46,694 bases of DNA. It comes from Phycisphaerae bacterium (GTDB lineage: Bacteria > Planctomycetota > Phycisphaerae > Sedimentisphaerales > Anaerobacaceae). Shown here piece by piece: positions 1 through 46,694 of the stretch; the first letter of the stretch is position 1, and the number at the start of each line of letters is the position of its first letter. The DNA lies in NCBI GenBank assembly GCA_017993835.1, contig JAGOLX010000047.1:1-46694 (forward strand). Direction: 5' to 3'. The position numbers were made by a program, and so were the translations under genes. The notes beneath the pieces were generated by a model, which was given only the letters and a program-made list of their open reading frames with translations, was not told the DNA's origin and ran no database searches.

Positions 1-286
1 GGGTCGCGACGGGAAAGGGTCATGTGGTCCTCCATGACAATCCAATACCTCACGGCCAAGGATACCCGACACCCGAATAGAAGACAAGTGAAATCTGTAA
101 CTATCCGAAGGGTTTTTCAGCGGAATCGATGTAGGAACTGGAAAAGCGGAAGGCGGCAAGGAGGCTGAGGCGGGCGGACTTCGAGGGTCAGCCCCTCGTT
201 TAAGCAGTCGATACCTCCACCAGAGGTGGAGGCTTGAAAGGTGAACCGCTCAAAGCGGATTGGTTGGGAGCCGCCTGCGGCGGCGG
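1..286. other. Gene-free start of window with hairpins
   Basis: I recognise no gene here. The stretch holds several short perfect or near-perfect inverted repeats: CGAGGG/CCCTCG at 182-198, CCTCCACC/GGTGGAGG with a 3-nt loop at 214-232, and CCGCT/AGCGG around 246-258. The 214-232 palindrome has the same build (8-bp arms, 3-nt loop, 19 nt) as palindromes near 14817, 14869 and 16819. Confidence 0.5.
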
Positions 287-571
287 TCAGTCGAACATCT
301 TCATCTGGTCCAACCGACGGTCTTGCTGCTCCTGACGTTGGGTGTATTCCCGGATTGGCGAGGGGCTTGTCGTTGGACCTGCCGCTTACCCACCGGCCCC
401 ACGTGTTGCCGCATCTTGGTCGAAGTACTGGATGCGGCCTCGGATTCTCTTGCAATACTGCCCCGTGCAATGTAGTGTGAGAGGGAACTAACGTGCCCGT
501 TTTCCGGCACCGGTCTTTCGTTTGGCGGGTGCTCGGGCGGGACCTTGAGATTCCGGGGTTTGCTCTGCCAT
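287..571 (-). pseudogene. Relic of a planctomycete-type tyrosine integrase (N-terminal part)
   Basis: Read on the minus strand from an ATG at 571, which has GGGAG about 8 nt upstream, one frame gives a basic Ala/Lys/Arg-rich leader, then TAG, then FPLTLHCTGQYCKRIRGRIQ and YFDQ. This resembles the N-terminal part of planctomycete phage-type integrases, whose usual pattern is roughly DFPL-PH-SG-W-KKIRG-YFG. A TAA follows, then a short tail ending in MKMFD and TGA at 287-289. Two in-frame stops and the absence of any catalytic R-H-R-Y domain make it a relic. It lies about 140 bp from tRNA-Thr, a typical integrase target. The family call rests on this short stretch only. Confidence 0.5.
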
Positions 572-712
572 GTTGGCTACTCCCATTACATCCGGCTGTC
601 TTACCCAGCTTGCCAGCAATAAGGCCTGTGATAATGGTTGTAGTAGCGGTTGTAATGCTCAATTTCGGGCTTACGTGGGCATGACACAAGACCTTATATA
701 GCAAAGACTTAC

Positions 713-784
713 GCCAACGTAGCTCAACGGTAGAGCTCTGGTTTTGTAAACCAGGGGTTGTGGGTTCGAATCCCACCGTTGGCT
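713..784 (+). tRNA. tRNA-Thr (anticodon TGT)
   Basis: This is a complete 72-nt cloverleaf: acceptor GCCAACG/CGTTGGC, D stem GCTC/GAGC, anticodon stem CTGGT/ACCAG with loop TTTGTAA, variable GGGTT, and T arm GTGGG-TTCGAAT-CCCAC. The anticodon TGT reads ACN threonine codons, chiefly ACA. The discriminator base is T and the 3' CCA is not encoded. Mobile-element relics flank it on both sides. Confidence 0.97.
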
Positions 785-1397
785 TTCAGAGGAGTGCTAT
801 CTGTCATTGGCCTGAGCAGAATCAGACGCGAGCTTCAGAGCAAAGGATCTGGCGGTAGGTTGCAGCGAGGGATGGCACACGGAGTGTGATCGACAGGGGT
901 GATCATGGGAATTCATAGGGTTGGGACGCACCAGCGCTGCCTCGCTGGGCAAAGCCCTACGAGTCGGGCCTGGCTGGACGCGGAACGCGGTGGAAGCGGA
1001 CGGCATCACAGGGGCGCCCTCCCTTGGGCCGGCGGATGCCTCCTTGCGTTTCATGGGTTCTCTCTTTGCCATTTGTCCCTTACTCACTGCGCAGACCTCG
1101 GGCTCGGTCGTCGTGGAGCTCACGAAGCGGCGGAGGCCTTCGATCAATACCTTCCGCCGAATCAACTCATAGTGTTCCACCGCCAACATCCCTTCTGACC
1201 CCTGGCATCTGGAACCATCTCCAGACACCACATCTCGGTCAAATGCGGTGGTCCCCTTTTCGGCGCTTTTCCCCCTCTACAACTCCCCCTCTCCTGGCCC
1301 CCTTTCTGATGCTTTTTTCCAGCAACAGATAGGCTCCAGCTAAACCACCGCGCCGCGTCTTGACTCTACCCCGCCCCCCAGCCCAGCCGTGAATTAT
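785..1397. other. Gene-free stretch with a possible IS21-like relic
   Basis: No intact gene is seen between tRNA-Thr and the isomerase promoter. On the minus strand from 1189 down to about 1124 the reading is MLAVEHYELIRRKVLIEGLR, which resembles the N-terminus of IS21-family IstA transposases, but the frame loses similarity at once. Just upstream of that start is a GGGGACCAC-containing segment (about 1240-1260), as is common near ends of such elements. The rest carries no pattern I can name. Confidence 0.35.
1124..1189 (-). pseudogene. Possible IstA (IS21 transposase) N-terminal fragment
   Basis: About 22 codons from an ATG at 1189 read like the start of an IS21 IstA protein (MLAVEHYELIRRKVLIEG, compare the family pattern ML-VE-Y--IR--VLVEG). 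The normal HTH that should follow (IARELG-SR-TV-K) is missing, so this would be a dead end-fragment. The match is short and could be chance. Confidence 0.3.
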
Positions 1398-1426
1398 TTG
1401 ACGCGGCAGGTGTCGGCCGGGATAAT
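1398..1426 (+). promoter_or_regulatory. Putative sigma70 promoter for the isomerase gene
   Basis: TTGACG (1398-1403), 17 nt, GATAAT (1421-1426), each box matching consensus at five of six positions. It lies about 120 nt upstream of the ATG at 1546 and is the best match in that gap. Confidence 0.45.
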
Positions 1427-1545
1427 AGCCGTTCTCGTGCCTCCAATCGGTGCAGGATCTGCTATCGTCCCGCTTGGATAAGGTCTCGGCGGCAGCCCAC
1501 TGCCTTGAGGGACCCAATTGACCAACCTTGTGTCGGAGCATCATC

Positions 1546-2829
1546 ATGAAGAGAGTAGCTGCTGGTCCGGCCCGTCGTATTGCGGCGGCGGCCGGTTTCC
1601 TTACCATTTTGCTGGCGATTTGGGGGGCGGGCTGTCAGAAGAAGGCGCCTCAGGCGCCGAGCGATGCCAACGCTCCGATCGCGGCGCCGAACGGCGTGAC
1701 GTCGCCCGATGCCAACGCCCCGGTCGCAGGGCCGAACGGCGTGACGCCCCCGCAGGCGGACAAAGTCCTGGCGACGGTCAACGGCGCCTCGATCATGGAG
1801 AGCCAGGTCAACCAACGGGTGCAGGACAAGTGGAAGGCTCAGTTGGACAAGCTGGCCGCCCAGTCACCCGAGATGGCGGCGCAACATCAGAAGCAGGCCA
1901 TGAAGATGGCTTTGAACGAGATCGTGATCGAGCAACTCCTGGAGGAGGAGGCCAAGCAAGCAGGGATCGACGTCACCGAGGAGCAGTTGATCGCGGAGAT
2001 CACCAAGCAGCTCGCGGCGGAGGTGCCCCCGCTGACACTCGAAGACTACAAGAGCAGAATCGAGGCGCAGGGCGTCCGCTTCGAGACGATGAAGGGATTC
2101 CTCCTGCGGAACATGAAGTACTCCAAGCTGCTCGAGACCAGGCTGGCCGACCAAATCCGGGTGACGGACGAGGAAGCGAAGGCGTTCTACGACGGGAATC
2201 CTGAGGAATTCGCAGTCCCCGAGCAGGTGCGGGCCAGTCACATCCTGATCTCGACGGACCCGGCGGAATCGACGGACCCGAACGCCGATCCCAACCAGGT
2301 GAAGGCCCAGGCCCGGGAGAAGGCGGAGAAGCTGCTCACGCAGGTGAAAGAAGGCGCCGACTTCGCGACGGTGGCCAAGGAGAACTCTTCCTGTCCGTCG
2401 GCGGCTCAGGGAGGCGAGCTCCCGCCGTTCGGCCGAGGCGAAATGGTCAAGCCGTTCGAGGACGCCGCGTTTGCCATGAAGGTCGGCGAGATCAGCGACC
2501 TGGTCGAAACGCAGTTCGGATACCACATCATCAAGGTGGCCGAACATAAGGACCCGAACATCGTCGCATTCGCTGCGGCCAAAGAGCAGATCGTCGAGAA
2601 TCTGCAAGGGTCCAAGAGGCAGAAGGCGTTCACCGATTACATCGAGTCGCTTCGGCAGAAGGCTGCGATCACTTACGCCGTCAGCGACATGGTGCCGCCT
2701 CGTCCCCGGGCCACGACGGTCCAGGCCGACCCCAATCAGGGCAAGCCCGCGCCGTCGCCCGTCGCGGCGCCGAGCGACGCCAACCAGGTGCAGACAGCCC
2801 CGGCGACCGATCCCAATAGTAAAGGATAG
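1546..2829 (+). CDS. Lipoprotein peptidyl-prolyl cis-trans isomerase (parvulin, SurA/PrsA-like)
   Basis: This 427-aa protein is a predicted exported foldase that isomerises X-Pro bonds in secreted or outer-membrane proteins. It has a basic N-terminus and a hydrophobic segment ending in a lipobox (IWGAGC, Cys30). A SurA-N-like helical region follows (about 75-210), then a parvulin domain (about 228-333) with RASHILI, the GG-ELPPFGRGEM block and QFGYHIIKV. The C-terminus is Pro/Asp/Asn-rich and low in complexity. A TTG at 1528 would extend the frame, but the ATG at 1546 has CGGAG 7 nt upstream and gives a proper signal peptide. Directly after the lipobox, 15 residues are tandemly duplicated (DANAPIAAPNGVTSP, then DANAPVAGPNGVTPP), probably a surface linker. 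The gene stands alone and faces nagB. Confidence 0.93.
   Translation: MKRVAAGPARRIAAAAGFLTILLAIWGAGCQKKAPQAPSDANAPIAAPNGVTSPDANAPVAGPNGVTPPQADKVLATVNGASIMESQVNQRVQDKWKAQLDKLAAQSPEMAAQHQKQAMKMALNEIVIEQLLEEEAKQAGIDVTEEQLIAEITKQLAAEVPPLTLEDYKSRIEAQGVRFETMKGFLLRNMKYSKLLETRLADQIRVTDEEAKAFYDGNPEEFAVPEQVRASHILISTDPAESTDPNADPNQVKAQAREKAEKLLTQVKEGADFATVAKENSSCPSAAQGGELPPFGRGEMVKPFEDAAFAMKVGEISDLVETQFGYHIIKVAEHKDPNIVAFAAAKEQIVENLQGSKRQKAFTDYIESLRQKAAITYAVSDMVPPRPRATTVQADPNQGKPAPSPVAAPSDANQVQTAPATDPNSKG
1663..1752 (+). repeat. Two tandem 45-nt units in the isomerase linker
   Basis: Units 1663-1707 and 1708-1752 encode 15 residues each and differ at only a few bases. The duplication keeps frame and lengthens the linker between the lipidated Cys and the folded part. 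Confidence 0.85.
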
Positions 2830-2866
2830 ACCCAGGCCTTCCCCAATCGAGGGGACGTGCATACAA

Positions 2867-2896
2867 CAGGGGATTCCACCGCGGTGGAATCCCCTG
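2867..2896. terminator. Bidirectional terminator-like palindrome
   Basis: A perfect 30-nt inverted repeat (15-bp arms, half-site CAGGGGATTCCACCG) lies in the 91-bp gap between the convergent isomerase and nagB genes. There is no long T-run on either side, so termination is inferred from position and stem strength. Confidence 0.6.
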
Positions 2897-2920
2897 CTTC
2901 ATTCCAGGCCGGAGGTCCGA

Positions 2921-3733
2921 TCACGCCAGGAGGGAGGCGGGGTCCAGCGTCGCCGATTCCACATCCTTGAAGTACTTGACCGTGCCCACCCGCAGTTCGA
3001 GCGTCGCGTCCTCATCGCACACGATGATCCCCTTCGGGTGCATCTGCAGGGCGCTGATCGTCCACATGTGGTTGACGCCCTCCTCGATGGCGTGCCGCAG
3101 GGCCCGGGCCTTGTTCGCGCCGTTGACGATGATGATGACCTCGTCGGCGTCCATGACCGTGCCGACGCCGACGCTCAGCGCCGTTTCGGGGACCTTGTTC
3201 GGATCGTTGTCGAAGAAGCGTCCATTGACGATGCGGGTGTCCTGGGTCAGGCGGACCTGGCGAGTGCGGGAGGTCAGCGAGGAGCCCGGCTCGTTGAACG
3301 CGATGTGCCCGTCGGCGCCGATTCCGCCGACGAACAGTCGGATGCCGCCCACCTGGCAGATGCGGTCCTCGTACTCCGCACATTCCACGGCCAGGTCCGG
3401 AGCGTTCCCATCGAGGATGTTCACGTTCCTCTTGGGGATGTCGATGTGGCCGAAGAAGTTGCGCCACATGAAGGAGTGGTAGCTCTCCGGATGGTCCTGG
3501 GGCAGACCCACGTACTCATCCATGTTGAACGTGATGACGTGCTCGAACGACAGCTTGCCTGCCTTGTTCAGGGCGGCCAGCTCCCGGTACATGCCGATCG
3601 GCGAGGATCCCGTCGGCAGGCCCAGGACGAACGGCTTGTCCAGGGCCGGCGCGAAGTCCAGGATCTTGCGGGCGACGTAGTTGGCAGCCCATCGGGACAC
3701 CTTCTCGTAGTTCGGCTGGATGATCACTCTCAT
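2921..3733 (-). CDS. nagB: Glucosamine-6-phosphate deaminase
   Basis: NagB converts glucosamine-6-phosphate to fructose-6-phosphate and ammonia in the cytoplasm, the last step of N-acetylglucosamine catabolism. The 270-aa length matches the family (E. coli 266). The phosphate-binding loop LPTGSSP is at 39-45. The catalytic Asp72 (NMDEY), Asp141, His143 ([12 protein letters not shown]) and Glu148 have the same numbers as in E. coli. The frame is open to 3796, but the ATG at 3733 has AGAGAGG about 8 nt upstream and gives the family start [10 protein letters not shown]. It lies 83 bp downstream of the DUF4954 gene on the same strand, apparently as one operon. The GH20 hexosaminidase at 41.4 kb could feed this step. 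Confidence 0.97.
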
Positions 3734-3816
3734 GGTCAATCCTCTCTTATTTGCGAAGTACCCCATTGATGCCGGCTTGACAATCCGGCAGTCCACGATT
3801 GGTCATTCCTCGTCCG

Positions 3817-5817
3817 TCACACACGAGCCAACAACGGCTCGATGCGACTCAACAGCTCCCTGGCAAGGGCGGTCTTGCTCGCGATATGTTTGCGAATCTC
3901 CCCGACGAACCCGTCGGCTTCGAACGTGCCGCGCACCGTCGCGAAGTCGCCCTGCCGAGCCGCGTCGTCGCCGTCGATGCCGAACCCGGTCTGGACGGTC
4001 GCCGAGAATTCCTTCTTCGCATCCTCGGACAGCAGGTGGTCGAGTTCCACGACCGCCTTCTCCCACCGGTTCGTCAGTTCCACGATGTCTGCGGGCGCGA
4101 TCTCCCCGACGGTCTTGTCCAACTGGCGCTCGATGACCCTGGCCGCCCACGTCCACTCGAACTCCGCGTAGTTCTCGTGCATGGAGGCGAATCGGGCGTC
4201 CAGTTCCTCCAGAGACCGGACGGAGCCGGTCTCGACATCGTCGAGCAGCTTCAGCACGACCTCCTCCGGCGCGAGCATGCCGGCCAGATCGACCCACTTG
4301 CCCAGGCCGATCCCGATGGTGGGGCGCAGGGCGGCCCGGAGCTCCTCCACGCCGGCAAATCGCTTGTCCTCGAGCCTCTTGAGCAGGCAGTTCCCGATGT
4401 ACTTGTCGATTCCGAGTTCATACAGGCCGATGCCCCGCTCCAGAGCGTGCTTCGGGATCTTGACGCTCTGATAGATGAAGTAGTCGGAGGTCGCGCCCGC
4501 GGCGGCCTTGAGCCTGTGCAGCAGGTCGCGTCCGTTGATCATCTTCTGGACCGTATAAGGACTCAGGAGCTTGAAGTTGATGTGGTCCAGCTTCATCGAG
4601 TCCTTGCGTCGGTCTCGTTGCGGCCACTTGCGGGCGTCGCGGACGGTTCCGACGCTGCGGAGGTTCACGCCGGGGGCCAGCACGCTCTCGTCTTCGTGCT
4701 CGATCAGATAGGAGAACGGCAGGTCCGAGGTGTCCGAGTTGCGGTAGTGGCGCCCCATGACCACGGTGAACGCGCCGACCTTGGCTGGCCAGAGCATGTA
4801 GGAGTCGCTGCCGGTCTTGGAGCCTCGCTCGACGACCCCCTGGTGGACGGGCCCGAGCTTGTACATGTGGTTGCTCTGGTTGGTGCCGCTGCCGGCGTTG
4901 AGGAAGGAGAACAGGCCGGCGATCAGGAGCGTGGACTTGTGATGCGTGACGGTGTAAGGCCCGGCGAAGATGGCGCAGGCCTCGCCGTGGAAGCCGCCGC
5001 AATTGGCGAAGAAGACGGAGTTCTCCGCGGAGTACTGCTTGGCCAGGACGCAGCCCTGCCCGATGAAGCAGTGGCAGATGATCGCACCGTCGGTGATCTT
5101 GGACCCACTGGCGACGATGAAATCGTCGGCGTACACCCCCGGCCCGATGTAGACGGGGTCTTCCATGGAACTGTTGATCGAGCCGTTTTCGAGCCGGTTG
5201 GCGCCTTCGACGACGACCGCCGAGCCGATCCGGACGTTCTTGAGCACGCGCGAGTTCATGATCCTCGCCCCTCGGGCGACTCGTCCCATGGTGGACCGCA
5301 CCGAGGACGTGTAGTCTGCGATCATGGCGGTGAGCTTCGCGATCACCTTCGACCGATGCCGATAGAAGGCCAGCACGTAGGCGGTATGGGCGCTGAGGCG
5401 GTCGTAGATCGGGATCTCCCGGCCGCCCGCCTCGTTGACCACAGGCACCAGGATCCCGTTTCCGAAGGAGCTCTCGCCCTCGACCGCCAGCAGGTCGATG
5501 TTGTCGATGACGACATCGTCCTCGATGATGTAGTTGGCGATGTAATTGCGGACCGTCGAGATGTAGACGTTGTCGCCGATGGTGCAGTTGTGGATCGTAG
5601 CCTGTCGGACGCCGGCCGGCCTGGCGACGCCGCCGAAGAACGGGATTTCCTTCTCGAAGACGCCGAGGCGGATATCCCCGGAGAAGTGCGTGGTCTGAAT
5701 CCGGTCGGCCCGGAACCCCTGGGCGACCTGCACGCGGGACCAGTCGTCGCAGGTGCATCCTTGTTCTGATAATCGAGCGATTTCGGCCGTCGAGATGATC
5801 CGCCACTGAGTTTCCAT
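3817..5817 (-). CDS. DUF4954-family left-handed beta-helix protein
   Basis: This 666-aa protein matches the DUF4954 (and DUF6819) architecture best known from Bacteroidetes and planctomycetes. Residues about 65-330 contain many hexapeptide-like turns (for example VYIGPGVYADDFIVASGS) typical of left-handed beta-helix sugar-nucleotide transferases and pyrophosphorylases. The middle has conserved-looking blocks (ANCGGFHGEA, NQSNHMYKLGPVHQG, MGRHYRN), and the last 200 residues look helical. No function is established. Its place upstream of nagB in an operon points to amino-sugar or sugar-nucleotide metabolism. No signal peptide is seen, so it is probably cytoplasmic. The ATG at 5817 has AAAGGGAG just upstream. 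Family confidence is high; functional confidence is low. Confidence 0.85.
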   Translation of the reverse strand: METQWRIISTAEIARLSEQGCTCDDWSRVQVAQGFRADRIQTTHFSGDIRLGVFEKEIPFFGGVARPAGVRQATIHNCTIGDNVYISTVRNYIANYIIEDDVVIDNIDLLAVEGESSFGNGILVPVVNEAGGREIPIYDRLSAHTAYVLAFYRHRSKVIAKLTAMIADYTSSVRSTMGRVARGARIMNSRVLKNVRIGSAVVVEGANRLENGSINSSMEDPVYIGPGVYADDFIVASGSKITDGAIICHCFIGQGCVLAKQYSAENSVFFANCGGFHGEACAIFAGPYTVTHHKSTLLIAGLFSFLNAGSGTNQSNHMYKLGPVHQGVVERGSKTGSDSYMLWPAKVGAFTVVMGRHYRNSDTSDLPFSYLIEHEDESVLAPGVNLRSVGTVRDARKWPQRDRRKDSMKLDHINFKLLSPYTVQKMINGRDLLHRLKAAAGATSDYFIYQSVKIPKHALERGIGLYELGIDKYIGNCLLKRLEDKRFAGVEELRAALRPTIGIGLGKWVDLAGMLAPEEVVLKLLDDVETGSVRSLEELDARFASMHENYAEFEWTWAARVIERQLDKTVGEIAPADIVELTNRWEKAVVELDHLLSEDAKKEFSATVQTGFGIDGDDAARQGDFATVRGTFEADGFVGEIRKHIASKTALARELLSRIEPLLARV

Positions 5818-5881
5818 CGGCTCCCTTTCTGTCCGCAGTCGACGTCAGGAACTGACCCGAAACGATTATGAGACCGCCGCG

Positions 5882-5910
5882 AATATAGCGGCACGCGCGG
5901 CGCCGGTCAA
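5882..5910 (-). promoter_or_regulatory. Putative sigma70 promoter of the DUF4954-nagB operon
   Basis: On the minus strand TTGACC (5910-5905), 17 nt, TATATT (5887-5882). It lies about 65 nt upstream of the start at 5817. Confidence 0.55.
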
Positions 5911-6061
5911 GAAGGTGACGCCAATGAATTACGGACCCAGAAAATTCCGAATTCCGGATCGGATCGGCCCGCGCTGCCCCGCCGAGATCGCCCGAACCTA
6001 CGTCGGATAAAAAAAAGTCGTCGACGCGCGTGACATTCTGCATAAAATCTGGAGTCGCATA
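5911..6061. other. Intergenic stretch between divergent promoters
   Basis: No gene or structured RNA is recognised between the two divergent promoters. There is an AATTCCG...AATTCCGG near-repeat around 5941-5958 and a GATAAAAAAAAG tract around 6006-6017. Confidence 0.4.
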
Positions 6062-6091
6062 CTGACACCTGCCGATGAAACAGGGTATAAC
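6062..6091 (+). promoter_or_regulatory. Putative sigma70 promoter
   Basis: CTGACA (6062-6067), 18 nt, TATAAC (6086-6091), five of six matches in each box, about 65 nt upstream of the start at 6158. Confidence 0.45.
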
Positions 6092-6157
6092 AGGACGCTC
6101 TGCCGTGGAGTCCCAGTTTGCATGTGTGATGCAGCTTCACATCGGGCAGGGTCATGA

Positions 6158-6703
6158 ATGGACGACTTCCTTATGTCGAACCAGCCAAGGGTAGTGAAGG
6201 TCTTGGGCGCGTTGTTGGTTTCCATGACGGCGGGTGCATTTGTGCTGATGATCCTTGGCAACAACCGCCCTTCGGCCGGTCCCTTCTGCCTCTCCGCGTA
6301 CTACCAACTCACCGCGGTCGATCAGGCCGTCCTGTCGAAGGCCTGCCAGGCGCCCAACCGATGGACCAGCATCGAGATCTTCTTCAGCGGGACCAAGAGC
6401 GGCGGTCTAAAGCACCCGAGCGGCGCACTCGACGCGAGCTGCCACTTCATCGTCTGCAACGGCGCCGGCAGCGGCGACGGCGAGATCCAGGCCACCGACC
6501 TGTGGCAGAAGCAGTGGTCCATTCAGCCCAGCCGGACGTGGCAGGGATCCAACAAGACGATCCGCATCTGCCTGATCGGCGACGGCGTCCAGACCCTCCC
6601 GACCGACTATCAGTTGAAGCGCCTGGAGATGCTCCTGGAAGCCCTGTGCAGAAAGTTCCACATCCCTGCCAAGTCGGTGTTTCTGCCGACCGATTGCCAG
6701 TAG
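6158..6703 (+). CDS. Membrane-anchored, degenerate PGRP/amidase_2-like protein
   Basis: The protein has 181 aa. One membrane segment (about 13-33) is followed by a domain that follows the plan of planctomycete peptidoglycan-recognition/N-acetylmuramoyl-L-alanine amidase proteins: CHFIVCNGAGSGDGEIQ (95-111), IRICLIGDG (135-143), and a final helix with FHIPAKSV. The zinc ligands are missing. The usual HHS at the start of the fold reads FFS (75-77), no central His is seen, and the C-terminal GH-D motif reads FLPTD. It is therefore probably a non-catalytic peptidoglycan binder in the periplasm. The start at 6158 has AGGG about 6 nt upstream; an overlapping ATG at 6154 opens another frame without homology. 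It stands alone upstream of recJ. Confidence 0.7.
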   Translation: MDDFLMSNQPRVVKVLGALLVSMTAGAFVLMILGNNRPSAGPFCLSAYYQLTAVDQAVLSKACQAPNRWTSIEIFFSGTKSGGLKHPSGALDASCHFIVCNGAGSGDGEIQATDLWQKQWSIQPSRTWQGSNKTIRICLIGDGVQTLPTDYQLKRLEMLLEALCRKFHIPAKSVFLPTDCQ

Positions 6704-6853
6704 CGAATCGTTCGCGACAAACCCTCCAGACCGCAAGCCTTCTCCATCTTGCCCATTCTCTCAGAGATTGTCCGTATTCCGCGTGACAATCGCGGGTGCC
6801 CCGCCGGTGTGTCAGCCCGGCGCATTGAAGCTTGGACGGGCACCTCCTGCCGA

Positions 6854-7050
6854 CGGATGCATGCCCGTTCCTGCGGCCTTTCGCAGAGTGACGAAGCGTC
6901 GCCCCGACTTTGTCATTCCTGCGCACGCAGGAATCCAGGAACCGCGGGACCGGGCGCGACCGGAGGAGTGGATTCCCGCTTACGCGGGAATGACATTCCG
7001 AGGTTTCCATGAACACCTATTGCACGCGCGCAGATGCGGTCACGCACCCC
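6854..7050. repeat. 197-bp MITE-like repeat, copy 1
   Basis: This stretch is similar end to end to 21357-21553, also 197 bp. It has imperfect terminal inverted repeats (GG-TGC-TG-CC...CTGCG) and two inner hairpins: GTCATTCCTGCG/CGCAGGAATCC at 6912-6936 and GGATTCCCGC/GCGGGAATGAC at about 6970-6994. There is no coding capacity. It lies between the PGRP-like gene and the recJ promoter. Confidence 0.75.
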
Positions 7051-7077
7051 CCTTGCGGGCTCGCACCCAGGGAAACC

Positions 7078-7107
7078 TTGCATCCGCGTGCCATCGTCTG
7101 ATATAAA
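7078..7107 (+). promoter_or_regulatory. Putative sigma70 promoter of recJ
   Basis: TTGCAT (7078-7083), 18 nt, TATAAA (7102-7107), immediately after the repeat and about 35 nt before the first recJ ATG. Confidence 0.45.
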
Positions 7108-7140
7108 GAGGGCTTTGGCACGGCTTATTGGAACGCAGGC

Positions 7141-8910
7141 ATGGGGTACACAAAACAGATGCCGTCTCCGGCGGGGATGCAGAAGACGGAGTGGGTCATC
7201 CCGCCCGCCGACGAACGGACGGGGCAACTCGCCAACTCGCTGAAGATCTCCCCGCTGATCGCGCAGATTCTCATCAATCGGGGGGTCATCGAGGCTCGCG
7301 AGGGCAGCGTCTTCCTGCAACCCAAGCTCACGGAGCTGATCCGGCCAGCGAGGATGCCCGGGATCGCGCCGGCCGTCGCCCGCCTTCGACAGGCCATCGA
7401 GAAGAAAGAGAAGATCACCGTCTACGGGGACTACGACGTCGACGGCATCACCGGCGTTTCCATCCTCTGGGAACTCCTCACGCTCCTCGGCGCCCAGGTC
7501 GATTACTACATCCCCCACCGGATCGACGAGGGCTACGGCCTCAATGCCGACGCGGTGCGTTCGCTGGCCGAGGGGGGCACCCGTCTGCTGATTACGGTCG
7601 ATTGCGGAATCTCCGCCTTGGCCGCCGCCGAGCTGGCGGCACAACTCGGCCTGGACTTGATCGTCACCGACCATCACCAGCCGGGACCGGAGCTGCCCCG
7701 CGCGGTCGCCATTCTCCACCCGGCGCTGGACCCTTCCTATCCGAACCAGGACTCGGCAGGCGCCCTGGTGGCCTACAAGCTCGCCTGGGCGGTGGCCGAG
7801 GAGTTCAGCCACGGCCCGCGCCTCGAGCCCAGGCTCCGCGAGTTCATGCTCAACGCGACGACCCTGGCAGCCATCGGCACGGTCGCCGACGTGGTCGATC
7901 TCCGCGGCGAGAATCGCGTGCTCACGCGGTTCGGACTCCAGGCAGTGCCCGACAGCAAGCTGTGCGGCCTGCGGGCTCTGATCCAGTCGGCCGGACTGGC
8001 GGGCAAGGGCGTCGATAGCTGCGCGATCGGCTTTCGCCTGGCGCCGGTGCTCAACGCCGCCGGCCGGATGGGACACGCGAGACTGGCGGTCGAGCTGCTC
8101 ACGAGCACGAGCGAGCTGCGGGCCATGCAGATCGCCGACTACCTCAAGGACCAGAACACCCAGCGGCAGCAGTGTGAGCGCAAGATGCTCAAGCAGGCAT
8201 GCGAGATCGTCGTCGAGCGGGGTCTGAACCACCCGGACCGCCGGAGCATCGTCCTGGCGGCCGAGGGTTGGCACACGGGCGTCCTGGGCATCGTCGCCTC
8301 CCGGCTCGTGGACCGGTTCTTCCGTCCTGCGATCATGATTAACGCGTCGGCGAACGAGAACGGAGTGGCCCAGGGCTCCGCCCGCTCGATCCCGGGCTTC
8401 TGCATGCTCAGTGCCATTGAGGCTTGCTCCTCGCACCTGACCAGCTTCGGGGGCCACAAGATGGCCGCGGGATTGACGCTGCCGCCGGAGAGGATCGAGG
8501 CCTTCACGTCGGACTTCGAGACCTACGCCGTGAAGAATCTCCGCGAGGAGGACGTGGTCGCCAAGATGCACATCGACGCGCTGGCACCCTTGAGACAGTT
8601 CAACCGGGATGTCGTCCGCCAGCTCGACCTGCTCGGGCCGTTCGGGGAAGGCAACCCCAAGCCGGTGTTCGCGACGAAGGGTGTCCGCCTGGCCGCTCCC
8701 CCCAAACGGTGCGGCTCGACGAACGACCACCTCCAGTTCGCCATCACCGACAACACCGCGACCATCCGCTGCGTGGGCTTCCGCATGGGCGGCATCGAGA
8801 AGAAGCTCATCGACAACGAGTACTTCAACATCGCCTACGAAGCCCAGCTCAACCACTACAACGGCAACACCACCGTCGAGTTCATCGCGGTGGACATTCA
8901 GTTCGAATGA
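7141..8910 (+). CDS. recJ: Single-stranded-DNA-specific exonuclease RecJ
   Basis: RecJ is a 5'-to-3' exonuclease on single-stranded DNA that acts in recombinational and mismatch repair. The 589-aa length fits the family. DHH-domain motifs are visible: VYGDYDVDGITG (about 93-104), TVDCGIS, and the family-defining VTDHHQPG with Asp177-His178-His179. The DHHA1 part has GWHTGVLGIVASRL and FGGHKMAAG, followed by the OB-like C-terminus. The start is uncertain. ATGs at 7141, 7159 and 7177 are all in frame, and the last (MQKTEWVIPP, preceded by GCGGGG) looks most like the usual RecJ start. The AAA-ATPase gene begins 40 bp downstream on the same strand. Confidence 0.96.
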   Translation: MGYTKQMPSPAGMQKTEWVIPPADERTGQLANSLKISPLIAQILINRGVIEAREGSVFLQPKLTELIRPARMPGIAPAVARLRQAIEKKEKITVYGDYDVDGITGVSILWELLTLLGAQVDYYIPHRIDEGYGLNADAVRSLAEGGTRLLITVDCGISALAAAELAAQLGLDLIVTDHHQPGPELPRAVAILHPALDPSYPNQDSAGALVAYKLAWAVAEEFSHGPRLEPRLREFMLNATTLAAIGTVADVVDLRGENRVLTRFGLQAVPDSKLCGLRALIQSAGLAGKGVDSCAIGFRLAPVLNAAGRMGHARLAVELLTSTSELRAMQIADYLKDQNTQRQQCERKMLKQACEIVVERGLNHPDRRSIVLAAEGWHTGVLGIVASRLVDRFFRPAIMINASANENGVAQGSARSIPGFCMLSAIEACSSHLTSFGGHKMAAGLTLPPERIEAFTSDFETYAVKNLREEDVVAKMHIDALAPLRQFNRDVVRQLDLLGPFGEGNPKPVFATKGVRLAAPPKRCGSTNDHLQFAITDNTATIRCVGFRMGGIEKKLIDNEYFNIAYEAQLNHYNGNTTVEFIAVDIQFE

Positions 8911-8950
8911 TCGTCGGCAACTGCGAGGATGCCAAGAGGAGTGAGAAGAT

Positions 8951-10117
8951 ATGCTGCTGCGTGAGATCAAGGCCACGAACCTGTTGTCTTTCGGTCCCCA
9001 GAGCGCTCCTTTGGAACTTCGTCCGCTGAACGTCCTGATCGGCCCGAACGGGTCGGGCAAGTCGAATCTGTTGGAGGCCATCAGCCTGCTCCGCGCAGCA
9101 CCGACACATCTCGCAGCACCCGTCCGCGACGGAGGCGGAATCCGGGACTGGATCTGGAAGGGTACAGGCACGCCTGGAACCACGGCGGTGCTCGAGGTCA
9201 CAGTGGAGAATCCTGCGGGCAAGCAACCGTTGCATCACGCCATTTGGTTCACGGAGTCATCACAGAAGTTCGAGCTTGTCGACGAGCAGATCGAGAGCGG
9301 CGCACCTGACCGATCTGAAACGCCGCACTTCTACTACCGCTTCCAGCAGGGGCATCCTATCCTGGGTGTTCCGGGGCAACAGGAGCGTAGAATCCGGCGA
9401 GAGGACGCGTCTCGCGATGAGTCTATTCTCTCCCAGCGAAAGGACCCCGATCAGTATCCGGAGATCACATACCTTGGGCAGGTCTATGCACGGATTCGTC
9501 AGTATCGGGAGTGGTCCTTCGGCCGGTTTACGGTGCCGCGCCAGCCACAGAAAGCCGATCAGACCAACGATTTCCTGGAGTCGGATTGCGGTAACCTTGG
9601 ACTGGTACTGAACCGACTACGCCGGGACCCCGGCGCCAAGCGAAACATCCTTGACAATCTCAAGCAACTCTATGGCGGCATTGAGGACTATGACGTGTCG
9701 GTCGAGGGAGGTACCGTCCAGGTCTTCTTTCATGAGACTGGTCTGGTGAGCCCGGTACCCGCGACGCGTCTCTCGGACGGCACGCTCCGGTATCTCTGTC
9801 TGTTGGCTGTTTTGTGCCATCCCTCCCCGCCCCCGTTGATTTGCATCGAGGAGCCCGAATTGGGACTGCATCCGGATATCATACCGACCCTTGCCCGCCT
9901 GCTGAAGGCTGCATCCGAGCGGAGTCAGTTGGTGGTAACGACCCACTCGGACATTCTCATCGACGAGTTCAGCGACCAGCCGGAGTCCGTCGTCGTGTGC
10001 GAGAAATCGGAGGGACAGACGACGATGAAGCGTCTCGACGGCGGTGCGCTTCAAGAATGGCTCCAGAAGTACAGGCTCGGCCAACTCTGGACTCAGGGCG
10101 AAATCGGGGGGGTATGA
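8951..10117 (+). CDS. AAA-family ATPase (AAA_15/AAA_21, OLD-like) of a two-gene module
   Basis: This 388-aa SMC/ABC-like ATPase begins with an N-terminal strand typical of OLD and RecF-like proteins (MLLREIKATNLLSFG). It has Walker A GPNGSGKS (31-38), an ABC-signature-like RLSDGTLRYL (about 272-281), Walker B LICIEEPELGLHPD with Glu300/Glu301, and the switch segment VVTTHSDIL. There is no nuclease domain of its own. Its stop TGA overlaps the start of the DUF4276 gene by 4 nt, so the pair is translationally coupled. Pairs of this kind of ATPase with a small TOPRIM-like partner include defence systems such as PARIS and AbiL. That role is inference. AGGAG lies 9 nt before the ATG. Confidence 0.88.
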   Translation: MLLREIKATNLLSFGPQSAPLELRPLNVLIGPNGSGKSNLLEAISLLRAAPTHLAAPVRDGGGIRDWIWKGTGTPGTTAVLEVTVENPAGKQPLHHAIWFTESSQKFELVDEQIESGAPDRSETPHFYYRFQQGHPILGVPGQQERRIRREDASRDESILSQRKDPDQYPEITYLGQVYARIRQYREWSFGRFTVPRQPQKADQTNDFLESDCGNLGLVLNRLRRDPGAKRNILDNLKQLYGGIEDYDVSVEGGTVQVFFHETGLVSPVPATRLSDGTLRYLCLLAVLCHPSPPPLICIEEPELGLHPDIIPTLARLLKAASERSQLVVTTHSDILIDEFSDQPESVVVCEKSEGQTTMKRLDGGALQEWLQKYRLGQLWTQGEIGGV

Positions 10118-10725
10118 TGGTGAGGGTCAGATTGTATATCGAGGGAGGCGGCGACAGCCGGTCGCTCCATATCAAATGCCGCGAGGGCTTCCGGAAGCTC
10201 CTGGAGCGCGCAGGATTCAAGGGTCGTATGCCGTCCACGAGAGCTTGCGGTGGTCGCAACGCTGCTTATGACGACTTCAAGACCGCCTTGAGAACAGCAG
10301 CGGCAGGTGACTATCCCGTGCTGCTCGTGGACAGCGAGGCGCCGGTCAATCAGCCTCGCTCTCCCTGGCAACATCTCCAATCCCGAGACGGGTGGGAGCA
10401 GCCCGCCGGGGCAGACGATGACCAAGCCCAATTGATGGTCCAGTGTATGGAGACTTGGTGTCTTGCCGACAGAAACGCCCTGGGGGAGTTCTTCGGCAGC
10501 CGCCTTCGGGAGAACGCCCTGCCATCGCTGGACAACCTCGAAGCAAAGGCCAAGGAGACCGTGCAAGAGGCGCTTGCCAACGCAACGCGCGATTGCGGGC
10601 GGCAAAGGGGCTACGAGAAGGGCAGGCGCTCCTTCGAACTGCTCGGCCAACTGGACCCGGCGGAACTCAAGACGCACCTCCCGCACTTCGTCCGTCTTTG
10701 CCAGATGCTGGAGTCGCGATTGTGA
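10114..10725 (+). CDS. DUF4276-family protein (TOPRIM-like partner of the AAA ATPase)
   Basis: The protein has 203 aa. The start MMVRVRLYIEGGGDSRSL contains an E-G-x-x-D motif (Glu10, Asp14), and an acidic DxE motif follows in VLLVDSEAP (Asp73, Glu75). Both resemble the acidic motifs of TOPRIM nucleases. The central MVQCMETWCLADR (108-120) is the hallmark of DUF4276. The ATG at 10114 lies inside the ATPase stop (ATGA overlap); the ATG at 10117 is equally possible. It probably acts with the ATPase as an effector nuclease, by analogy with PARIS AriB or OLD proteins. A hairpin without a T-run follows at 10764-10785. Confidence 0.85.
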   Translation: MMVRVRLYIEGGGDSRSLHIKCREGFRKLLERAGFKGRMPSTRACGGRNAAYDDFKTALRTAAAGDYPVLLVDSEAPVNQPRSPWQHLQSRDGWEQPAGADDDQAQLMVQCMETWCLADRNALGEFFGSRLRENALPSLDNLEAKAKETVQEALANATRDCGRQRGYEKGRRSFELLGQLDPAELKTHLPHFVRLCQMLESRL

Positions 10726-10763
10726 TCCGCCGGCTGGTGCTGGGCACAGAACCGTCGCACGTT

Positions 10764-10785
10764 GCAGAATAACCTGTGATTCTGC
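10764..10785 (+). terminator. Weak terminator-like hairpin after the AAA/DUF4276 pair
   Basis: GCAGAAT and ATTCTGC form a 7-bp stem with an 8-nt loop between the DUF4276 stop and the convergent transglutaminase-like gene. It lacks a T-tract, so function is uncertain. Confidence 0.3.
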
Positions 10786-10844
10786 CATGTTGACTGTGCA
10801 AAATGCGAGGTTTCGACGGATTCCGGGCTGAGGCACACTGTGTT

Positions 10845-12347
10845 CTACTTGGCCCGTTCCACCTTGACCTTCTCGATCTGGAACTGGCCCAGGGCGCTGG
10901 CCATATTGAAGAAGTCGCCGGGCTCGCCGTTGCCGACCGCCAGGGCGATGTGTCCGGCGTCGTAGCCGCCGCGATCGCTGCTCTTGAACGCGGCGTCCAG
11001 GCCGATCCATTTGCCCCCTTTGCCCATCTTGTCGCCGCCGAGGTAGGCTTGGGCCCAGGCATGGCCGCCGAAGCCCTGCATCCCGTTCCATTCCTCAACA
11101 TAGGCGACGCCGACCACGACCTGCGCGGGGATACCGACCGCCCGGCACATGGCCGCGGTCAGGACCGCGAACTCCGAGCAGTCGCCCTGGCGGCTCTCGG
11201 CCACCTCGGCCGCCGACGCATAGCCCACGGACAGGCTCTTGTTGTCGATGTACTCTGCCACAAAGGACTCGATCCGGCGGGCGGCTTCCGCTGCGTCCTT
11301 CGTGTCGCCGACCGCCTTGCGGGCCAGCGTCATGACCCGCTCGTTGTGGCTCTGCAGGAATCGTGTCGGCTTCATCGCTTCGAGCAGGTTGGGATCGTTG
11401 CCTCGGTAGGGGAACGCCCCGCCCGCCGGGGCCGCCACCGGCCTGACCTCCAGGATCACCCTTCCGTCCGGCTGGCGCACCGCCTTCTGATTATCGGTCG
11501 ATGGGATGAGCAGGCCGTCCGTCGTGCCCGGGTTCAGCGTGTAGGTGATCGCGACAGTCGAATGGACGTCTTTGAGCGGCTCCGGACTCTTCTGGAACAT
11601 CCTGTCGATCAAGTCCAGCACGTCGTTGGCGCCCAACGCGAACTCCTTCGGGCAATCGATCATCTCGACCATCATGCCGGCCAGCGGCACCACGCTCTTG
11701 AGGATTCGCGTATCGTCGTCCACGTAGCTGGTCGTGACGACCGGTCCGGCGCCGGGCATATTCAAGGCGGTGGTCGTCTCCGTGAGCTTCACCACCCGCC
11801 CGAGCAGGTCCACTTCCTTTTTGTCTTTGATGACGACCGTTGCAGTCGCGGCCTGCATGATTCCGGGACTGAAGAGGCTCACCGAATACTCCACGCCGGG
11901 CTTGAGTCCCTTCTCGATCGTCAGCAGCCGCAACCCCTCGGCCATCACCGCGCCTGTGGGCCATTGCATCGTGCTCTTCTGCTCGCTGCCCATCGATGAG
12001 GACGTCACATCGACGACGCCGTTGTCGTTCACCACGCCCGCGACCTTCATCATCGTCATGCTTCCCAGACGCTGGAGCGCCGCGAACTGCAGGGGTTTGC
12101 CAGTGGTCGTTTCGACATTCGTCTCCGTCATTTCAATGGTGACGGCGGCCCCCATCCGGCTGATCGTGATGCTCACCTCCTCGGTCGTCGTGACCCGCCC
12201 GCCTTCCACCGTCCGCGTGTGGACCGAATGGCCCACCTTCTTGCCCTCCATGAAAACCGCCAGGTAGCTCGTCTCCTCCTGGGCAAAGGCCGCAGAACAA
12301 ACGACCGCGAGCAAACCAAAGACGACAGCGCGCTTTCTTCTGAGCAT
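10845..12347 (-). CDS. Secreted transglutaminase-like (Transglut_core) protein
   Basis: The protein has 500 aa. The first 22 residues (MLRRKRAVVFGLLAVVCSAA FAQ) form a signal peptide. A long beta-rich N-terminal region of unknown role (about 25-300) precedes a transglutaminase-like papain fold. The triad is in place: Cys390 in QGDCSEFAVLTAAMCRA, His429 in GGHAWAQAY and Asp451 in WIGLDAAF. In bacteria such domains are mostly cysteine proteases or amidases. The frame is open upstream to 12584, but the ATG at 12347 has GGAAGGA about 8 nt before it and gives the signal peptide. It is divergent from murE. A minus-strand TATAAT at 12443-12438 may be its -10 box, but no good -35 was found. Confidence 0.85.
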   Translation of the reverse strand: MLRRKRAVVFGLLAVVCSAAFAQEETSYLAVFMEGKKVGHSVHTRTVEGGRVTTTEEVSITISRMGAAVTIEMTETNVETTTGKPLQFAALQRLGSMTMMKVAGVVNDNGVVDVTSSSMGSEQKSTMQWPTGAVMAEGLRLLTIEKGLKPGVEYSVSLFSPGIMQAATATVVIKDKKEVDLLGRVVKLTETTTALNMPGAGPVVTTSYVDDDTRILKSVVPLAGMMVEMIDCPKEFALGANDVLDLIDRMFQKSPEPLKDVHSTVAITYTLNPGTTDGLLIPSTDNQKAVRQPDGRVILEVRPVAAPAGGAFPYRGNDPNLLEAMKPTRFLQSHNERVMTLARKAVGDTKDAAEAARRIESFVAEYIDNKSLSVGYASAAEVAESRQGDCSEFAVLTAAMCRAVGIPAQVVVGVAYVEEWNGMQGFGGHAWAQAYLGGDKMGKGGKWIGLDAAFKSSDRGGYDAGHIALAVGNGEPGDFFNMASALGQFQIEKVKVERAK

Positions 12348-12607
12348 GTGATGATTCCTTCCGAAGGAGCTTGGGTCCGCCGGGCGCATGGTGTGCACGC
12401 CACACTCGCCGCGTACAGCCGGTTCTTTGACTTGCCCATTATACGCATCGCCCAACTGTTTCTCATCCAAAATCGCCTGAACTGCCGATAATGACAGGGC
12501 TATCACATGAGGTCTTGCCCTGTTGCGTCGTCGCAGGGGCCGGCTTAGAATGGCAGGTCCGCAGGGGTCGGATCCCTTGCACAATTCCTCGCATAGGATG
12601 TTGCAGA

Positions 12608-14074
12608 ATGAACCTGGATGAACTGTTGAGTCTGGTTTCCTCCCATCCGGCTATCGCTGTCCGGATCGATTCCCGTGCCGTGCGCGAGGGCGACGTGTTC
12701 GTCGCCATCAAGGGCGCGTCCTGCGACGGCCGCCAGTTTATCGGCAAGGCCATCGCCAACGGCGCCAAGTACATTGTGTGCGCGGCCGACGGGACCGCTG
12801 CGAACACCGCCGGCGCATCGGACCAAGCGGTCTTTGTGCTCGTAGAGAATCCCGCGATGGCAGCGGGTCTGCTCGCCCAGGCCGCCAACGGCTATCCGGG
12901 CAGGAAGCTGACCTGCCTGGCCGTCACGGGAACGAACGGCAAGACGACGATCACCTTTCTGGTCCGCTCGTGCATCGAGGCCGGGGGCCACAGGTGCGGC
13001 CTCATGGGGACCGTCGTCTACGACACCGGGTCCGGCCAGACCGCTTCGACGCTCACGACGCCCGATTGCCTGACCCTTGCGACGGCTCAGAGGGAGATGG
13101 TGCAAGCCGGCGCAGACCACATGGTCATCGAAGCCAGCAGCCATGCCCTGTCCCAGGACCGCCTGGCGGGCGTGACCTTCCGGGCGGCCGCCTTCACCAA
13201 TCTGACCGGCGACCACCTGGACTACCATCGGACGACGGACAACTACCTGGCAGCCAAGACCCGCCTGTTCACCGCGCTGTCGCCTGACGCGACCGCGGTG
13301 CTGAACAGGCAGGCGCCGCAGTCTCGCCTTATTGCTCAGGAGACCAAGGCTCGTGTCTGCTGGTACGCGGTGGATGAGCCGGCCGACCTGGTCGCGAGCA
13401 TCGAATCGATGACTGTCGAGGGGACCACGTTCGCGTTGGAATTCCAGGGACAGACGGAACGAGTCAAGACGCCGCTCCTGGGCCGGTACAACGTGTCGAA
13501 TCATTTGGCCGCCGCGGGGCTGTGCCTGGCCGCCGGCCTGGATCTCAAGACCGTCGCCGCGGGCCTGTCCTCTCTTGCGGGCGTCCCCGGCAGGTTGGAG
13601 AGAGTCCCCAGCGACGGGTTCGCCGTCCTGGTTGATTACGCCCACACGGACGACGCCCTGCAGAACGTCCTGACGACGTTGCGCCCCTTGTGTCGGGGCC
13701 GGCTCACCGTCCTCTTCGGCTGCGGCGGCGACCGCGACCGGACCAAGCGACCGCGAATGGCCCACGTGACCGAGCAACTGGCCGACGCGATCATCGTCAC
13801 CAGTGACAATCCGAGGACGGAGGACCCGGAAGCCATCATCGGCGAGATCATCGCGGGCTTCGAGGACCCCGGCTCCGAGCGGGTGACAGTGCAGCCGGAC
13901 CGAAGAAAGGCCATCGAACTGGCCATCGCGAACGCGCGTGACAACGATATCATCCTGCTGGCCGGCAAGGGACACGAGACCTACCAGATCATCGGCACGA
14001 AGAAATTCGATTTCAGCGACAAAGACATTGCCCTGCGATGTCTGAGAGAAAGACAATGCAGCCCATCCCGATAG
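12608..14074 (+). CDS. murE: UDP-N-acetylmuramoyl-tripeptide synthetase (meso-DAP-adding)
   Basis: MurE adds the third stem-peptide residue to UDP-MurNAc-L-Ala-D-Glu in the cytoplasm. The 488-aa length is normal. The ATP loop is VTGTNGKTT (GTNGKT at 108-113), followed by the Mur-ligase blocks FTNLTGDHLDYH and LVDYAHTDDALQNVL. The specificity motif SDNPRTED (DNPR at 400-403) predicts meso-diaminopimelate rather than lysine, so this organism should have DAP-type peptidoglycan. The open frame extends to 12491, but the ATG at 12608 has AGGA 9 nt upstream and gives the family start. It overlaps murF by 19 nt (or 37 nt with the upstream murF ATG), so murE, murF and mraY probably form one operon. 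Confidence 0.97.
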   Translation: MNLDELLSLVSSHPAIAVRIDSRAVREGDVFVAIKGASCDGRQFIGKAIANGAKYIVCAADGTAANTAGASDQAVFVLVENPAMAAGLLAQAANGYPGRKLTCLAVTGTNGKTTITFLVRSCIEAGGHRCGLMGTVVYDTGSGQTASTLTTPDCLTLATAQREMVQAGADHMVIEASSHALSQDRLAGVTFRAAAFTNLTGDHLDYHRTTDNYLAAKTRLFTALSPDATAVLNRQAPQSRLIAQETKARVCWYAVDEPADLVASIESMTVEGTTFALEFQGQTERVKTPLLGRYNVSNHLAAAGLCLAAGLDLKTVAAGLSSLAGVPGRLERVPSDGFAVLVDYAHTDDALQNVLTTLRPLCRGRLTVLFGCGGDRDRTKRPRMAHVTEQLADAIIVTSDNPRTEDPEAIIGEIIAGFEDPGSERVTVQPDRRKAIELAIANARDNDIILLAGKGHETYQIIGTKKFDFSDKDIALRCLRERQCSPSR

Positions 14075-15606
14075 AGGCCCTGGCCCGGATCGTCGGAGCG
14101 ACCGTCGCCAGACGGCCCGACGTCGGCAAGCCGGCAGCCGCGGCATCCCATGTCACCGGCGTCAGCACGGACTCCCGCACGATCCAGCCGGGCGATTGCT
14201 TCTTTGCCCTGCCCGGCGAGAACTTCGACGGTCATGACTATGTGGCGCAGGTCCTGTCGAAGGGCGCCGCCTGCGCCGTCGTCAGTCGGGCGGTGGATGG
14301 GATTTCCGGACCGCTGCTGAAGGTCCACGATACTATCGCGGCGCTGGGCGACCTCGCCCGCGAGTACCGTCGGATGAACCGGTATAAGGTGGTGGCCATC
14401 ACCGGCTCCGTCGGCAAGACCACGACCCGCCAGATCGTGCACCACGTTTTGAGCCGCCGCTTCCGCACCCACCAGGCGCAGAAGAGCTTCAACAATCACA
14501 TCGGCCTGCCCTTGACCCTGCTCGGAGCCAAGCCGGACGATGAAGTCATCATCGCCGAGATCGGCGCCAACCATCCCGGCGAGATCGCACCCCTGACGCG
14601 GATCGCCCAGCCGGACGTCGCGGTCGTGACCAACACCCATCCCGCCCATCTCGAGGGTTTCGGCGACCTCGCGACGATCATCCGCGAGAAACTCTCGGTC
14701 GCGGAAGGCCTGTCGGGCGCCGGCGTCTTTCTCATCAACGCCGACATCCCCCTGCTCATGGCGACCGCGCGGGGCTTGACGGCACTCAGTGGCGAGGGCG
14801 TCCCGCCCTTGCGTCCCGCCGGCATCCTGCCGGCGGTTCTTGATGGCATCGACGTCCCGGCGATGAACCATGGGCTGGAAGCCCATGCCGCAAAAGAGCA
14901 AGGGCAAGATGCCCTCGCTACAAGGGGCCGGTCCTTCCGCACCTTCGGCCGGTCCCCCGATGCGGACTATCGCGCCGAGCGGATCGCCTGCTCCGGCACG
15001 AGCAGCACATTCGCGATCCGAGGTACGCAGATCCGCCTGCCGCTGCCCGGTCCCGGCAACGTCGAAAACGCCCTGGCGGCGTGGGCGATCTGCGACCAGT
15101 TCGGTCTGACCCCGAGCGATTTCGCCCAGGCGGTCGAGGACCTGCCCGCTGTCTCGATGCGGGCCGAGACCCTCCAGGTCGGCTCGCTCACCGTGCTGAA
15201 CGACTGCTACAACGCCAATCCCGCGTCGATGAAGAACGCCCTGGCGATGCTGGCCAATCTGCGCTCGTGCTGCGACTCGAACCGCCATCGCCGGCTGGTC
15301 TTTTTCTGCGGGCAGATGGCGGAACTGGGACCACAGACGGAGGCGCTGCACGCCGAGCTGGGTGTCGCGGCCGCCGAGGCGGGCGTCGACCTGCTCGTCG
15401 TGGTCGGCGAGGTCCCCAGAACCACCGCCCAAGTCGCGCGCGAGACCTCGCGGCGTGGCTTGCAGACGGTGTGTTTCGAGGACACCCAATCCCTTTGCGA
15501 CCATATGCAGGACTTTTTGCGGCAAGACGATATAATACTCGTCAAAGGCTCAAGGACGGCCCGCCTGGAACGTGTGGTCCAGGAGTTGATTAAGGATTAT
15601 GGATGA
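14056..15606 (+). CDS. murF: UDP-N-acetylmuramoyl-tripeptide--D-alanyl-D-alanine ligase, with in-frame repeat insertion
   Basis: MurF attaches D-Ala-D-Ala, completing the UDP-MurNAc-pentapeptide. Typical motifs are ITGSVGKTTTRQIV, KSFNNHIGLPLTLL, AEIGANHPGEI, NTHPAHLEGFG and VLNDCYNANPASM. At 516 aa it is about 60 longer than E. coli MurF (452). The excess lies between LLMATARGL and DADYRAERI and is encoded by a composite palindromic repeat at 14789-14921 (residues such as GILPAVLDGI and NHGLEAHAAKEQGQDALATR). Both flanks align normally, so the enzyme is probably active with an extra loop. Two ATGs compete: 14038 has no clear ribosome-binding site, while 14056 has GAGAG 7 nt upstream. Confidence 0.93.
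   Translation: MQPIPIEALARIVGATVARRPDVGKPAAAASHVTGVSTDSRTIQPGDCFFALPGENFDGHDYVAQVLSKGAACAVVSRAVDGISGPLLKVHDTIAALGDLAREYRRMNRYKVVAITGSVGKTTTRQIVHHVLSRRFRTHQAQKSFNNHIGLPLTLLGAKPDDEVIIAEIGANHPGEIAPLTRIAQPDVAVVTNTHPAHLEGFGDLATIIREKLSVAEGLSGAGVFLINADIPLLMATARGLTALSGEGVPPLRPAGILPAVLDGIDVPAMNHGLEAHAAKEQGQDALATRGRSFRTFGRSPDADYRAERIACSGTSSTFAIRGTQIRLPLPGPGNVENALAAWAICDQFGLTPSDFAQAVEDLPAVSMRAETLQVGSLTVLNDCYNANPASMKNALAMLANLRSCCDSNRHRRLVFFCGQMAELGPQTEALHAELGVAAAEAGVDLLVVVGEVPRTTAQVARETSRRGLQTVCFEDTQSLCDHMQDFLRQDDIILVKGSRTARLERVVQELIKDYG
14789..14921. repeat. Composite palindromic element inside murF
   Basis: The ends are inverted copies of each other: GTGGCGAGGGCGTCC...CCCTTGC at 14789-14812, and on the other strand GTAGCGAGGGCATCT...CCCTTGC at 14921-14898. 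Between them lie two perfect 19-nt palindromes with 8-bp arms: CGCCGGCATCCTGCCGGCG (14817-14835) and CATGGGCTGGAAGCCCATG (14869-14887). All 133 nt read through in frame. The build recalls Rickettsia palindromic elements, which also insert in genes. The 16819-16837 palindrome shares the GGCATCCTGCC core. Confidence 0.8.
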
Positions 15607-15669
15607 TCGATTGTTGCGAACCCTCTCCAATCATCAATCATCCGTAATCATTCATCAATCGGAAACAGG
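15607..15669. repeat. murF-mraY spacer with imperfect ATCAATC repeats
   Basis: The 63-nt spacer is AT-rich for this window. It carries GATTGTT at 15608-15614 and several imperfect AATCATC/ATCAATC units up to 15660, related to the heptamer tracts at 23294 and 26328. Confidence 0.45.
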
Positions 15670-16809
15670 ATGCTCTATCATCTGATGGAATGCTGTGGTG
15701 GCTTTTTCGCGGATACGCTGCACTTCTACGCGTATCAGCACGTCCTGTTCCGCGCCGTCATCGCGATCCTGACGAGCCTGGCCATCGCCCTGCTGATCGG
15801 CCCGAGAATCATCCGCTGGCTCATGCGGATGAAGATCGGCGACCGGCCGGAGTTCTACCACGCGGCCCTCAACGAGCTGACCAAGGAAAAGGCCAACACG
15901 CCCACCATGGGCGGCCTAATCATCCTGTCGGCCACGATCGCGAGCACCCTGCTGTGGGCCAAGCTCAACAATCCGTTCGTGCAGAAGGCGATTGTCGTGC
16001 TCCTGTGGTTCGGCGGCCTCGGCGCCGTGGACGACTGGCTCAAGCTGACCGCCGCCGCCCGCCAGCGGGGACGCAACGGCCTGTTCGCCTGGGAGAAGCT
16101 GCTCTTCCAGATCGCGGGCGCGGTGCTCATCGCGTCGTTCCTGTTCTTCGACTTCTCCGAGATCGCGGACGCCAAGCTCTTCTGGGTCCCCTTCTACAAG
16201 CACGGCCTGCCCCTGGGCAACTGGGCCTTCATCCTGATCGCCATCTTCTATATCTCCGCGACGAGCAACGCGGTGAACCTCGCCGACGGCATGGACGGCC
16301 TGGCCGGCGGCTGCGTCGCCATGGTCAGTCTGGTGCTCGTGATCCTGTGTTACGTGGCCGCGGAGATGATGTCCCGCACGACGCCGGTGACGTGGGCGAG
16401 CTACCTGCTGCTGCCGCACATCCCGGAGGCGGGCGAGCTGAGCATCTTCTACGCGTCGGTCCTCGGCGCAGTCCTCGGGTTCCTGTGGTTCAACTGCTAC
16501 CCGGCCCAGACCTTCATGGGCGATTGCGGCTCGCTGCCGCTCGGGGCCGCGATGGGCTACGGCGCCCTCGTCACCCGCCACGAGATCCTGCTGCTCATCA
16601 TCGGAGGCGTCTTCGTCATCGAGCTGATGAGCGTCGTCCTGCAGGTGGGCTACTTCAAATACACGCACGGCAAGCGGCTCTTCCGCTGCGCCCCGCTGCA
16701 CCACCATTTCCACCTGGCCGGCTGGAGCGAGCCGCAGGTGGTCGTCCGCTTCTGGCTCATGGCCGCCGCCTTCGCCGCGTTGGCGCTGGCAACGATCAAG
16801 CTGCGGTAG
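15670..16809 (+). CDS. mraY: Phospho-N-acetylmuramoyl-pentapeptide transferase
   Basis: MraY is the polytopic membrane enzyme that transfers phospho-MurNAc-pentapeptide to undecaprenyl phosphate, forming lipid I. At 379 aa it is near the family length (360). About ten hydrophobic helices are visible. Signatures are ANTPTMGGL, GAVDDWLKL (the Asp pair), NAVNLADGMDGLAGG, the GDCGSLPLGA loop and LHHHFHLAGWSE near the C-terminus. The ATG at 15670 follows GGAAACAGG. It is the third gene of the murE-murF-mraY run. murD, ftsW and murG do not follow, and the next gene is unrelated. A 19-nt palindrome followed by TCTTT lies 10 bp beyond the stop. Confidence 0.97.
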   Translation: MLYHLMECCGGFFADTLHFYAYQHVLFRAVIAILTSLAIALLIGPRIIRWLMRMKIGDRPEFYHAALNELTKEKANTPTMGGLIILSATIASTLLWAKLNNPFVQKAIVVLLWFGGLGAVDDWLKLTAAARQRGRNGLFAWEKLLFQIAGAVLIASFLFFDFSEIADAKLFWVPFYKHGLPLGNWAFILIAIFYISATSNAVNLADGMDGLAGGCVAMVSLVLVILCYVAAEMMSRTTPVTWASYLLLPHIPEAGELSIFYASVLGAVLGFLWFNCYPAQTFMGDCGSLPLGAAMGYGALVTRHEILLLIIGGVFVIELMSVVLQVGYFKYTHGKRLFRCAPLHHHFHLAGWSEPQVVVRFWLMAAAFAALALATIKLR

Positions 16810-16818
16810 GACACGCAG

Positions 16819-16837
16819 CACGGGCATCCTGCCCGTG
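16819..16837. repeat. 19-nt palindrome after mraY, possible terminator
   Basis: CACGGGCATCCTGCCCGTG has 8-bp arms and a 3-nt loop, the same build and core as 14817-14835 inside murF. Followed by TCTTT, it could end murE-murF-mraY transcription. Confidence 0.65.
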
Positions 16838-17014
16838 TCTTTCATGATTGAAGAATGGAGTGATGAGCGCTCGTAGTGACGCCGCAAGGCGTTGTCTTGG
16901 TAGGATGAGCGTCCCCGCTCGTCTCAGGAGGTCGCGCGGGGACGTACGACCTACGCGGACGCCGCTCTCCCGCTTCCGGCCTACAACCTCACGCCTGTCT
17001 CCCCCGATTCCCAG
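16838..17014. repeat. Repeat-like spacer downstream of mraY
   Basis: No gene is seen. Small inverted repeats occur: ACGCC/GGCGT at about 16878-16892, GAGCG/CGCTC around 16908-16921, and a CGTCCCCGC/GCGGGGACG pair at 16910-16945. They look like short intergenic palindromic elements. Confidence 0.4.
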
Positions 17015-17043
17015 TTGCCTTCCATCCGCTTCGCCGCTACAAT
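17015..17043 (+). promoter_or_regulatory. Putative sigma70 promoter
   Basis: TTGCCT (17015-17020), 17 nt, TACAAT (17038-17043), 24 nt before the ATG at 17067. Confidence 0.45.
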
Positions 17044-17066
17044 GGCGACAGTGACGGGAGGCCCCT

Positions 17067-17609
17067 ATGGATTCAGAGGAAGGACTTCCGCTCAACTCAG
17101 AGCATGAGGAAACTGGGGTCCAAGAGATGCGAACCACCAGAGGCACTGGAGAGACCACGCGGAACATGAGGCCCAGCAGACAAACAGGGAATCGGCGACA
17201 GGAAGCCACTCAGAGAGCATCTCGCACCTGCCGTTGGGGCAAAACCATGACAGCATGGCTCATTAGCTGGAGCCAAACCAGGGGAGTAAAATGGCATATT
17301 GTGGACTTCGTTGGACCAAACGGCTGCGAATCGCGGGGCGTCGTCGACCTTCTGGCGGTCCGCAAGAATCATGCTGTGTGTGGTGGTATGCTCAAGCGAG
17401 GGGACCTGCTGGATATCATTCTGATACAGGTAAAAGGTGGAAGTGCACCGCTTCCGACGCAGGAGGACATCGGCCGCCTCAAGAAGGTGGCAAGATACCA
17501 CCGAGCCAGAGCCATCGTTCTATCCGAGTGGAAAGCCCAGACCCGCCTGCAGCTCTACGTACTCAAGCGAAATCGGTGGCTGGCCATTGAACCCAAAGAA
17601 GTGTTCTAA
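17067..17609 (+). CDS. Small protein with a PD-(D/E)XK nuclease-like core
   Basis: I do not recognise a named family for this 180-aa protein. The first 60 residues are polar, Arg/Thr/Gln-rich and probably disordered. The rest contains RGVVDLLAVRKNH and then LLDIILIQVKGGSA, that is D-x(n)-(Q)VK on adjacent strands, the pattern of PD-(D/E)XK nuclease-like folds with Gln in place of the usual Glu. The remainder (DIGRLKKVARYHRARAIVLSEWK) fits the helix and strand that follow in such folds. GGGAG 7 nt upstream supports the ATG at 17067. It could be a DNA-processing or Holliday-junction-resolvase-like protein, or an inactive relative. It stands alone between repeat blocks. Confidence 0.6.
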   Translation: MDSEEGLPLNSEHEETGVQEMRTTRGTGETTRNMRPSRQTGNRRQEATQRASRTCRWGKTMTAWLISWSQTRGVKWHIVDFVGPNGCESRGVVDLLAVRKNHAVCGGMLKRGDLLDIILIQVKGGSAPLPTQEDIGRLKKVARYHRARAIVLSEWKAQTRLQLYVLKRNRWLAIEPKEVF

Positions 17610-17644
17610 TAACTGGATTCCACCTGACAGAATCGAGTCCCCAG

Positions 17645-17775
17645 TTGGCTGTGTAGGTTCCGATTTGTCCCAGAGAGTCTCGGGGACAATGTCGACGTTG
17701 TGCGGCCATGCGACCGTGCCGCGAGCAGCGGGGAATTCCAGAGCCTGGAGAAGGGCTTCTTGTCCAACAGCGTTT
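17645..17775 (-). pseudogene. DUF2442 C-terminal fragment (relic)
   Basis: In one minus-strand frame the reading is ALEFPAARGTVAWPHNVDIV followed by PETLWDKSEP. This matches the C-terminal pattern of DUF2442 proteins (roughly LD-E-GT-VWPNGADIAPETLY). No start or upstream domain remains. DUF2442 genes usually pair with DUF4160 genes in toxin-antitoxin-like loci; no partner is left here. Confidence 0.45.
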
Positions 17776-18098
17776 CCATGAGTACAGCCTCGTTCACCGC
17801 AGGGGGGTGTATTGAGAGACCACCCGAATTCGTGTCGCTCCGCGCGCCAACGGGGAGCGACCGCGGGGGGCCGCCAACCTCCCGATCTTTCCCGGCGAGC
17901 GGAACATGTCGTGGATACGACTGCGTGCTGGTCGCGGACCCCACAGTCACCTGGCGATTGCTTCGACGCCCTAGTCGCAAGAAACAGCACGCCCGAAGCG
18001 GTCGTGCAAGGGGCATCTGACGCTTTGGGCCAATAGCATGGTTGCCAGAGAGGCATAGGACCCAACAACCCACGCGGGCCGATGCGAAGCATCGTCTC

Positions 18099-18159
18099 CA
18101 TGCTGCTGGCCGAACGCGAAAAATGCCCGCCGCGATGCGGCGGATTCCGGACCTGTCCG
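18099..18159 (+). repeat. Dispersed 'MLLAE' repeat, copy 1
   Basis: The stretch ATGCTGCTGGC-GAA-GCG-AAAATGCCCG-...-GGCGGA-TCC recurs, inverted, at 46632-46690 and, shorter, at 25252-25300. It also has an inner CCGCCGCGATGCGGCGG palindrome. No gene is associated. Confidence 0.55.
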
Positions 18160-18246
18160 TTCCTTCCTTTGTCCCTGAATCCTATCCTATCGGTGCCGGC
18201 GAGGAAACGATCATGCGCCCGCGTTGGTGGCACGGATGCCTCGGGG

Positions 18247-18275
18247 TTGATCGCAGCCGCGTTTTCTGCTATAAT
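18247..18275 (+). promoter_or_regulatory. Putative sigma70 promoter of the CotH gene
   Basis: TTGATC (18247-18252), 17 nt, TATAAT (18270-18275), a perfect -10 box, 67 nt before the ATG at 18343. Confidence 0.55.
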
Positions 18276-18342
18276 GGGTTCTGACGCCGGGAGTTGGGTC
18301 CCTTGTCGGCGATGGTCCGAAGAACATGGAATCATTCTTGTC

Positions 18343-21315
18343 ATGAAGTGTTCGCAGAATCCAGTTGTGCTTGTCGTTGTTCTTTTGGCCCTGGGTTCTT
18401 CGGTCCCGGCCTATTGCCAGGATCTGCTGGAAATCAGCGAGTTCATGGCGGTGAACGACACCGGCCTGGACGATGCGGACCGCGACGAGTCGGATTGGAT
18501 CGAGATCCACAACGCTGGGACGGACAGGGCAAACCTGCAGGGGTGGTATCTGACCGATTCCGCCGGCAACCTGGCGAAATGGCAGTTTCCCGAGGTATTC
18601 CTGGACCCCGACGCCTACCTGGTCGTCTTCGCCTCGGGGAAAGACCGTCGCGACCCCGCGGACGAGCTGCACACGAACTTCAAGCTCAGCGGGTCGGGCG
18701 AGTATCTGGGACTCGTCCGGCCGGACGGGATCACCGTCGTCTCGGAGTTCTCCCCCGCCTTTCCTCCCCAGGCGCCCGACGTCTCCTACGGCCTGGTCGA
18801 GACCATCGTCCAGGAGTCCTTGCTGGTCCACGGTGCGCCCGCCAGGGCGCTCGTGCCCCTCGACGACTCCCTGGAGCCTCCGTCCGTGTCGCAGGACGCT
18901 CCGCGTCCCTGGACGCTGGAGAGCTTCGACGATACGGCCTGGCCATCGGGCATCACAGGGGTCGGCTTTGGGTACGGCCCACTGGTCGGACTGAACGTCT
19001 CCGACATGCTGAATGTGAATCAGACAGTGTACATTCGCATTCCCTTCGTCGTGGACGATCCGTCGGCCTTCAAGGCGTTGACGCTCCGCGTGCAATTCGA
19101 CGACGGCCTGATCGCCTATCTCAACGGCCACGAGGTGGCTCGTGACAACGCCCCCGAGACGACGATGGAGACATGGAACTCCGGCGCCGTCGGCACATGG
19201 CCCAGCTCGCGACTGATGGAGACGGTGGATTTCCCTATCCGCCAGATGGATTATCTCCACGTCGGGACGAACGTGCTGGCGATTCACGGATTGAACCACG
19301 GCCTGGCCAGTCCGGACCTGCTGGTGAATCCGGAGTTGCTGGCGACTGTTGCAGGGATGGAGCCGTCGCGACGGTACTTCCCGGAGCCGACGCCCGGCGG
19401 GGCCAACAACACCGGCGTCGAAACCGTCGGACCGATCATTGCCGACATGGGACACTCGCCCGAGACGCCGACCGAGAGGGACACGCTGTGGATCACCGCA
19501 CGGATCTCGCCTGCGTTCGATCCGGTGGCCCTCGTCGAGCTGCGCTATCGCGTGATGTTCGAGCCGGAGGGCACGATTGCCCTCCGCGACGACGGCAGAG
19601 GTGGCGACATCACGCCAGGCGACGGGATCTACACAGCAGCGATCCCCGAGGACGTGTCCACCGCGGGCGACATGGTTCGCTGGTACATCCTCGCGGTCGA
19701 TACCGCCGGACGCATGTCCCGCCTGCCGGCGTTCCGCGACCCGCTCGGCTCGCCCCAGTACGACGGGACCGTGGTCGAGGATCCGAGTCTGAAGAATCCG
19801 TTGCCTGTGCTGCACTGGTTCGTCCAGAACCCCTCCGCAGCCAGTTCGGACGCGGGCACGCGGTGCTCGCTCTTCTACGATGGCGAGTTCTACGACAACA
19901 TCTGGGCGGGCCTGCACGGGCAATCCAGCCGGGGGTTCCCGAAGAAGAGCTACAACATCGATTTCCATCCCGGCTACAACTTCAAATGGGCCGACGGCCA
20001 GCCCCGGGCAGACGATATCAACCTGCTGACCACCTATCCTGACAAGGCCCAGATGCGGAACATCCTGGCCTATGAGACGTACCGCGACGCGGATTGTGCC
20101 TACCATTGGGCGTTCGCCGTCCGGGTGCAGCAAAACGGGAGCTTCTGGGGCACCGCCCACGTCGTGGAGAACGGCGACAGGGACTGGCTCGTGCGGATGG
20201 GCCTGAACGCCGACGGGGCCCTGTATAAGATGTACAACAGTTTCACGAGCGCCGGCGACGCCACGAGCGGCGCGGAGAAGAAGACCCGCAAGGACGAGAA
20301 CAACGCGGACCTGCTGGCGCTGTTCAACGGCATCAGTCTCGCGGGCGAGGCGCGTCGGCGGTACGTGTACGACAACGTGGACGTCGCCCAGGTCGTCAAC
20401 TTCCTGGCCGCCCGCGCGATCACCGGCGACACGGATTGTTGCCACAAGAACTATTACTTCTACCGCGACACCGGGTTCAGCGACGAGTGGCAGATGTGGC
20501 CGTGGGACGTGGACCTGAGCTTCGGGCGCCGCTGGATCACGGGGCTGAGCTACTGGGACCAGCGTCTGATCGCCGATACGCCGTTGTTCGTCGGCAACAA
20601 CAACCGGATGCCGCAGACCATCTTCGGAACTCCGGAAATGCGACAGATGTACCTGCGCCGCGTGCGGACGCTCATGGACGAGCTGCTCAAGGCGCCGGGG
20701 ACCGCCCAGGAGAATCTGCACTACGAGCCGCGGATCGACGAGCTGGCGGCCCAGATCGGCCCCGATGCGATTCTGGACGCGGCCAAGTGGAACTCGCACG
20801 CCTGGGGGAACGGGTCCACCACCCCCAACTACCCGCAGCCGTACGCAGAGGCTGTAGCGGAGATGCGCAACTCCTATCTGCCCGAGCGGAGGAGACAACT
20901 GTTCAACCGGCTCACCTCGGGGTCCGCGGAGCTGCCCGCGGCACAGCCCGCCGGAACGACGATCCTGTTCGGCGACGTCGACGCCGCTTCCGCCGCCCGA
21001 AATCAGGACGAACAGTACATCCAGTTGCTGAACCCGAATGCGTTTGCGGTGGACATTTCAAGCTGGCTGCTGAGCACGGATGCAGACCCTGGAACTCCGC
21101 TCTTCGTGTTTCGAGGCGGCACGATCATCCCCGCGAACGGCACTCTCTACGTGGTCGCCAGCCGTCCCGCCTTCCGCGCCCGCGCGACGGCGCCCAAGGG
21201 TGGGCAGGGCCTGTTCATCACTGGCGACTACGCGGGCCGCCTGTCGAAGCACGGGGAGACTCTCGCCCTGACGGATCGGCAGGGACTGCAAGTGGCTTCG
21301 ATCAACACGCGGTGA
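18343..21315 (+). CDS. Secreted lamin-tail/CotH-kinase family protein
   Basis: This is a 990-aa exported protein. Domains in order: signal peptide (about 1-25), lamin-tail domain (about 28-130, ISEFMAVN...ESDWIEIHNAG...GWYLTD), a galactose-binding-like beta domain (about 180-270, with RVQFDDGLIAYLNGHEVARD), an immunoglobulin-like spacer (about 380-470), a CotH-type kinase domain (about 505-800, LHGQSSRGFPKKSYNIDF, NLLTTYPDKAQMRN, KNYYFYRD, WPWDVDLSFG) and a second lamin-tail domain (about 874-985). CotH-family proteins are atypical kinases that phosphorylate secreted proteins; in planctomycetes the target is unknown. The frame extends upstream to 18082, but the ATG at 18343 gives the signal peptide and follows the TATAAT. 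Its ribosome-binding site is weak. Confidence 0.88.
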   Translation: MKCSQNPVVLVVVLLALGSSVPAYCQDLLEISEFMAVNDTGLDDADRDESDWIEIHNAGTDRANLQGWYLTDSAGNLAKWQFPEVFLDPDAYLVVFASGKDRRDPADELHTNFKLSGSGEYLGLVRPDGITVVSEFSPAFPPQAPDVSYGLVETIVQESLLVHGAPARALVPLDDSLEPPSVSQDAPRPWTLESFDDTAWPSGITGVGFGYGPLVGLNVSDMLNVNQTVYIRIPFVVDDPSAFKALTLRVQFDDGLIAYLNGHEVARDNAPETTMETWNSGAVGTWPSSRLMETVDFPIRQMDYLHVGTNVLAIHGLNHGLASPDLLVNPELLATVAGMEPSRRYFPEPTPGGANNTGVETVGPIIADMGHSPETPTERDTLWITARISPAFDPVALVELRYRVMFEPEGTIALRDDGRGGDITPGDGIYTAAIPEDVSTAGDMVRWYILAVDTAGRMSRLPAFRDPLGSPQYDGTVVEDPSLKNPLPVLHWFVQNPSAASSDAGTRCSLFYDGEFYDNIWAGLHGQSSRGFPKKSYNIDFHPGYNFKWADGQPRADDINLLTTYPDKAQMRNILAYETYRDADCAYHWAFAVRVQQNGSFWGTAHVVENGDRDWLVRMGLNADGALYKMYNSFTSAGDATSGAEKKTRKDENNADLLALFNGISLAGEARRRYVYDNVDVAQVVNFLAARAITGDTDCCHKNYYFYRDTGFSDEWQMWPWDVDLSFGRRWITGLSYWDQRLIADTPLFVGNNNRMPQTIFGTPEMRQMYLRRVRTLMDELLKAPGTAQENLHYEPRIDELAAQIGPDAILDAAKWNSHAWGNGSTTPNYPQPYAEAVAEMRNSYLPERRRQLFNRLTSGSAELPAAQPAGTTILFGDVDAASAARNQDEQYIQLLNPNAFAVDISSWLLSTDADPGTPLFVFRGGTIIPANGTLYVVASRPAFRARATAPKGGQGLFITGDYAGRLSKHGETLALTDRQGLQVASINTR

Positions 21316-21356
21316 GTGGACCTGCACGGACGAATGCTCGCCAAGGCGGGTTTTCT
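21316..21356. other. Short spacer after the CotH gene
   Basis: Nothing recognisable lies between the CotH stop and the 197-bp repeat. Confidence 0.3.
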
Positions 21357-21553
21357 CGGGTGCATGACCATTCTGGCGGCCACTCACATGACGACGAGAC
21401 ACGGGCCGGACACTGTCATTCCTGCGAAAGCAGGAATCCAGGAACCACAGAATGCGACAGATCCCAGGAAGTGGATTCCCGCTCCCGCGGGAAGGACAAT
21501 GCAGGTGCTCCGTGACCCCCTCCTGTACCCGCGCAGATACGGACGTGCACCCG
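21357..21553. repeat. 197-bp MITE-like repeat, copy 2
   Basis: The same length and order as copy 1 at 6854-7050. Terminal inverted repeats read CGGGTGCATGACC...TCTGGCGG and, from the other end, CGGGTGCACGTCC...TCTGCGCGG. The two inner hairpins are at 21415-21440 and 21472-21497. It separates the CotH gene from the HTH promoter. Confidence 0.75.
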
Positions 21554-21578
21554 CTTTTCTCTGAGACCGGATTTGTTG

Positions 21579-21608
21579 TTGACATACCATGACTTGCAGT
21601 GTTGTTAT
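21579..21608 (+). promoter_or_regulatory. Putative promoter of the HTH gene
   Basis: A perfect -35 TTGACA (21579-21584), 18 nt, then TGTTAT (21603-21608). It starts 25 bp past the end of the 197-bp repeat. Confidence 0.45.
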
Positions 21609-21625
21609 GTTGGGTGTCGTGCATC

Positions 21626-21647
21626 TCGATGTCGTGGATCGATGTCG
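21626..21647 (+). promoter_or_regulatory. Direct repeat TCGATGTCG, possible operator
   Basis: TCGATGTCG occurs at 21626-21634 and 21639-21647, a 13-bp period, between the promoter and the HTH gene. The position suits autoregulation by the HTH protein, which is inferred. Confidence 0.35.
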
Positions 21648-21686
21648 CGGAAGACAAGTACGGAATGGCAACACCTGGAGTCCATC

Positions 21687-22145
21687 ATGGCAAATATCGC
21701 CGGCGTACTCAGAGAGGAAATCCTGCGGCTGGCCCGCAAGGAGATTCGCAAACAGACAAGTGCTGCAAGAAAGGCTTCGGCCCAGTATCGTAAGGACATC
21801 GCGAAACTCAAGCGTTGTGTCAGCGACCTGCAGCGCAGGCTCACTCCCCTTCAGAAGCAGGTCCTCAGAAGTGCGCCTGCCCAAGTCGAGCCGGCCGACA
21901 CAGACCACGTGCGATTCACCGCCAAGGGTCTGCGTTCCCATCGCAGTCGTCTCGGGCTGTCGGCAGCAGATTACGGCAAGCTGGTCGGTGTGACGGGCCA
22001 GTCGATCTACAGTTGGGAGCAAGGGACCTCCCGACCCCGCAGACAGCAGGTGGCGAGGATCGCGTCAATCCGCCACCTCGGCAAGAGGGAAGCCCTGGCC
22101 CGCCTGGAACAACTGGCCGCCGGCAATCGAAAGAAGGCAAAGTAG
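21687..22145 (+). CDS. Coiled-coil plus XRE-type helix-turn-helix protein
   Basis: The protein has 152 aa. Residues 1-60 are Lys/Arg/Ala-rich and predicted coiled coil (IRKQTSAARKASAQYRKDIA). Residues about 75-130 form an XRE/Cro-type HTH: LRSHRSRLGLSAADYGKLVG, then VTGQSIYSWEQGTSRPR, where SIYSWEQG is the recognition helix. It is probably a DNA-binding regulator. The frame extends upstream to 21573, but the ATG at 21687 has GGAG 6 nt before it. The gene converges on thiH with a 19-bp gap, and nothing ties it to the thi operon beyond position. Confidence 0.8.
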   Translation: MANIAGVLREEILRLARKEIRKQTSAARKASAQYRKDIAKLKRCVSDLQRRLTPLQKQVLRSAPAQVEPADTDHVRFTAKGLRSHRSRLGLSAADYGKLVGVTGQSIYSWEQGTSRPRRQQVARIASIRHLGKREALARLEQLAAGNRKKAK

Positions 22146-22164
22146 CTGCGCGAGCCACCTGCGG

Positions 22165-23328
22165 TCACCACAGGGCACCGTCCCAGTCCTTCCAGACAGG
22201 GTCGAAGCCTTTGCTCTTGATCGCAGCAACCACTTCGCTCGGACTGCGGCTGTCGCTGACGTCGAACTGGCCGGTGTGGGCGTTGGGGTCGGTATAGCCG
22301 CCCGGACTCGTTCGACTGCCCGCGCTGATCCGCGTGACGGCAAGCTCAATCAGATGATCCCTCAGCCAGGCGGGTTCCCGCGTGGACAGCACGATTCCCG
22401 CGTCGGCGAAGCACAACCGCAGCGCCAGCATCATCTGGACGAGGTTCCTGTCGCTGAGCAGGTGCGGGAACTCCGTCGAAGGCACGCCGCACGCGGGCCG
22501 TAGCCTCGGGAAGGAGAACGAAACGCGGGACTGCCAGTATCGGCGCATCAGATACGATGCGTGTTCCGCCAAAGCCAACGTCTCCACTCGCCAATCCGCC
22601 AGGCCCAGGAGCACGCCCAGCCCGAGCTCCCGCATGCCCGCCCGTCCCATGTCGTCGAACGCGCGAAGTCGCCTGTCGTAATCCGCTTTCGGGCCGCCCA
22701 GATGGTAGCGGGCGTACACGGCGCGGTCGTATGTCTCCTGGTAGAGCGTGCAACCTTGAATGCCCGCGTTCGCAAGCTGTCCATACTCCGCTTGCGACAA
22801 CTGAAAGATCTCGATGCTGATGAAGCTGAACTTGTTCCGGAGACGTCGGGCCAGGTCTGCCAGGTAGGCGACGGTGATGAATGCCCGGTCCTCGCTGCTG
22901 ACCAGCAGGATGTCCCGATAGCCTTCAGCCGCGAGGATCTCCGCCTCCGCGACGGCCTCCCCGACAGACAAGCGGACCCGCATGAACTCGTTGTCGTGGT
23001 TGAAGCCGCAATACTGGCAGCGATTGACGCAGTAGCTGGACAGGTACACCGGCGCGTAGAGCCTCATGGCCCGACCGAAACGTTGAACGGTCAGACGCCG
23101 CGAGATCTGGGCCATCTGCTCGATGTACTCCGCCGCCGCTGGCGAAACGAGCGCCAGCAGCTTCTCCTGATTGTACGAGCCCGGTCGGGAGGCCAGCGCC
23201 GCCTCGATATCGTGCGAAGTCACTTCGCGCAGTCGCTGGTCCCAAGAGCCCCGGTCCGCGTCGAGGCGATGATTCGCCAGAATGAAACCGATGGATTGTT
23301 GATTGCTGATTGTTGATTGTTGATTCAT
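22165..23328 (-). CDS. thiH: 2-iminoacetate synthase (radical SAM)
   Basis: ThiH cleaves tyrosine with a radical-SAM iron-sulfur cluster to give dehydroglycine for the thiazole ring of thiamine. At 387 aa it is near E. coli ThiH (377). The CxxxCxxC cluster is SSYCVNRCQYCGFNHDNE with Cys100, Cys104 and Cys107. The C-terminus has RISAGSRTSPGGY. It is third in thiS-thiG-thiH, 22 bp after thiG. The first 12 codons (NQQSTISNQQS) are made of GATTGTT-type heptamers, and the start ATG itself falls in the last unit. Because the unit is 7 nt, a gain or loss of one would shift the frame. No other in-frame ATG precedes the conserved part. Confidence 0.95.
   Translation of the reverse strand: MNQQSTISNQQSIGFILANHRLDADRGSWDQRLREVTSHDIEAALASRPGSYNQEKLLALVSPAAAEYIEQMAQISRRLTVQRFGRAMRLYAPVYLSSYCVNRCQYCGFNHDNEFMRVRLSVGEAVAEAEILAAEGYRDILLVSSEDRAFITVAYLADLARRLRNKFSFISIEIFQLSQAEYGQLANAGIQGCTLYQETYDRAVYARYHLGGPKADYDRRLRAFDDMGRAGMRELGLGVLLGLADWRVETLALAEHASYLMRRYWQSRVSFSFPRLRPACGVPSTEFPHLLSDRNLVQMMLALRLCFADAGIVLSTREPAWLRDHLIELAVTRISAGSRTSPGGYTDPNAHTGQFDVSDSRSPSEVVAAIKSKGFDPVWKDWDGALW
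23294..23328 (-). repeat. Heptamer tract at the thiH start (five units)
   Basis: On the plus strand the units are GATTGTT, GATTGCT, GATTGTT, GATTGTT, GATTCAT, contiguous and including the thiH start codon. The same unit occurs four times at 26328-26355 in thiF. Confidence 0.9.
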
Positions 23329-23350
23329 AAACCGCGATTCACAGATTCTG

Positions 23351-24121
23351 TCACTCTCTCAAGAAACCCGTTAGCGGGCTCGATGCCTCTGCCGTGCGCT
23401 GCGGCGCCCGCGGTCCGGCCTCGTAGGCCTTCCTACCCGCCTCGACGGCCAGCTTGAACGCGACCGCCATCTCGACGGGATCGCCCGCGGTGGCGATGGC
23501 GGTGTTCACGAGCACCGCATCGGCGCCGATCTCCATGGCCTCGGCCACGTGCGAGGGCAGACCCAGGCCCGCATCCACCACGACCGGGACCGTGCTCTGC
23601 TCGATGATGATCTCCAGCGACGCGCGGGTCTTGAGGCCCTGGTTGGAGCCGATGGGACTGCCCAGAGGCATCACCGTCGCGGCGCCGACGTCCTGCAATC
23701 GCTTGGCGAGAATCGGGTCCGCGTTGATGTAGGGCAGGACCACAAAGCCCTCCTTCACAAGGGTCTCGGCGGCCTTGAGCGTCTCGACGGGACAGGGCAG
23801 CAGGTAGTACGGGTCCGGCGTCACCTCCAGTTTGAGCCACTCGATCCCGGTGGCCGCGCGGGCCAGACGCGCCAGACGGATTGCCTCTTCCGCGGTTCGG
23901 GCGCCCGACGTGTTGGGCAGCAGCAGGAATCGATCCCGGTCGATCTCCCGAAGGGTGTCGTCGGCAGGGTTGTCGATATCGACCCGGCGAAGCGCCACGG
24001 TCACGATCTCGGCGCCCGAGGCGGCCAGGGCCTTGGCCATGACCTGCGGCGAGGAGAATTTGCCGGTCCCGACGAGCAAACGCGAGTCAAATGTCCGTCC
24101 TGCGATAGTCAGCTTGTCCAT
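23351..24121 (-). CDS. thiG: Thiazole synthase
   Basis: ThiG joins 1-deoxy-xylulose-5-phosphate, dehydroglycine and sulfur from ThiS thiocarboxylate to make the thiazole phosphate of thiamine. It is 256 aa, typical, with a TIM-barrel pattern. The Schiff-base lysine is Lys97 ([10 protein letters not shown]; Lys96 in Bacillus). Other motifs are [52 protein letters not shown] and the end of the barrel [10 protein letters not shown]. The ATG at 24121 lies 4 nt beyond the thiS stop, so translation is probably coupled. Part of the TPP-riboswitch operon. Confidence 0.97.
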
Positions 24122-24125
24122 CAGT

Positions 24126-24338
24126 TCACCCGCCTCCCATCAGTTTGATCAGCTCGATCTGCTGGCCGTCCTGGAGTTCGGTCCGATGGAATTCGTCCCG
24201 GCGCACGATCCGCCCGTCCACCTCTGCGACGACTGCGTTCGCTCCGACGCCGAGCGCGTCCAGCAACGCCGACAGCGTGCCGGGCATTTCGTCCGGGTCG
24301 AACCGCCGCTCGACGCCGTTGACCTTCAGCGACTTCAT
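24126..24338 (-). CDS. thiS: ThiS sulfur-carrier protein
   Basis: ThiS is a small ubiquitin-fold carrier whose C-terminal glycine is adenylated by ThiF, converted to a thiocarboxylate and used by ThiG. It has 70 aa, with family pattern VNG...L--LL-ALG and [15 protein letters not shown]. The C-terminus is LMGGG, one Gly longer than the usual GG end. The end is still Gly, so it should work, but the reactive residue shifts by one. The ribosome-binding site GGGAGG lies 4 nt before the ATG at 24338 and is part of a CTCCCGGGAG palindrome. First gene of the operon; a 164-bp repeat sits just upstream. Confidence 0.93.
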
Positions 24339-24355
24339 AGAACCTCCCGGGAGAC

Positions 24356-24519
24356 GGAAAAAGGCAGGTTGGGCCTGCTTGGAGGGGGAAAAATCTCTTG
24401 GCTCGATTTTTCCCCCTCAGACCCCGGTCGCGCATCGAGCGCCTCGTCGTGTCCGTTCCTCAACGAAATCGAACCAGGAGATTTCGTTGAGGAATATAGG
24501 CCCGACCTGCCTTTTTTCC
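24356..24519. mobile_element. 164-bp MITE-like element in the thi leader
   Basis: Terminal inverted repeats of 21-22 bp match except for one indel and one mismatch: 24356-24376 (GGAAAAAGGCAGGTTGGGCC plus T) and the inverse of 24498-24519. Inside, two hairpins lie next to the ends: GAGGGGGAAAAATC/GATTTTTCCCCCTC (24382-24418) and CCTCAACGAAATC/GATTTCGTTGAGG (24458-24492). Each has a 9-nt loop of the type TCYTGGYTC in opposite orientation. There is no coding capacity. It lies between the riboswitch terminator and the thiS ribosome-binding site. Confidence 0.75.
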
Positions 24520-24528
24520 ATCACAAAC

Positions 24529-24559
24529 AAAAAAAAGCACTCCCGCGAAAGGAGTGCTT
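24529..24559 (-). terminator. Intrinsic terminator of the TPP riboswitch
   Basis: On the minus strand AAGCACTCC-TTTCGCG-GGAGTGCTT is followed by a run of T (24536-24531). It begins about 13 nt after the aptamer, as expected for the OFF state of a transcription-controlling riboswitch. Confidence 0.85.
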
Positions 24560-24571
24560 GCAGACTTGCCC

Positions 24572-24654
24572 GAGCCTCCCTTCGCAGGTCCTAACCTGAT
24601 CAGGTTCTTAGGGTCATCGCTCGATACGCGATCTCTCAGCCGGCGCGACAGGCC
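24572..24654 (-). ncRNA. TPP riboswitch (THI element)
   Basis: The minus strand contains the conserved blocks of the thiamine-pyrophosphate aptamer in order: GCCGGCTGAGAG, ATGACCCTAAGAACCTGATC and AGGTTAGGACCTGCGAAGGGA. These match the CUGAGA, ACCUGAUC and GCG-AGGGA consensus. It precedes thiS-thiG-thiH with an intrinsic terminator directly downstream. TPP binding should favour termination. Confidence 0.95.
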
Positions 24655-24695
24655 ATGCACGACGGCTCCCCTGGCTTCATGTTCATACCGACGCT

Positions 24696-24724
24696 ATGAT
24701 AGAGTCGTTCGCGGCTTTTAGCAA
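24696..24724 (-). promoter_or_regulatory. Putative promoter of the thi operon
   Basis: On the minus strand TTGCTA (24724-24719), 17 nt, TATCAT (24701-24696), about 40 nt upstream of the aptamer. Confidence 0.5.
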
Positions 24725-24747
24725 GAATAATGTTGGCGGTGCAGTCT

Positions 24748-25143
24748 ATGAGCGGCAGCCGATTCGTCGTCCAGGAACACACAACCGTCGAGGGCGTCCA
24801 TTGGGACCTCATGCTCGAACAGGACGGCATTCTGACCACGTTTCGCCTGGAGTCCGAACCGGCGCAGGCGATGGCGCACGCGGTCCGGGCCGTCAAGATC
24901 TCCGACCATCCGTTGCGGTTCCTCACCTACGAGGGCCCCGTCCAGAAGGGGACCGGCAGAGTCCACATCGTCGATTCCGGCCTGTACTCATTTCGCGACC
25001 GGCGAGATGACTTCTGGGCCCTCTCGATGAATGGCGGCATTCTCAACGGGGATTTCTCACTGACGCGAGTCGAGGGCGACGTGTGGCAGTTCGGGCCTCC
25101 GTGCTGCGACCTCACTCGTGCCATGGGGGCTCTGAGGCTGTGA
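24748..25143 (+). CDS. Stand-alone LigD-type 3'-phosphoesterase domain protein
   Basis: This 131-aa protein corresponds to the N-terminal phosphoesterase (PE) domain of bacterial DNA ligase D, which trims 3'-phosphates and ribonucleotides at DNA ends. The manganese ligands known from Pseudomonas LigD appear conserved: His11 (QEH), His18 and Asp20 (VHWDLMLE) and His54 (ISDHP). TYEGPVQKGTG also fits. No ligase or polymerase domain and no ku gene is in the window, so it may act alone or with genes elsewhere. An ATG at 24730 is also in frame; 24748 was chosen for its GGCGG and the usual start MSGSRFVVQEH. Transcribed away from the thi operon. Confidence 0.82.
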   Translation: MSGSRFVVQEHTTVEGVHWDLMLEQDGILTTFRLESEPAQAMAHAVRAVKISDHPLRFLTYEGPVQKGTGRVHIVDSGLYSFRDRRDDFWALSMNGGILNGDFSLTRVEGDVWQFGPPCCDLTRAMGALRL

Positions 25144-25251
25144 AAGGACTGATTCGGTCGCCCAAACACCTCGTTTTCGACCCTGCCGGAAAGGGCATTT
25201 TGCCCTATCTGGACATTTTTGCACAGCCTCTCTGCCCCCCGGCCTTTGCCG

Positions 25252-25300
25252 CTTCTGCCAGCGTAAAGCGCAAAGTGCCCGCCCAAAGGGGCGGACTGCC
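25252..25300 (-). repeat. Dispersed 'MLLAE' repeat, copy 2 (short)
   Basis: AAAGCGCAAAGTGCCCG-CC-AAAGGGGCGGACT matches the core of the copies at 18099-18159 and 46632-46690. The left part is diverged. Confidence 0.45.
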
Positions 25301-25456
25301 GATCAGTCCTTGCGACCTTCTTGGTTATCCCACCTTCCGACCTTCTTTTCTCTGTGCCCTTTGCGGCCAAGACCTCTTTGACGAGGGCAACTCTCAAGAT
25401 TCCCCAGGCGGGGGCGGCTGGGCTACAGGTTCTGGTCTTTCGCAGGGCATACGTAC

Positions 25457-25477
25457 GGGCGGGTTTCAAACCCGCCC
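25457..25477. repeat. Perfect palindrome GGGCGGGTTT-C-AAACCCGCCC
   Basis: Ten-bp arms around one base, flanked by GTAC and CTAC. It is of the short intergenic palindrome type common in this window. Confidence 0.7.
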
Positions 25478-25511
25478 CTACCAACGCGCGATCCAGGGCC
25501 GTGTCGTGTGG

Positions 25512-25531
25512 CACCCCCGCCCTCGGGGGTG
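25512..25531. repeat. Palindrome CACCCCCG-CCCT-CGGGGGTG
   Basis: Eight-bp arms. The inverse of 46569-46588 has the same sequence with one mismatch, so the two are copies of one element. Confidence 0.7.
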
Positions 25532-25569
25532 ATTCCCCGGCACTCCTACCGCCTGCTCAGCACCATGGG

Positions 25570-26388
25570 CTACGGCTCAAGAAACTCAAATCGCCTGTGG
25601 ACGCAGCAGGGGCAGTCGGCTCGCCGAGGGGACACGTCCATCTGTTTGACCGTGTTCTCCCAAACGTCGAAGACCAGCAGACAGGGATTGATGCGATCCG
25701 GATGACCCGAGAGAATCTTCAGAGCTTCGGTTGCCTCGAAGGACGCGGTCACAGCGACCGCCACTCCCAGGACTGGACGCGGCCGGCCGCCGTCATCCGT
25801 GGGCGGAGCGTCCATCAGGCACCGCAGGCAAGGCGTCTTGCCCGGCACAATCGTCATCACCTGCGCCTTTGTGCCCAGCACACCTGCGAACACCCACGGC
25901 TTGGACAGCTTCATTGCGCAGTCGTTGAGGATGAACCGCGTCTCGAAGTTGTCCGTGCCGTCGACGACAACGTCCACACCCTGCATCAGCTTCTCGGCGG
26001 TCAGCCGATCCATCCGCGTGTAGACCGTCTCGACCTCCACGGTGCTGTCGATCTCGCGAAGCCGCTCGGCGGCGGCATCGATCTTGAGCCTGTGAGCGTC
26101 TGCATCGCTCTCGGTGTACATCGCCTGTCTATGAATATTGCTGATCTCCACGGAATCGTCATCGACCAGGCGGATGCGGCCGACGCCCGCTCGCACGAGC
26201 AGTTCGGACACCCACGAGCCCAGCCCACCCACGCCGACGACGAGCACGCGGCCCTTGAGGAGCGACCGTTGGCTCTCCACGCCGAAGTCCTTCAGGCTCG
26301 TCTGCTTCGAGTAGCGAGAGAGGTCGCGATTGTTGATTGTTGATTGTTGATCGTTGATTTCAGAGTCTCCCAATCGCACATCAAACAT
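25570..26388 (-). CDS. thiF: ThiF/MoeB/HesA-family sulfur-carrier adenylyltransferase
   Basis: This E1-like enzyme (272 aa) uses ATP to adenylate the C-terminal Gly of a ubiquitin-like carrier, probably ThiS. Motifs are RYSKQ (25-29), the nucleotide loop VGVGGLGSWVSELL (51-64), DDDSVEISNIHRQ and the zinc ligands CLRC (187-190) and CPCC (259-262). The mobile-loop segment after CLRC (DAPPTDDGGRPRPVLGVAV) lacks the Cys that ThiF (Cys184) and MoeB carry there, so an acyl-disulfide step is unlikely. The ATG at 26388 has GGGGAG 9 nt upstream and overlaps the mnmA end. Codons 12-20 are GATTGTT heptamers. It is the last gene of the cysteine-synthase-like, metY, mnmA, thiF run. Confidence 0.88.
   Translation of the reverse strand: MFDVRLGDSEINDQQSTINNRDLSRYSKQTSLKDFGVESQRSLLKGRVLVVGVGGLGSWVSELLVRAGVGRIRLVDDDSVEISNIHRQAMYTESDADAHRLKIDAAAERLREIDSTVEVETVYTRMDRLTAEKLMQGVDVVVDGTDNFETRFILNDCAMKLSKPWVFAGVLGTKAQVMTIVPGKTPCLRCLMDAPPTDDGGRPRPVLGVAVAVTASFEATEALKILSGHPDRINPCLLVFDVWENTVKQMDVSPRRADCPCCVHRRFEFLEP
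26328..26355 (-). repeat. Heptamer tract in the thiF 5' end (four units)
   Basis: On the plus strand GATTGTT x3 then GATCGTT, contiguous, inside the first 20 codons of thiF. It is the same unit as at 23294-23328 in thiH. Confidence 0.9.
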
Positions 26389-27430
26389 CACACTTCAGAC
26401 TCCCCTGGATCCACCCGCCGCCGAGGAGGTGATTGTCGCAGTAGACGACTGCCGCCTGGCCGGGCGTCACCGCTTCGATGGGGTCGCGGAAGCGGACCTC
26501 GAACGTGTCGTCGCCCGTCCGCGTGACCCGAGCCGGGGCGCCGCGATGATTGTAGCGAATCTTGACCGTCGCATCGAAGGAGGCCGGCACATCGACCTGC
26601 CAGTTGGCGCCGTCGGCCGTCAGGCCGTCCGCCCGCAATTCCTCGCGAGGACCGAGCGTCACGACGGCATTTCGCGGATCGATGTGCGTCACGTAGGCGG
26701 GCTGGCCCATCGCCACCCGAGTCCCGCGGCGCTGACCGATGGTGAATCGGCCGTACCCGTCATGCTTGCCAAGCACCCGCCCGGCCGAGTCCACAATATC
26801 GCCGGGACGCAGGGCTCGACTTCCGCGGGCTTCGAGCAAACTCACATAGTCCCCGTCCGGGACGAAGCAGATATCCTGGCTGTCGGGCTTGTCGTGGACC
26901 TCCAGACCTAGACCGTCGGCAATCTTCCGCACGGCCGATTTGCTCTCGAGATCGCCCACAGGGAACAGGACCCGGTTCAGCCATTCTCTGCGGAGGCGAA
27001 AGAGCGCATACGACTGGTCCTTGCCGGCGGCCCTCGCCACGGCAATCACAGGTTGCCCGTGATGTTCGCCGATGCGGGCGTAATGCCCCGTTGCCACGTA
27101 GCGGGCCCCCATGGAGTCGGCCAGCTCGAACAGCCGACGGAACTTCACGCGCTCATTGCAGCGGATGCACGGATTCGGGGTCCGCCCGTTCTCGTAGTCT
27201 GCGACGAAGCCGTCCAGGATCTGTGCAAAATCGTCGGCGGCCGAGAGAGCCTTGAAGGATACGCCGAGACGGGAGGCGATCTTTCCGGCGTCGGCATATG
27301 CGCATCGCGCGTCGTCCTTGTGGAGGCAGAGAAACACCGCGGTCACATCGTATCCGGCCTGCAAGAGCAACGCGGCCGCCACGGCGGAATCCACTCCGCC
27401 GCTCATTGCTACCAGCACCTTCACGGACAC
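26381..27430 (-). CDS. mnmA: tRNA-specific 2-thiouridylase
   Basis: MnmA puts sulfur on U34 of tRNA-Lys, -Glu and -Gln (s2U34). At 349 aa it is normal. The PP-loop is SGGVDS (10-15). The catalytic cysteines are Cys91 in NPCIRCNERVKF (with an extra Cys at 88) and Cys188 in SQDICFVPDGD. YVATGHYAR and KDQSYALFRL are also present. It starts with GTG at 27430, backed by AGGAGG about 6 nt upstream; no ATG fits. It lies 12 bp after metY and overlaps thiF by 8 bp, so it sits inside the sulfur operon. No cysteine desulfurase is nearby. Confidence 0.96.
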   Translation of the reverse strand: MSVKVLVAMSGGVDSAVAAALLLQAGYDVTAVFLCLHKDDARCAYADAGKIASRLGVSFKALSAADDFAQILDGFVADYENGRTPNPCIRCNERVKFRRLFELADSMGARYVATGHYARIGEHHGQPVIAVARAAGKDQSYALFRLRREWLNRVLFPVGDLESKSAVRKIADGLGLEVHDKPDSQDICFVPDGDYVSLLEARGSRALRPGDIVDSAGRVLGKHDGYGRFTIGQRRGTRVAMGQPAYVTHIDPRNAVVTLGPREELRADGLTADGANWQVDVPASFDATVKIRYNHRGAPARVTRTGDDTFEVRFRDPIEAVTPGQAAVVYCDNHLLGGGWIQGSLKCDV

Positions 27431-27442
27431 CGTCCCCTCCTG

Positions 27443-28771
27443 CTATGGACTTGCATGTCGAGCTCCTTCATCAGATGGCTGGGCAGCCCTGAGGGCCTGA
27501 TCCAGATCTGCGATAATGTCCTGTAGGTCCTCGATGCCGACGGACAGTCGTATAAAGTCCGGCGTCACGCCCGTCCGGGCCAGTTCCGTCTCGGTCAACT
27601 GCGAGTGGGTCGTCGACGCCGGGTGAATCACGAGGGTCTTGGCGTCGCCGATGTTGGCCAAGTGACTGGCGAGCTTGACGTTGTTGATGAACTTGACGGC
27701 AGCGGGCGAGCTGCCCTTGATGCCAAAGCCCACGATCGCGCCCTGTCCGTTGGGCAGGTACTTGCGAGCGTTCGCGTAGTGCGCGTGTTCCGGCAGCCCG
27801 GGGTAGTTCACCCAGGACACCGCCGGATGCTTCTGGAGCCACTTCGCCACCGCCAAGGCGTTCTCCGAGTGTCTTGGCAGACGAAGGTGCAGCGTCTCGA
27901 TCCCCAGCAGGAACAGGAACGCTGCAAAGGGGCTCATGCAGGCCCCGGTGTCCCGCAGCCAATGCGTGCGGATGTGGATGATGTACGCGATGTTGCCGAT
28001 GGGCTTAAGCGCCTCGGCAAAGACCAAGCCGTGGTAGGCGTCGTCGGGCGCCGTGAATTCGGGCCACTTCTTGGGGTTGTCCGCCCAGGGGAACCTGGCG
28101 CTGTCGACGATGGCGCCGCCGATGTGGATGCCGTGGCCGCCGATGAACTTCGTGGTCGAGTAGACCACGATGTCCACGCCGTGCTCGATGGGTTTCAGCA
28201 GCGGGGGAGGCGTCACGGTGTTGTCCACGACCACCGGCAGGCCATGCTGGTGCGCCACGTCGGTCAGCTTGCGGAAGTCGGGCACATCGTTCTTTGGATT
28301 GCCCAGGCTTTCGAGGTAGACCAGCCGGGTGTTTTCATCGGCCAGGCGGGCGATCTGCTCCGGATGGTCCGGGTCGAAGAATCGAACCTCGATCCCCAGC
28401 TTCTTGAACGTCTGCGTAAAGAGCGTCCAGGTCCCGCCGTAGAGACTGGTGGACGAGATGAAGTTCTGTCCGCTGTGCGTGATGGTCAGGATGGCCGCGG
28501 TGATCGCTGCCTGGCCGCTGGCGAAGGCCAGGCCGGCGGCCCCCCCGTCCAGGGCGGCCAGCCGCTTCTCCAGCACGTCGTTCGTCGGGTTCATGAGCCG
28601 GGAGTAGATGTTGCCGAATTCCCGAAGTGCGAAGAGATTTGCCGCATGATCGGTATTGACGAAGTTGAACGACGAGGTCGCGTAGATCGGGACGGCCCGC
28701 GCGTGCGTCGTCGGATCGTCCACCTGACCGGCATGCAGTGCCTGGGTCCCTATTCGATATTGGTCTGCCAT
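27443..28771 (-). CDS. metY: O-acetylhomoserine sulfhydrylase (aminocarboxypropyltransferase)
   Basis: MetY is a PLP enzyme making homocysteine (or a related thioether) from O-acetylhomoserine and sulfide in methionine synthesis. It has 442 aa, typical for the Cys/Met-metabolism family. Visible motifs are RLMNPTNDVLEKRLAALDGG, SGQAAI, SLYGGTWTLF, VVDNTVTPPPLL and the PLP lysine Lys208 in YSTTKFIGGHG. The C-terminal domain has THSQLTETELARTGV and IRLSVGIED. AAAGGT lies 6 nt before the ATG. It follows the cysteine-synthase-like gene by 30 bp and precedes mnmA by 12 bp, on one strand. Confidence 0.96.
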   Translation of the reverse strand: MADQYRIGTQALHAGQVDDPTTHARAVPIYATSSFNFVNTDHAANLFALREFGNIYSRLMNPTNDVLEKRLAALDGGAAGLAFASGQAAITAAILTITHSGQNFISSTSLYGGTWTLFTQTFKKLGIEVRFFDPDHPEQIARLADENTRLVYLESLGNPKNDVPDFRKLTDVAHQHGLPVVVDNTVTPPPLLKPIEHGVDIVVYSTTKFIGGHGIHIGGAIVDSARFPWADNPKKWPEFTAPDDAYHGLVFAEALKPIGNIAYIIHIRTHWLRDTGACMSPFAAFLFLLGIETLHLRLPRHSENALAVAKWLQKHPAVSWVNYPGLPEHAHYANARKYLPNGQGAIVGFGIKGSSPAAVKFINNVKLASHLANIGDAKTLVIHPASTTHSQLTETELARTGVTPDFIRLSVGIEDLQDIIADLDQALRAAQPSDEGARHASP

Positions 28772-28801
28772 ATTCTACCTTTCATAGATCTTGTTTAGCG
28801 A

Positions 28802-29452
28802 TCAGGCCGCCAGATCGGCAAACAGCACCGAAGACAGGTACCGCTCGCCGAAGCTGGGCGTGATCGCGATAATCACTCTGCCTTTGCTCTCCGGCCGAGA
28901 AGCCACGATATCGGCCGCACGCAACGCCGCCCCCGAGGAAATGCCGACGAACAGTCCTTCCCTGTCGGCCGCACGGCGGGCCCACTCGATCGCCTCAGTC
29001 TGATCGACGGTCACAACCTCATCGAGGATCTTCAGATTCAGCACCTTGGGTACGAAGCCCGCGCCGAGGGCCTTGAGCACTTTTCGACGCTCGGCGCTCA
29101 TCGAGTCGGGCATGGTCCCCAAGCCAGGCCGATCCACACCACACGCCAGTTCCAGTCTTCCGAACAAGGTCTCAGTGATCGTCCGAGCCTGGAGGCTCTT
29201 GTGGCCCAGCACGACGGACGAAAACGCCACGGCGGGTTTGCCCCACACGCTGCCTTCGGCGCTGGGATTCACGAGATAGGCCATGGGCGTGACCGCCCTT
29301 CCGCCGTAACCTCCCACGGTGTGGAATGGCAGCGGCGGCGCCTCCGTCTCAGGTTTCTCCCGTGCGCCGCTGCCGGTGTCCTCAGATTGACCGACTGTTG
29401 TGGCTATCAAGGAAGAGACTGCTGTAAGGACGATTCTGGTTCCGCTGTTCAT
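28802..29452 (-). CDS. Mosaic gene: DUF3034-like N-terminus joined to cysteine synthase pieces
   Basis: This 216-aa frame is made of unlike parts. Residues 1-112 are a signal-peptide-like start plus the N-terminus of what looks like a planctomycete DUF3034 protein ([32 protein letters not shown]). Residues 113-131 ([19 protein letters not shown]) are an internal cysteine-synthase (CysK) segment. Residues 132-216 are the CysK C-terminus ([45 protein letters not shown]). The CysK PLP lysine and most of the barrel are absent, so it cannot be a cysteine synthase. Both joints fall at short shared motifs. GGGGAGGA precedes the ATG at 29452. It is either a real deletion/recombination product or an assembly joint. 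First gene of the run with metY. Confidence 0.75.
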
Positions 29453-29679
29453 GTGAGTTCCTCCCCACCTTCTCTTTCTGTGTGATGAGATCCTGTCAAA
29501 CGACAACTCGTTAACCTGGGGATGAAACAACACCGAACCGGAACCTGCGGATTGCGACGCCACTTCAGGCGTCCCAGAACCACATGAACCACAGAAGCAT
29601 GATGGCAGTTCACACCCATGTGTGCAACTCGAAACCGATCCTCAGGACGATCCAGTTGCTCAATCACGAGCAATACCAC

Positions 29680-29699
29680 ACTATGTCTATTATCATAGT
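29680..29699. promoter_or_regulatory. Operator-like palindrome, site 1
   Basis: ACTATG-TCTATTAT-CATAGT, a perfect 6-bp inverted repeat with an 8-nt centre. Its inner ATGTCTATTATCATA matches site 2 at 13 of 15 positions. A likely binding site for the Rrf2 protein encoded next to it, by inference. Confidence 0.5.
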
Positions 29700-29804
29700 G
29701 AACATTTCTCAGAAGTCAACGGCTCTTATGCAAAAATGAGTCTCCTGCGATATAAGTTGCTTTCCAACAATGTGTTAGAGTGCGACTTCTTTCACATATA
29801 CCTA

Positions 29805-29841
29805 AATGTCTATTGACATAATGAGCTTTATGCGAGATGAT
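29805..29841 (+). promoter_or_regulatory. Promoter of the Rrf2 gene overlapping operator-like site 2
   Basis: TTGACA (29813-29818), 17 nt, GATGAT (29836-29841). The -35 lies inside ATGTCTATTGACATA (29806-29820), an inverted repeat (ATGTC/GACAT) that resembles site 1. Binding there would block the promoter, suggesting autorepression. Confidence 0.5.
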
Positions 29842-29888
29842 TGAGGCTGTTTCGCGAAGAGACCACGATTCTCAGGTAGGAGTCGACC

Positions 29889-30338
29889 GTGAACCTGTCG
29901 CAGAAATGCCAGTACGCCGTGCGGGCCGTCTTGGAACTTGCGAAGCACTACGGCCACGGACCTGTTGCCATCAGTCAGATCGCGGCCAGTCAGGCCATAC
30001 CGCAGCGGTTCCTGGAGAACATTCTCAATGAGATGAAGCCGACGGGACTGATCGAATCCCGGCGAGGGATTCAGGGCGGCTATCTGCTCGCCAAAGACCC
30101 CTCGGCCATTACCGTGGGCGAGATCATCCGTCTCGTCGAAGGTCCGCTCGATCCAGTCAAGTGCATTGGAGACAGGGACTCCCTCTGCTGTCCGCTCAAG
30201 GAGAACTGTGCCCTCCTCAACCTCTGGAATCGGGCCAAGACAGCCGTCGAGGAGATCTACAACGGCACGAGCTTCCGCGACCTGATCGAGGAGGAAAGGA
30301 CGCTGCGTAACGCCGAGATCCTCGATTACAGCATCTGA
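29889..30338 (+). CDS. Rrf2-family transcriptional regulator
   Basis: The protein has 149 aa. It has the Rrf2 winged HTH (LSQKCQYAVRAVLELAKHYG at the N-terminus, ISQIAASQAIPQRFLENILN as the HTH, RRGIQGGYLLAKDP as the wing). Cysteines at 92, 100, 101 and 107 lie where IscR holds its iron-sulfur cluster (92, 98, 104), so cluster or thiol sensing is plausible. CymR, another member, controls cysteine metabolism. The start is GTG at 29889 with AGGAG 7 nt upstream. It is divergent from the mosaic cysteine-synthase, metY, mnmA and thiF run, which it probably regulates together with itself through the two ATGTCTATT sites. Confidence 0.9.
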   Translation: MNLSQKCQYAVRAVLELAKHYGHGPVAISQIAASQAIPQRFLENILNEMKPTGLIESRRGIQGGYLLAKDPSAITVGEIIRLVEGPLDPVKCIGDRDSLCCPLKENCALLNLWNRAKTAVEEIYNGTSFRDLIEEERTLRNAEILDYSI

Positions 30339-30344
30339 CGACCA

Positions 30345-31549
30345 TCATTCGTGTCGAAGGGCTTCGATGGGGTCCAGACGGGCGGCCTTCAGGGCCGGGA
30401 AGTACCCGAAGATGACGCCGACCGCCGCGGAGAACAGGAAGGCGACGATCGCGATGCCCGGATTGAAGACGAAGGGAACTTGCAGAAGGCCCTTGAGACC
30501 GATGGAGGCCCCCAGTCCCAGCAGGATCCCGAACAGGCCGCCGGAGGAGGACAGAACCACCGCCTCGACGAGGAACTGCATGAGCACCTCGCGTTCCAGG
30601 GCGCCGATCGCCAGACGGGTGCCGACCTCGCGCGTCCGCTCGGTGACGGAGACCAGCATGATATTCATGATGCCGATCCCGCCCACCAGCAGGCTCACCG
30701 CCGCGACGGCGCCGAGCAGGCCGGTGAGCACCTGCGTGGTGCCGGTGAGCATCTTGGTGATCTCCTTCGTGTCCATGATATGGAAGTTGTCCTCCTCGGT
30801 CGTCGCCAGGCGCCGACGGTCGCGGAGCAGCAATCGAATCTCCCGTTGGGCTTTCTCCGTCGACGCGCCGTCTCTGATCGAGACCTGGATGAGACTGACG
30901 TCCTGCGTGCCCGAGATCCGGCGCTGAAAGGTCTGCAAAGGCAGCACGACGATGTCGTCCTGGTCCATACCCATGCTGTTCTGACCCTTGGCCTCCAACA
31001 GGCCAATCACCTGAAACGAGAGGCTGCCCAGGCGAATTCGCTCGCCCAGCGGGTCCAGGCTGCCGAAGAGCTTCTCGCGGACGGTCTGACCCAGGATACA
31101 GACAGCGGCGCCCGCGCGGGATTCGCTCTCGCTGAAGGACCGCCCGCTGTGCAGGGGCATGTTGCGCAGGGTCAGAAACTCGCCGGTCGTTCCGGTGACC
31201 GACGTGGACCAGTTCTCATGGCCGAAGATCGCGACCGCCGATCCGCTGGACACCGGCGCCACCGCTCGCACGGAGCCGATCTGTCGGGCGATGACCTGGG
31301 CATCCTCGAGTTTGAATGCGGGCGCCGAGCCCTGCTGGCCCGGGCCCATGCGTTTGCCCGGACTGACCATCAGGAGGTTGCTGCCCATGCTCGCGATCTG
31401 GGTGGTCACCTGTTGGGTGGCGCCGTTGCCGAGCGTCACCATGGTGATCACGGAGGCGACGCCGATCACGATGCCCAGCACGGTCAGAAACGACCGCATG
31501 ACGTTACGCCGGATCTCCCGCAGAGCCAACAGAAACGTGTTCCAGAACA

Positions 31550-31550
<1 letters not shown>
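30345..31550 (-). CDS. MacB-type ABC transporter permease
   Basis: This 401-aa inner-membrane protein of the MacB/FtsX class has one N-terminal membrane helix (about 20-42, RSFLTVLGIVIGVASVI), a large periplasmic domain (about 45-270) and three C-terminal helices with the FtsX pattern GGIGIMNIMLVSVTERTREV and the end ARLDPIEALRHE. It does not hydrolyse ATP itself; such permeases couple ATP hydrolysis on the inside to movements of a periplasmic adaptor, here for efflux of small molecules or peptides. Its ATG shares one base with the TGA of the ATPase gene. It is the last gene of the tetR-outer membrane protein-adaptor-ATPase-permease operon. Confidence 0.93.
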
Positions 31551-32274
<724 letters not shown>

Positions 32275-32278
<4 letters not shown>

Positions 32279-33564
32279 CTCCCCATTTCCACGGTGTCGA
32301 CGATCACCGGCATCCCCGCCTGGATCTCGCCCGACACGATCTCGGTCATGGTCCCGTCCGTGGCGCCCACGGTCACCGGCACTGCCACAGGCTGGCCGTC
32401 CCGGAGGACCCACACAGTCTGTTGCCTCTTGTTCGTATCCACCACCTCCTCGGACTTCGTCATCCGAGGGGGTCCTGGGAGCAGCATGCCCACCAGACCG
32501 CGAGAGGACTTCTTCTGTTGCTGCGCGGGGGGCGAGAATCGCAGCGCTTCGCTGGGGACCAGCAGCGCGTTCTCGACCTTCTGGACGGTGATGTTCGCGG
32601 TGGCGGTCATGCCGGGACGCAGGGCCAGGTCCTTGTTGTCCACCTTCAGCACGGTTTCGTAGGTGACCACGCCGTCGACGGTCGCGGAACCGTAGCGGGT
32701 CTGCACGATCCTGGCCTGGAAGGTCCGATCCAGATACGCGGAGACGGTGAATTCCGCGTCCTGGCCTTCCTTCACCAGACCGATGTCCGCTTCGTCCACG
32801 TCGACGTGCAGTTCCATCTGGGTGAGGTCCTCGGCGAGTTGGAACAGGACCGGGGCTTGAAAGGACGCGGCCACGGTCTGGCCCGGCTCCACCTGGCGGG
32901 TCAGCACCACGCCGTTGATGGGCGATTTGATCACTGCCTTGGACAGGTCCGTCTCGCTGAATTCGAGCGTGGCCTTGGCCTGAGCGACCGCCGCCTGGGC
33001 GCTGGCCTCGTCCGCCAGGGCCCGGGCATAGTTCGCCTGTGCGGCGTCGAAATCCGCCTGGGAGGGCACCTTGTTGTTGCTCAGTTCCCGGACGCGCTGA
33101 AGCTGCTCGAGCTTGCTCTTGGTCTCGGCAATCGTGGCCTGAGCCTGCAGAACCTTCGCCTCGGCCGCCTGCAGGGCCGCCTTCGATTGAGTGACCTCCG
33201 CCTGGAGCTTGGTCGTGTCCAGGCGGGCCAGCACCTGGCCCACTGTGACTCTCTGGTTATAGTCCGCTTCGACCGTTTCCAGGATTCCCGACAACTCGCT
33301 GCCCACATTCACGTCGACGGTGGGCTCCAGGTTGCCGGTGGCGGTGACGATGACGGTCAGATCCCCCTGGCGAACGGCCTGGGTCTCGTAACGGGGGACA
33401 TCGGACGGCGACCCGCCCTTCCACGCCCATCCCGCGGCGGCGCACACCGCCACCAGGAAGATCACAACGAGCCAGAGCTTTCTCCTCGCTCTCCTGCGGG
33501 CAGAGGAAGGATCGATCCCCAGAGTCTGGGCGATCTGGGATTCGGGTGCATTCGTCGATTTCAT
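32275..33564 (-). CDS. Periplasmic adaptor (MacA/HlyD family)
   Basis: This 429-aa membrane-fusion protein links the inner-membrane ABC pump to an outer-membrane channel. An N-terminal cytoplasmic stretch with many Arg precedes one membrane anchor (about 32-50). Then come a lipoyl half-motif (TVIVTATGNLEPTVDVNVGS), a long coiled-coil hairpin (about 115-190, rich in Ala/Gln/Lys), the second lipoyl half (VIKSPINGVVLTRQVEPGQT) and beta-barrel parts. A Gln/Lys/Ser-rich insert (about 360-385) is unusual. The frame opens at 33582; the ATG at 33564 has GGAG 7-8 nt before it. It lies 28 bp after the outer-membrane gene. Confidence 0.93.
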
Positions 33565-33592
33565 AGGTGCTCTCCGTATCAAAGGGGGTTGC

Positions 33593-35023
33593 TCACGAAT
33601 GGAGGGGGGTCCAGCCGCCGCCGAGGGCCTTGTACAGACGGATCAGATTGGAGGTGACGGCCCCGTTGCTCTCGGCCAATTGGTTCTGGAACGACAGGAG
33701 CGAACGCTGAGCGTCCAGCACGTCGCTGAAGTCCGTCAGTCCGGCCTGGTACTCGTAGAGCGCCAGTTCCGCGGCGCGTTGGGCCGCATCGGCCGCGGCT
33801 TCGAGGGTCCGGCGCCTGTCCTGTTCGTTCACATAGGCGGTCATCGCGTTTTCCACCTCCTCCAGAGCGTTCAGGATCGCGGATTCGTACTGAATCAGAT
33901 ACTGCTCCTGCAAGGCGTTCTGCTGCTCGATGTTCCAGCGGATCACGTCGCCGTCGAAGATGGCCCACGTGACCTGAGGCCCGCCGCTGATCGTGGCGGA
34001 GGTCCCGGAGACCAGGGACATCGCCTGTCCCCCGATCGAGCCGGTCAAAGAGAACCTGGGATACCGGTCGGCCATGGCCACACCGATCCGCGCCGTCTGC
34101 GCCGCGAGCTGTCGCTCCGCCTTGCGGACATCGGGCCGCTGACGCAGGACATCGGCAGGCACGCCGACCGCCACCTCCCCGGCGCACACCGGTACCGGCG
34201 CCGGCGCCGCCAGCTCTTCGTGCAGCGCGCCGGGCTGTTCCCCCAGGAGCACCGCCAGGTTGTTCATGGCCTCGTTCAGTGCGGACTTCAGATCGGGGAT
34301 CTGGCTTCGCGTGCTCTCCAGGTTGTACTTCGCCTGATGCACCGCCAGCTCATCGCTCAATTGGGCCTGATGCTGCCATTCCGTCAACTGATAGGTCTGC
34401 TCCTGGGACTCCAGACTCGCCTGGACCGCGGCCAGTTGCGTCTGGCAGGTCCGGATCTGGACGTAGTTCAGAGCCACCTCGGACAGCAAGCTCACGAGCG
34501 TGTCGTTCAGTTCCTCCTGGCCGGCCTGGAGGTCCGCATCGGCGGCTTCAACCGCCCGGCGGACGCCGCCGAACAGGTCCAGTTCCCAGCCGGCGTCGAA
34601 GCCCAAATGATGGTTTTCGGTGGTCCGACCGGTGCCCAGTTCCCCGCGCGAGTGGCTCCAGGTATCCGATCCCGAGAGGTTCACGGTCGGGAACAGGCCG
34701 GCCTTGGTCACGCCCCGCGCGGCGCGGGCCTGACGCACGCGGGCCTGGGCGTCCTTCAGATCCAGGTTCCCCGCGACAGCCCGCTCGATCAGGCCGGACA
34801 ACTGCGGGTCGTCGAGCGCCTTCCACCACGACGCGAGCGCATTGGGGTCCGCCGGCTGGGCGGCCAGACCGTTCTTGAGTTCACCGTGCCAAGCCGGCAA
34901 TGCGGAAGGCTCAGGCGGGACGTAACCAGGTCCTACGGCGCACCCCGCCAGGACCAACACAGCCAACGATCCGCATAGCCATGGTGACGGTCTATTTGCG
35001 ACGGTCTTGCACGGATTGCTCAT
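33593..35023 (-). CDS. Outer-membrane efflux lipoprotein (NodT/OprM family)
   Basis: This 476-aa TolC-like channel has a lipoprotein signal (LAVLVLAGC) followed by the NodT-type start VGPGYVPPE. Two repeats of outer-membrane-efflux helices are seen (WWKALDDPQLSGLIERAVAG, then LDLKDAQARVRQARAARG; second half ALNALEEVENAMTAYVNEQD). VPADVLRQRPDVRKAERQLA is the usual mid-protein motif. The open frame extends to 35191, but the ATG at 35023 has GAGG 6 nt upstream and gives the lipobox. The gene overlaps the tetR end by 32 bp. Having a TolC partner implies a true outer membrane in this organism. Confidence 0.95.
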   Translation of the reverse strand: MSNPCKTVANRPSPWLCGSLAVLVLAGCAVGPGYVPPEPSALPAWHGELKNGLAAQPADPNALASWWKALDDPQLSGLIERAVAGNLDLKDAQARVRQARAARGVTKAGLFPTVNLSGSDTWSHSRGELGTGRTTENHHLGFDAGWELDLFGGVRRAVEAADADLQAGQEELNDTLVSLLSEVALNYVQIRTCQTQLAAVQASLESQEQTYQLTEWQHQAQLSDELAVHQAKYNLESTRSQIPDLKSALNEAMNNLAVLLGEQPGALHEELAAPAPVPVCAGEVAVGVPADVLRQRPDVRKAERQLAAQTARIGVAMADRYPRFSLTGSIGGQAMSLVSGTSATISGGPQVTWAIFDGDVIRWNIEQQNALQEQYLIQYESAILNALEEVENAMTAYVNEQDRRRTLEAAADAAQRAAELALYEYQAGLTDFSDVLDAQRSLLSFQNQLAESNGAVTSNLIRLYKALGGGWTPLHS

Positions 35024-35714
35024 GAGTACCTCTGCCTCTAAACCAACTTGTCTTGCCACGCGTCTTGCTCCCCCGAGCCTGTTCGCGGATACCGCGAATC
35101 CCGGCCAGACTGAATTGCGTGATGTGATGGGCCAGTTCCTCAACGCTGCACGGAAGGCCGGGAGGGCGAGGTTTGGGCATCGTTTTGGCAAATCGCGAGC
35201 GCATCATGGGATCAAAACACTGGGTCATGACGCTCATCTGACACAGGTTCACGCGTTGCTCGTTCGCGTCCTCCTCCAGGAGTTCACGCACGATCGACCG
35301 GAAGCCTTGTTCAATCGGCTCAATCGCCTTCCTCATGGGCTCCATGAGAAGGCCGGTGGGATTGGCCATCTCCTTGTGTATCAACTCGATCTCATGGGTC
35401 TGGGGATCGGCAATCCGCCGCATCACAGACAGGATTCGCGCGTGCAGTCTCTCCTCCACGGGCGCGGTAGGCTCCACCCCGCCATCCGGGGGATGGGCCT
35501 TGATCGACTCCTCGAAGGAGTGTTTCCATGCCTCGACGTAGAGATTCTCCTTGCTGCCGAAGTGGTAGTTCACGGCGGCGATGTTCGCCTGGGCCTTCTC
35601 GCAGATCTCCGCGTGCGTGGCCTCCCAGAATCCCTTCCGGGCGAACACCTCGGCGGCTGCCGTCAGAAGACGCTGGCGAGTTTCGACTGCGTCTTTTCTC
35701 TGCTTTCTCTTCAT
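34992..35714 (-). CDS. TetR-family regulator of the efflux operon
   Basis: The protein has 240 aa. The N-terminal HTH reads TRQRLLTAAAEVFARKGFWE and ATHAEICEKAQANIAAVNYH (about 10-50), with YHFGSKENLY as the usual end. The rest resembles the CerR/DUF1956 ligand-binding type (HEIELIHKEMANPTGLL). The C-terminal 25 residues are Lys/Arg/Gly-rich. The ATG at 35714 has AAAGGA 8 nt upstream; a longer frame to 35777 would start inside the promoter. As first gene of the operon it probably represses itself and the pump. Confidence 0.93.
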   Translation of the reverse strand: MKRKQRKDAVETRQRLLTAAAEVFARKGFWEATHAEICEKAQANIAAVNYHFGSKENLYVEAWKHSFEESIKAHPPDGGVEPTAPVEERLHARILSVMRRIADPQTHEIELIHKEMANPTGLLMEPMRKAIEPIEQGFRSIVRELLEEDANEQRVNLCQMSVMTQCFDPMMRSRFAKTMPKPRPPGLPCSVEELAHHITQFSLAGIRGIREQARGSKTRGKTSWFRGRGTHEQSVQDRRK

Positions 35715-35750
35715 CCGTATGTCCTTTCTTACTACGGATACTATTACATA

Positions 35751-35777
35751 ATTAAATTGTTCAGTTGAATTTGTCAA
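35751..35777 (-). promoter_or_regulatory. Putative promoter/operator of the efflux operon
   Basis: On the minus strand TTGACA (35777-35772), 15 nt, TTTAAT (35756-35751); the spacing is short. Around it is an AT-rich imperfect palindrome (AATTG...CAATT, core TTCAGTTGAA) that could be a TetR operator. Confidence 0.4.
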
Positions 35778-35836
35778 TTAAAAACAGCAGACAAGAGTGG
35801 AAACAACTGCAAGTGGTTGTGACTCAACAACTTGCA

Positions 35837-36784
35837 CTATCGAATAATTGCGGAGATATCCAGATCGCGAACCTGAATCGCGGCGTCGAACGTGCCCGGG
35901 ATCTCCCACCCGAGATTCATGTTCGCGACCGCGTAGCCGTGCAGGGTCGCGTCCTTCAGGTACCCCCTCTTCACCGCCTCCTGCAGGCCGCTTCGAATGA
36001 ACGGCAGGAGGTCCGCCTGCACGACAATCCATCGACCGTCGCTCAGCGGAGCAATCCCCAGCGATCTCGCATCGAGGGTGTAGATGAACTTGCCTGTCGC
36101 ATCGCCCTTGCCCGCGTCCCGGGCCATGTAGGCGGGCGGGATGTCGTGTCGGCTGTCGAAGAACGGCACGCCGAACCAGAAGTAATCGCCTCGATCCTGC
36201 GACGCCGGGGCGATGTTCTTGACGATGAAGAACATCTGGAACTGGGCTGCATGAAGGCCGGGGTCGTACTGCCCCGCCGGGATGTGATTCACACAGTGCA
36301 CAAGCCGCAGAGTGATCGCCAGTCGGATGCCATCCAGTTCGTCCAGCGGATAGAGCACCGCCGCGTCCTGCTCGATGAGCAGATGTGGCCAGCTCTCCCC
36401 CGGCTTGCGGGCGCTCGCGCCATATTCCACCTTGCCGCGTATGTCGAGGATCAGATCGCGGTTCGGAGAGCCCGGCCCTCCGACGACGACTCTCTTCCCT
36501 TGGTTCTCGTAGGACCGGTCGCCGGCCTCTCCTGGGACACAGGCAGCCTGGGCCAGACTGTATTTCGTCGCCCACTGGCACAGCCGCCAGGCGGGGACGT
36601 TGTTCGCGTCCCCGAGCGTCAGAACCGCCTCCACCGCACGCCCCCTGGAGGAATCGGGATAGCTCAGCAGAAAACCCCGCCGGAACTGCATATCGGCAAA
36701 CAGAGCCGTCCCGTCCGCTCCCCACGCCGCAGAGCCGGCCGACAGAATCGCAAGAACGAACAGATTACGAGAACAGAAACTCAT
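35837..36784 (-). CDS. Secreted protein of unknown function next to the sulfatase
   Basis: I recognise no family. The 315-aa protein starts with a signal peptide (MSFCSRNLFVLAILSAGSAA WG). The rest is a soluble beta-rich pattern with few cysteines, and includes DGTALFADMQFRRGF, GDYFWFGVPFFDSRHDIPPAYM and IPGTFDAAIQVRDLDI. The last segment could be a jelly-roll carbohydrate-binding fold, but this is a guess. It starts 14 bp after the sulfatase stop and is probably co-transcribed with it, so a role in handling sulfated polymers is plausible. The ATG at 36811 would overlap the sulfatase; 36784 gives the signal peptide and follows CAAGG. Confidence 0.65.
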   Translation of the reverse strand: MSFCSRNLFVLAILSAGSAAWGADGTALFADMQFRRGFLLSYPDSSRGRAVEAVLTLGDANNVPAWRLCQWATKYSLAQAACVPGEAGDRSYENQGKRVVVGGPGSPNRDLILDIRGKVEYGASARKPGESWPHLLIEQDAAVLYPLDELDGIRLAITLRLVHCVNHIPAGQYDPGLHAAQFQMFFIVKNIAPASQDRGDYFWFGVPFFDSRHDIPPAYMARDAGKGDATGKFIYTLDARSLGIAPLSDGRWIVVQADLLPFIRSGLQEAVKRGYLKDATLHGYAVANMNLGWEIPGTFDAAIQVRDLDISAIIR

Positions 36785-36797
36785 TGCCTTGTCACGA

Positions 36798-38279
36798 TCA
36801 CGACGGTCCATCGAAGTACTTCTTCACAATCCAGTCCGGCTGCCATTGGTCTGGGACGCGTTTTCGCCCCGTGAGATCCACCAGTTCGGGTGGTTTGCTT
36901 TCGCTGGGCAACTCCAGTGTGTCTCCGACTTTGGCCTGCCACTGTCGCATCAATGCGAGCAGGCGTTGGACATGCTGCGCAGATTCGGGTCGGTCGATCA
37001 AGTTGGTCGTCTCATCCGGATCGTTCTGCAGATCGAACAACTGCATATGGCTGATCCTCGGGTAGCAGATCAGTTTCCATCGCTCGTCCCGCACGGCTCG
37101 CTGGATATCGAGAAACGGCAGGAACACCGAGTCGCGCACCCGCTCTTTCTTGCCCTCCCACAGGTGCCGCAGGCTCTCGCCCTCCAGATCGCGAGGAGCC
37201 GGAATACCGGTCACATCGCACAACGTCGGGAAGATATCCAGCAGATAGGTGAACGCCCGAGTCGATTGGCCCGTGGGAATACCGGGACCGGAGAAGATCA
37301 GCGGGCATCGCATGCTGTGCTCGTAAACGCTTTGCTTGCCCAACAGGCCGTGACTGCCCAGGGCCAGTCCCTGGTCGGCGGCGTAGATGATAACGGTATC
37401 GTCCGCGTGGCCCGTCTGTTTCAACGTTTCGAGAATCCGGCCGATCTGGCCGTCGAGGTGTGTGATGGCTCCGTAATACTCTGCGAGCTGATCGCGGATG
37501 ACCGCCTCGGTCCGAGGCCAGGACGCCAGATTCTCGTCGCGACCGCCTTTCATCATGCCATTATCGAACGGATGCTGGGGCAAGAAGTTCGCGGGCACGG
37601 GGGGCAAGTCCCGATAGTACATCTCCCGAAACGACTCCGGCGGCATCCTCGGATCGTGCGGCACGGTGAAGGCCACATACGCGAAGAACGGCTTCTCCGC
37701 GTCGTGATTCTCAAGGAACTCGATCGCTGCGTCGGCAAACAGCTCGCTGGAGAACTTCTCGCCCGTGCGAGGTGCGGTCAGCTTCCCGTCCGGGCCGAGG
37801 TCTCTGACCGGCACCTTGGTGTGGTCCGACATGCCGCCAAAGAAGACGTTCCGCCCCCGTTGGAAGGCCCGCAGCCAGGAAGTCTCGCCGTTGTGCCACT
37901 TGCCGGTGGCGAAGGTGACATAGCCGTGTTCGTGCAGCAGTTCCGGCAGTAGTTTGGCGTCTTTGAGAGAGGCGGTGTCGATATGGAACCACGTTTTGCC
38001 GCTCATCAGCATGGCCCGGCTGGGCACGCAGACCGCGCCGCTGTTGCCCCCGAAGCAGTAGTTGCTGCGGAAGGCAAAACCCGACGCCACCAGCTTGTCC
38101 AGGTTCGGAGTCCGGATGTGCGGATTCCCCAGACCGCCGATCGTGTCGGCCCGCTGGTCATCGGCGAAGAGAAACAGGATATTGGGCTTGCCTCCAGGAC
38201 CCGCTGCCGCCCTCGCCCTCTCGATGCAGGCGCCCGCACAGATTGCCAGAGAGCGAATCAGGAAGTCGCGTCTATTCAT
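36798..38279 (-). CDS. Tat-exported type I sulfatase
   Basis: This 493-aa sulfatase cleaves sulfate esters, probably on polysaccharides. The start MNRRDFLIRSLAI is a twin-arginine signal. The active-site motif C-x-P-S-R is VCVPSR with Cys84, which must become formylglycine; the maturase is not in this window. Metal ligands are in LFADDQRADT (Asp40, Asp41) and IIYAADQGLALGSHGLLGK. KWHNGETSW and the C-terminal DLQNDPDETTNL are typical. It lies upstream of the unknown secreted gene on the same strand. Such sulfatases are numerous in marine and anaerobic planctomycetes that eat sulfated glycans. Confidence 0.95.
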   Translation of the reverse strand: MNRRDFLIRSLAICAGACIERARAAAGPGGKPNILFLFADDQRADTIGGLGNPHIRTPNLDKLVASGFAFRSNYCFGGNSGAVCVPSRAMLMSGKTWFHIDTASLKDAKLLPELLHEHGYVTFATGKWHNGETSWLRAFQRGRNVFFGGMSDHTKVPVRDLGPDGKLTAPRTGEKFSSELFADAAIEFLENHDAEKPFFAYVAFTVPHDPRMPPESFREMYYRDLPPVPANFLPQHPFDNGMMKGGRDENLASWPRTEAVIRDQLAEYYGAITHLDGQIGRILETLKQTGHADDTVIIYAADQGLALGSHGLLGKQSVYEHSMRCPLIFSGPGIPTGQSTRAFTYLLDIFPTLCDVTGIPAPRDLEGESLRHLWEGKKERVRDSVFLPFLDIQRAVRDERWKLICYPRISHMQLFDLQNDPDETTNLIDRPESAQHVQRLLALMRQWQAKVGDTLELPSESKPPELVDLTGRKRVPDQWQPDWIVKKYFDGPS

Positions 38280-38452
38280 AGGCCTTGTTCCCCGGTGCCT
38301 TTGGATGCCTTCGTCGGACCAGTAGGTATGCTATCACCTGCACTGCCCCCGTTCAAGTCGCGGCCCTCAATCGGCGTTACCATCCGCCCTCCCGCTGCCT
38401 TTTATCTGTGAAGGCCGCTATAGGGAACGGCCGGATTCGAGAAGGTGTGCAT

Positions 38453-38671
38453 ATGAGAAAGACACTGCTGATTGCCATCGTCCTGACCGCCGCCTTTTCT
38501 GTGGGCGGCTGCATGGTTGCCTACGAAGAGTACGGCCCGCCGAGACCCCGTCATGTCGTCTACGGTCCTCCCGCCCCGGTCATCGAAGTGATCGAGGTCG
38601 CGCCTCCCCCGCCGCCGAGACCTTACTGGCACCATCATCCCCCCTATCACCGTCACCACCCGCGGTGGTAA
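38453..38671 (+). CDS. Small Pro/His-rich lipoprotein
   Basis: The protein has 72 aa. It has a signal peptide with lipobox (LTAAFSVGGC), then a Pro-rich part (YGPPRPRHVVYGPPAP, VIEVIEVAPPPPPRP) and a His-rich end (HHHPPYHRHHPRW). The end could bind metal, or may be a low-complexity tail as in many small planctomycete lipoproteins. GAAGG 8 nt before the ATG supports the start. It is divergent from the sulfatase and upstream of the esterase-like gene (140 bp gap), without evidence of an operon. Confidence 0.7.
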   Translation: MRKTLLIAIVLTAAFSVGGCMVAYEEYGPPRPRHVVYGPPAPVIEVIEVAPPPPPRPYWHHHPPYHRHHPRW

Positions 38672-38811
38672 GGACGCGCCGCTCTTTGACGCTTTCCCCA
38701 TGACGCGACATGCGATACAATCGGCACGCCCCGAGGCAAAGGCGATGGCGGAATGCCGCAGCCCAGGGGCCGTCGATTGGAAACTGTATGTCCCGGAAGG
38801 AGAAGGCAACG

Positions 38812-41352
38812 ATGCCCAGAGGGCTCTTCATCGGTTGTGGTCTGGCGGTTCTGCTGGCGATATCGAATTCCTGCGCGTTCGGGCAGGCAGCAGGGGGCTC
38901 TCCGGAAGATACGTCGTTCTCACCCAAGTCCGGCCTGTTGTTGACAACGCGAGGCGAGCGAGGACGCGGGGGACCGCCGTGGTTCGGGGCCCGCGGCCAG
39001 GACGATCCGCTTCGCAGCAAGCTCGTGGACGGCACCCTCGCGGAGTTCCACCCACAGGAAGGCCAGACCGTGGAGGGAGCCCGGCCGCAGCAGTGGACGG
39101 CCGTTGAGTTCGGTCCCGACGGCGCCGTCGCGGGACGCGGGTCTTATCTCTACGCACCGATCGTGTCGGATAGGCAGAAAGTGCTCATCCTGAATACCTC
39201 CGGCCAGAGTACGACCTACGTGAACGGAGAGCCTCGCGGGGGGGACATCTATAACGCCGGTTATATGCACCTGCCCGTGCTCCTGCACGAGGGGACGAAT
39301 TCCCTGTTCCTCAGGACCGGACGGGGCGCGATGAAGGTCCGGCTGTACGAGCCGCCCGCGCCGGTCTTCCTGCATCGCGAGGACCTCACTCTGCCCGATC
39401 TGGTGGTCGCAGAAGAGAGCGACGCCTGGGGCGCTGTGGTGGTCGTCAACGCGACGCCCGAGCCGGCGACGGGGTTCACGCTCGTCCTGCGAGCCTCGGG
39501 AGTGGCGGGCAAGGCCACGCCTGTCCCGGCGGTCATCCCCTTGACCGTTCGCAAGGTGGCATTCCGCATTCAAGCGGAGGCTCCCGCCGGCGAGGGACGA
39601 ATCGAAGGAACGCTCGAACTGCACGGACCCGACGGCGACCTGTGTCACAGCATGCCGCTGAGTCTGGAGATCCGCCGGCCGGATCAGCACCGCAAGATCA
39701 CGTTCGTGAGCGATATCGACGGCAGCGTGCAGTATTTCGCCCTCCGGCCCGCCGTGCCTGCGTCTCCGGACGACCCGGCGCCGGCCATCGTGCTGTCCTG
39801 CCACGGTGCGGGCGTCGATGCCGCCGGACAGGCTGCCTCTTACTCGCCGAAGACATGGTGTCACGTCGTCGCCCCGACGAACCGTCGGCCCTACGGGTAC
39901 GACTGGGAGGATTTCGGGCGGATGGACGCCATGGAGGTGCTCGCAATCGCCAAGCAGTCGCTCCGACACGATCCCTCCCGCATCTACCTGACAGGTCACT
40001 CCATGGGCGGGCATGGAACCTGGCACCTGGGCGTCACCTACCCGGATTGCTTCGCCGCGATAGGACCCAGCGCCGGGTGGCTCTCCCGCTCCTCCTATGG
40101 CGGACCTCGCGGCGAGAGCGAGGACGACTCCCCCATGGGACTCCTGCTGGCCCGCTGCCGCAAGGCGCAGGATACCGTCGCGCTCTCGGCCAATCTCAAG
40201 CAGCAGAGCGTCTACATCCTGCACGGCGGCGGCGACGACAACGTCCCCGCAGAGGAGGCTCGGACCATGACCCAGGTCCTCCAGGGATTCCATCACGACT
40301 GGACCTACCATGAGGAGCCCGGCATGGGGCACTGGTGGGGCAACGCATATGACGACGGCGGGACCGCCTGCGTGGATTGGCCCTTCATGTTCGACTGGTT
40401 CGCACGTCACGCGCTGTCCTCCTCGTCGGCCGTCCGCGAGGTCGAGTTCGTCACCGCCAATCCGGGCGTTTCGAGCCGCTGTCACTGGCTCGCGATCGAA
40501 GGCCAGATCCGCCATCTGGACCTGAGCAAGGCGCATGTCCAGCTCTGGCCGAACAAGCGACTGTTCAAAGGGACTACCGAGAACGTCGCGGTCCTGCGCC
40601 TGGACATCTCACCTCTGTTCGTGAAGGAACCGATCACCGTGGACCTCGACGGCCAGACCCTGCCCGACATCCCCTACCCGACCGGCGCCGGCTCGCTGTG
40701 GTTCACCCGGCAGAATGACCGTTGGCAGACCGTCGAGACACCGTCCGCACGGAGCAAGGGTCCCCGGCGATACGGCGCGACCAAGGACGAACTGAAGCAC
40801 CGATTTCTGTTCGTCTACGGCACTCAAGGGACTCCTGAAGAGAACACCTGGTCCCTCGGCAAGGCGCGATACGACGCCGAGACCTTCTGGTATCGCGGGA
40901 ACGGGTCCGTGGAGATCATGCAGGACTCGGCCTTCTCGCCCTCGCGCTATCCGGATCGCACGGTGGTCCTCTACGGCAATGCCGAGACGAACGGAGCCTG
41001 GACTACCCTGGTCGGCGACAGTCCCGTGCAGGTCCGTCGGGGCAAAGTGCAGGTGGGAGACCGCACCTTCCGTGGCGACGATCTCTCGGTCCTTTTCGTC
41101 CACCCGCGACCGGACAGTGACGTCGCTTCCGTCGTGGTCATCGGCGGCAGCGGACCGGCCGGCATGAGGGCCGCCTATCCCGTGTCGCTCTTCGTGTCGT
41201 CTGTCCGCTATCCGGATTGCCTGGTCACTCGTCCCGGCGGAACTGACGCCCGAAGCTCAGAAAACGTAGCCGTTGGTTTCTTCGGATTGGACTGGTCCGT
41301 TGAGAATGGCGAGTTCGCATTCGAGACCGAGACGGAACCCGCGGCGCCATAA
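38812..41352 (+). CDS. Large secreted alpha/beta-hydrolase (esterase/peptidase-like)
   Basis: This 846-aa protein has a signal peptide (about 1-25). N-terminal beta domains (about 30-330) are of unknown type. An alpha/beta-hydrolase core (about 340-560) has nucleophile Ser397 in YLTGHSMGGHG, a likely acid at Asp475/476 (ILHGGGDDNVPAEEA) and His507 (GMGHWWG), the order of PHB-depolymerase and feruloyl-esterase-like enzymes. The C-terminal 280 residues contain another beta-rich domain. The substrate is unknown; neighbouring sulfatase and hexosaminidase suggest polysaccharide side-chain esters. The frame extends to 38710, but the ATG at 38812 has AAGGAG and GAAGG upstream and gives the signal peptide. 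Confidence 0.85.
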   Translation: MPRGLFIGCGLAVLLAISNSCAFGQAAGGSPEDTSFSPKSGLLLTTRGERGRGGPPWFGARGQDDPLRSKLVDGTLAEFHPQEGQTVEGARPQQWTAVEFGPDGAVAGRGSYLYAPIVSDRQKVLILNTSGQSTTYVNGEPRGGDIYNAGYMHLPVLLHEGTNSLFLRTGRGAMKVRLYEPPAPVFLHREDLTLPDLVVAEESDAWGAVVVVNATPEPATGFTLVLRASGVAGKATPVPAVIPLTVRKVAFRIQAEAPAGEGRIEGTLELHGPDGDLCHSMPLSLEIRRPDQHRKITFVSDIDGSVQYFALRPAVPASPDDPAPAIVLSCHGAGVDAAGQAASYSPKTWCHVVAPTNRRPYGYDWEDFGRMDAMEVLAIAKQSLRHDPSRIYLTGHSMGGHGTWHLGVTYPDCFAAIGPSAGWLSRSSYGGPRGESEDDSPMGLLLARCRKAQDTVALSANLKQQSVYILHGGGDDNVPAEEARTMTQVLQGFHHDWTYHEEPGMGHWWGNAYDDGGTACVDWPFMFDWFARHALSSSSAVREVEFVTANPGVSSRCHWLAIEGQIRHLDLSKAHVQLWPNKRLFKGTTENVAVLRLDISPLFVKEPITVDLDGQTLPDIPYPTGAGSLWFTRQNDRWQTVETPSARSKGPRRYGATKDELKHRFLFVYGTQGTPEENTWSLGKARYDAETFWYRGNGSVEIMQDSAFSPSRYPDRTVVLYGNAETNGAWTTLVGDSPVQVRRGKVQVGDRTFRGDDLSVLFVHPRPDSDVASVVVIGGSGPAGMRAAYPVSLFVSSVRYPDCLVTRPGGTDARSSENVAVGFFGLDWSVENGEFAFETETEPAAP

Positions 41353-41381
41353 CATCCCTCGACAGTCCTTCGGAGCCGACA

Positions 41382-43016
41382 ATGAATGCTACGGTATGGA
41401 TCTCTGTAGTGGCTGCAATCACATCCACGTCCTCGGCGCTGGCGGCGGCTGGCGGGCCCGCCACTGACGTGGTAAATCTGCTCCCCCGGCCTGCGTCCGT
41501 CGAACGTCGTGACGGGTCTTTCCGCATCGCCCCTGCGACACAGGTCGTAGCGGAGGGACAGGCCGCTGCGGAGGCGTCGAAGCTCGTTGAGATGCTGAGT
41601 CGGCCCATGGGCTGGCGACTCGCTCTTGTCGGACAGTCGCCCTCGCCCACGAACATCCTTCGAATGAGGATCGACCCATTGTTGAAGGAGCGACTCGGCG
41701 ACGAGGGATACGAACTGGATGTGACTCCCCAGTCCGTCACGATCCTTGCGAGCGAGCCGGCCGGGTTGTTCTACGCCGGACAGACGCTGCTCCAGCTTCT
41801 GCCGACCGCCGTGTTCAGTCCGAAGCCAGTCGAGGGGATTGAGTGGGCGGTGCCATGCGTGCGAATCACGGACCGCCCCCGCTTTCGCTGGCGCGGCCTG
41901 CTGATCGACCCCGCCCGCCATTTCATCCCCGTCGCGGATGTCGAGCGATACATCGATGTGATGGCTCTGCACAAGTTCAACCGCCTGCAGATCCACCTGA
42001 CCGACGACCAGGGCTGGCGCATCGAGATCAAGAAGTATCCGCTGCTGGTCGAGGTCGGAACCAAGATGGACTTCACCACCCTGCAGGAGGGCAAGGGAAC
42101 CGCCGACGGCCGACGCCCGAGCGGATTCTACACCCAGGACGACATCCGCAGGCTGGTGCGTTACGCCGCAGACCGACACGTCACGATCGTGCCGGAGATC
42201 GAGATGCCCGCCCACACCGGCGCCGCGATCGTCTCGTACCCCCGTCTGGGTCTGTACCCTGAGAAGCTGACCAGCCTGCCCATAGAGGAACGTTGGACGG
42301 CCAACGAGAGGGTCCTGGCCCCACGTCCCGAGAGCGCAGCGTTCATGCAGGACGTCCTGGCCGAGGTGGCGGCGCTGTTTCCAAGCCGGCAGATCCACAT
42401 CGGAGGCGACGAGGCGAATATCGCCCACTGGAAGCAGAGCGAGGAAATGCAGGCGATGATCCGCCGCCTGGGACTGAAAGACGAGACGGAACTGCACAGT
42501 TGGTTCATCGGACAGATGGATGCATTCCTAACGAAGCTCGGGCGACAGCTCGTCGGCTGGGACGAGATCCTCCAGGGAGGCCTGGCGCCCGGCGCGATCG
42601 TGATGAGCTGGCGAGGCACCGCCGGCGGTATCACTGCCGCCCAGGCCGGACACGACGTCGTCATGGCCCCCACGTCACACACGTACTTCGACTACTACCA
42701 GGGCCCGACCCAGACCGAGCCGCGGGCCATCGGCGGCCTCATTCCCCTGCAGAAGGTCTACGAGTTCGAACCCGTCCCGGAGGCGCTCGACGCCGCCCAG
42801 GCCAGGCATGTGCTCGGCGGACAGGGACAACTCTGGGGCGAGTACATTGCCGACCGCAGACGCCGCGAGTACATGACCTATCCTCGCGCCGCCGCTCTTG
42901 CGGAGGTTTTGTGGTCGTCCCGGGAAGGCCGCGACTATGCCGAGTTCACCGCCCGTCTGGCCGATCACGTCAAACGTCTCGAACTGCTGGGCGTGAATTA
43001 CCGCCCTCTGGATTGA
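41382..43016 (+). CDS. Beta-N-acetylhexosaminidase (GH20)
   Basis: This 544-aa exported enzyme removes terminal GlcNAc/GalNAc from glycans. It has a signal peptide (about 1-22), a GH20b-like N-terminal domain (about 30-150), then the catalytic barrel (about 155-500) beginning with RFRWRGLLIDPARHFIP. The substrate-assisted catalytic pair is Asp343-Glu344 in HIGGDEAN. LHLTD-type QIHLTDDQGWRIEIKKYP, VPEIEMPAHTGA and the aromatic WRG...TYFDYYQ are typical. It starts 29 bp after the esterase-like gene on the same strand, so the two are probably co-transcribed. Released GlcNAc could enter via nagB at 2.9 kb. Confidence 0.96.
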   Translation: MNATVWISVVAAITSTSSALAAAGGPATDVVNLLPRPASVERRDGSFRIAPATQVVAEGQAAAEASKLVEMLSRPMGWRLALVGQSPSPTNILRMRIDPLLKERLGDEGYELDVTPQSVTILASEPAGLFYAGQTLLQLLPTAVFSPKPVEGIEWAVPCVRITDRPRFRWRGLLIDPARHFIPVADVERYIDVMALHKFNRLQIHLTDDQGWRIEIKKYPLLVEVGTKMDFTTLQEGKGTADGRRPSGFYTQDDIRRLVRYAADRHVTIVPEIEMPAHTGAAIVSYPRLGLYPEKLTSLPIEERWTANERVLAPRPESAAFMQDVLAEVAALFPSRQIHIGGDEANIAHWKQSEEMQAMIRRLGLKDETELHSWFIGQMDAFLTKLGRQLVGWDEILQGGLAPGAIVMSWRGTAGGITAAQAGHDVVMAPTSHTYFDYYQGPTQTEPRAIGGLIPLQKVYEFEPVPEALDAAQARHVLGGQGQLWGEYIADRRRREYMTYPRAAALAEVLWSSREGRDYAEFTARLADHVKRLELLGVNYRPLD

Positions 43017-43028
43017 GGTCCGCTTGCA

Positions 43029-45137
43029 TCAGGAGCTCGGGCACACGGAGAACCGAACCGTGGACGGCGCCCCTTGCCGGCCCACGCAGCGGAGTTCATA
43101 TACTCCCGGCCTGAGGACAAGTCGCTGCACCTGGCCTGTGCCCTCGAGCTTGCCGCTGAGAGACCACGAGTTCCCGTCGTCCCGGTTGGCCGACGCACGG
43201 ACGACCGCAGTCTCGCCGCAGGCGATGAACGTCTCGTCGTCGCCGGGAGTGGTGATCCGCACGTCTTCGGCCACTTCCTTCGGCAACGCGAGCGGCTTGC
43301 GGACGCGGATCGCTTCGGGCCTGGGCGGGTCCGAATCCAGTCGGAGCGATGCCAGGCTGAACAGCCTGGCCAGGACCGGCTCGGCTGCCTGGGCTCCGAC
43401 GTACTCCAGCCGGCCGGTCCCACGAAATCGCCCCGCCCACACGCCAATCGCATAGCGATAATTGTGGCCGACCGCCCAGGCGTCCCTGCGGCCGGAGCTG
43501 GTCCCCGTTTTCCACATGAACCAGGGAATGCTGTCACCGGCCCCTTCGCGGAGGTCGGCGGGCGGACGTTTTCGAGAGGAGAGGATGTCGCTGATCGCAG
43601 CGCAGACCTCGGGCTTCAGGGCGCGGACCGCTTCGCTCGATTCGTCCGCGAACAGCCGCGGCTGCCGCCGAACGCCACCGCGGGCCAGCGTCGCGTACGC
43701 GTTCGTCAGGTCCAGTAGACTCACGTCGATCCCGCCGACCGCCAAGGCCAGGCCGCCGCGTTGTTGTGCATCCGGCGGCAGACGCACCCCGACGGCCTCC
43801 AACACGCCGCAGCAGCGGGCCAAGCCAACCCCCTCGGCCACCAGGATTGCCGGGACATTCAACGATCTCCGCAGCGCCTCGGCGGCAGTGACTTGCGGCG
43901 TGTGCGTCCGGTCGAAATTCGATGGCGTCCACGCGCCGCGAGAGATGGGAATGTCGTACACGATGGAATCCCCGTTGAGACGCTCCATCTCGAAAGCGGT
44001 CGCGTAGAGGAAGGGCTTGAGCGCCGAGCCGGGGCTGCGACACGCAACCACGCCGTTCACCTGGCCATCGACGGGATCGGCGGGATTGCCCGAGCCCAGC
44101 ACGGCCACGACGGCCGATTCCGCGACATCGATGACGACGACCGCCAGTTCCGTGCCCTCCGGCAGTGTCGCGAGGTGATCCCTCGCCAGTCTCTGGACCT
44201 GGTCCTGGATGTCCAGGTCGATTGTCGTGCGTCCCCCCGCCGGCCGACGACTCAGAGCCAGGAAGCTGGCGTGCATCGCCCGTCGGATGGGAAAAGAAGC
44301 GTCGCGCGTCGCTCGGCGCTCGGCTCTCGCGATCTGGTTGTGGACGCACGTGACATTCGAGGGACATAATACGACAGGACAGGACACGGCGTCTGTGAAT
44401 TGCCCCTCGGTGATCAGACCTTTCTCGAACATGTTGCGGAGGACGACCCGCCGGCGACCCAACGCGGCGTCGGGATTCCTGTCGGGCCGATAGCGGCTTG
44501 GCGACTGGGGCAGACCCGCCAGCAGCGCGGCTTCCGCCAGAGACAGGTCCTTCGCCCTCTTGCCGAAGTACTTCAGCGAAGCCGACTCGACTCCTCGCAG
44601 ATTGCCGCCGTAGGGGGCGACGTTCAGGTAGACTTCCATGATCCCGTCTTTGCTCATCAGGCGATTCAACTGGAGCGCCCAAAATGCTTCGACGAGCTTG
44701 GCCCGACACGTGCGCGGCCTATTGTCCATCATTCGACAGATTTGCATGTCCAGCGTGCTGGCTCCGGACACGATCCGTCCTGCGAAGAGGTTCTGCCCGA
44801 CCGCGCGGACGACGGCCGCCAGGTCCACGCCAGGATGGGTGAAGAACCGCTCGTCCTCGACCGCAATCGTCGCCTGGATCAACCACGGCGACACGTCGGC
44901 CAGACAGACGGGGAACCGCCACTGGTCGTCGGGACCGACGAGGCTCAGCATGGGTCTGCCCTTCACTTCGAGCACGATGGGACTGGTGGCCCGCTGGCCC
45001 AGGCGCTCGACGGGGAACGGGTACAGATGCCAGACAAGCCCGAACCCGATCGCCAGGACGACTAACGAAAGGCCCGCTGCGGCAGACAGACATTTCAGGA
45101 CCTTGACCAGCCTTCTCACATCCATCTCACTTCGCAT
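43029..45137 (-). CDS. pbpC: Penicillin-binding protein 1C
   Basis: This 702-aa bifunctional peptidoglycan polymerase has one membrane anchor (about 18-38). Its GT51 glycosyltransferase domain carries the catalytic Glu94 in VEDERFFTHPGVD. The penicillin-binding domain has Ser371-x-x-Lys374 (SPGSALKPF), SLN (425-427) and KTGTS (543-547). A C-terminal BiPBP_C-like domain (about 620-700) marks the PBP1C subfamily. The start is uncertain: MRSEM at 45137 or MDVRR at 45125. The gene follows the alpha-2-macroglobulin remnant by 11 bp, the usual yfhM-pbpC pairing. It converges on the GH20 gene with 12 bp between stops. Confidence 0.95.
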   Translation of the reverse strand: MRSEMDVRRLVKVLKCLSAAAGLSLVVLAIGFGLVWHLYPFPVERLGQRATSPIVLEVKGRPMLSLVGPDDQWRFPVCLADVSPWLIQATIAVEDERFFTHPGVDLAAVVRAVGQNLFAGRIVSGASTLDMQICRMMDNRPRTCRAKLVEAFWALQLNRLMSKDGIMEVYLNVAPYGGNLRGVESASLKYFGKRAKDLSLAEAALLAGLPQSPSRYRPDRNPDAALGRRRVVLRNMFEKGLITEGQFTDAVSCPVVLCPSNVTCVHNQIARAERRATRDASFPIRRAMHASFLALSRRPAGGRTTIDLDIQDQVQRLARDHLATLPEGTELAVVVIDVAESAVVAVLGSGNPADPVDGQVNGVVACRSPGSALKPFLYATAFEMERLNGDSIVYDIPISRGAWTPSNFDRTHTPQVTAAEALRRSLNVPAILVAEGVGLARCCGVLEAVGVRLPPDAQQRGGLALAVGGIDVSLLDLTNAYATLARGGVRRQPRLFADESSEAVRALKPEVCAAISDILSSRKRPPADLREGAGDSIPWFMWKTGTSSGRRDAWAVGHNYRYAIGVWAGRFRGTGRLEYVGAQAAEPVLARLFSLASLRLDSDPPRPEAIRVRKPLALPKEVAEDVRITTPGDDETFIACGETAVVRASANRDDGNSWSLSGKLEGTGQVQRLVLRPGVYELRCVGRQGAPSTVRFSVCPSS

Positions 45138-45148
45138 CCACTCTCGAC

Positions 45149-45970
45149 CTACCGATTGCGAACCGTCACACGACCGGTCGCACCCAGGCAGGCGACCATC
45201 GGGTCGTACATGCACGATGCTTGAATGGCGGGCAGGGAGAACTCACCCGCCGCGATCACGCGAAGGGCGTACCGATAGACCGCAAGCTCGGACTCGGCCG
45301 TGCAGAACAGCACGACGCGGTCGTCCAGGAACTCCACATGGTCGGGTTGACTCTCGGCGGGCCCATCCATTCCGACGGACGTAGCCAGTCGCGGGTTCTC
45401 CACCTCCATCCCGCCGGGCAGTGCGTCCACCACCGCGATGTTGTGGACGGGCTGGCCGTTCGTGCTGATGACGATCTCGACCCGGACGAGGTCGCCCACT
45501 GCGAGGTTGTTCGCGTCCACGGGATTGCCCTCGCGGTCCAGCCAACGACGTTCGACGTGGAGCCCGCGCTCGTAAGGTTCGACCAGATCATCCCGGATCA
45601 ATCCTTTGCTCGTCGCGACCACGTAGAACGTGCCCTCTCCCTCCGAGGCAATCCGGACCGGCTCCGACGCATCGCGAACCTCCAGCGACACGGGCTCGTC
45701 CTGGGTGAACGCGACCGGCTCTCCGCCACCGGCCTGAATGGTCCCTGCAAATTGCGGCAAGTCGCCGCTCGTGGTAGCCTGGTAGCGGGCCAAGGCAGCA
45801 ATCGCAGCGGCGTTGTTCAACGTGCTGCCCCATTGTCCATTGGAGCAGGCCTTGTTCAGACTCGCCGCGAGGGGGGCGACCATCGGATGGTTCGGCTCGA
45901 TCTCCAGCAGCGTCATGTAGCCCAGCCGCCCCCGGCTGGGGAAAGCAGCGCGCTGCACCGATCTTGACAT
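45149..45970 (-). pseudogene. 5'-truncated bacterial alpha-2-macroglobulin (YfhM-like)
   Basis: The 273-aa frame covers only the C-terminal part of a bacterial alpha-2-macroglobulin, normally about 1500-1900 aa. LLEIEPNHPMVAPLAASLNK, the NGQWGSTLNNAAAIAALARY block and VVDALPGGMEVENPRL are diagnostic. The thioester domain and signal peptide are absent. Similarity stops near 45915, where CCCAGCCG-CCCC-CGGCTGGG (45921-45940) begins; this palindrome is of the dispersed type. The ATG at 45970 has no ribosome-binding site. The full protein traps proteases in the periplasm and works with PBP1C, whose gene follows. The gene seems to have lost about 80% of its length at a repeat. Confidence 0.85.
45921..45940. 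repeat. Palindrome CCCAGCCG-CCCC-CGGCTGGG at the truncation point
   Basis: Eight-bp arms. A close relative lies at 46598-46620, and both are preceded by CATGT-G. It marks where alpha-2-macroglobulin similarity ends. Confidence 0.7.
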
Positions 45971-46080
45971 CCCGCCCGCGGACCGGTAGCATTCCCTCCG
46001 TTGGCGGGTGCCGCGAATCGCGGAGGAGTGCCTCAGGGGGACGACCCGCCCTCAGCTCGGAATCAGCACGGGATCTTCGC

Positions 46081-46323
46081 GTGAAACTGACGGACGAACA
46101 ACTCGATACGCTGCGCAAGGTCTTCCGCCTCTCCCCCAGAGAGACGCAGGTGGTCGCGCTGCTGTTCAAGGGCGTCGGGACGACGGACGAGAAGGCCCAG
46201 CGCCTCGGGGTCGGAGTGCCGGCGGTCAAGCTGGTTCTGCGGATGCTCTACGCCAAGGTGGGCGTCTCCAGCAAACACGAGGTCATCGTCCGGTGCCTGG
46301 ACGTGCTCAACCCGCGATTCTGA
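46081..46323 (+). CDS. Small LuxR-type helix-turn-helix protein
   Basis: This 80-aa protein consists almost only of a LuxR/GerE HTH: LSPRETQVVALLFKGV, TTDEKAQRLGVGVPAVKLVL, RMLYAKVGVSSKHEVIV. It lacks a receiver or ligand domain; stand-alone HTH proteins of this sort are common in planctomycetes. The GTG start at 46081 (CGGGAT about 8 nt upstream) is preferred; an ATG at 45964 would add 39 residues with no homology that overlap the macroglobulin remnant. Its target is unknown. Confidence 0.75.
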   Translation: MKLTDEQLDTLRKVFRLSPRETQVVALLFKGVGTTDEKAQRLGVGVPAVKLVLRMLYAKVGVSSKHEVIVRCLDVLNPRF

Positions 46324-46386
46324 AGCCCCTCGCCAGAGGAAAAAAAAGCGAGATTCCGAGAAAATCCCTCCTTTCTGCTAAAGCGG

Positions 46387-46415
46387 TAGACACTATTCTG
46401 GCGAATAGGTATAAT
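46387..46415 (+). promoter_or_regulatory. Strong sigma70-like promoter facing the window end
   Basis: TAGACA (46387-46392), 17 nt, perfect TATAAT (46410-46415). No gene lies downstream within the window, so it may drive a transcript through the repeats or a gene beyond the edge. Confidence 0.5.
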
Positions 46416-46475
46416 AGACCTAGCCAAGGCATCCTGTAGGTGTAGCTGGGGAAAGAACGGGTCGCAGCAGGCGCA

Positions 46476-46553
46476 TGTCATTGCGAGCGCAGCGAAGCAA
46501 TCTCGTGCTCGGGAGGTTGAGATTGCTTCGTCGCGGGGCTCCTCGCAATGACA
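46476..46553. repeat. 78-bp inverted repeat (GCGAGNNNNGCGAAGCAATCTC type)
   Basis: TGTCATTGCGAGCGCAGCGA and AGCAATCTC on the left pair with GAGATTGCTTCGTCGC...CTCGCAATGACA on the right, around a short centre. This repeat type is known from many unrelated bacterial genomes as an intergenic hairpin. Confidence 0.8.
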
Positions 46554-46568
46554 TTCGGCAGGGAAAGA

Positions 46569-46588
46569 CACCCCCGAGGGTGGGGGTG
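46569..46588. repeat. Palindrome CACCCCC-GAGGGT-GGGGGTG
   Basis: Its inverse matches 25512-25531 with one mismatch. Confidence 0.7.
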
Positions 46589-46597
46589 GCACATGTG

Positions 46598-46620
46598 GCC
46601 CAGCCGCCGGGCGGCTGGGC
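46598..46620. repeat. Palindrome GCCCAGCCGCC-G-GGCGGCTGGGC
   Basis: Eleven-bp perfect arms. A relative of the 45921-45940 palindrome at the macroglobulin truncation. Confidence 0.7.
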
Positions 46621-46631
46621 AGTGGTGTGTA

Positions 46632-46690
46632 GGACTGCTTTGGAGTCCGCCCCTTCGGGTCGGGCATTTTGCGCTTTCTGCCAGCAGCAT
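46632..46690 (-). repeat. Dispersed 'MLLAE' repeat, copy 3
   Basis: Inverse orientation to 18099-18159, with most of about 55 positions identical. It reaches almost to the window end. Confidence 0.55.
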
Positions 46691-46694
46691 GCTA

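Follow-up and report, generated by a model that had tools for sequence, protein, structure and literature searches.

A putative REPIN translated within murF of a planctomycete, and RAYT transposases nested in frame in essential genes of its relatives

The murF gene of the Phycisphaerae bacterium studied here contains an in-frame segment that, judged by its sequence, is a REPIN of the GTAG-tagged REP superfamily, an assignment that follows from its tag, its hairpins, the inverted-pair layout and the association of the family with a RAYT transposase. Very probably, the REPIN inserted into murF before this species and a sister species (G005) diverged, has since been tolerated as a loop of the protein, and was most likely placed there by a RAYT. 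In-frame REPs within genes are already known (PMC3733652), and the murF insert is one more; what appears to be new is the nesting of RAYTs themselves in essential genes.

In the window, the whole stretch of 46,694 nucleotides that was analysed (contig JAGOLX010000047.1), murF occupies positions 14038-15606 of the forward strand, encodes 522 amino acids and scores 385 bits against TIGR01143 (cut-off 288.6); a genome-wide search of the 6.37-Mb genome matched murF at this place only. DNA-level alignment with the empty murF genes of G001, G002, G003, G006, G007 and G008 puts the insert at about 14773-14921 (forward strand), that is, 147 nt or 49 codons, through which the murF frame runs without a stop. 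The right breakpoint falls between CTAC and AAGG, and the left one is uncertain by a few nucleotides: where the empty site of G001 reads CGC GCC AAG GGC, the present gene has CGG, 147 extra bases up to CTAC, and then AAGGGG. An earlier note on this DNA had described a block of 133 nt; that block corresponds to the REPIN, and the added stretch reaches about 14 nt further to the left. At the protein level, residues about 246-294 are without counterpart in relatives. The murF products of seven congeners align in two contiguous blocks, ending at residue 244-245 and restarting at 293-295, and the segment is likewise absent from the genomes of the family and order that gave a murF match. The note's proposal that a palindromic, putatively mobile element lies in the reading frame of an essential gene agrees with this alignment to close relatives, in which the insertion is missing and the flanks are intact and contiguous. 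The sister species G005, in turn, carries an 87-nt (29-residue) insert at the same murF site. Since a version exists at the same site in G005 and the sites elsewhere in the genus are empty, the segment is most simply explained as an insertion that predates the split of the two species and has been remodelled since.

The AlphaFold2 model of MurF (30 sequences) has a mean pLDDT of 87.8, mostly above 90 outside the insert, and among solved folds it comes closest to MurF of Acinetobacter, Pseudomonas and E. coli. Residues 249-293 form the only run of at least three residues with pLDDT below 50. The insert lies in the central domain between helix 238-244 and strand 301-304, which corresponds to E. 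coli MurF between residues 220 and 241. Low pLDDT in an otherwise confident model, together with the helix-to-strand position, leads us to expect a disordered loop as the product of the insert. Tolerance would then follow from a stop-free, frame-keeping insert at a connection where it yields such a loop. It is also conceivable that the insert has been retained for a benefit and is not just tolerated, by regulation through hairpins that could form in the mRNA or by a new contact of MurF, and its presence in two species would suit this idea. However, a benefit is improbable, given how strongly the two versions diverge in sequence and length (49 vs 29 residues), the predicted disorder and the presence of similar inserts in unrelated genes.

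The putative REPIN comprises two outer REPs facing each other, with two hairpins between them, and at both ends of the insert a GTRG tag stands directly 5′ of a short GC-rich hairpin. The left REP, GTGGCGAGGGCGTCCCGCCCTTG (14789-14811, forward strand), has a GTGG tag and is translated as GEGVPPL; the right REP, GTAGCGAGGGCATCTTGCCCTTG (14899-14921, reverse strand), has a GTAG tag and is read in murF as QGQDALAT. The left inner hairpin, CCGCCGGCATCCTGCCGGCGG (14816-14836, forward strand), has a 9-bp stem and a 3-nt loop, and the right one, CATGGGCTGGAAGCCCATG (14869-14887, forward strand), an 8-bp stem and a 3-nt loop. These had been taken for two perfect 19-nt palindromes; both are hairpins, the left one measuring 21 nt and not 19. 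The inverted ends of the block were recovered as well (14780-14812 and 14898-14930 are 76% complementary across 33 nt), as was the recurrence of a palindrome core after mraY, where the 11-mer GGCATCCTGCC lies within a single REP-type hairpin, CACGGGCATCCTGCCCGTG (16819-16837, forward strand), about ten bases past the mraY stop. The roughly 14 nt to the left of the first tag are extra with respect to the empty sites and are without REP origin, so that the original junction is not exact.

When up to two mismatches are allowed, the end unit is matched 24 times in this genome and the reversed pattern 3 times. With a stricter pattern and at most one mismatch, the counts are 16 here, 41 in G005, 84 in G007 and 242 in G003, and the reversed control matched 0 times in any of 61 genomes. 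By both comparisons (24 against 3 and 16 against 0) the murF end unit recurs beyond chance. The family is present in 12 of the 61 relatives, and many of its sites occur as inverted pairs with spacings from tens of bases up to about 150; for the right inner hairpin, 25 more matches with two mismatches were found in the genome, mostly CATGGGCGGGACGCCCATG. Genic REPs were called by codon-position composition (GC) and protein models. In this genome in-frame REPs occur in alaS, dxs, rsmA and waaA, each splitting a curated family model in two, with a gcvT-like gene and a formylglycine-enzyme-like gene as two further probable hosts. Among the genic examples examined, 21 of 26 forward REPs share a single frame (GEGVPPL, GILPV; P = 9e-7), as do 17 of 26 reverse ones (QGQDALAT, HGRDAHAT; P = 8e-4), one-third being expected in either orientation, and both P values are optimistic in that related copies were counted.

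Other repeats share this genome. A second REP family has hairpins at 25512-25531, 45921-45940, 46569-46588 and 46598-46620 of the window and surrounds a RAYT elsewhere (contig C37, 112000-118000, L286), with GTAGCCCAGCCGCC...GGCTGGG hairpins alternating with CACCCCCG...GGGGGTG hairpins. This RAYT, which lies outside valS and in an array of a REP family different from that of the murF insert, is a classical REPtron. A third interspersed repeat (6915-6934, 6972-6991, 21418-21437 and 21476-21493 of the window) consists of ATTCCTGC..GCAGGAAT or TTCCCGC..GCGGGAA hairpins, which partly overlap the ends of predicted ORFs (peptides FPRKREST, CESRNP).

A RAYT associated with the murF family of REPs is found in the same genus, where every congener searched has matches to the RAYT model NF047646. 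In G005 it lies inside valS, a single open frame of 1334 codons encoding ValS, REP peptides, the RAYT, REP peptides again and the rest of ValS, and it is flanked by REPs of the murF family, GTGGCGATGGCGTCCCGCCCTTG (one mismatch) and the inverted GTAGCGAGGGCGTCCCGCCCTTG (0 mismatches). The nadE gene of G003 holds another in-frame nested RAYT in the genus. The murF insert and the G005 valS element begin alike, with the GTRG tag-hairpin, CGTCC and a second hairpin, and the former is laid out like the two ends of the latter with the transposase left out, which suggests that it is a deletion derivative of a RAYT element. Nothing close to the G005 valS RAYT came up in a search of this genome's assembly; its own valS (contig C93, 37800-41800, L317) has a run of exactly 100 N where relatives carry the nested RAYT, and the gap is possibly an unassembled RAYT element. 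A separate IS200/IS605-type transposase is encoded at 12546-12896 of contig C39 (L141; 103 bits to PF01797).

The RAYT also bears on the earlier comparison with Rickettsia palindromic elements (RPEs). In behaviour the likeness holds, both being palindromic and read in frame in unrelated conserved genes (PMC3733652), but membership of that family is not supported: the GTRG tag, the inverted REP pair and the REP-flanked RAYT mark the GTAG REP superfamily, whereas the intragenic RPE-4 and RPE-6 of Rickettsia conorii are classed with CGTC-tagged repeats that have no dedicated transposase (PMC3733652). We thus regard the movement of an RPE-type element into planctomycetes as very unlikely. An ancestral MurF loop that turned palindromic by chance, though placed at a helix-to-strand connection tolerant of length variation, is ruled out by the empty sites of the seven congeners and of all other relatives with a match, and the recurrence of the end unit elsewhere in the genome and genus speaks against it too.

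Nested RAYTs are found well beyond the genus. The valS loop before TVATTRPETMLGDT also holds one in G003, G032, G035, G015, G028 and G018, and a contig fragment of G026 apparently shows the same arrangement; the loop is short in G001, G002, G006, G007, G008, G022 and G023. With the G005 RAYT as query, 65 of 392 planctomycete genomes gave matches. Reading of long open frames revealed in-frame RAYTs at one site of alaS in three genomes and at a second site of valS in two, with further hosts being leuS, purH, restriction or methylase genes, a helicase, a flavoenzyme fusion and the N-terminus of moeA; RAYTs at the very end of an open frame (L377, L382) were excluded from the nested count. Seven genomes of one planctomycete family share one site in fabZ (L337, L339, L340, L341, L344, L345, L365), where a RAYT of about 190 amino acids sits within an enzyme of about 150; the identity of the host rests on a model match of its N-terminal half, the C-terminal half having been recognised by reading. 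Most nested RAYTs examined have REP-like hairpins on both flanks. Restriction-modification and methylase genes often hold them (L363, L370, L371, L372, L373, L375, L322), and nesting is therefore not confined to essential genes. Both murF-insert genomes are apparently metagenome assemblies, and repeats break assemblies, but a frame-keeping insert at the same site in two separately assembled species, and a pattern repeated in many genes and genomes, including the almost closed G224 (4 contigs), leave an assembly artefact scarcely credible.

The motifs MP[ND]HVH (HUH) and YxxxNP are kept in every nested RAYT copy extracted, and the NF047646 scores of those nested copies that were scored range from about 59 to 87 bits, some falling below the cut-off of 80. 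Among valS RAYT pairs unsaturated at synonymous sites, dN/dS is about 0.06-0.11 (most RAYT pairs were saturated at these sites, and several ValS comparisons with pN near 0.74, being artefacts of slicing, were ignored), indicating that the amino-acid sequence of the nested RAYTs is under constraint. Selection on the host gene accounts for the open frame, but not for this conservation, part of which may be older than the insertion itself. In the RAYT tree the valS-nested copies fall in separate lineages: five genera are joined in one clade (100/100), the copies of G018 and G026 form another, and that of G005 clusters, at moderate support (93/73), with the RAYT from nadE of G003. The split of the valS copies among lineages fits repeated arrival at one permissive site, combined with some inheritance. 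Free-standing RAYT relatives stop at or shortly after the end of the conserved domain, and nested ones read through.

The course of events that we favour for murF would thus begin with a RAYT, a single-strand HUH/tyrosine transposase whose autonomous form in the genus would be the RAYT between matching REPs that is read in frame in G005 valS. The murF copy would derive from such an element by loss of the transposase, and would have persisted within the gene through selection on the host, which purges stops and frameshifts. For nested transposases the host gene would supply expression, and the host proteins may remain unspliced and active. More broadly, and here we see the case as evenly balanced, a group of RAYTs and REPs in Planctomycetota may live as unspliced in-frame domains of essential enzymes, expressed by the host and shielded from decay, since stops or frameshifts would destroy an essential host protein, with REPINs of the murF type as offspring. 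If true, this would be an intein-like niche held by a DNA transposase without splicing. It would bear on two open questions, what allows REP systems to persist and how RAYTs come to be expressed: RAYTs in frame in valS, alaS, leuS, purH and nadE, with motifs intact, suggest that the element borrows both the expression of an essential gene and its protection from decay. They also suggest that a loop of an essential enzyme can accommodate a foreign domain about 190 residues long. Caution is needed in annotation, where nested proteins may be labelled fusions or errors; a few unexpectedly long TnpA-Y1 proteins have been set aside as gene fusions or annotation errors (PMC6006769).

Among known systems, RPEs resemble the elements described here in that they are palindromic, sit in conserved proteins unrelated to one another and are translated in the frame of the host; they differ in tag and cognate transposase, the features by which we set them apart. 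Inteins with homing endonucleases likewise place a mobile enzyme in frame at permissive sites of essential proteins. Unlike in inteins, a HUH/tyrosine transposase and REP ends replace the endonuclease, and the protein appears to retain its insert. No intein model was among the Pfam and NCBIfam matches of murF or of the nested valS, nadE and alaS, and the linkers in the nested proteins are REP-encoded peptides; with the splicing domain absent, an intein reading was rejected. With IS200/IS605 single-strand transposons the elements would share a Y1 HUH transposase acting on end hairpins, but the enzyme is of the RAYT type with REP ends, nested copies scoring above or near the NF047646 cut-off.

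The closest system is that of GTAG REPs and REPINs with their RAYTs (REPtrons; PMC3733652, PMC3116915), with which the murF family shares the GTRG tag, the GC-rich hairpin, inverted pairs, many copies and, in the sister species, a RAYT flanked by matching REPs. Intragenic REPs have been described from several species, with genic GTAG REPs reported to be most frequent in the verrucomicrobium Opitutus terrae; some families have a degenerate tag, which is GTGG in most GTAG-20 elements of that species (PMC3733652). The murF insert resembles these in both the GTGG variant and the genic location in conserved genes. Our literature search, confined to open-access full text and thus weak evidence, turned up no account of an essential gene with a RAYT nested in its frame. 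Unlike in REPtrons, it is here the transposase gene itself that is nested in frame in essential genes, without a stop of its own.

Follow-up and report, generated by a model that had tools for sequence, protein, structure and literature searches.

A palindromic repeat between a TPP riboswitch and thiS in a Phycisphaerae genome, and in-frame copies of its family within protein genes

In the thi leader of the Phycisphaerae genome studied here (G000), a long inverted repeat stands between a riboswitch terminator and the start codon of thiS, and the question is whether this repeat belongs to the regulator or was inserted, and what kind of element it is. The window, meaning the whole stretch of 46,694 nucleotides that was analysed, carries on its minus strand, in this order, the TPP aptamer, the terminator, the element, thiS, thiG and thiH; all leader and thi coordinates below refer to that strand. 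The aptamer (RF00059, 24560..24682) was scored by cmscan at 61.6 bits against a gathering score of 54.3 and lies 5' of the thi genes, the two properties on which it was classed as a TPP riboswitch. It is followed by an intrinsic terminator with a ten-pair stem and a T run (24535..24559), which bears out the clear aptamer and terminator of the initial annotation. Downstream are thiS (24126..24338; TIGR01683 with 54.3 bits, and PF02597), thiG (23351..24121; PF05690, 362.5 bits) and thiH (22165..23328; TIGR02351, 433.6 bits). Promoter-like hexamers, TTGCTA-17-TATCAT, were placed 5' of the aptamer (24696..24724) by a consensus scan only, which returned two such pairs in the leader region against 0.1 expected. 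With its aptamer and terminator upstream of thiS-thiG-thiH the locus resembles other RF00059 switches, and it differs in the palindrome, added later downstream of an otherwise ordinary switch.

The palindrome is a copy of a repeat family, subfamily A, at 24356..24519 (nhmmer, 141 bits), with arms that probably reach 24353 and 24522. Its terminal inverted repeat (P1) consists of a 5' arm at 24498..24522 and a 3' arm at 24353..24376, both located by an inverted-repeat match with the outermost bases placed by eye; the segments 24358-24376 and 24498-24516 are 19 nt long and 95% complementary, and by eye the arms extend over about 24-25 positions with one bulge and one wobble. Between them lie two hairpins, P2 (24456..24494, loop UCCUGGUUC; 15 perfect pairs, 24456-24470/24480-24494) and P3 (24382..24418, loop GAGCCAAGA; 14 perfect pairs, 24382-24395/24405-24418). 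These arms and perfect stems agree with the 164-bp element with terminal inverted repeats and two hairpins described previously, and the RNA fold of the stretch has z = -5.5 against shuffles. The loops, 9 nt each, had also been called related, which holds for the thi copy (two occurrences of the loop motif in the window, with 0.01 expected) but not for loop-loop complementarity as a feature of the family. A kissing interaction, for which 8 of 9 positions could pair in the thi copy, was considered and dropped when the number was found to vary from 4 to 9 of 9 without pattern over 31 copies. Other strong inverted repeats, possibly of further dispersed families, lie in the window at 6911-6995, 21472-21503, 25453-25481 and 46472-46557.

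The thi loci of all eight relatives within the genus were retrieved by a search with the thiG protein, and the leader could be read in seven; the eighth, G006, was left out as the fetched stretch held no recognisable aptamer. RF00059 was matched in seven of the nine fetched loci of relatives. All seven readable leaders have the aptamer and the terminator (the latter judged by eye); from there a short spacer leads to the thiS start, and the element is absent. Because riboswitch and terminator stand without it in 7/7 readable relatives, the element in the thi leader is a later insertion, absent from the relatives seen, and the stretch from terminator to ATG in G000 is therefore new. This is the opposite of a sequence conserved upstream of thiS in distant relatives and found nowhere else, the pattern that the initial annotation had named as marking a part of the regulator.

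The element separates the riboswitch terminator from the thiS start codon and is adjoined by a 3' tail, GTCTCCCGGGAGGTTCTATGA (24335..24355), which holds the Shine-Dalgarno motif GGGAGG and the thiS start codon and is common to the copy at C15:58083 of G000. The tail is not ancestral in the thi leader, since exact matches of the 18-mer CTCCCGGGAGGTTCTATG in G000 are confined to two places, the thi leader and C15:58063, both adjoining a copy of the element; nor was the tail found in the thi leaders of the relatives. In G000 the GGGAGG in the tail lies near the ATG; the best that the relatives show is a weaker GGGTGA (by eye). This argues that the insertion probably replaced the thiS ribosome-binding site and supplied the present Shine-Dalgarno sequence. 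The initial annotation had proposed that the element may tune thi expression or impair it; it is just as possible that the inserted DNA took the place of the former initiation site, since GGGAGG lies outside the hairpins, in a tail common in G000 to only one other copy. In the mechanism proposed, a subfamily A copy would have landed between terminator and thiS, leaving the upstream riboswitch control in principle unaffected; thi transcripts that read through would carry a stable hairpin array, and the probable entry site of ribosomes would be the GGGAGG in the tail, immediately beyond the array. The other copy with this tail (C15:58063-58226; L071:2960-3130) is truncated at its 5' end and lies directly 5' of a small zinc-ribbon-like reading frame (by eye).

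A profile made from the initial DNA matches found 41 places of at least 50 bits in G000, 34 of them full length (nhmmer), and two more full-length copies were added by a protein-level search; the canonical unit is 163 nt. These 41 places support the mobile-element part of the earlier reading. DNA-level matches occurred in 7 of 61 genomes, all of one genus and G000 included, and a profile of the encoded peptide matched 9 of 161 genomes of the order, seven of them from the same genus and two from other genera within the family. In an evenly drawn sample of 392 genomes across the phylum, where each genome had a limited number of its candidates scored, G000 itself was the one match, and 17 loci were found in four assemblies among named genomes, all labelled Planctomycetota, Phycisphaerales or Phycisphaerae. 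Across the genus, the order, the phylum sample and the named genomes, matches were seen only in Planctomycetota; in a check for viral carriage, none of 24 pattern stretches in viral contigs was confirmed as the element. The MITE-like insertion of the initial annotation therefore stands as regards dispersal and the empty site in relatives, but not as a repeat mainly of leaders and intergenic regions, as many copies lie in frame in protein genes. The thi element is very probably a copy of a non-autonomous dispersed palindromic family of one Phycisphaerae genus, whose subfamily A lies largely in genes, keeps their frame and would be translated as about 56 extra residues; this family of coding palindromes is the larger finding, beyond what the leader alone revealed.

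Copies within genes were found by the codon-usage score on both flanks together with a search for frames spanning each copy, and the host genes were recognised by Pfam or NCBIfam. Many copies lie within conserved protein genes, in frame and stop-free, and add about 56 residues. Hosts in G000 are PurQ, the glutamine-dependent NAD synthase (NadE), PdxB, an FeFe-hydrogenase, a GH127 enzyme and an FtsK-like protein; a URO-D family methyltransferase of G000 is a host on the other strand, and a methylenetetrahydrofolate reductase protein of relative G004 also holds the element. The insert consensus is SEKGRSGLYSSTKSLGSISLKNGxDExLDARPGFEGEKSNQEIFPPQSRPDLPFSx, and within the 12 selected in-gene copies of this alignment (A2) the peptide is conserved with 85% mean column identity. 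Where domains were recognised, the insert lies between domains or where the match has a gap. In the hydrogenase it follows the FeFe small-subunit domain and precedes a thioredoxin-like domain, in PdxB it precedes DUF3410, in PurQ it lies within the amidotransferase domain and in NadE within the nitrilase-like domain. Subfamily A would enter at loops and domain linkers, keep the frame and be translated as a tolerated segment of about 56 residues.

The PurQ insert is missing in 8/8 relatives, where only a few residues separate AGILPG from the conserved stretch that follows. That of NadE is missing in 7/7 judged relatives, six with a two-piece match whose gap of at most 108 nt is too short for the element and one, G001, read directly; G002 gave no match and was left out. 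The PdxB insert is missing in six relatives and present in G005, and G004 gave no orthologue. With the thi leader, empty alleles were observed at four loci. Insert sites are shared in PdxB (G000 and G005), GH127 (G000 and G004) and a TPR protein (G000 and G005), and therefore these inserts predate species splits or the sites were re-used; in a cytochrome/propeller protein the inserts of G000 and G001 occupy different sites. The insert-bearing PurQ, PdxB and hydrogenase (its left part cut by the locus) fall below the curated cut-off of their best family model, a warning to annotators that such host proteins can miss curated family cut-offs.

Frame was classified for 60 copies, 36 from G000 and 24 from a hand-picked list of relatives' loci, leaving out partial copies (e.g. 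L147, L153, L154, L156) and duplicate loci. Coding calls were made with a codon score trained on seven window genes and with author-chosen thresholds, and the subfamilies were assigned by the author's own motif rule, under which C91:96326 is intermediate. Of the 34 subfamily A copies free of large internal inserts, 21 are flanked on both sides by coding sequence on the same strand; 18 of these are in frame and open, one is in frame with one stop and two are out of frame. The remaining A copies comprise two between opposite-strand genes, nine with one-sided coding, the thi copy among them, and two with neither side clearly coding, so that some of subfamily A lies outside genes. Four further A copies with large inserts were scored as one in frame, one out of frame and two other. 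Subfamily B (n=22) has three copies with both flanks coding on one strand, none of them in frame, 11 with one coding side and eight with neither. The 18/21 in-frame open copies exceed a chance of 1/3 (binomial p = 1.1e-6), and 18/34 in frame for A against 0/22 for B gives a Fisher p of 1.5e-5; the most-used frame is open in 25/34 A copies and in 10/22 B copies. Selection against broken genes, which presumably removes frame-breaking insertions, would alone give an in-frame excess, but the contrast between A and B suggests that A differs in kind.

The three shared inserts were compared with the rest of their genes. In PdxB, the insert has a dS of 0.051 and the rest of the gene 0.658, with dN at 0.067 and 0.077; in GH127, dS is 0.375 and 0.795, and dN 0.161 and 0.128. 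The TPR gene, in which part of the element was replaced by other sequence, has a dS of 1.166 in the insert against 0.698 in the rest and a dN of 0.508 against 0.147. These three (PdxB, GH127 and TPR) gave no consistent indication that purifying selection acts on the peptide, and the inserts show no clear protein-level constraint beyond the open frame, which may therefore be mere survivorship. In the PdxB and GH127 pairs, silent sites have diverged less in the insert than in the host gene, which fits a constraint at the DNA level or exchange between copies.

It may be asked whether the family is an ordinary intergenic MITE whose in-gene copies survived by chance and have nothing special about them. 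Survivorship would likewise leave only in-frame copies, the peptide is without purifying selection, and subfamily B, with its 0/22, does behave as an intergenic repeat; such an origin is nevertheless unlikely, given the proportion of A copies in frame in genes, metabolic enzymes included, and the excess of open most-used frames in A over B. Features of a MITE are present in the terminal inverted repeats and the lack of a transposase gene. As to target-site duplication, no general direct repeat was found at the ends of the 60 copies, where there is a small excess of 2-nt repeats and, in five copies, a 4-nt repeat that is the palindromic GATC (by eye). A search for a parent transposon by the end motif gave 99 end-like matches in G000 against six for a control pattern, some of them showing first-family ends beside other repeats; no transposase was recognised by eye in the 13 regions read. 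To call the element a MITE strictly speaking, a term that implies a parent transposon and duplicated target sites, would go beyond the present support.

The family of coding palindromes is not alone in these genes. NadE also holds in frame a second palindrome with 40-nt arms that are 85% complementary, whose peptide (...QKVRRSEGEKV...VRPSDLLNFSPSSS) has 12 matches in G000, ten of them in stop-free frames of at least 409 aa. Copies of this second palindromic family lie at L006:2161-2282 (G000 C91:52978-53099), at L002:1270-1382 and in L182; it is in frame in several proteins, of which NadE and a PfkB/HAD protein also bear the first family, and the end motif of the first family flanks several of its inserts. 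The C110 gene L182 (G000 C110:3223-4487; 1069 codons), called methylenetetrahydrofolate reductase because it resembles the G004 protein, has two composite inserts, each built of nested, different repeats, with the frame kept throughout; G004 has a plain subfamily A element at the first of these two sites. Another reading, that the in-gene copies are cut out of the mRNA or bypassed by ribosomes and so yield no extra peptide, has a model in the untranslated palindromes of Magnusiomyces mitochondria, as portrayed in the part of PMC6649704 drawn on here. Extreme hairpins in essential enzymes and weak or absent selection on the peptide would suit such a bypass, but neither frame retention nor the absence of stops would then be needed, and different repeats nest in one gene with the frame still kept, all of which makes it very unlikely.

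Pairing was examined in an alignment (A1) of 31 of the 34 full-length copies, leaving out C110:9243, C91:60964 and C71:12006, which have large internal inserts. Over these 31 copies 95.3% of pair cells are standard pairs (98.4% of cells paired in P2 and 95.4% in P3), and 33 of 60 pairs have changed on both sides; neither value was reached in 500 shuffles. Sliding the partner by one column brought pairing down to 53-59%, and this control and the per-pair counts weigh more than the shuffles because related sequences can beat shuffles without any structure. Between the shared PdxB inserts there are ten differences: a single pair has changed at both its bases and no pair at just one, and this paired change alters two amino acids (by eye). 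Between those of GH127 there are 30, with five pairs changed on both sides and five on one. Departures from pairing are G-U in 39 cells and A-C in 43. Function as a one-strand RNA was rejected as the main cause of the covariation, as it predicts more G-U than A-C, and because G-U departures do not exceed A-C the counts point to pairing upheld at the DNA level, by correction or by a function of two-strand DNA. The arms might be kept complementary through a transposition intermediate or template-switch correction, together with exchange between copies. The closest relative of the G005 PdxB insert is the C16 copy of G000 and not its orthologue (94.5% against 93.9%), a small difference that suggests such exchange of sequence may occur.

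Strong covariation, a stable fold and a position between terminator and start codon are also what a structured regulatory RNA, or a part of the thi expression platform, would show. This is scarcely credible for an element that is missing from the thi leader in every readable relative, occurs at about 40 other sites, has no preferred RNA strand by the G-U and A-C counts and is covered by no Rfam family in the scan of the window. An artefact of metagenome assembly is extremely unlikely: repeats often break such assemblies and several copies lie near contig ends, but others are mid-contig with coding sequence on both sides, and the PdxB, GH127 and TPR sites recur in different assemblies, the PdxB insert in genomes assembled independently.

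Among known repeats, REP/BIME are hairpins of 20-40 bp with a terminal GTAG or CGTC tag, and the unit here is at least four times longer. Protein-coding palindromic repeats exist in Wolbachia, as a reference title states. To our knowledge, in-frame palindromes in conserved genes come chiefly from Rickettsia and Wolbachia, which are obligate intracellular with small genomes; the present genus is, as far as known, not obligate intracellular. Rickettsia palindromic elements (RPEs) are presented, in the portions of PMC2229807 and PMC10969869 used here, as short dispersed palindromes with terminal inverted repeats that lie in frame in conserved genes and encode a conserved peptide, with several families per genome; the former gives a length of 105-146 bp, and similar portions of PMC3733652 and PMC5896051 give further background. 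The present family shares the short dispersed palindrome with terminal inverted repeats, the in-frame insertion in conserved genes whose relatives lack the insert, and the conserved encoded peptide. It differs in its unit of 163 nt, outside the length range in that portion of PMC2229807, in its two internal hairpins and in its host, a Planctomycetota genus with genomes of about 4-8 Mb; compensatory change keeps its arms complementary, whereas in Rickettsia elements the identity of the repeats decays over time according to the part of PMC6649704 cited. The family thus appears to work like RPEs, likened by features and not by sequence, so that membership is not claimed.

Correia/NEMIS repeats of Neisseria form, in the same portion of PMC2229807, two related size classes, one open-frame in genes and one stop-bearing between genes, and are by this description comparable to subfamilies A and B; as a difference, no target-site duplication was found in the element here. 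ERIC, YPAL/RU-2 and the Coxiella QMITEs are given, in the excerpts of the literature used, as MITE-like repeats with open frames and occasional in-frame fusions, whereas more than half of the subfamily A copies examined here are in frame in genes, core enzymes among them. In the portion used, a 2024 review regards a similar process as "conceivable" in other prokaryotes (PMC10969869), and no report of in-frame coding palindromes in Planctomycetota was found in the open-access literature, covered through titles and the starts of abstracts, with subscription journals mostly outside.

We suggest tentatively, as a possible reading and a somewhat doubtful one, that subfamily A is a mobile element adapted to genes, which would have arisen from a relative found only outside genes (B), gained an open frame and invaded core enzymes of a bacterium outside Rickettsia, its palindrome being kept by DNA-level correction at a cost in amino acids; with the nested families it would go on supplying proteins with new segments, and it would have given the thi leader a new ribosome-binding site. 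Coding palindromes are now seen in a Planctomycetota genus with large genomes, where empty alleles, shared inserts and a non-coding sister subfamily occur side by side, and the system allows tests of the compatibility of elements with genes, of translation and of the upkeep of a palindrome inside coding sequence.

Further repeat-like segments were seen in some of these genes. Two are in frame, one with peptides like PAAPGWGKTPPRAGVP in L011, L021 and L182 and the other with STGILPV...GRDAHA at about codons 153-177 of L004; the one of these that lies in PdxB is missing from six relatives, which match directly across it. Two copies of the first family lie at protein ends, L029 (G000 C110:9243) and L021 (G000 C91:69858), one just past a PEP-CTERM-like anchor and one past a signal-peptide-like start (by eye).
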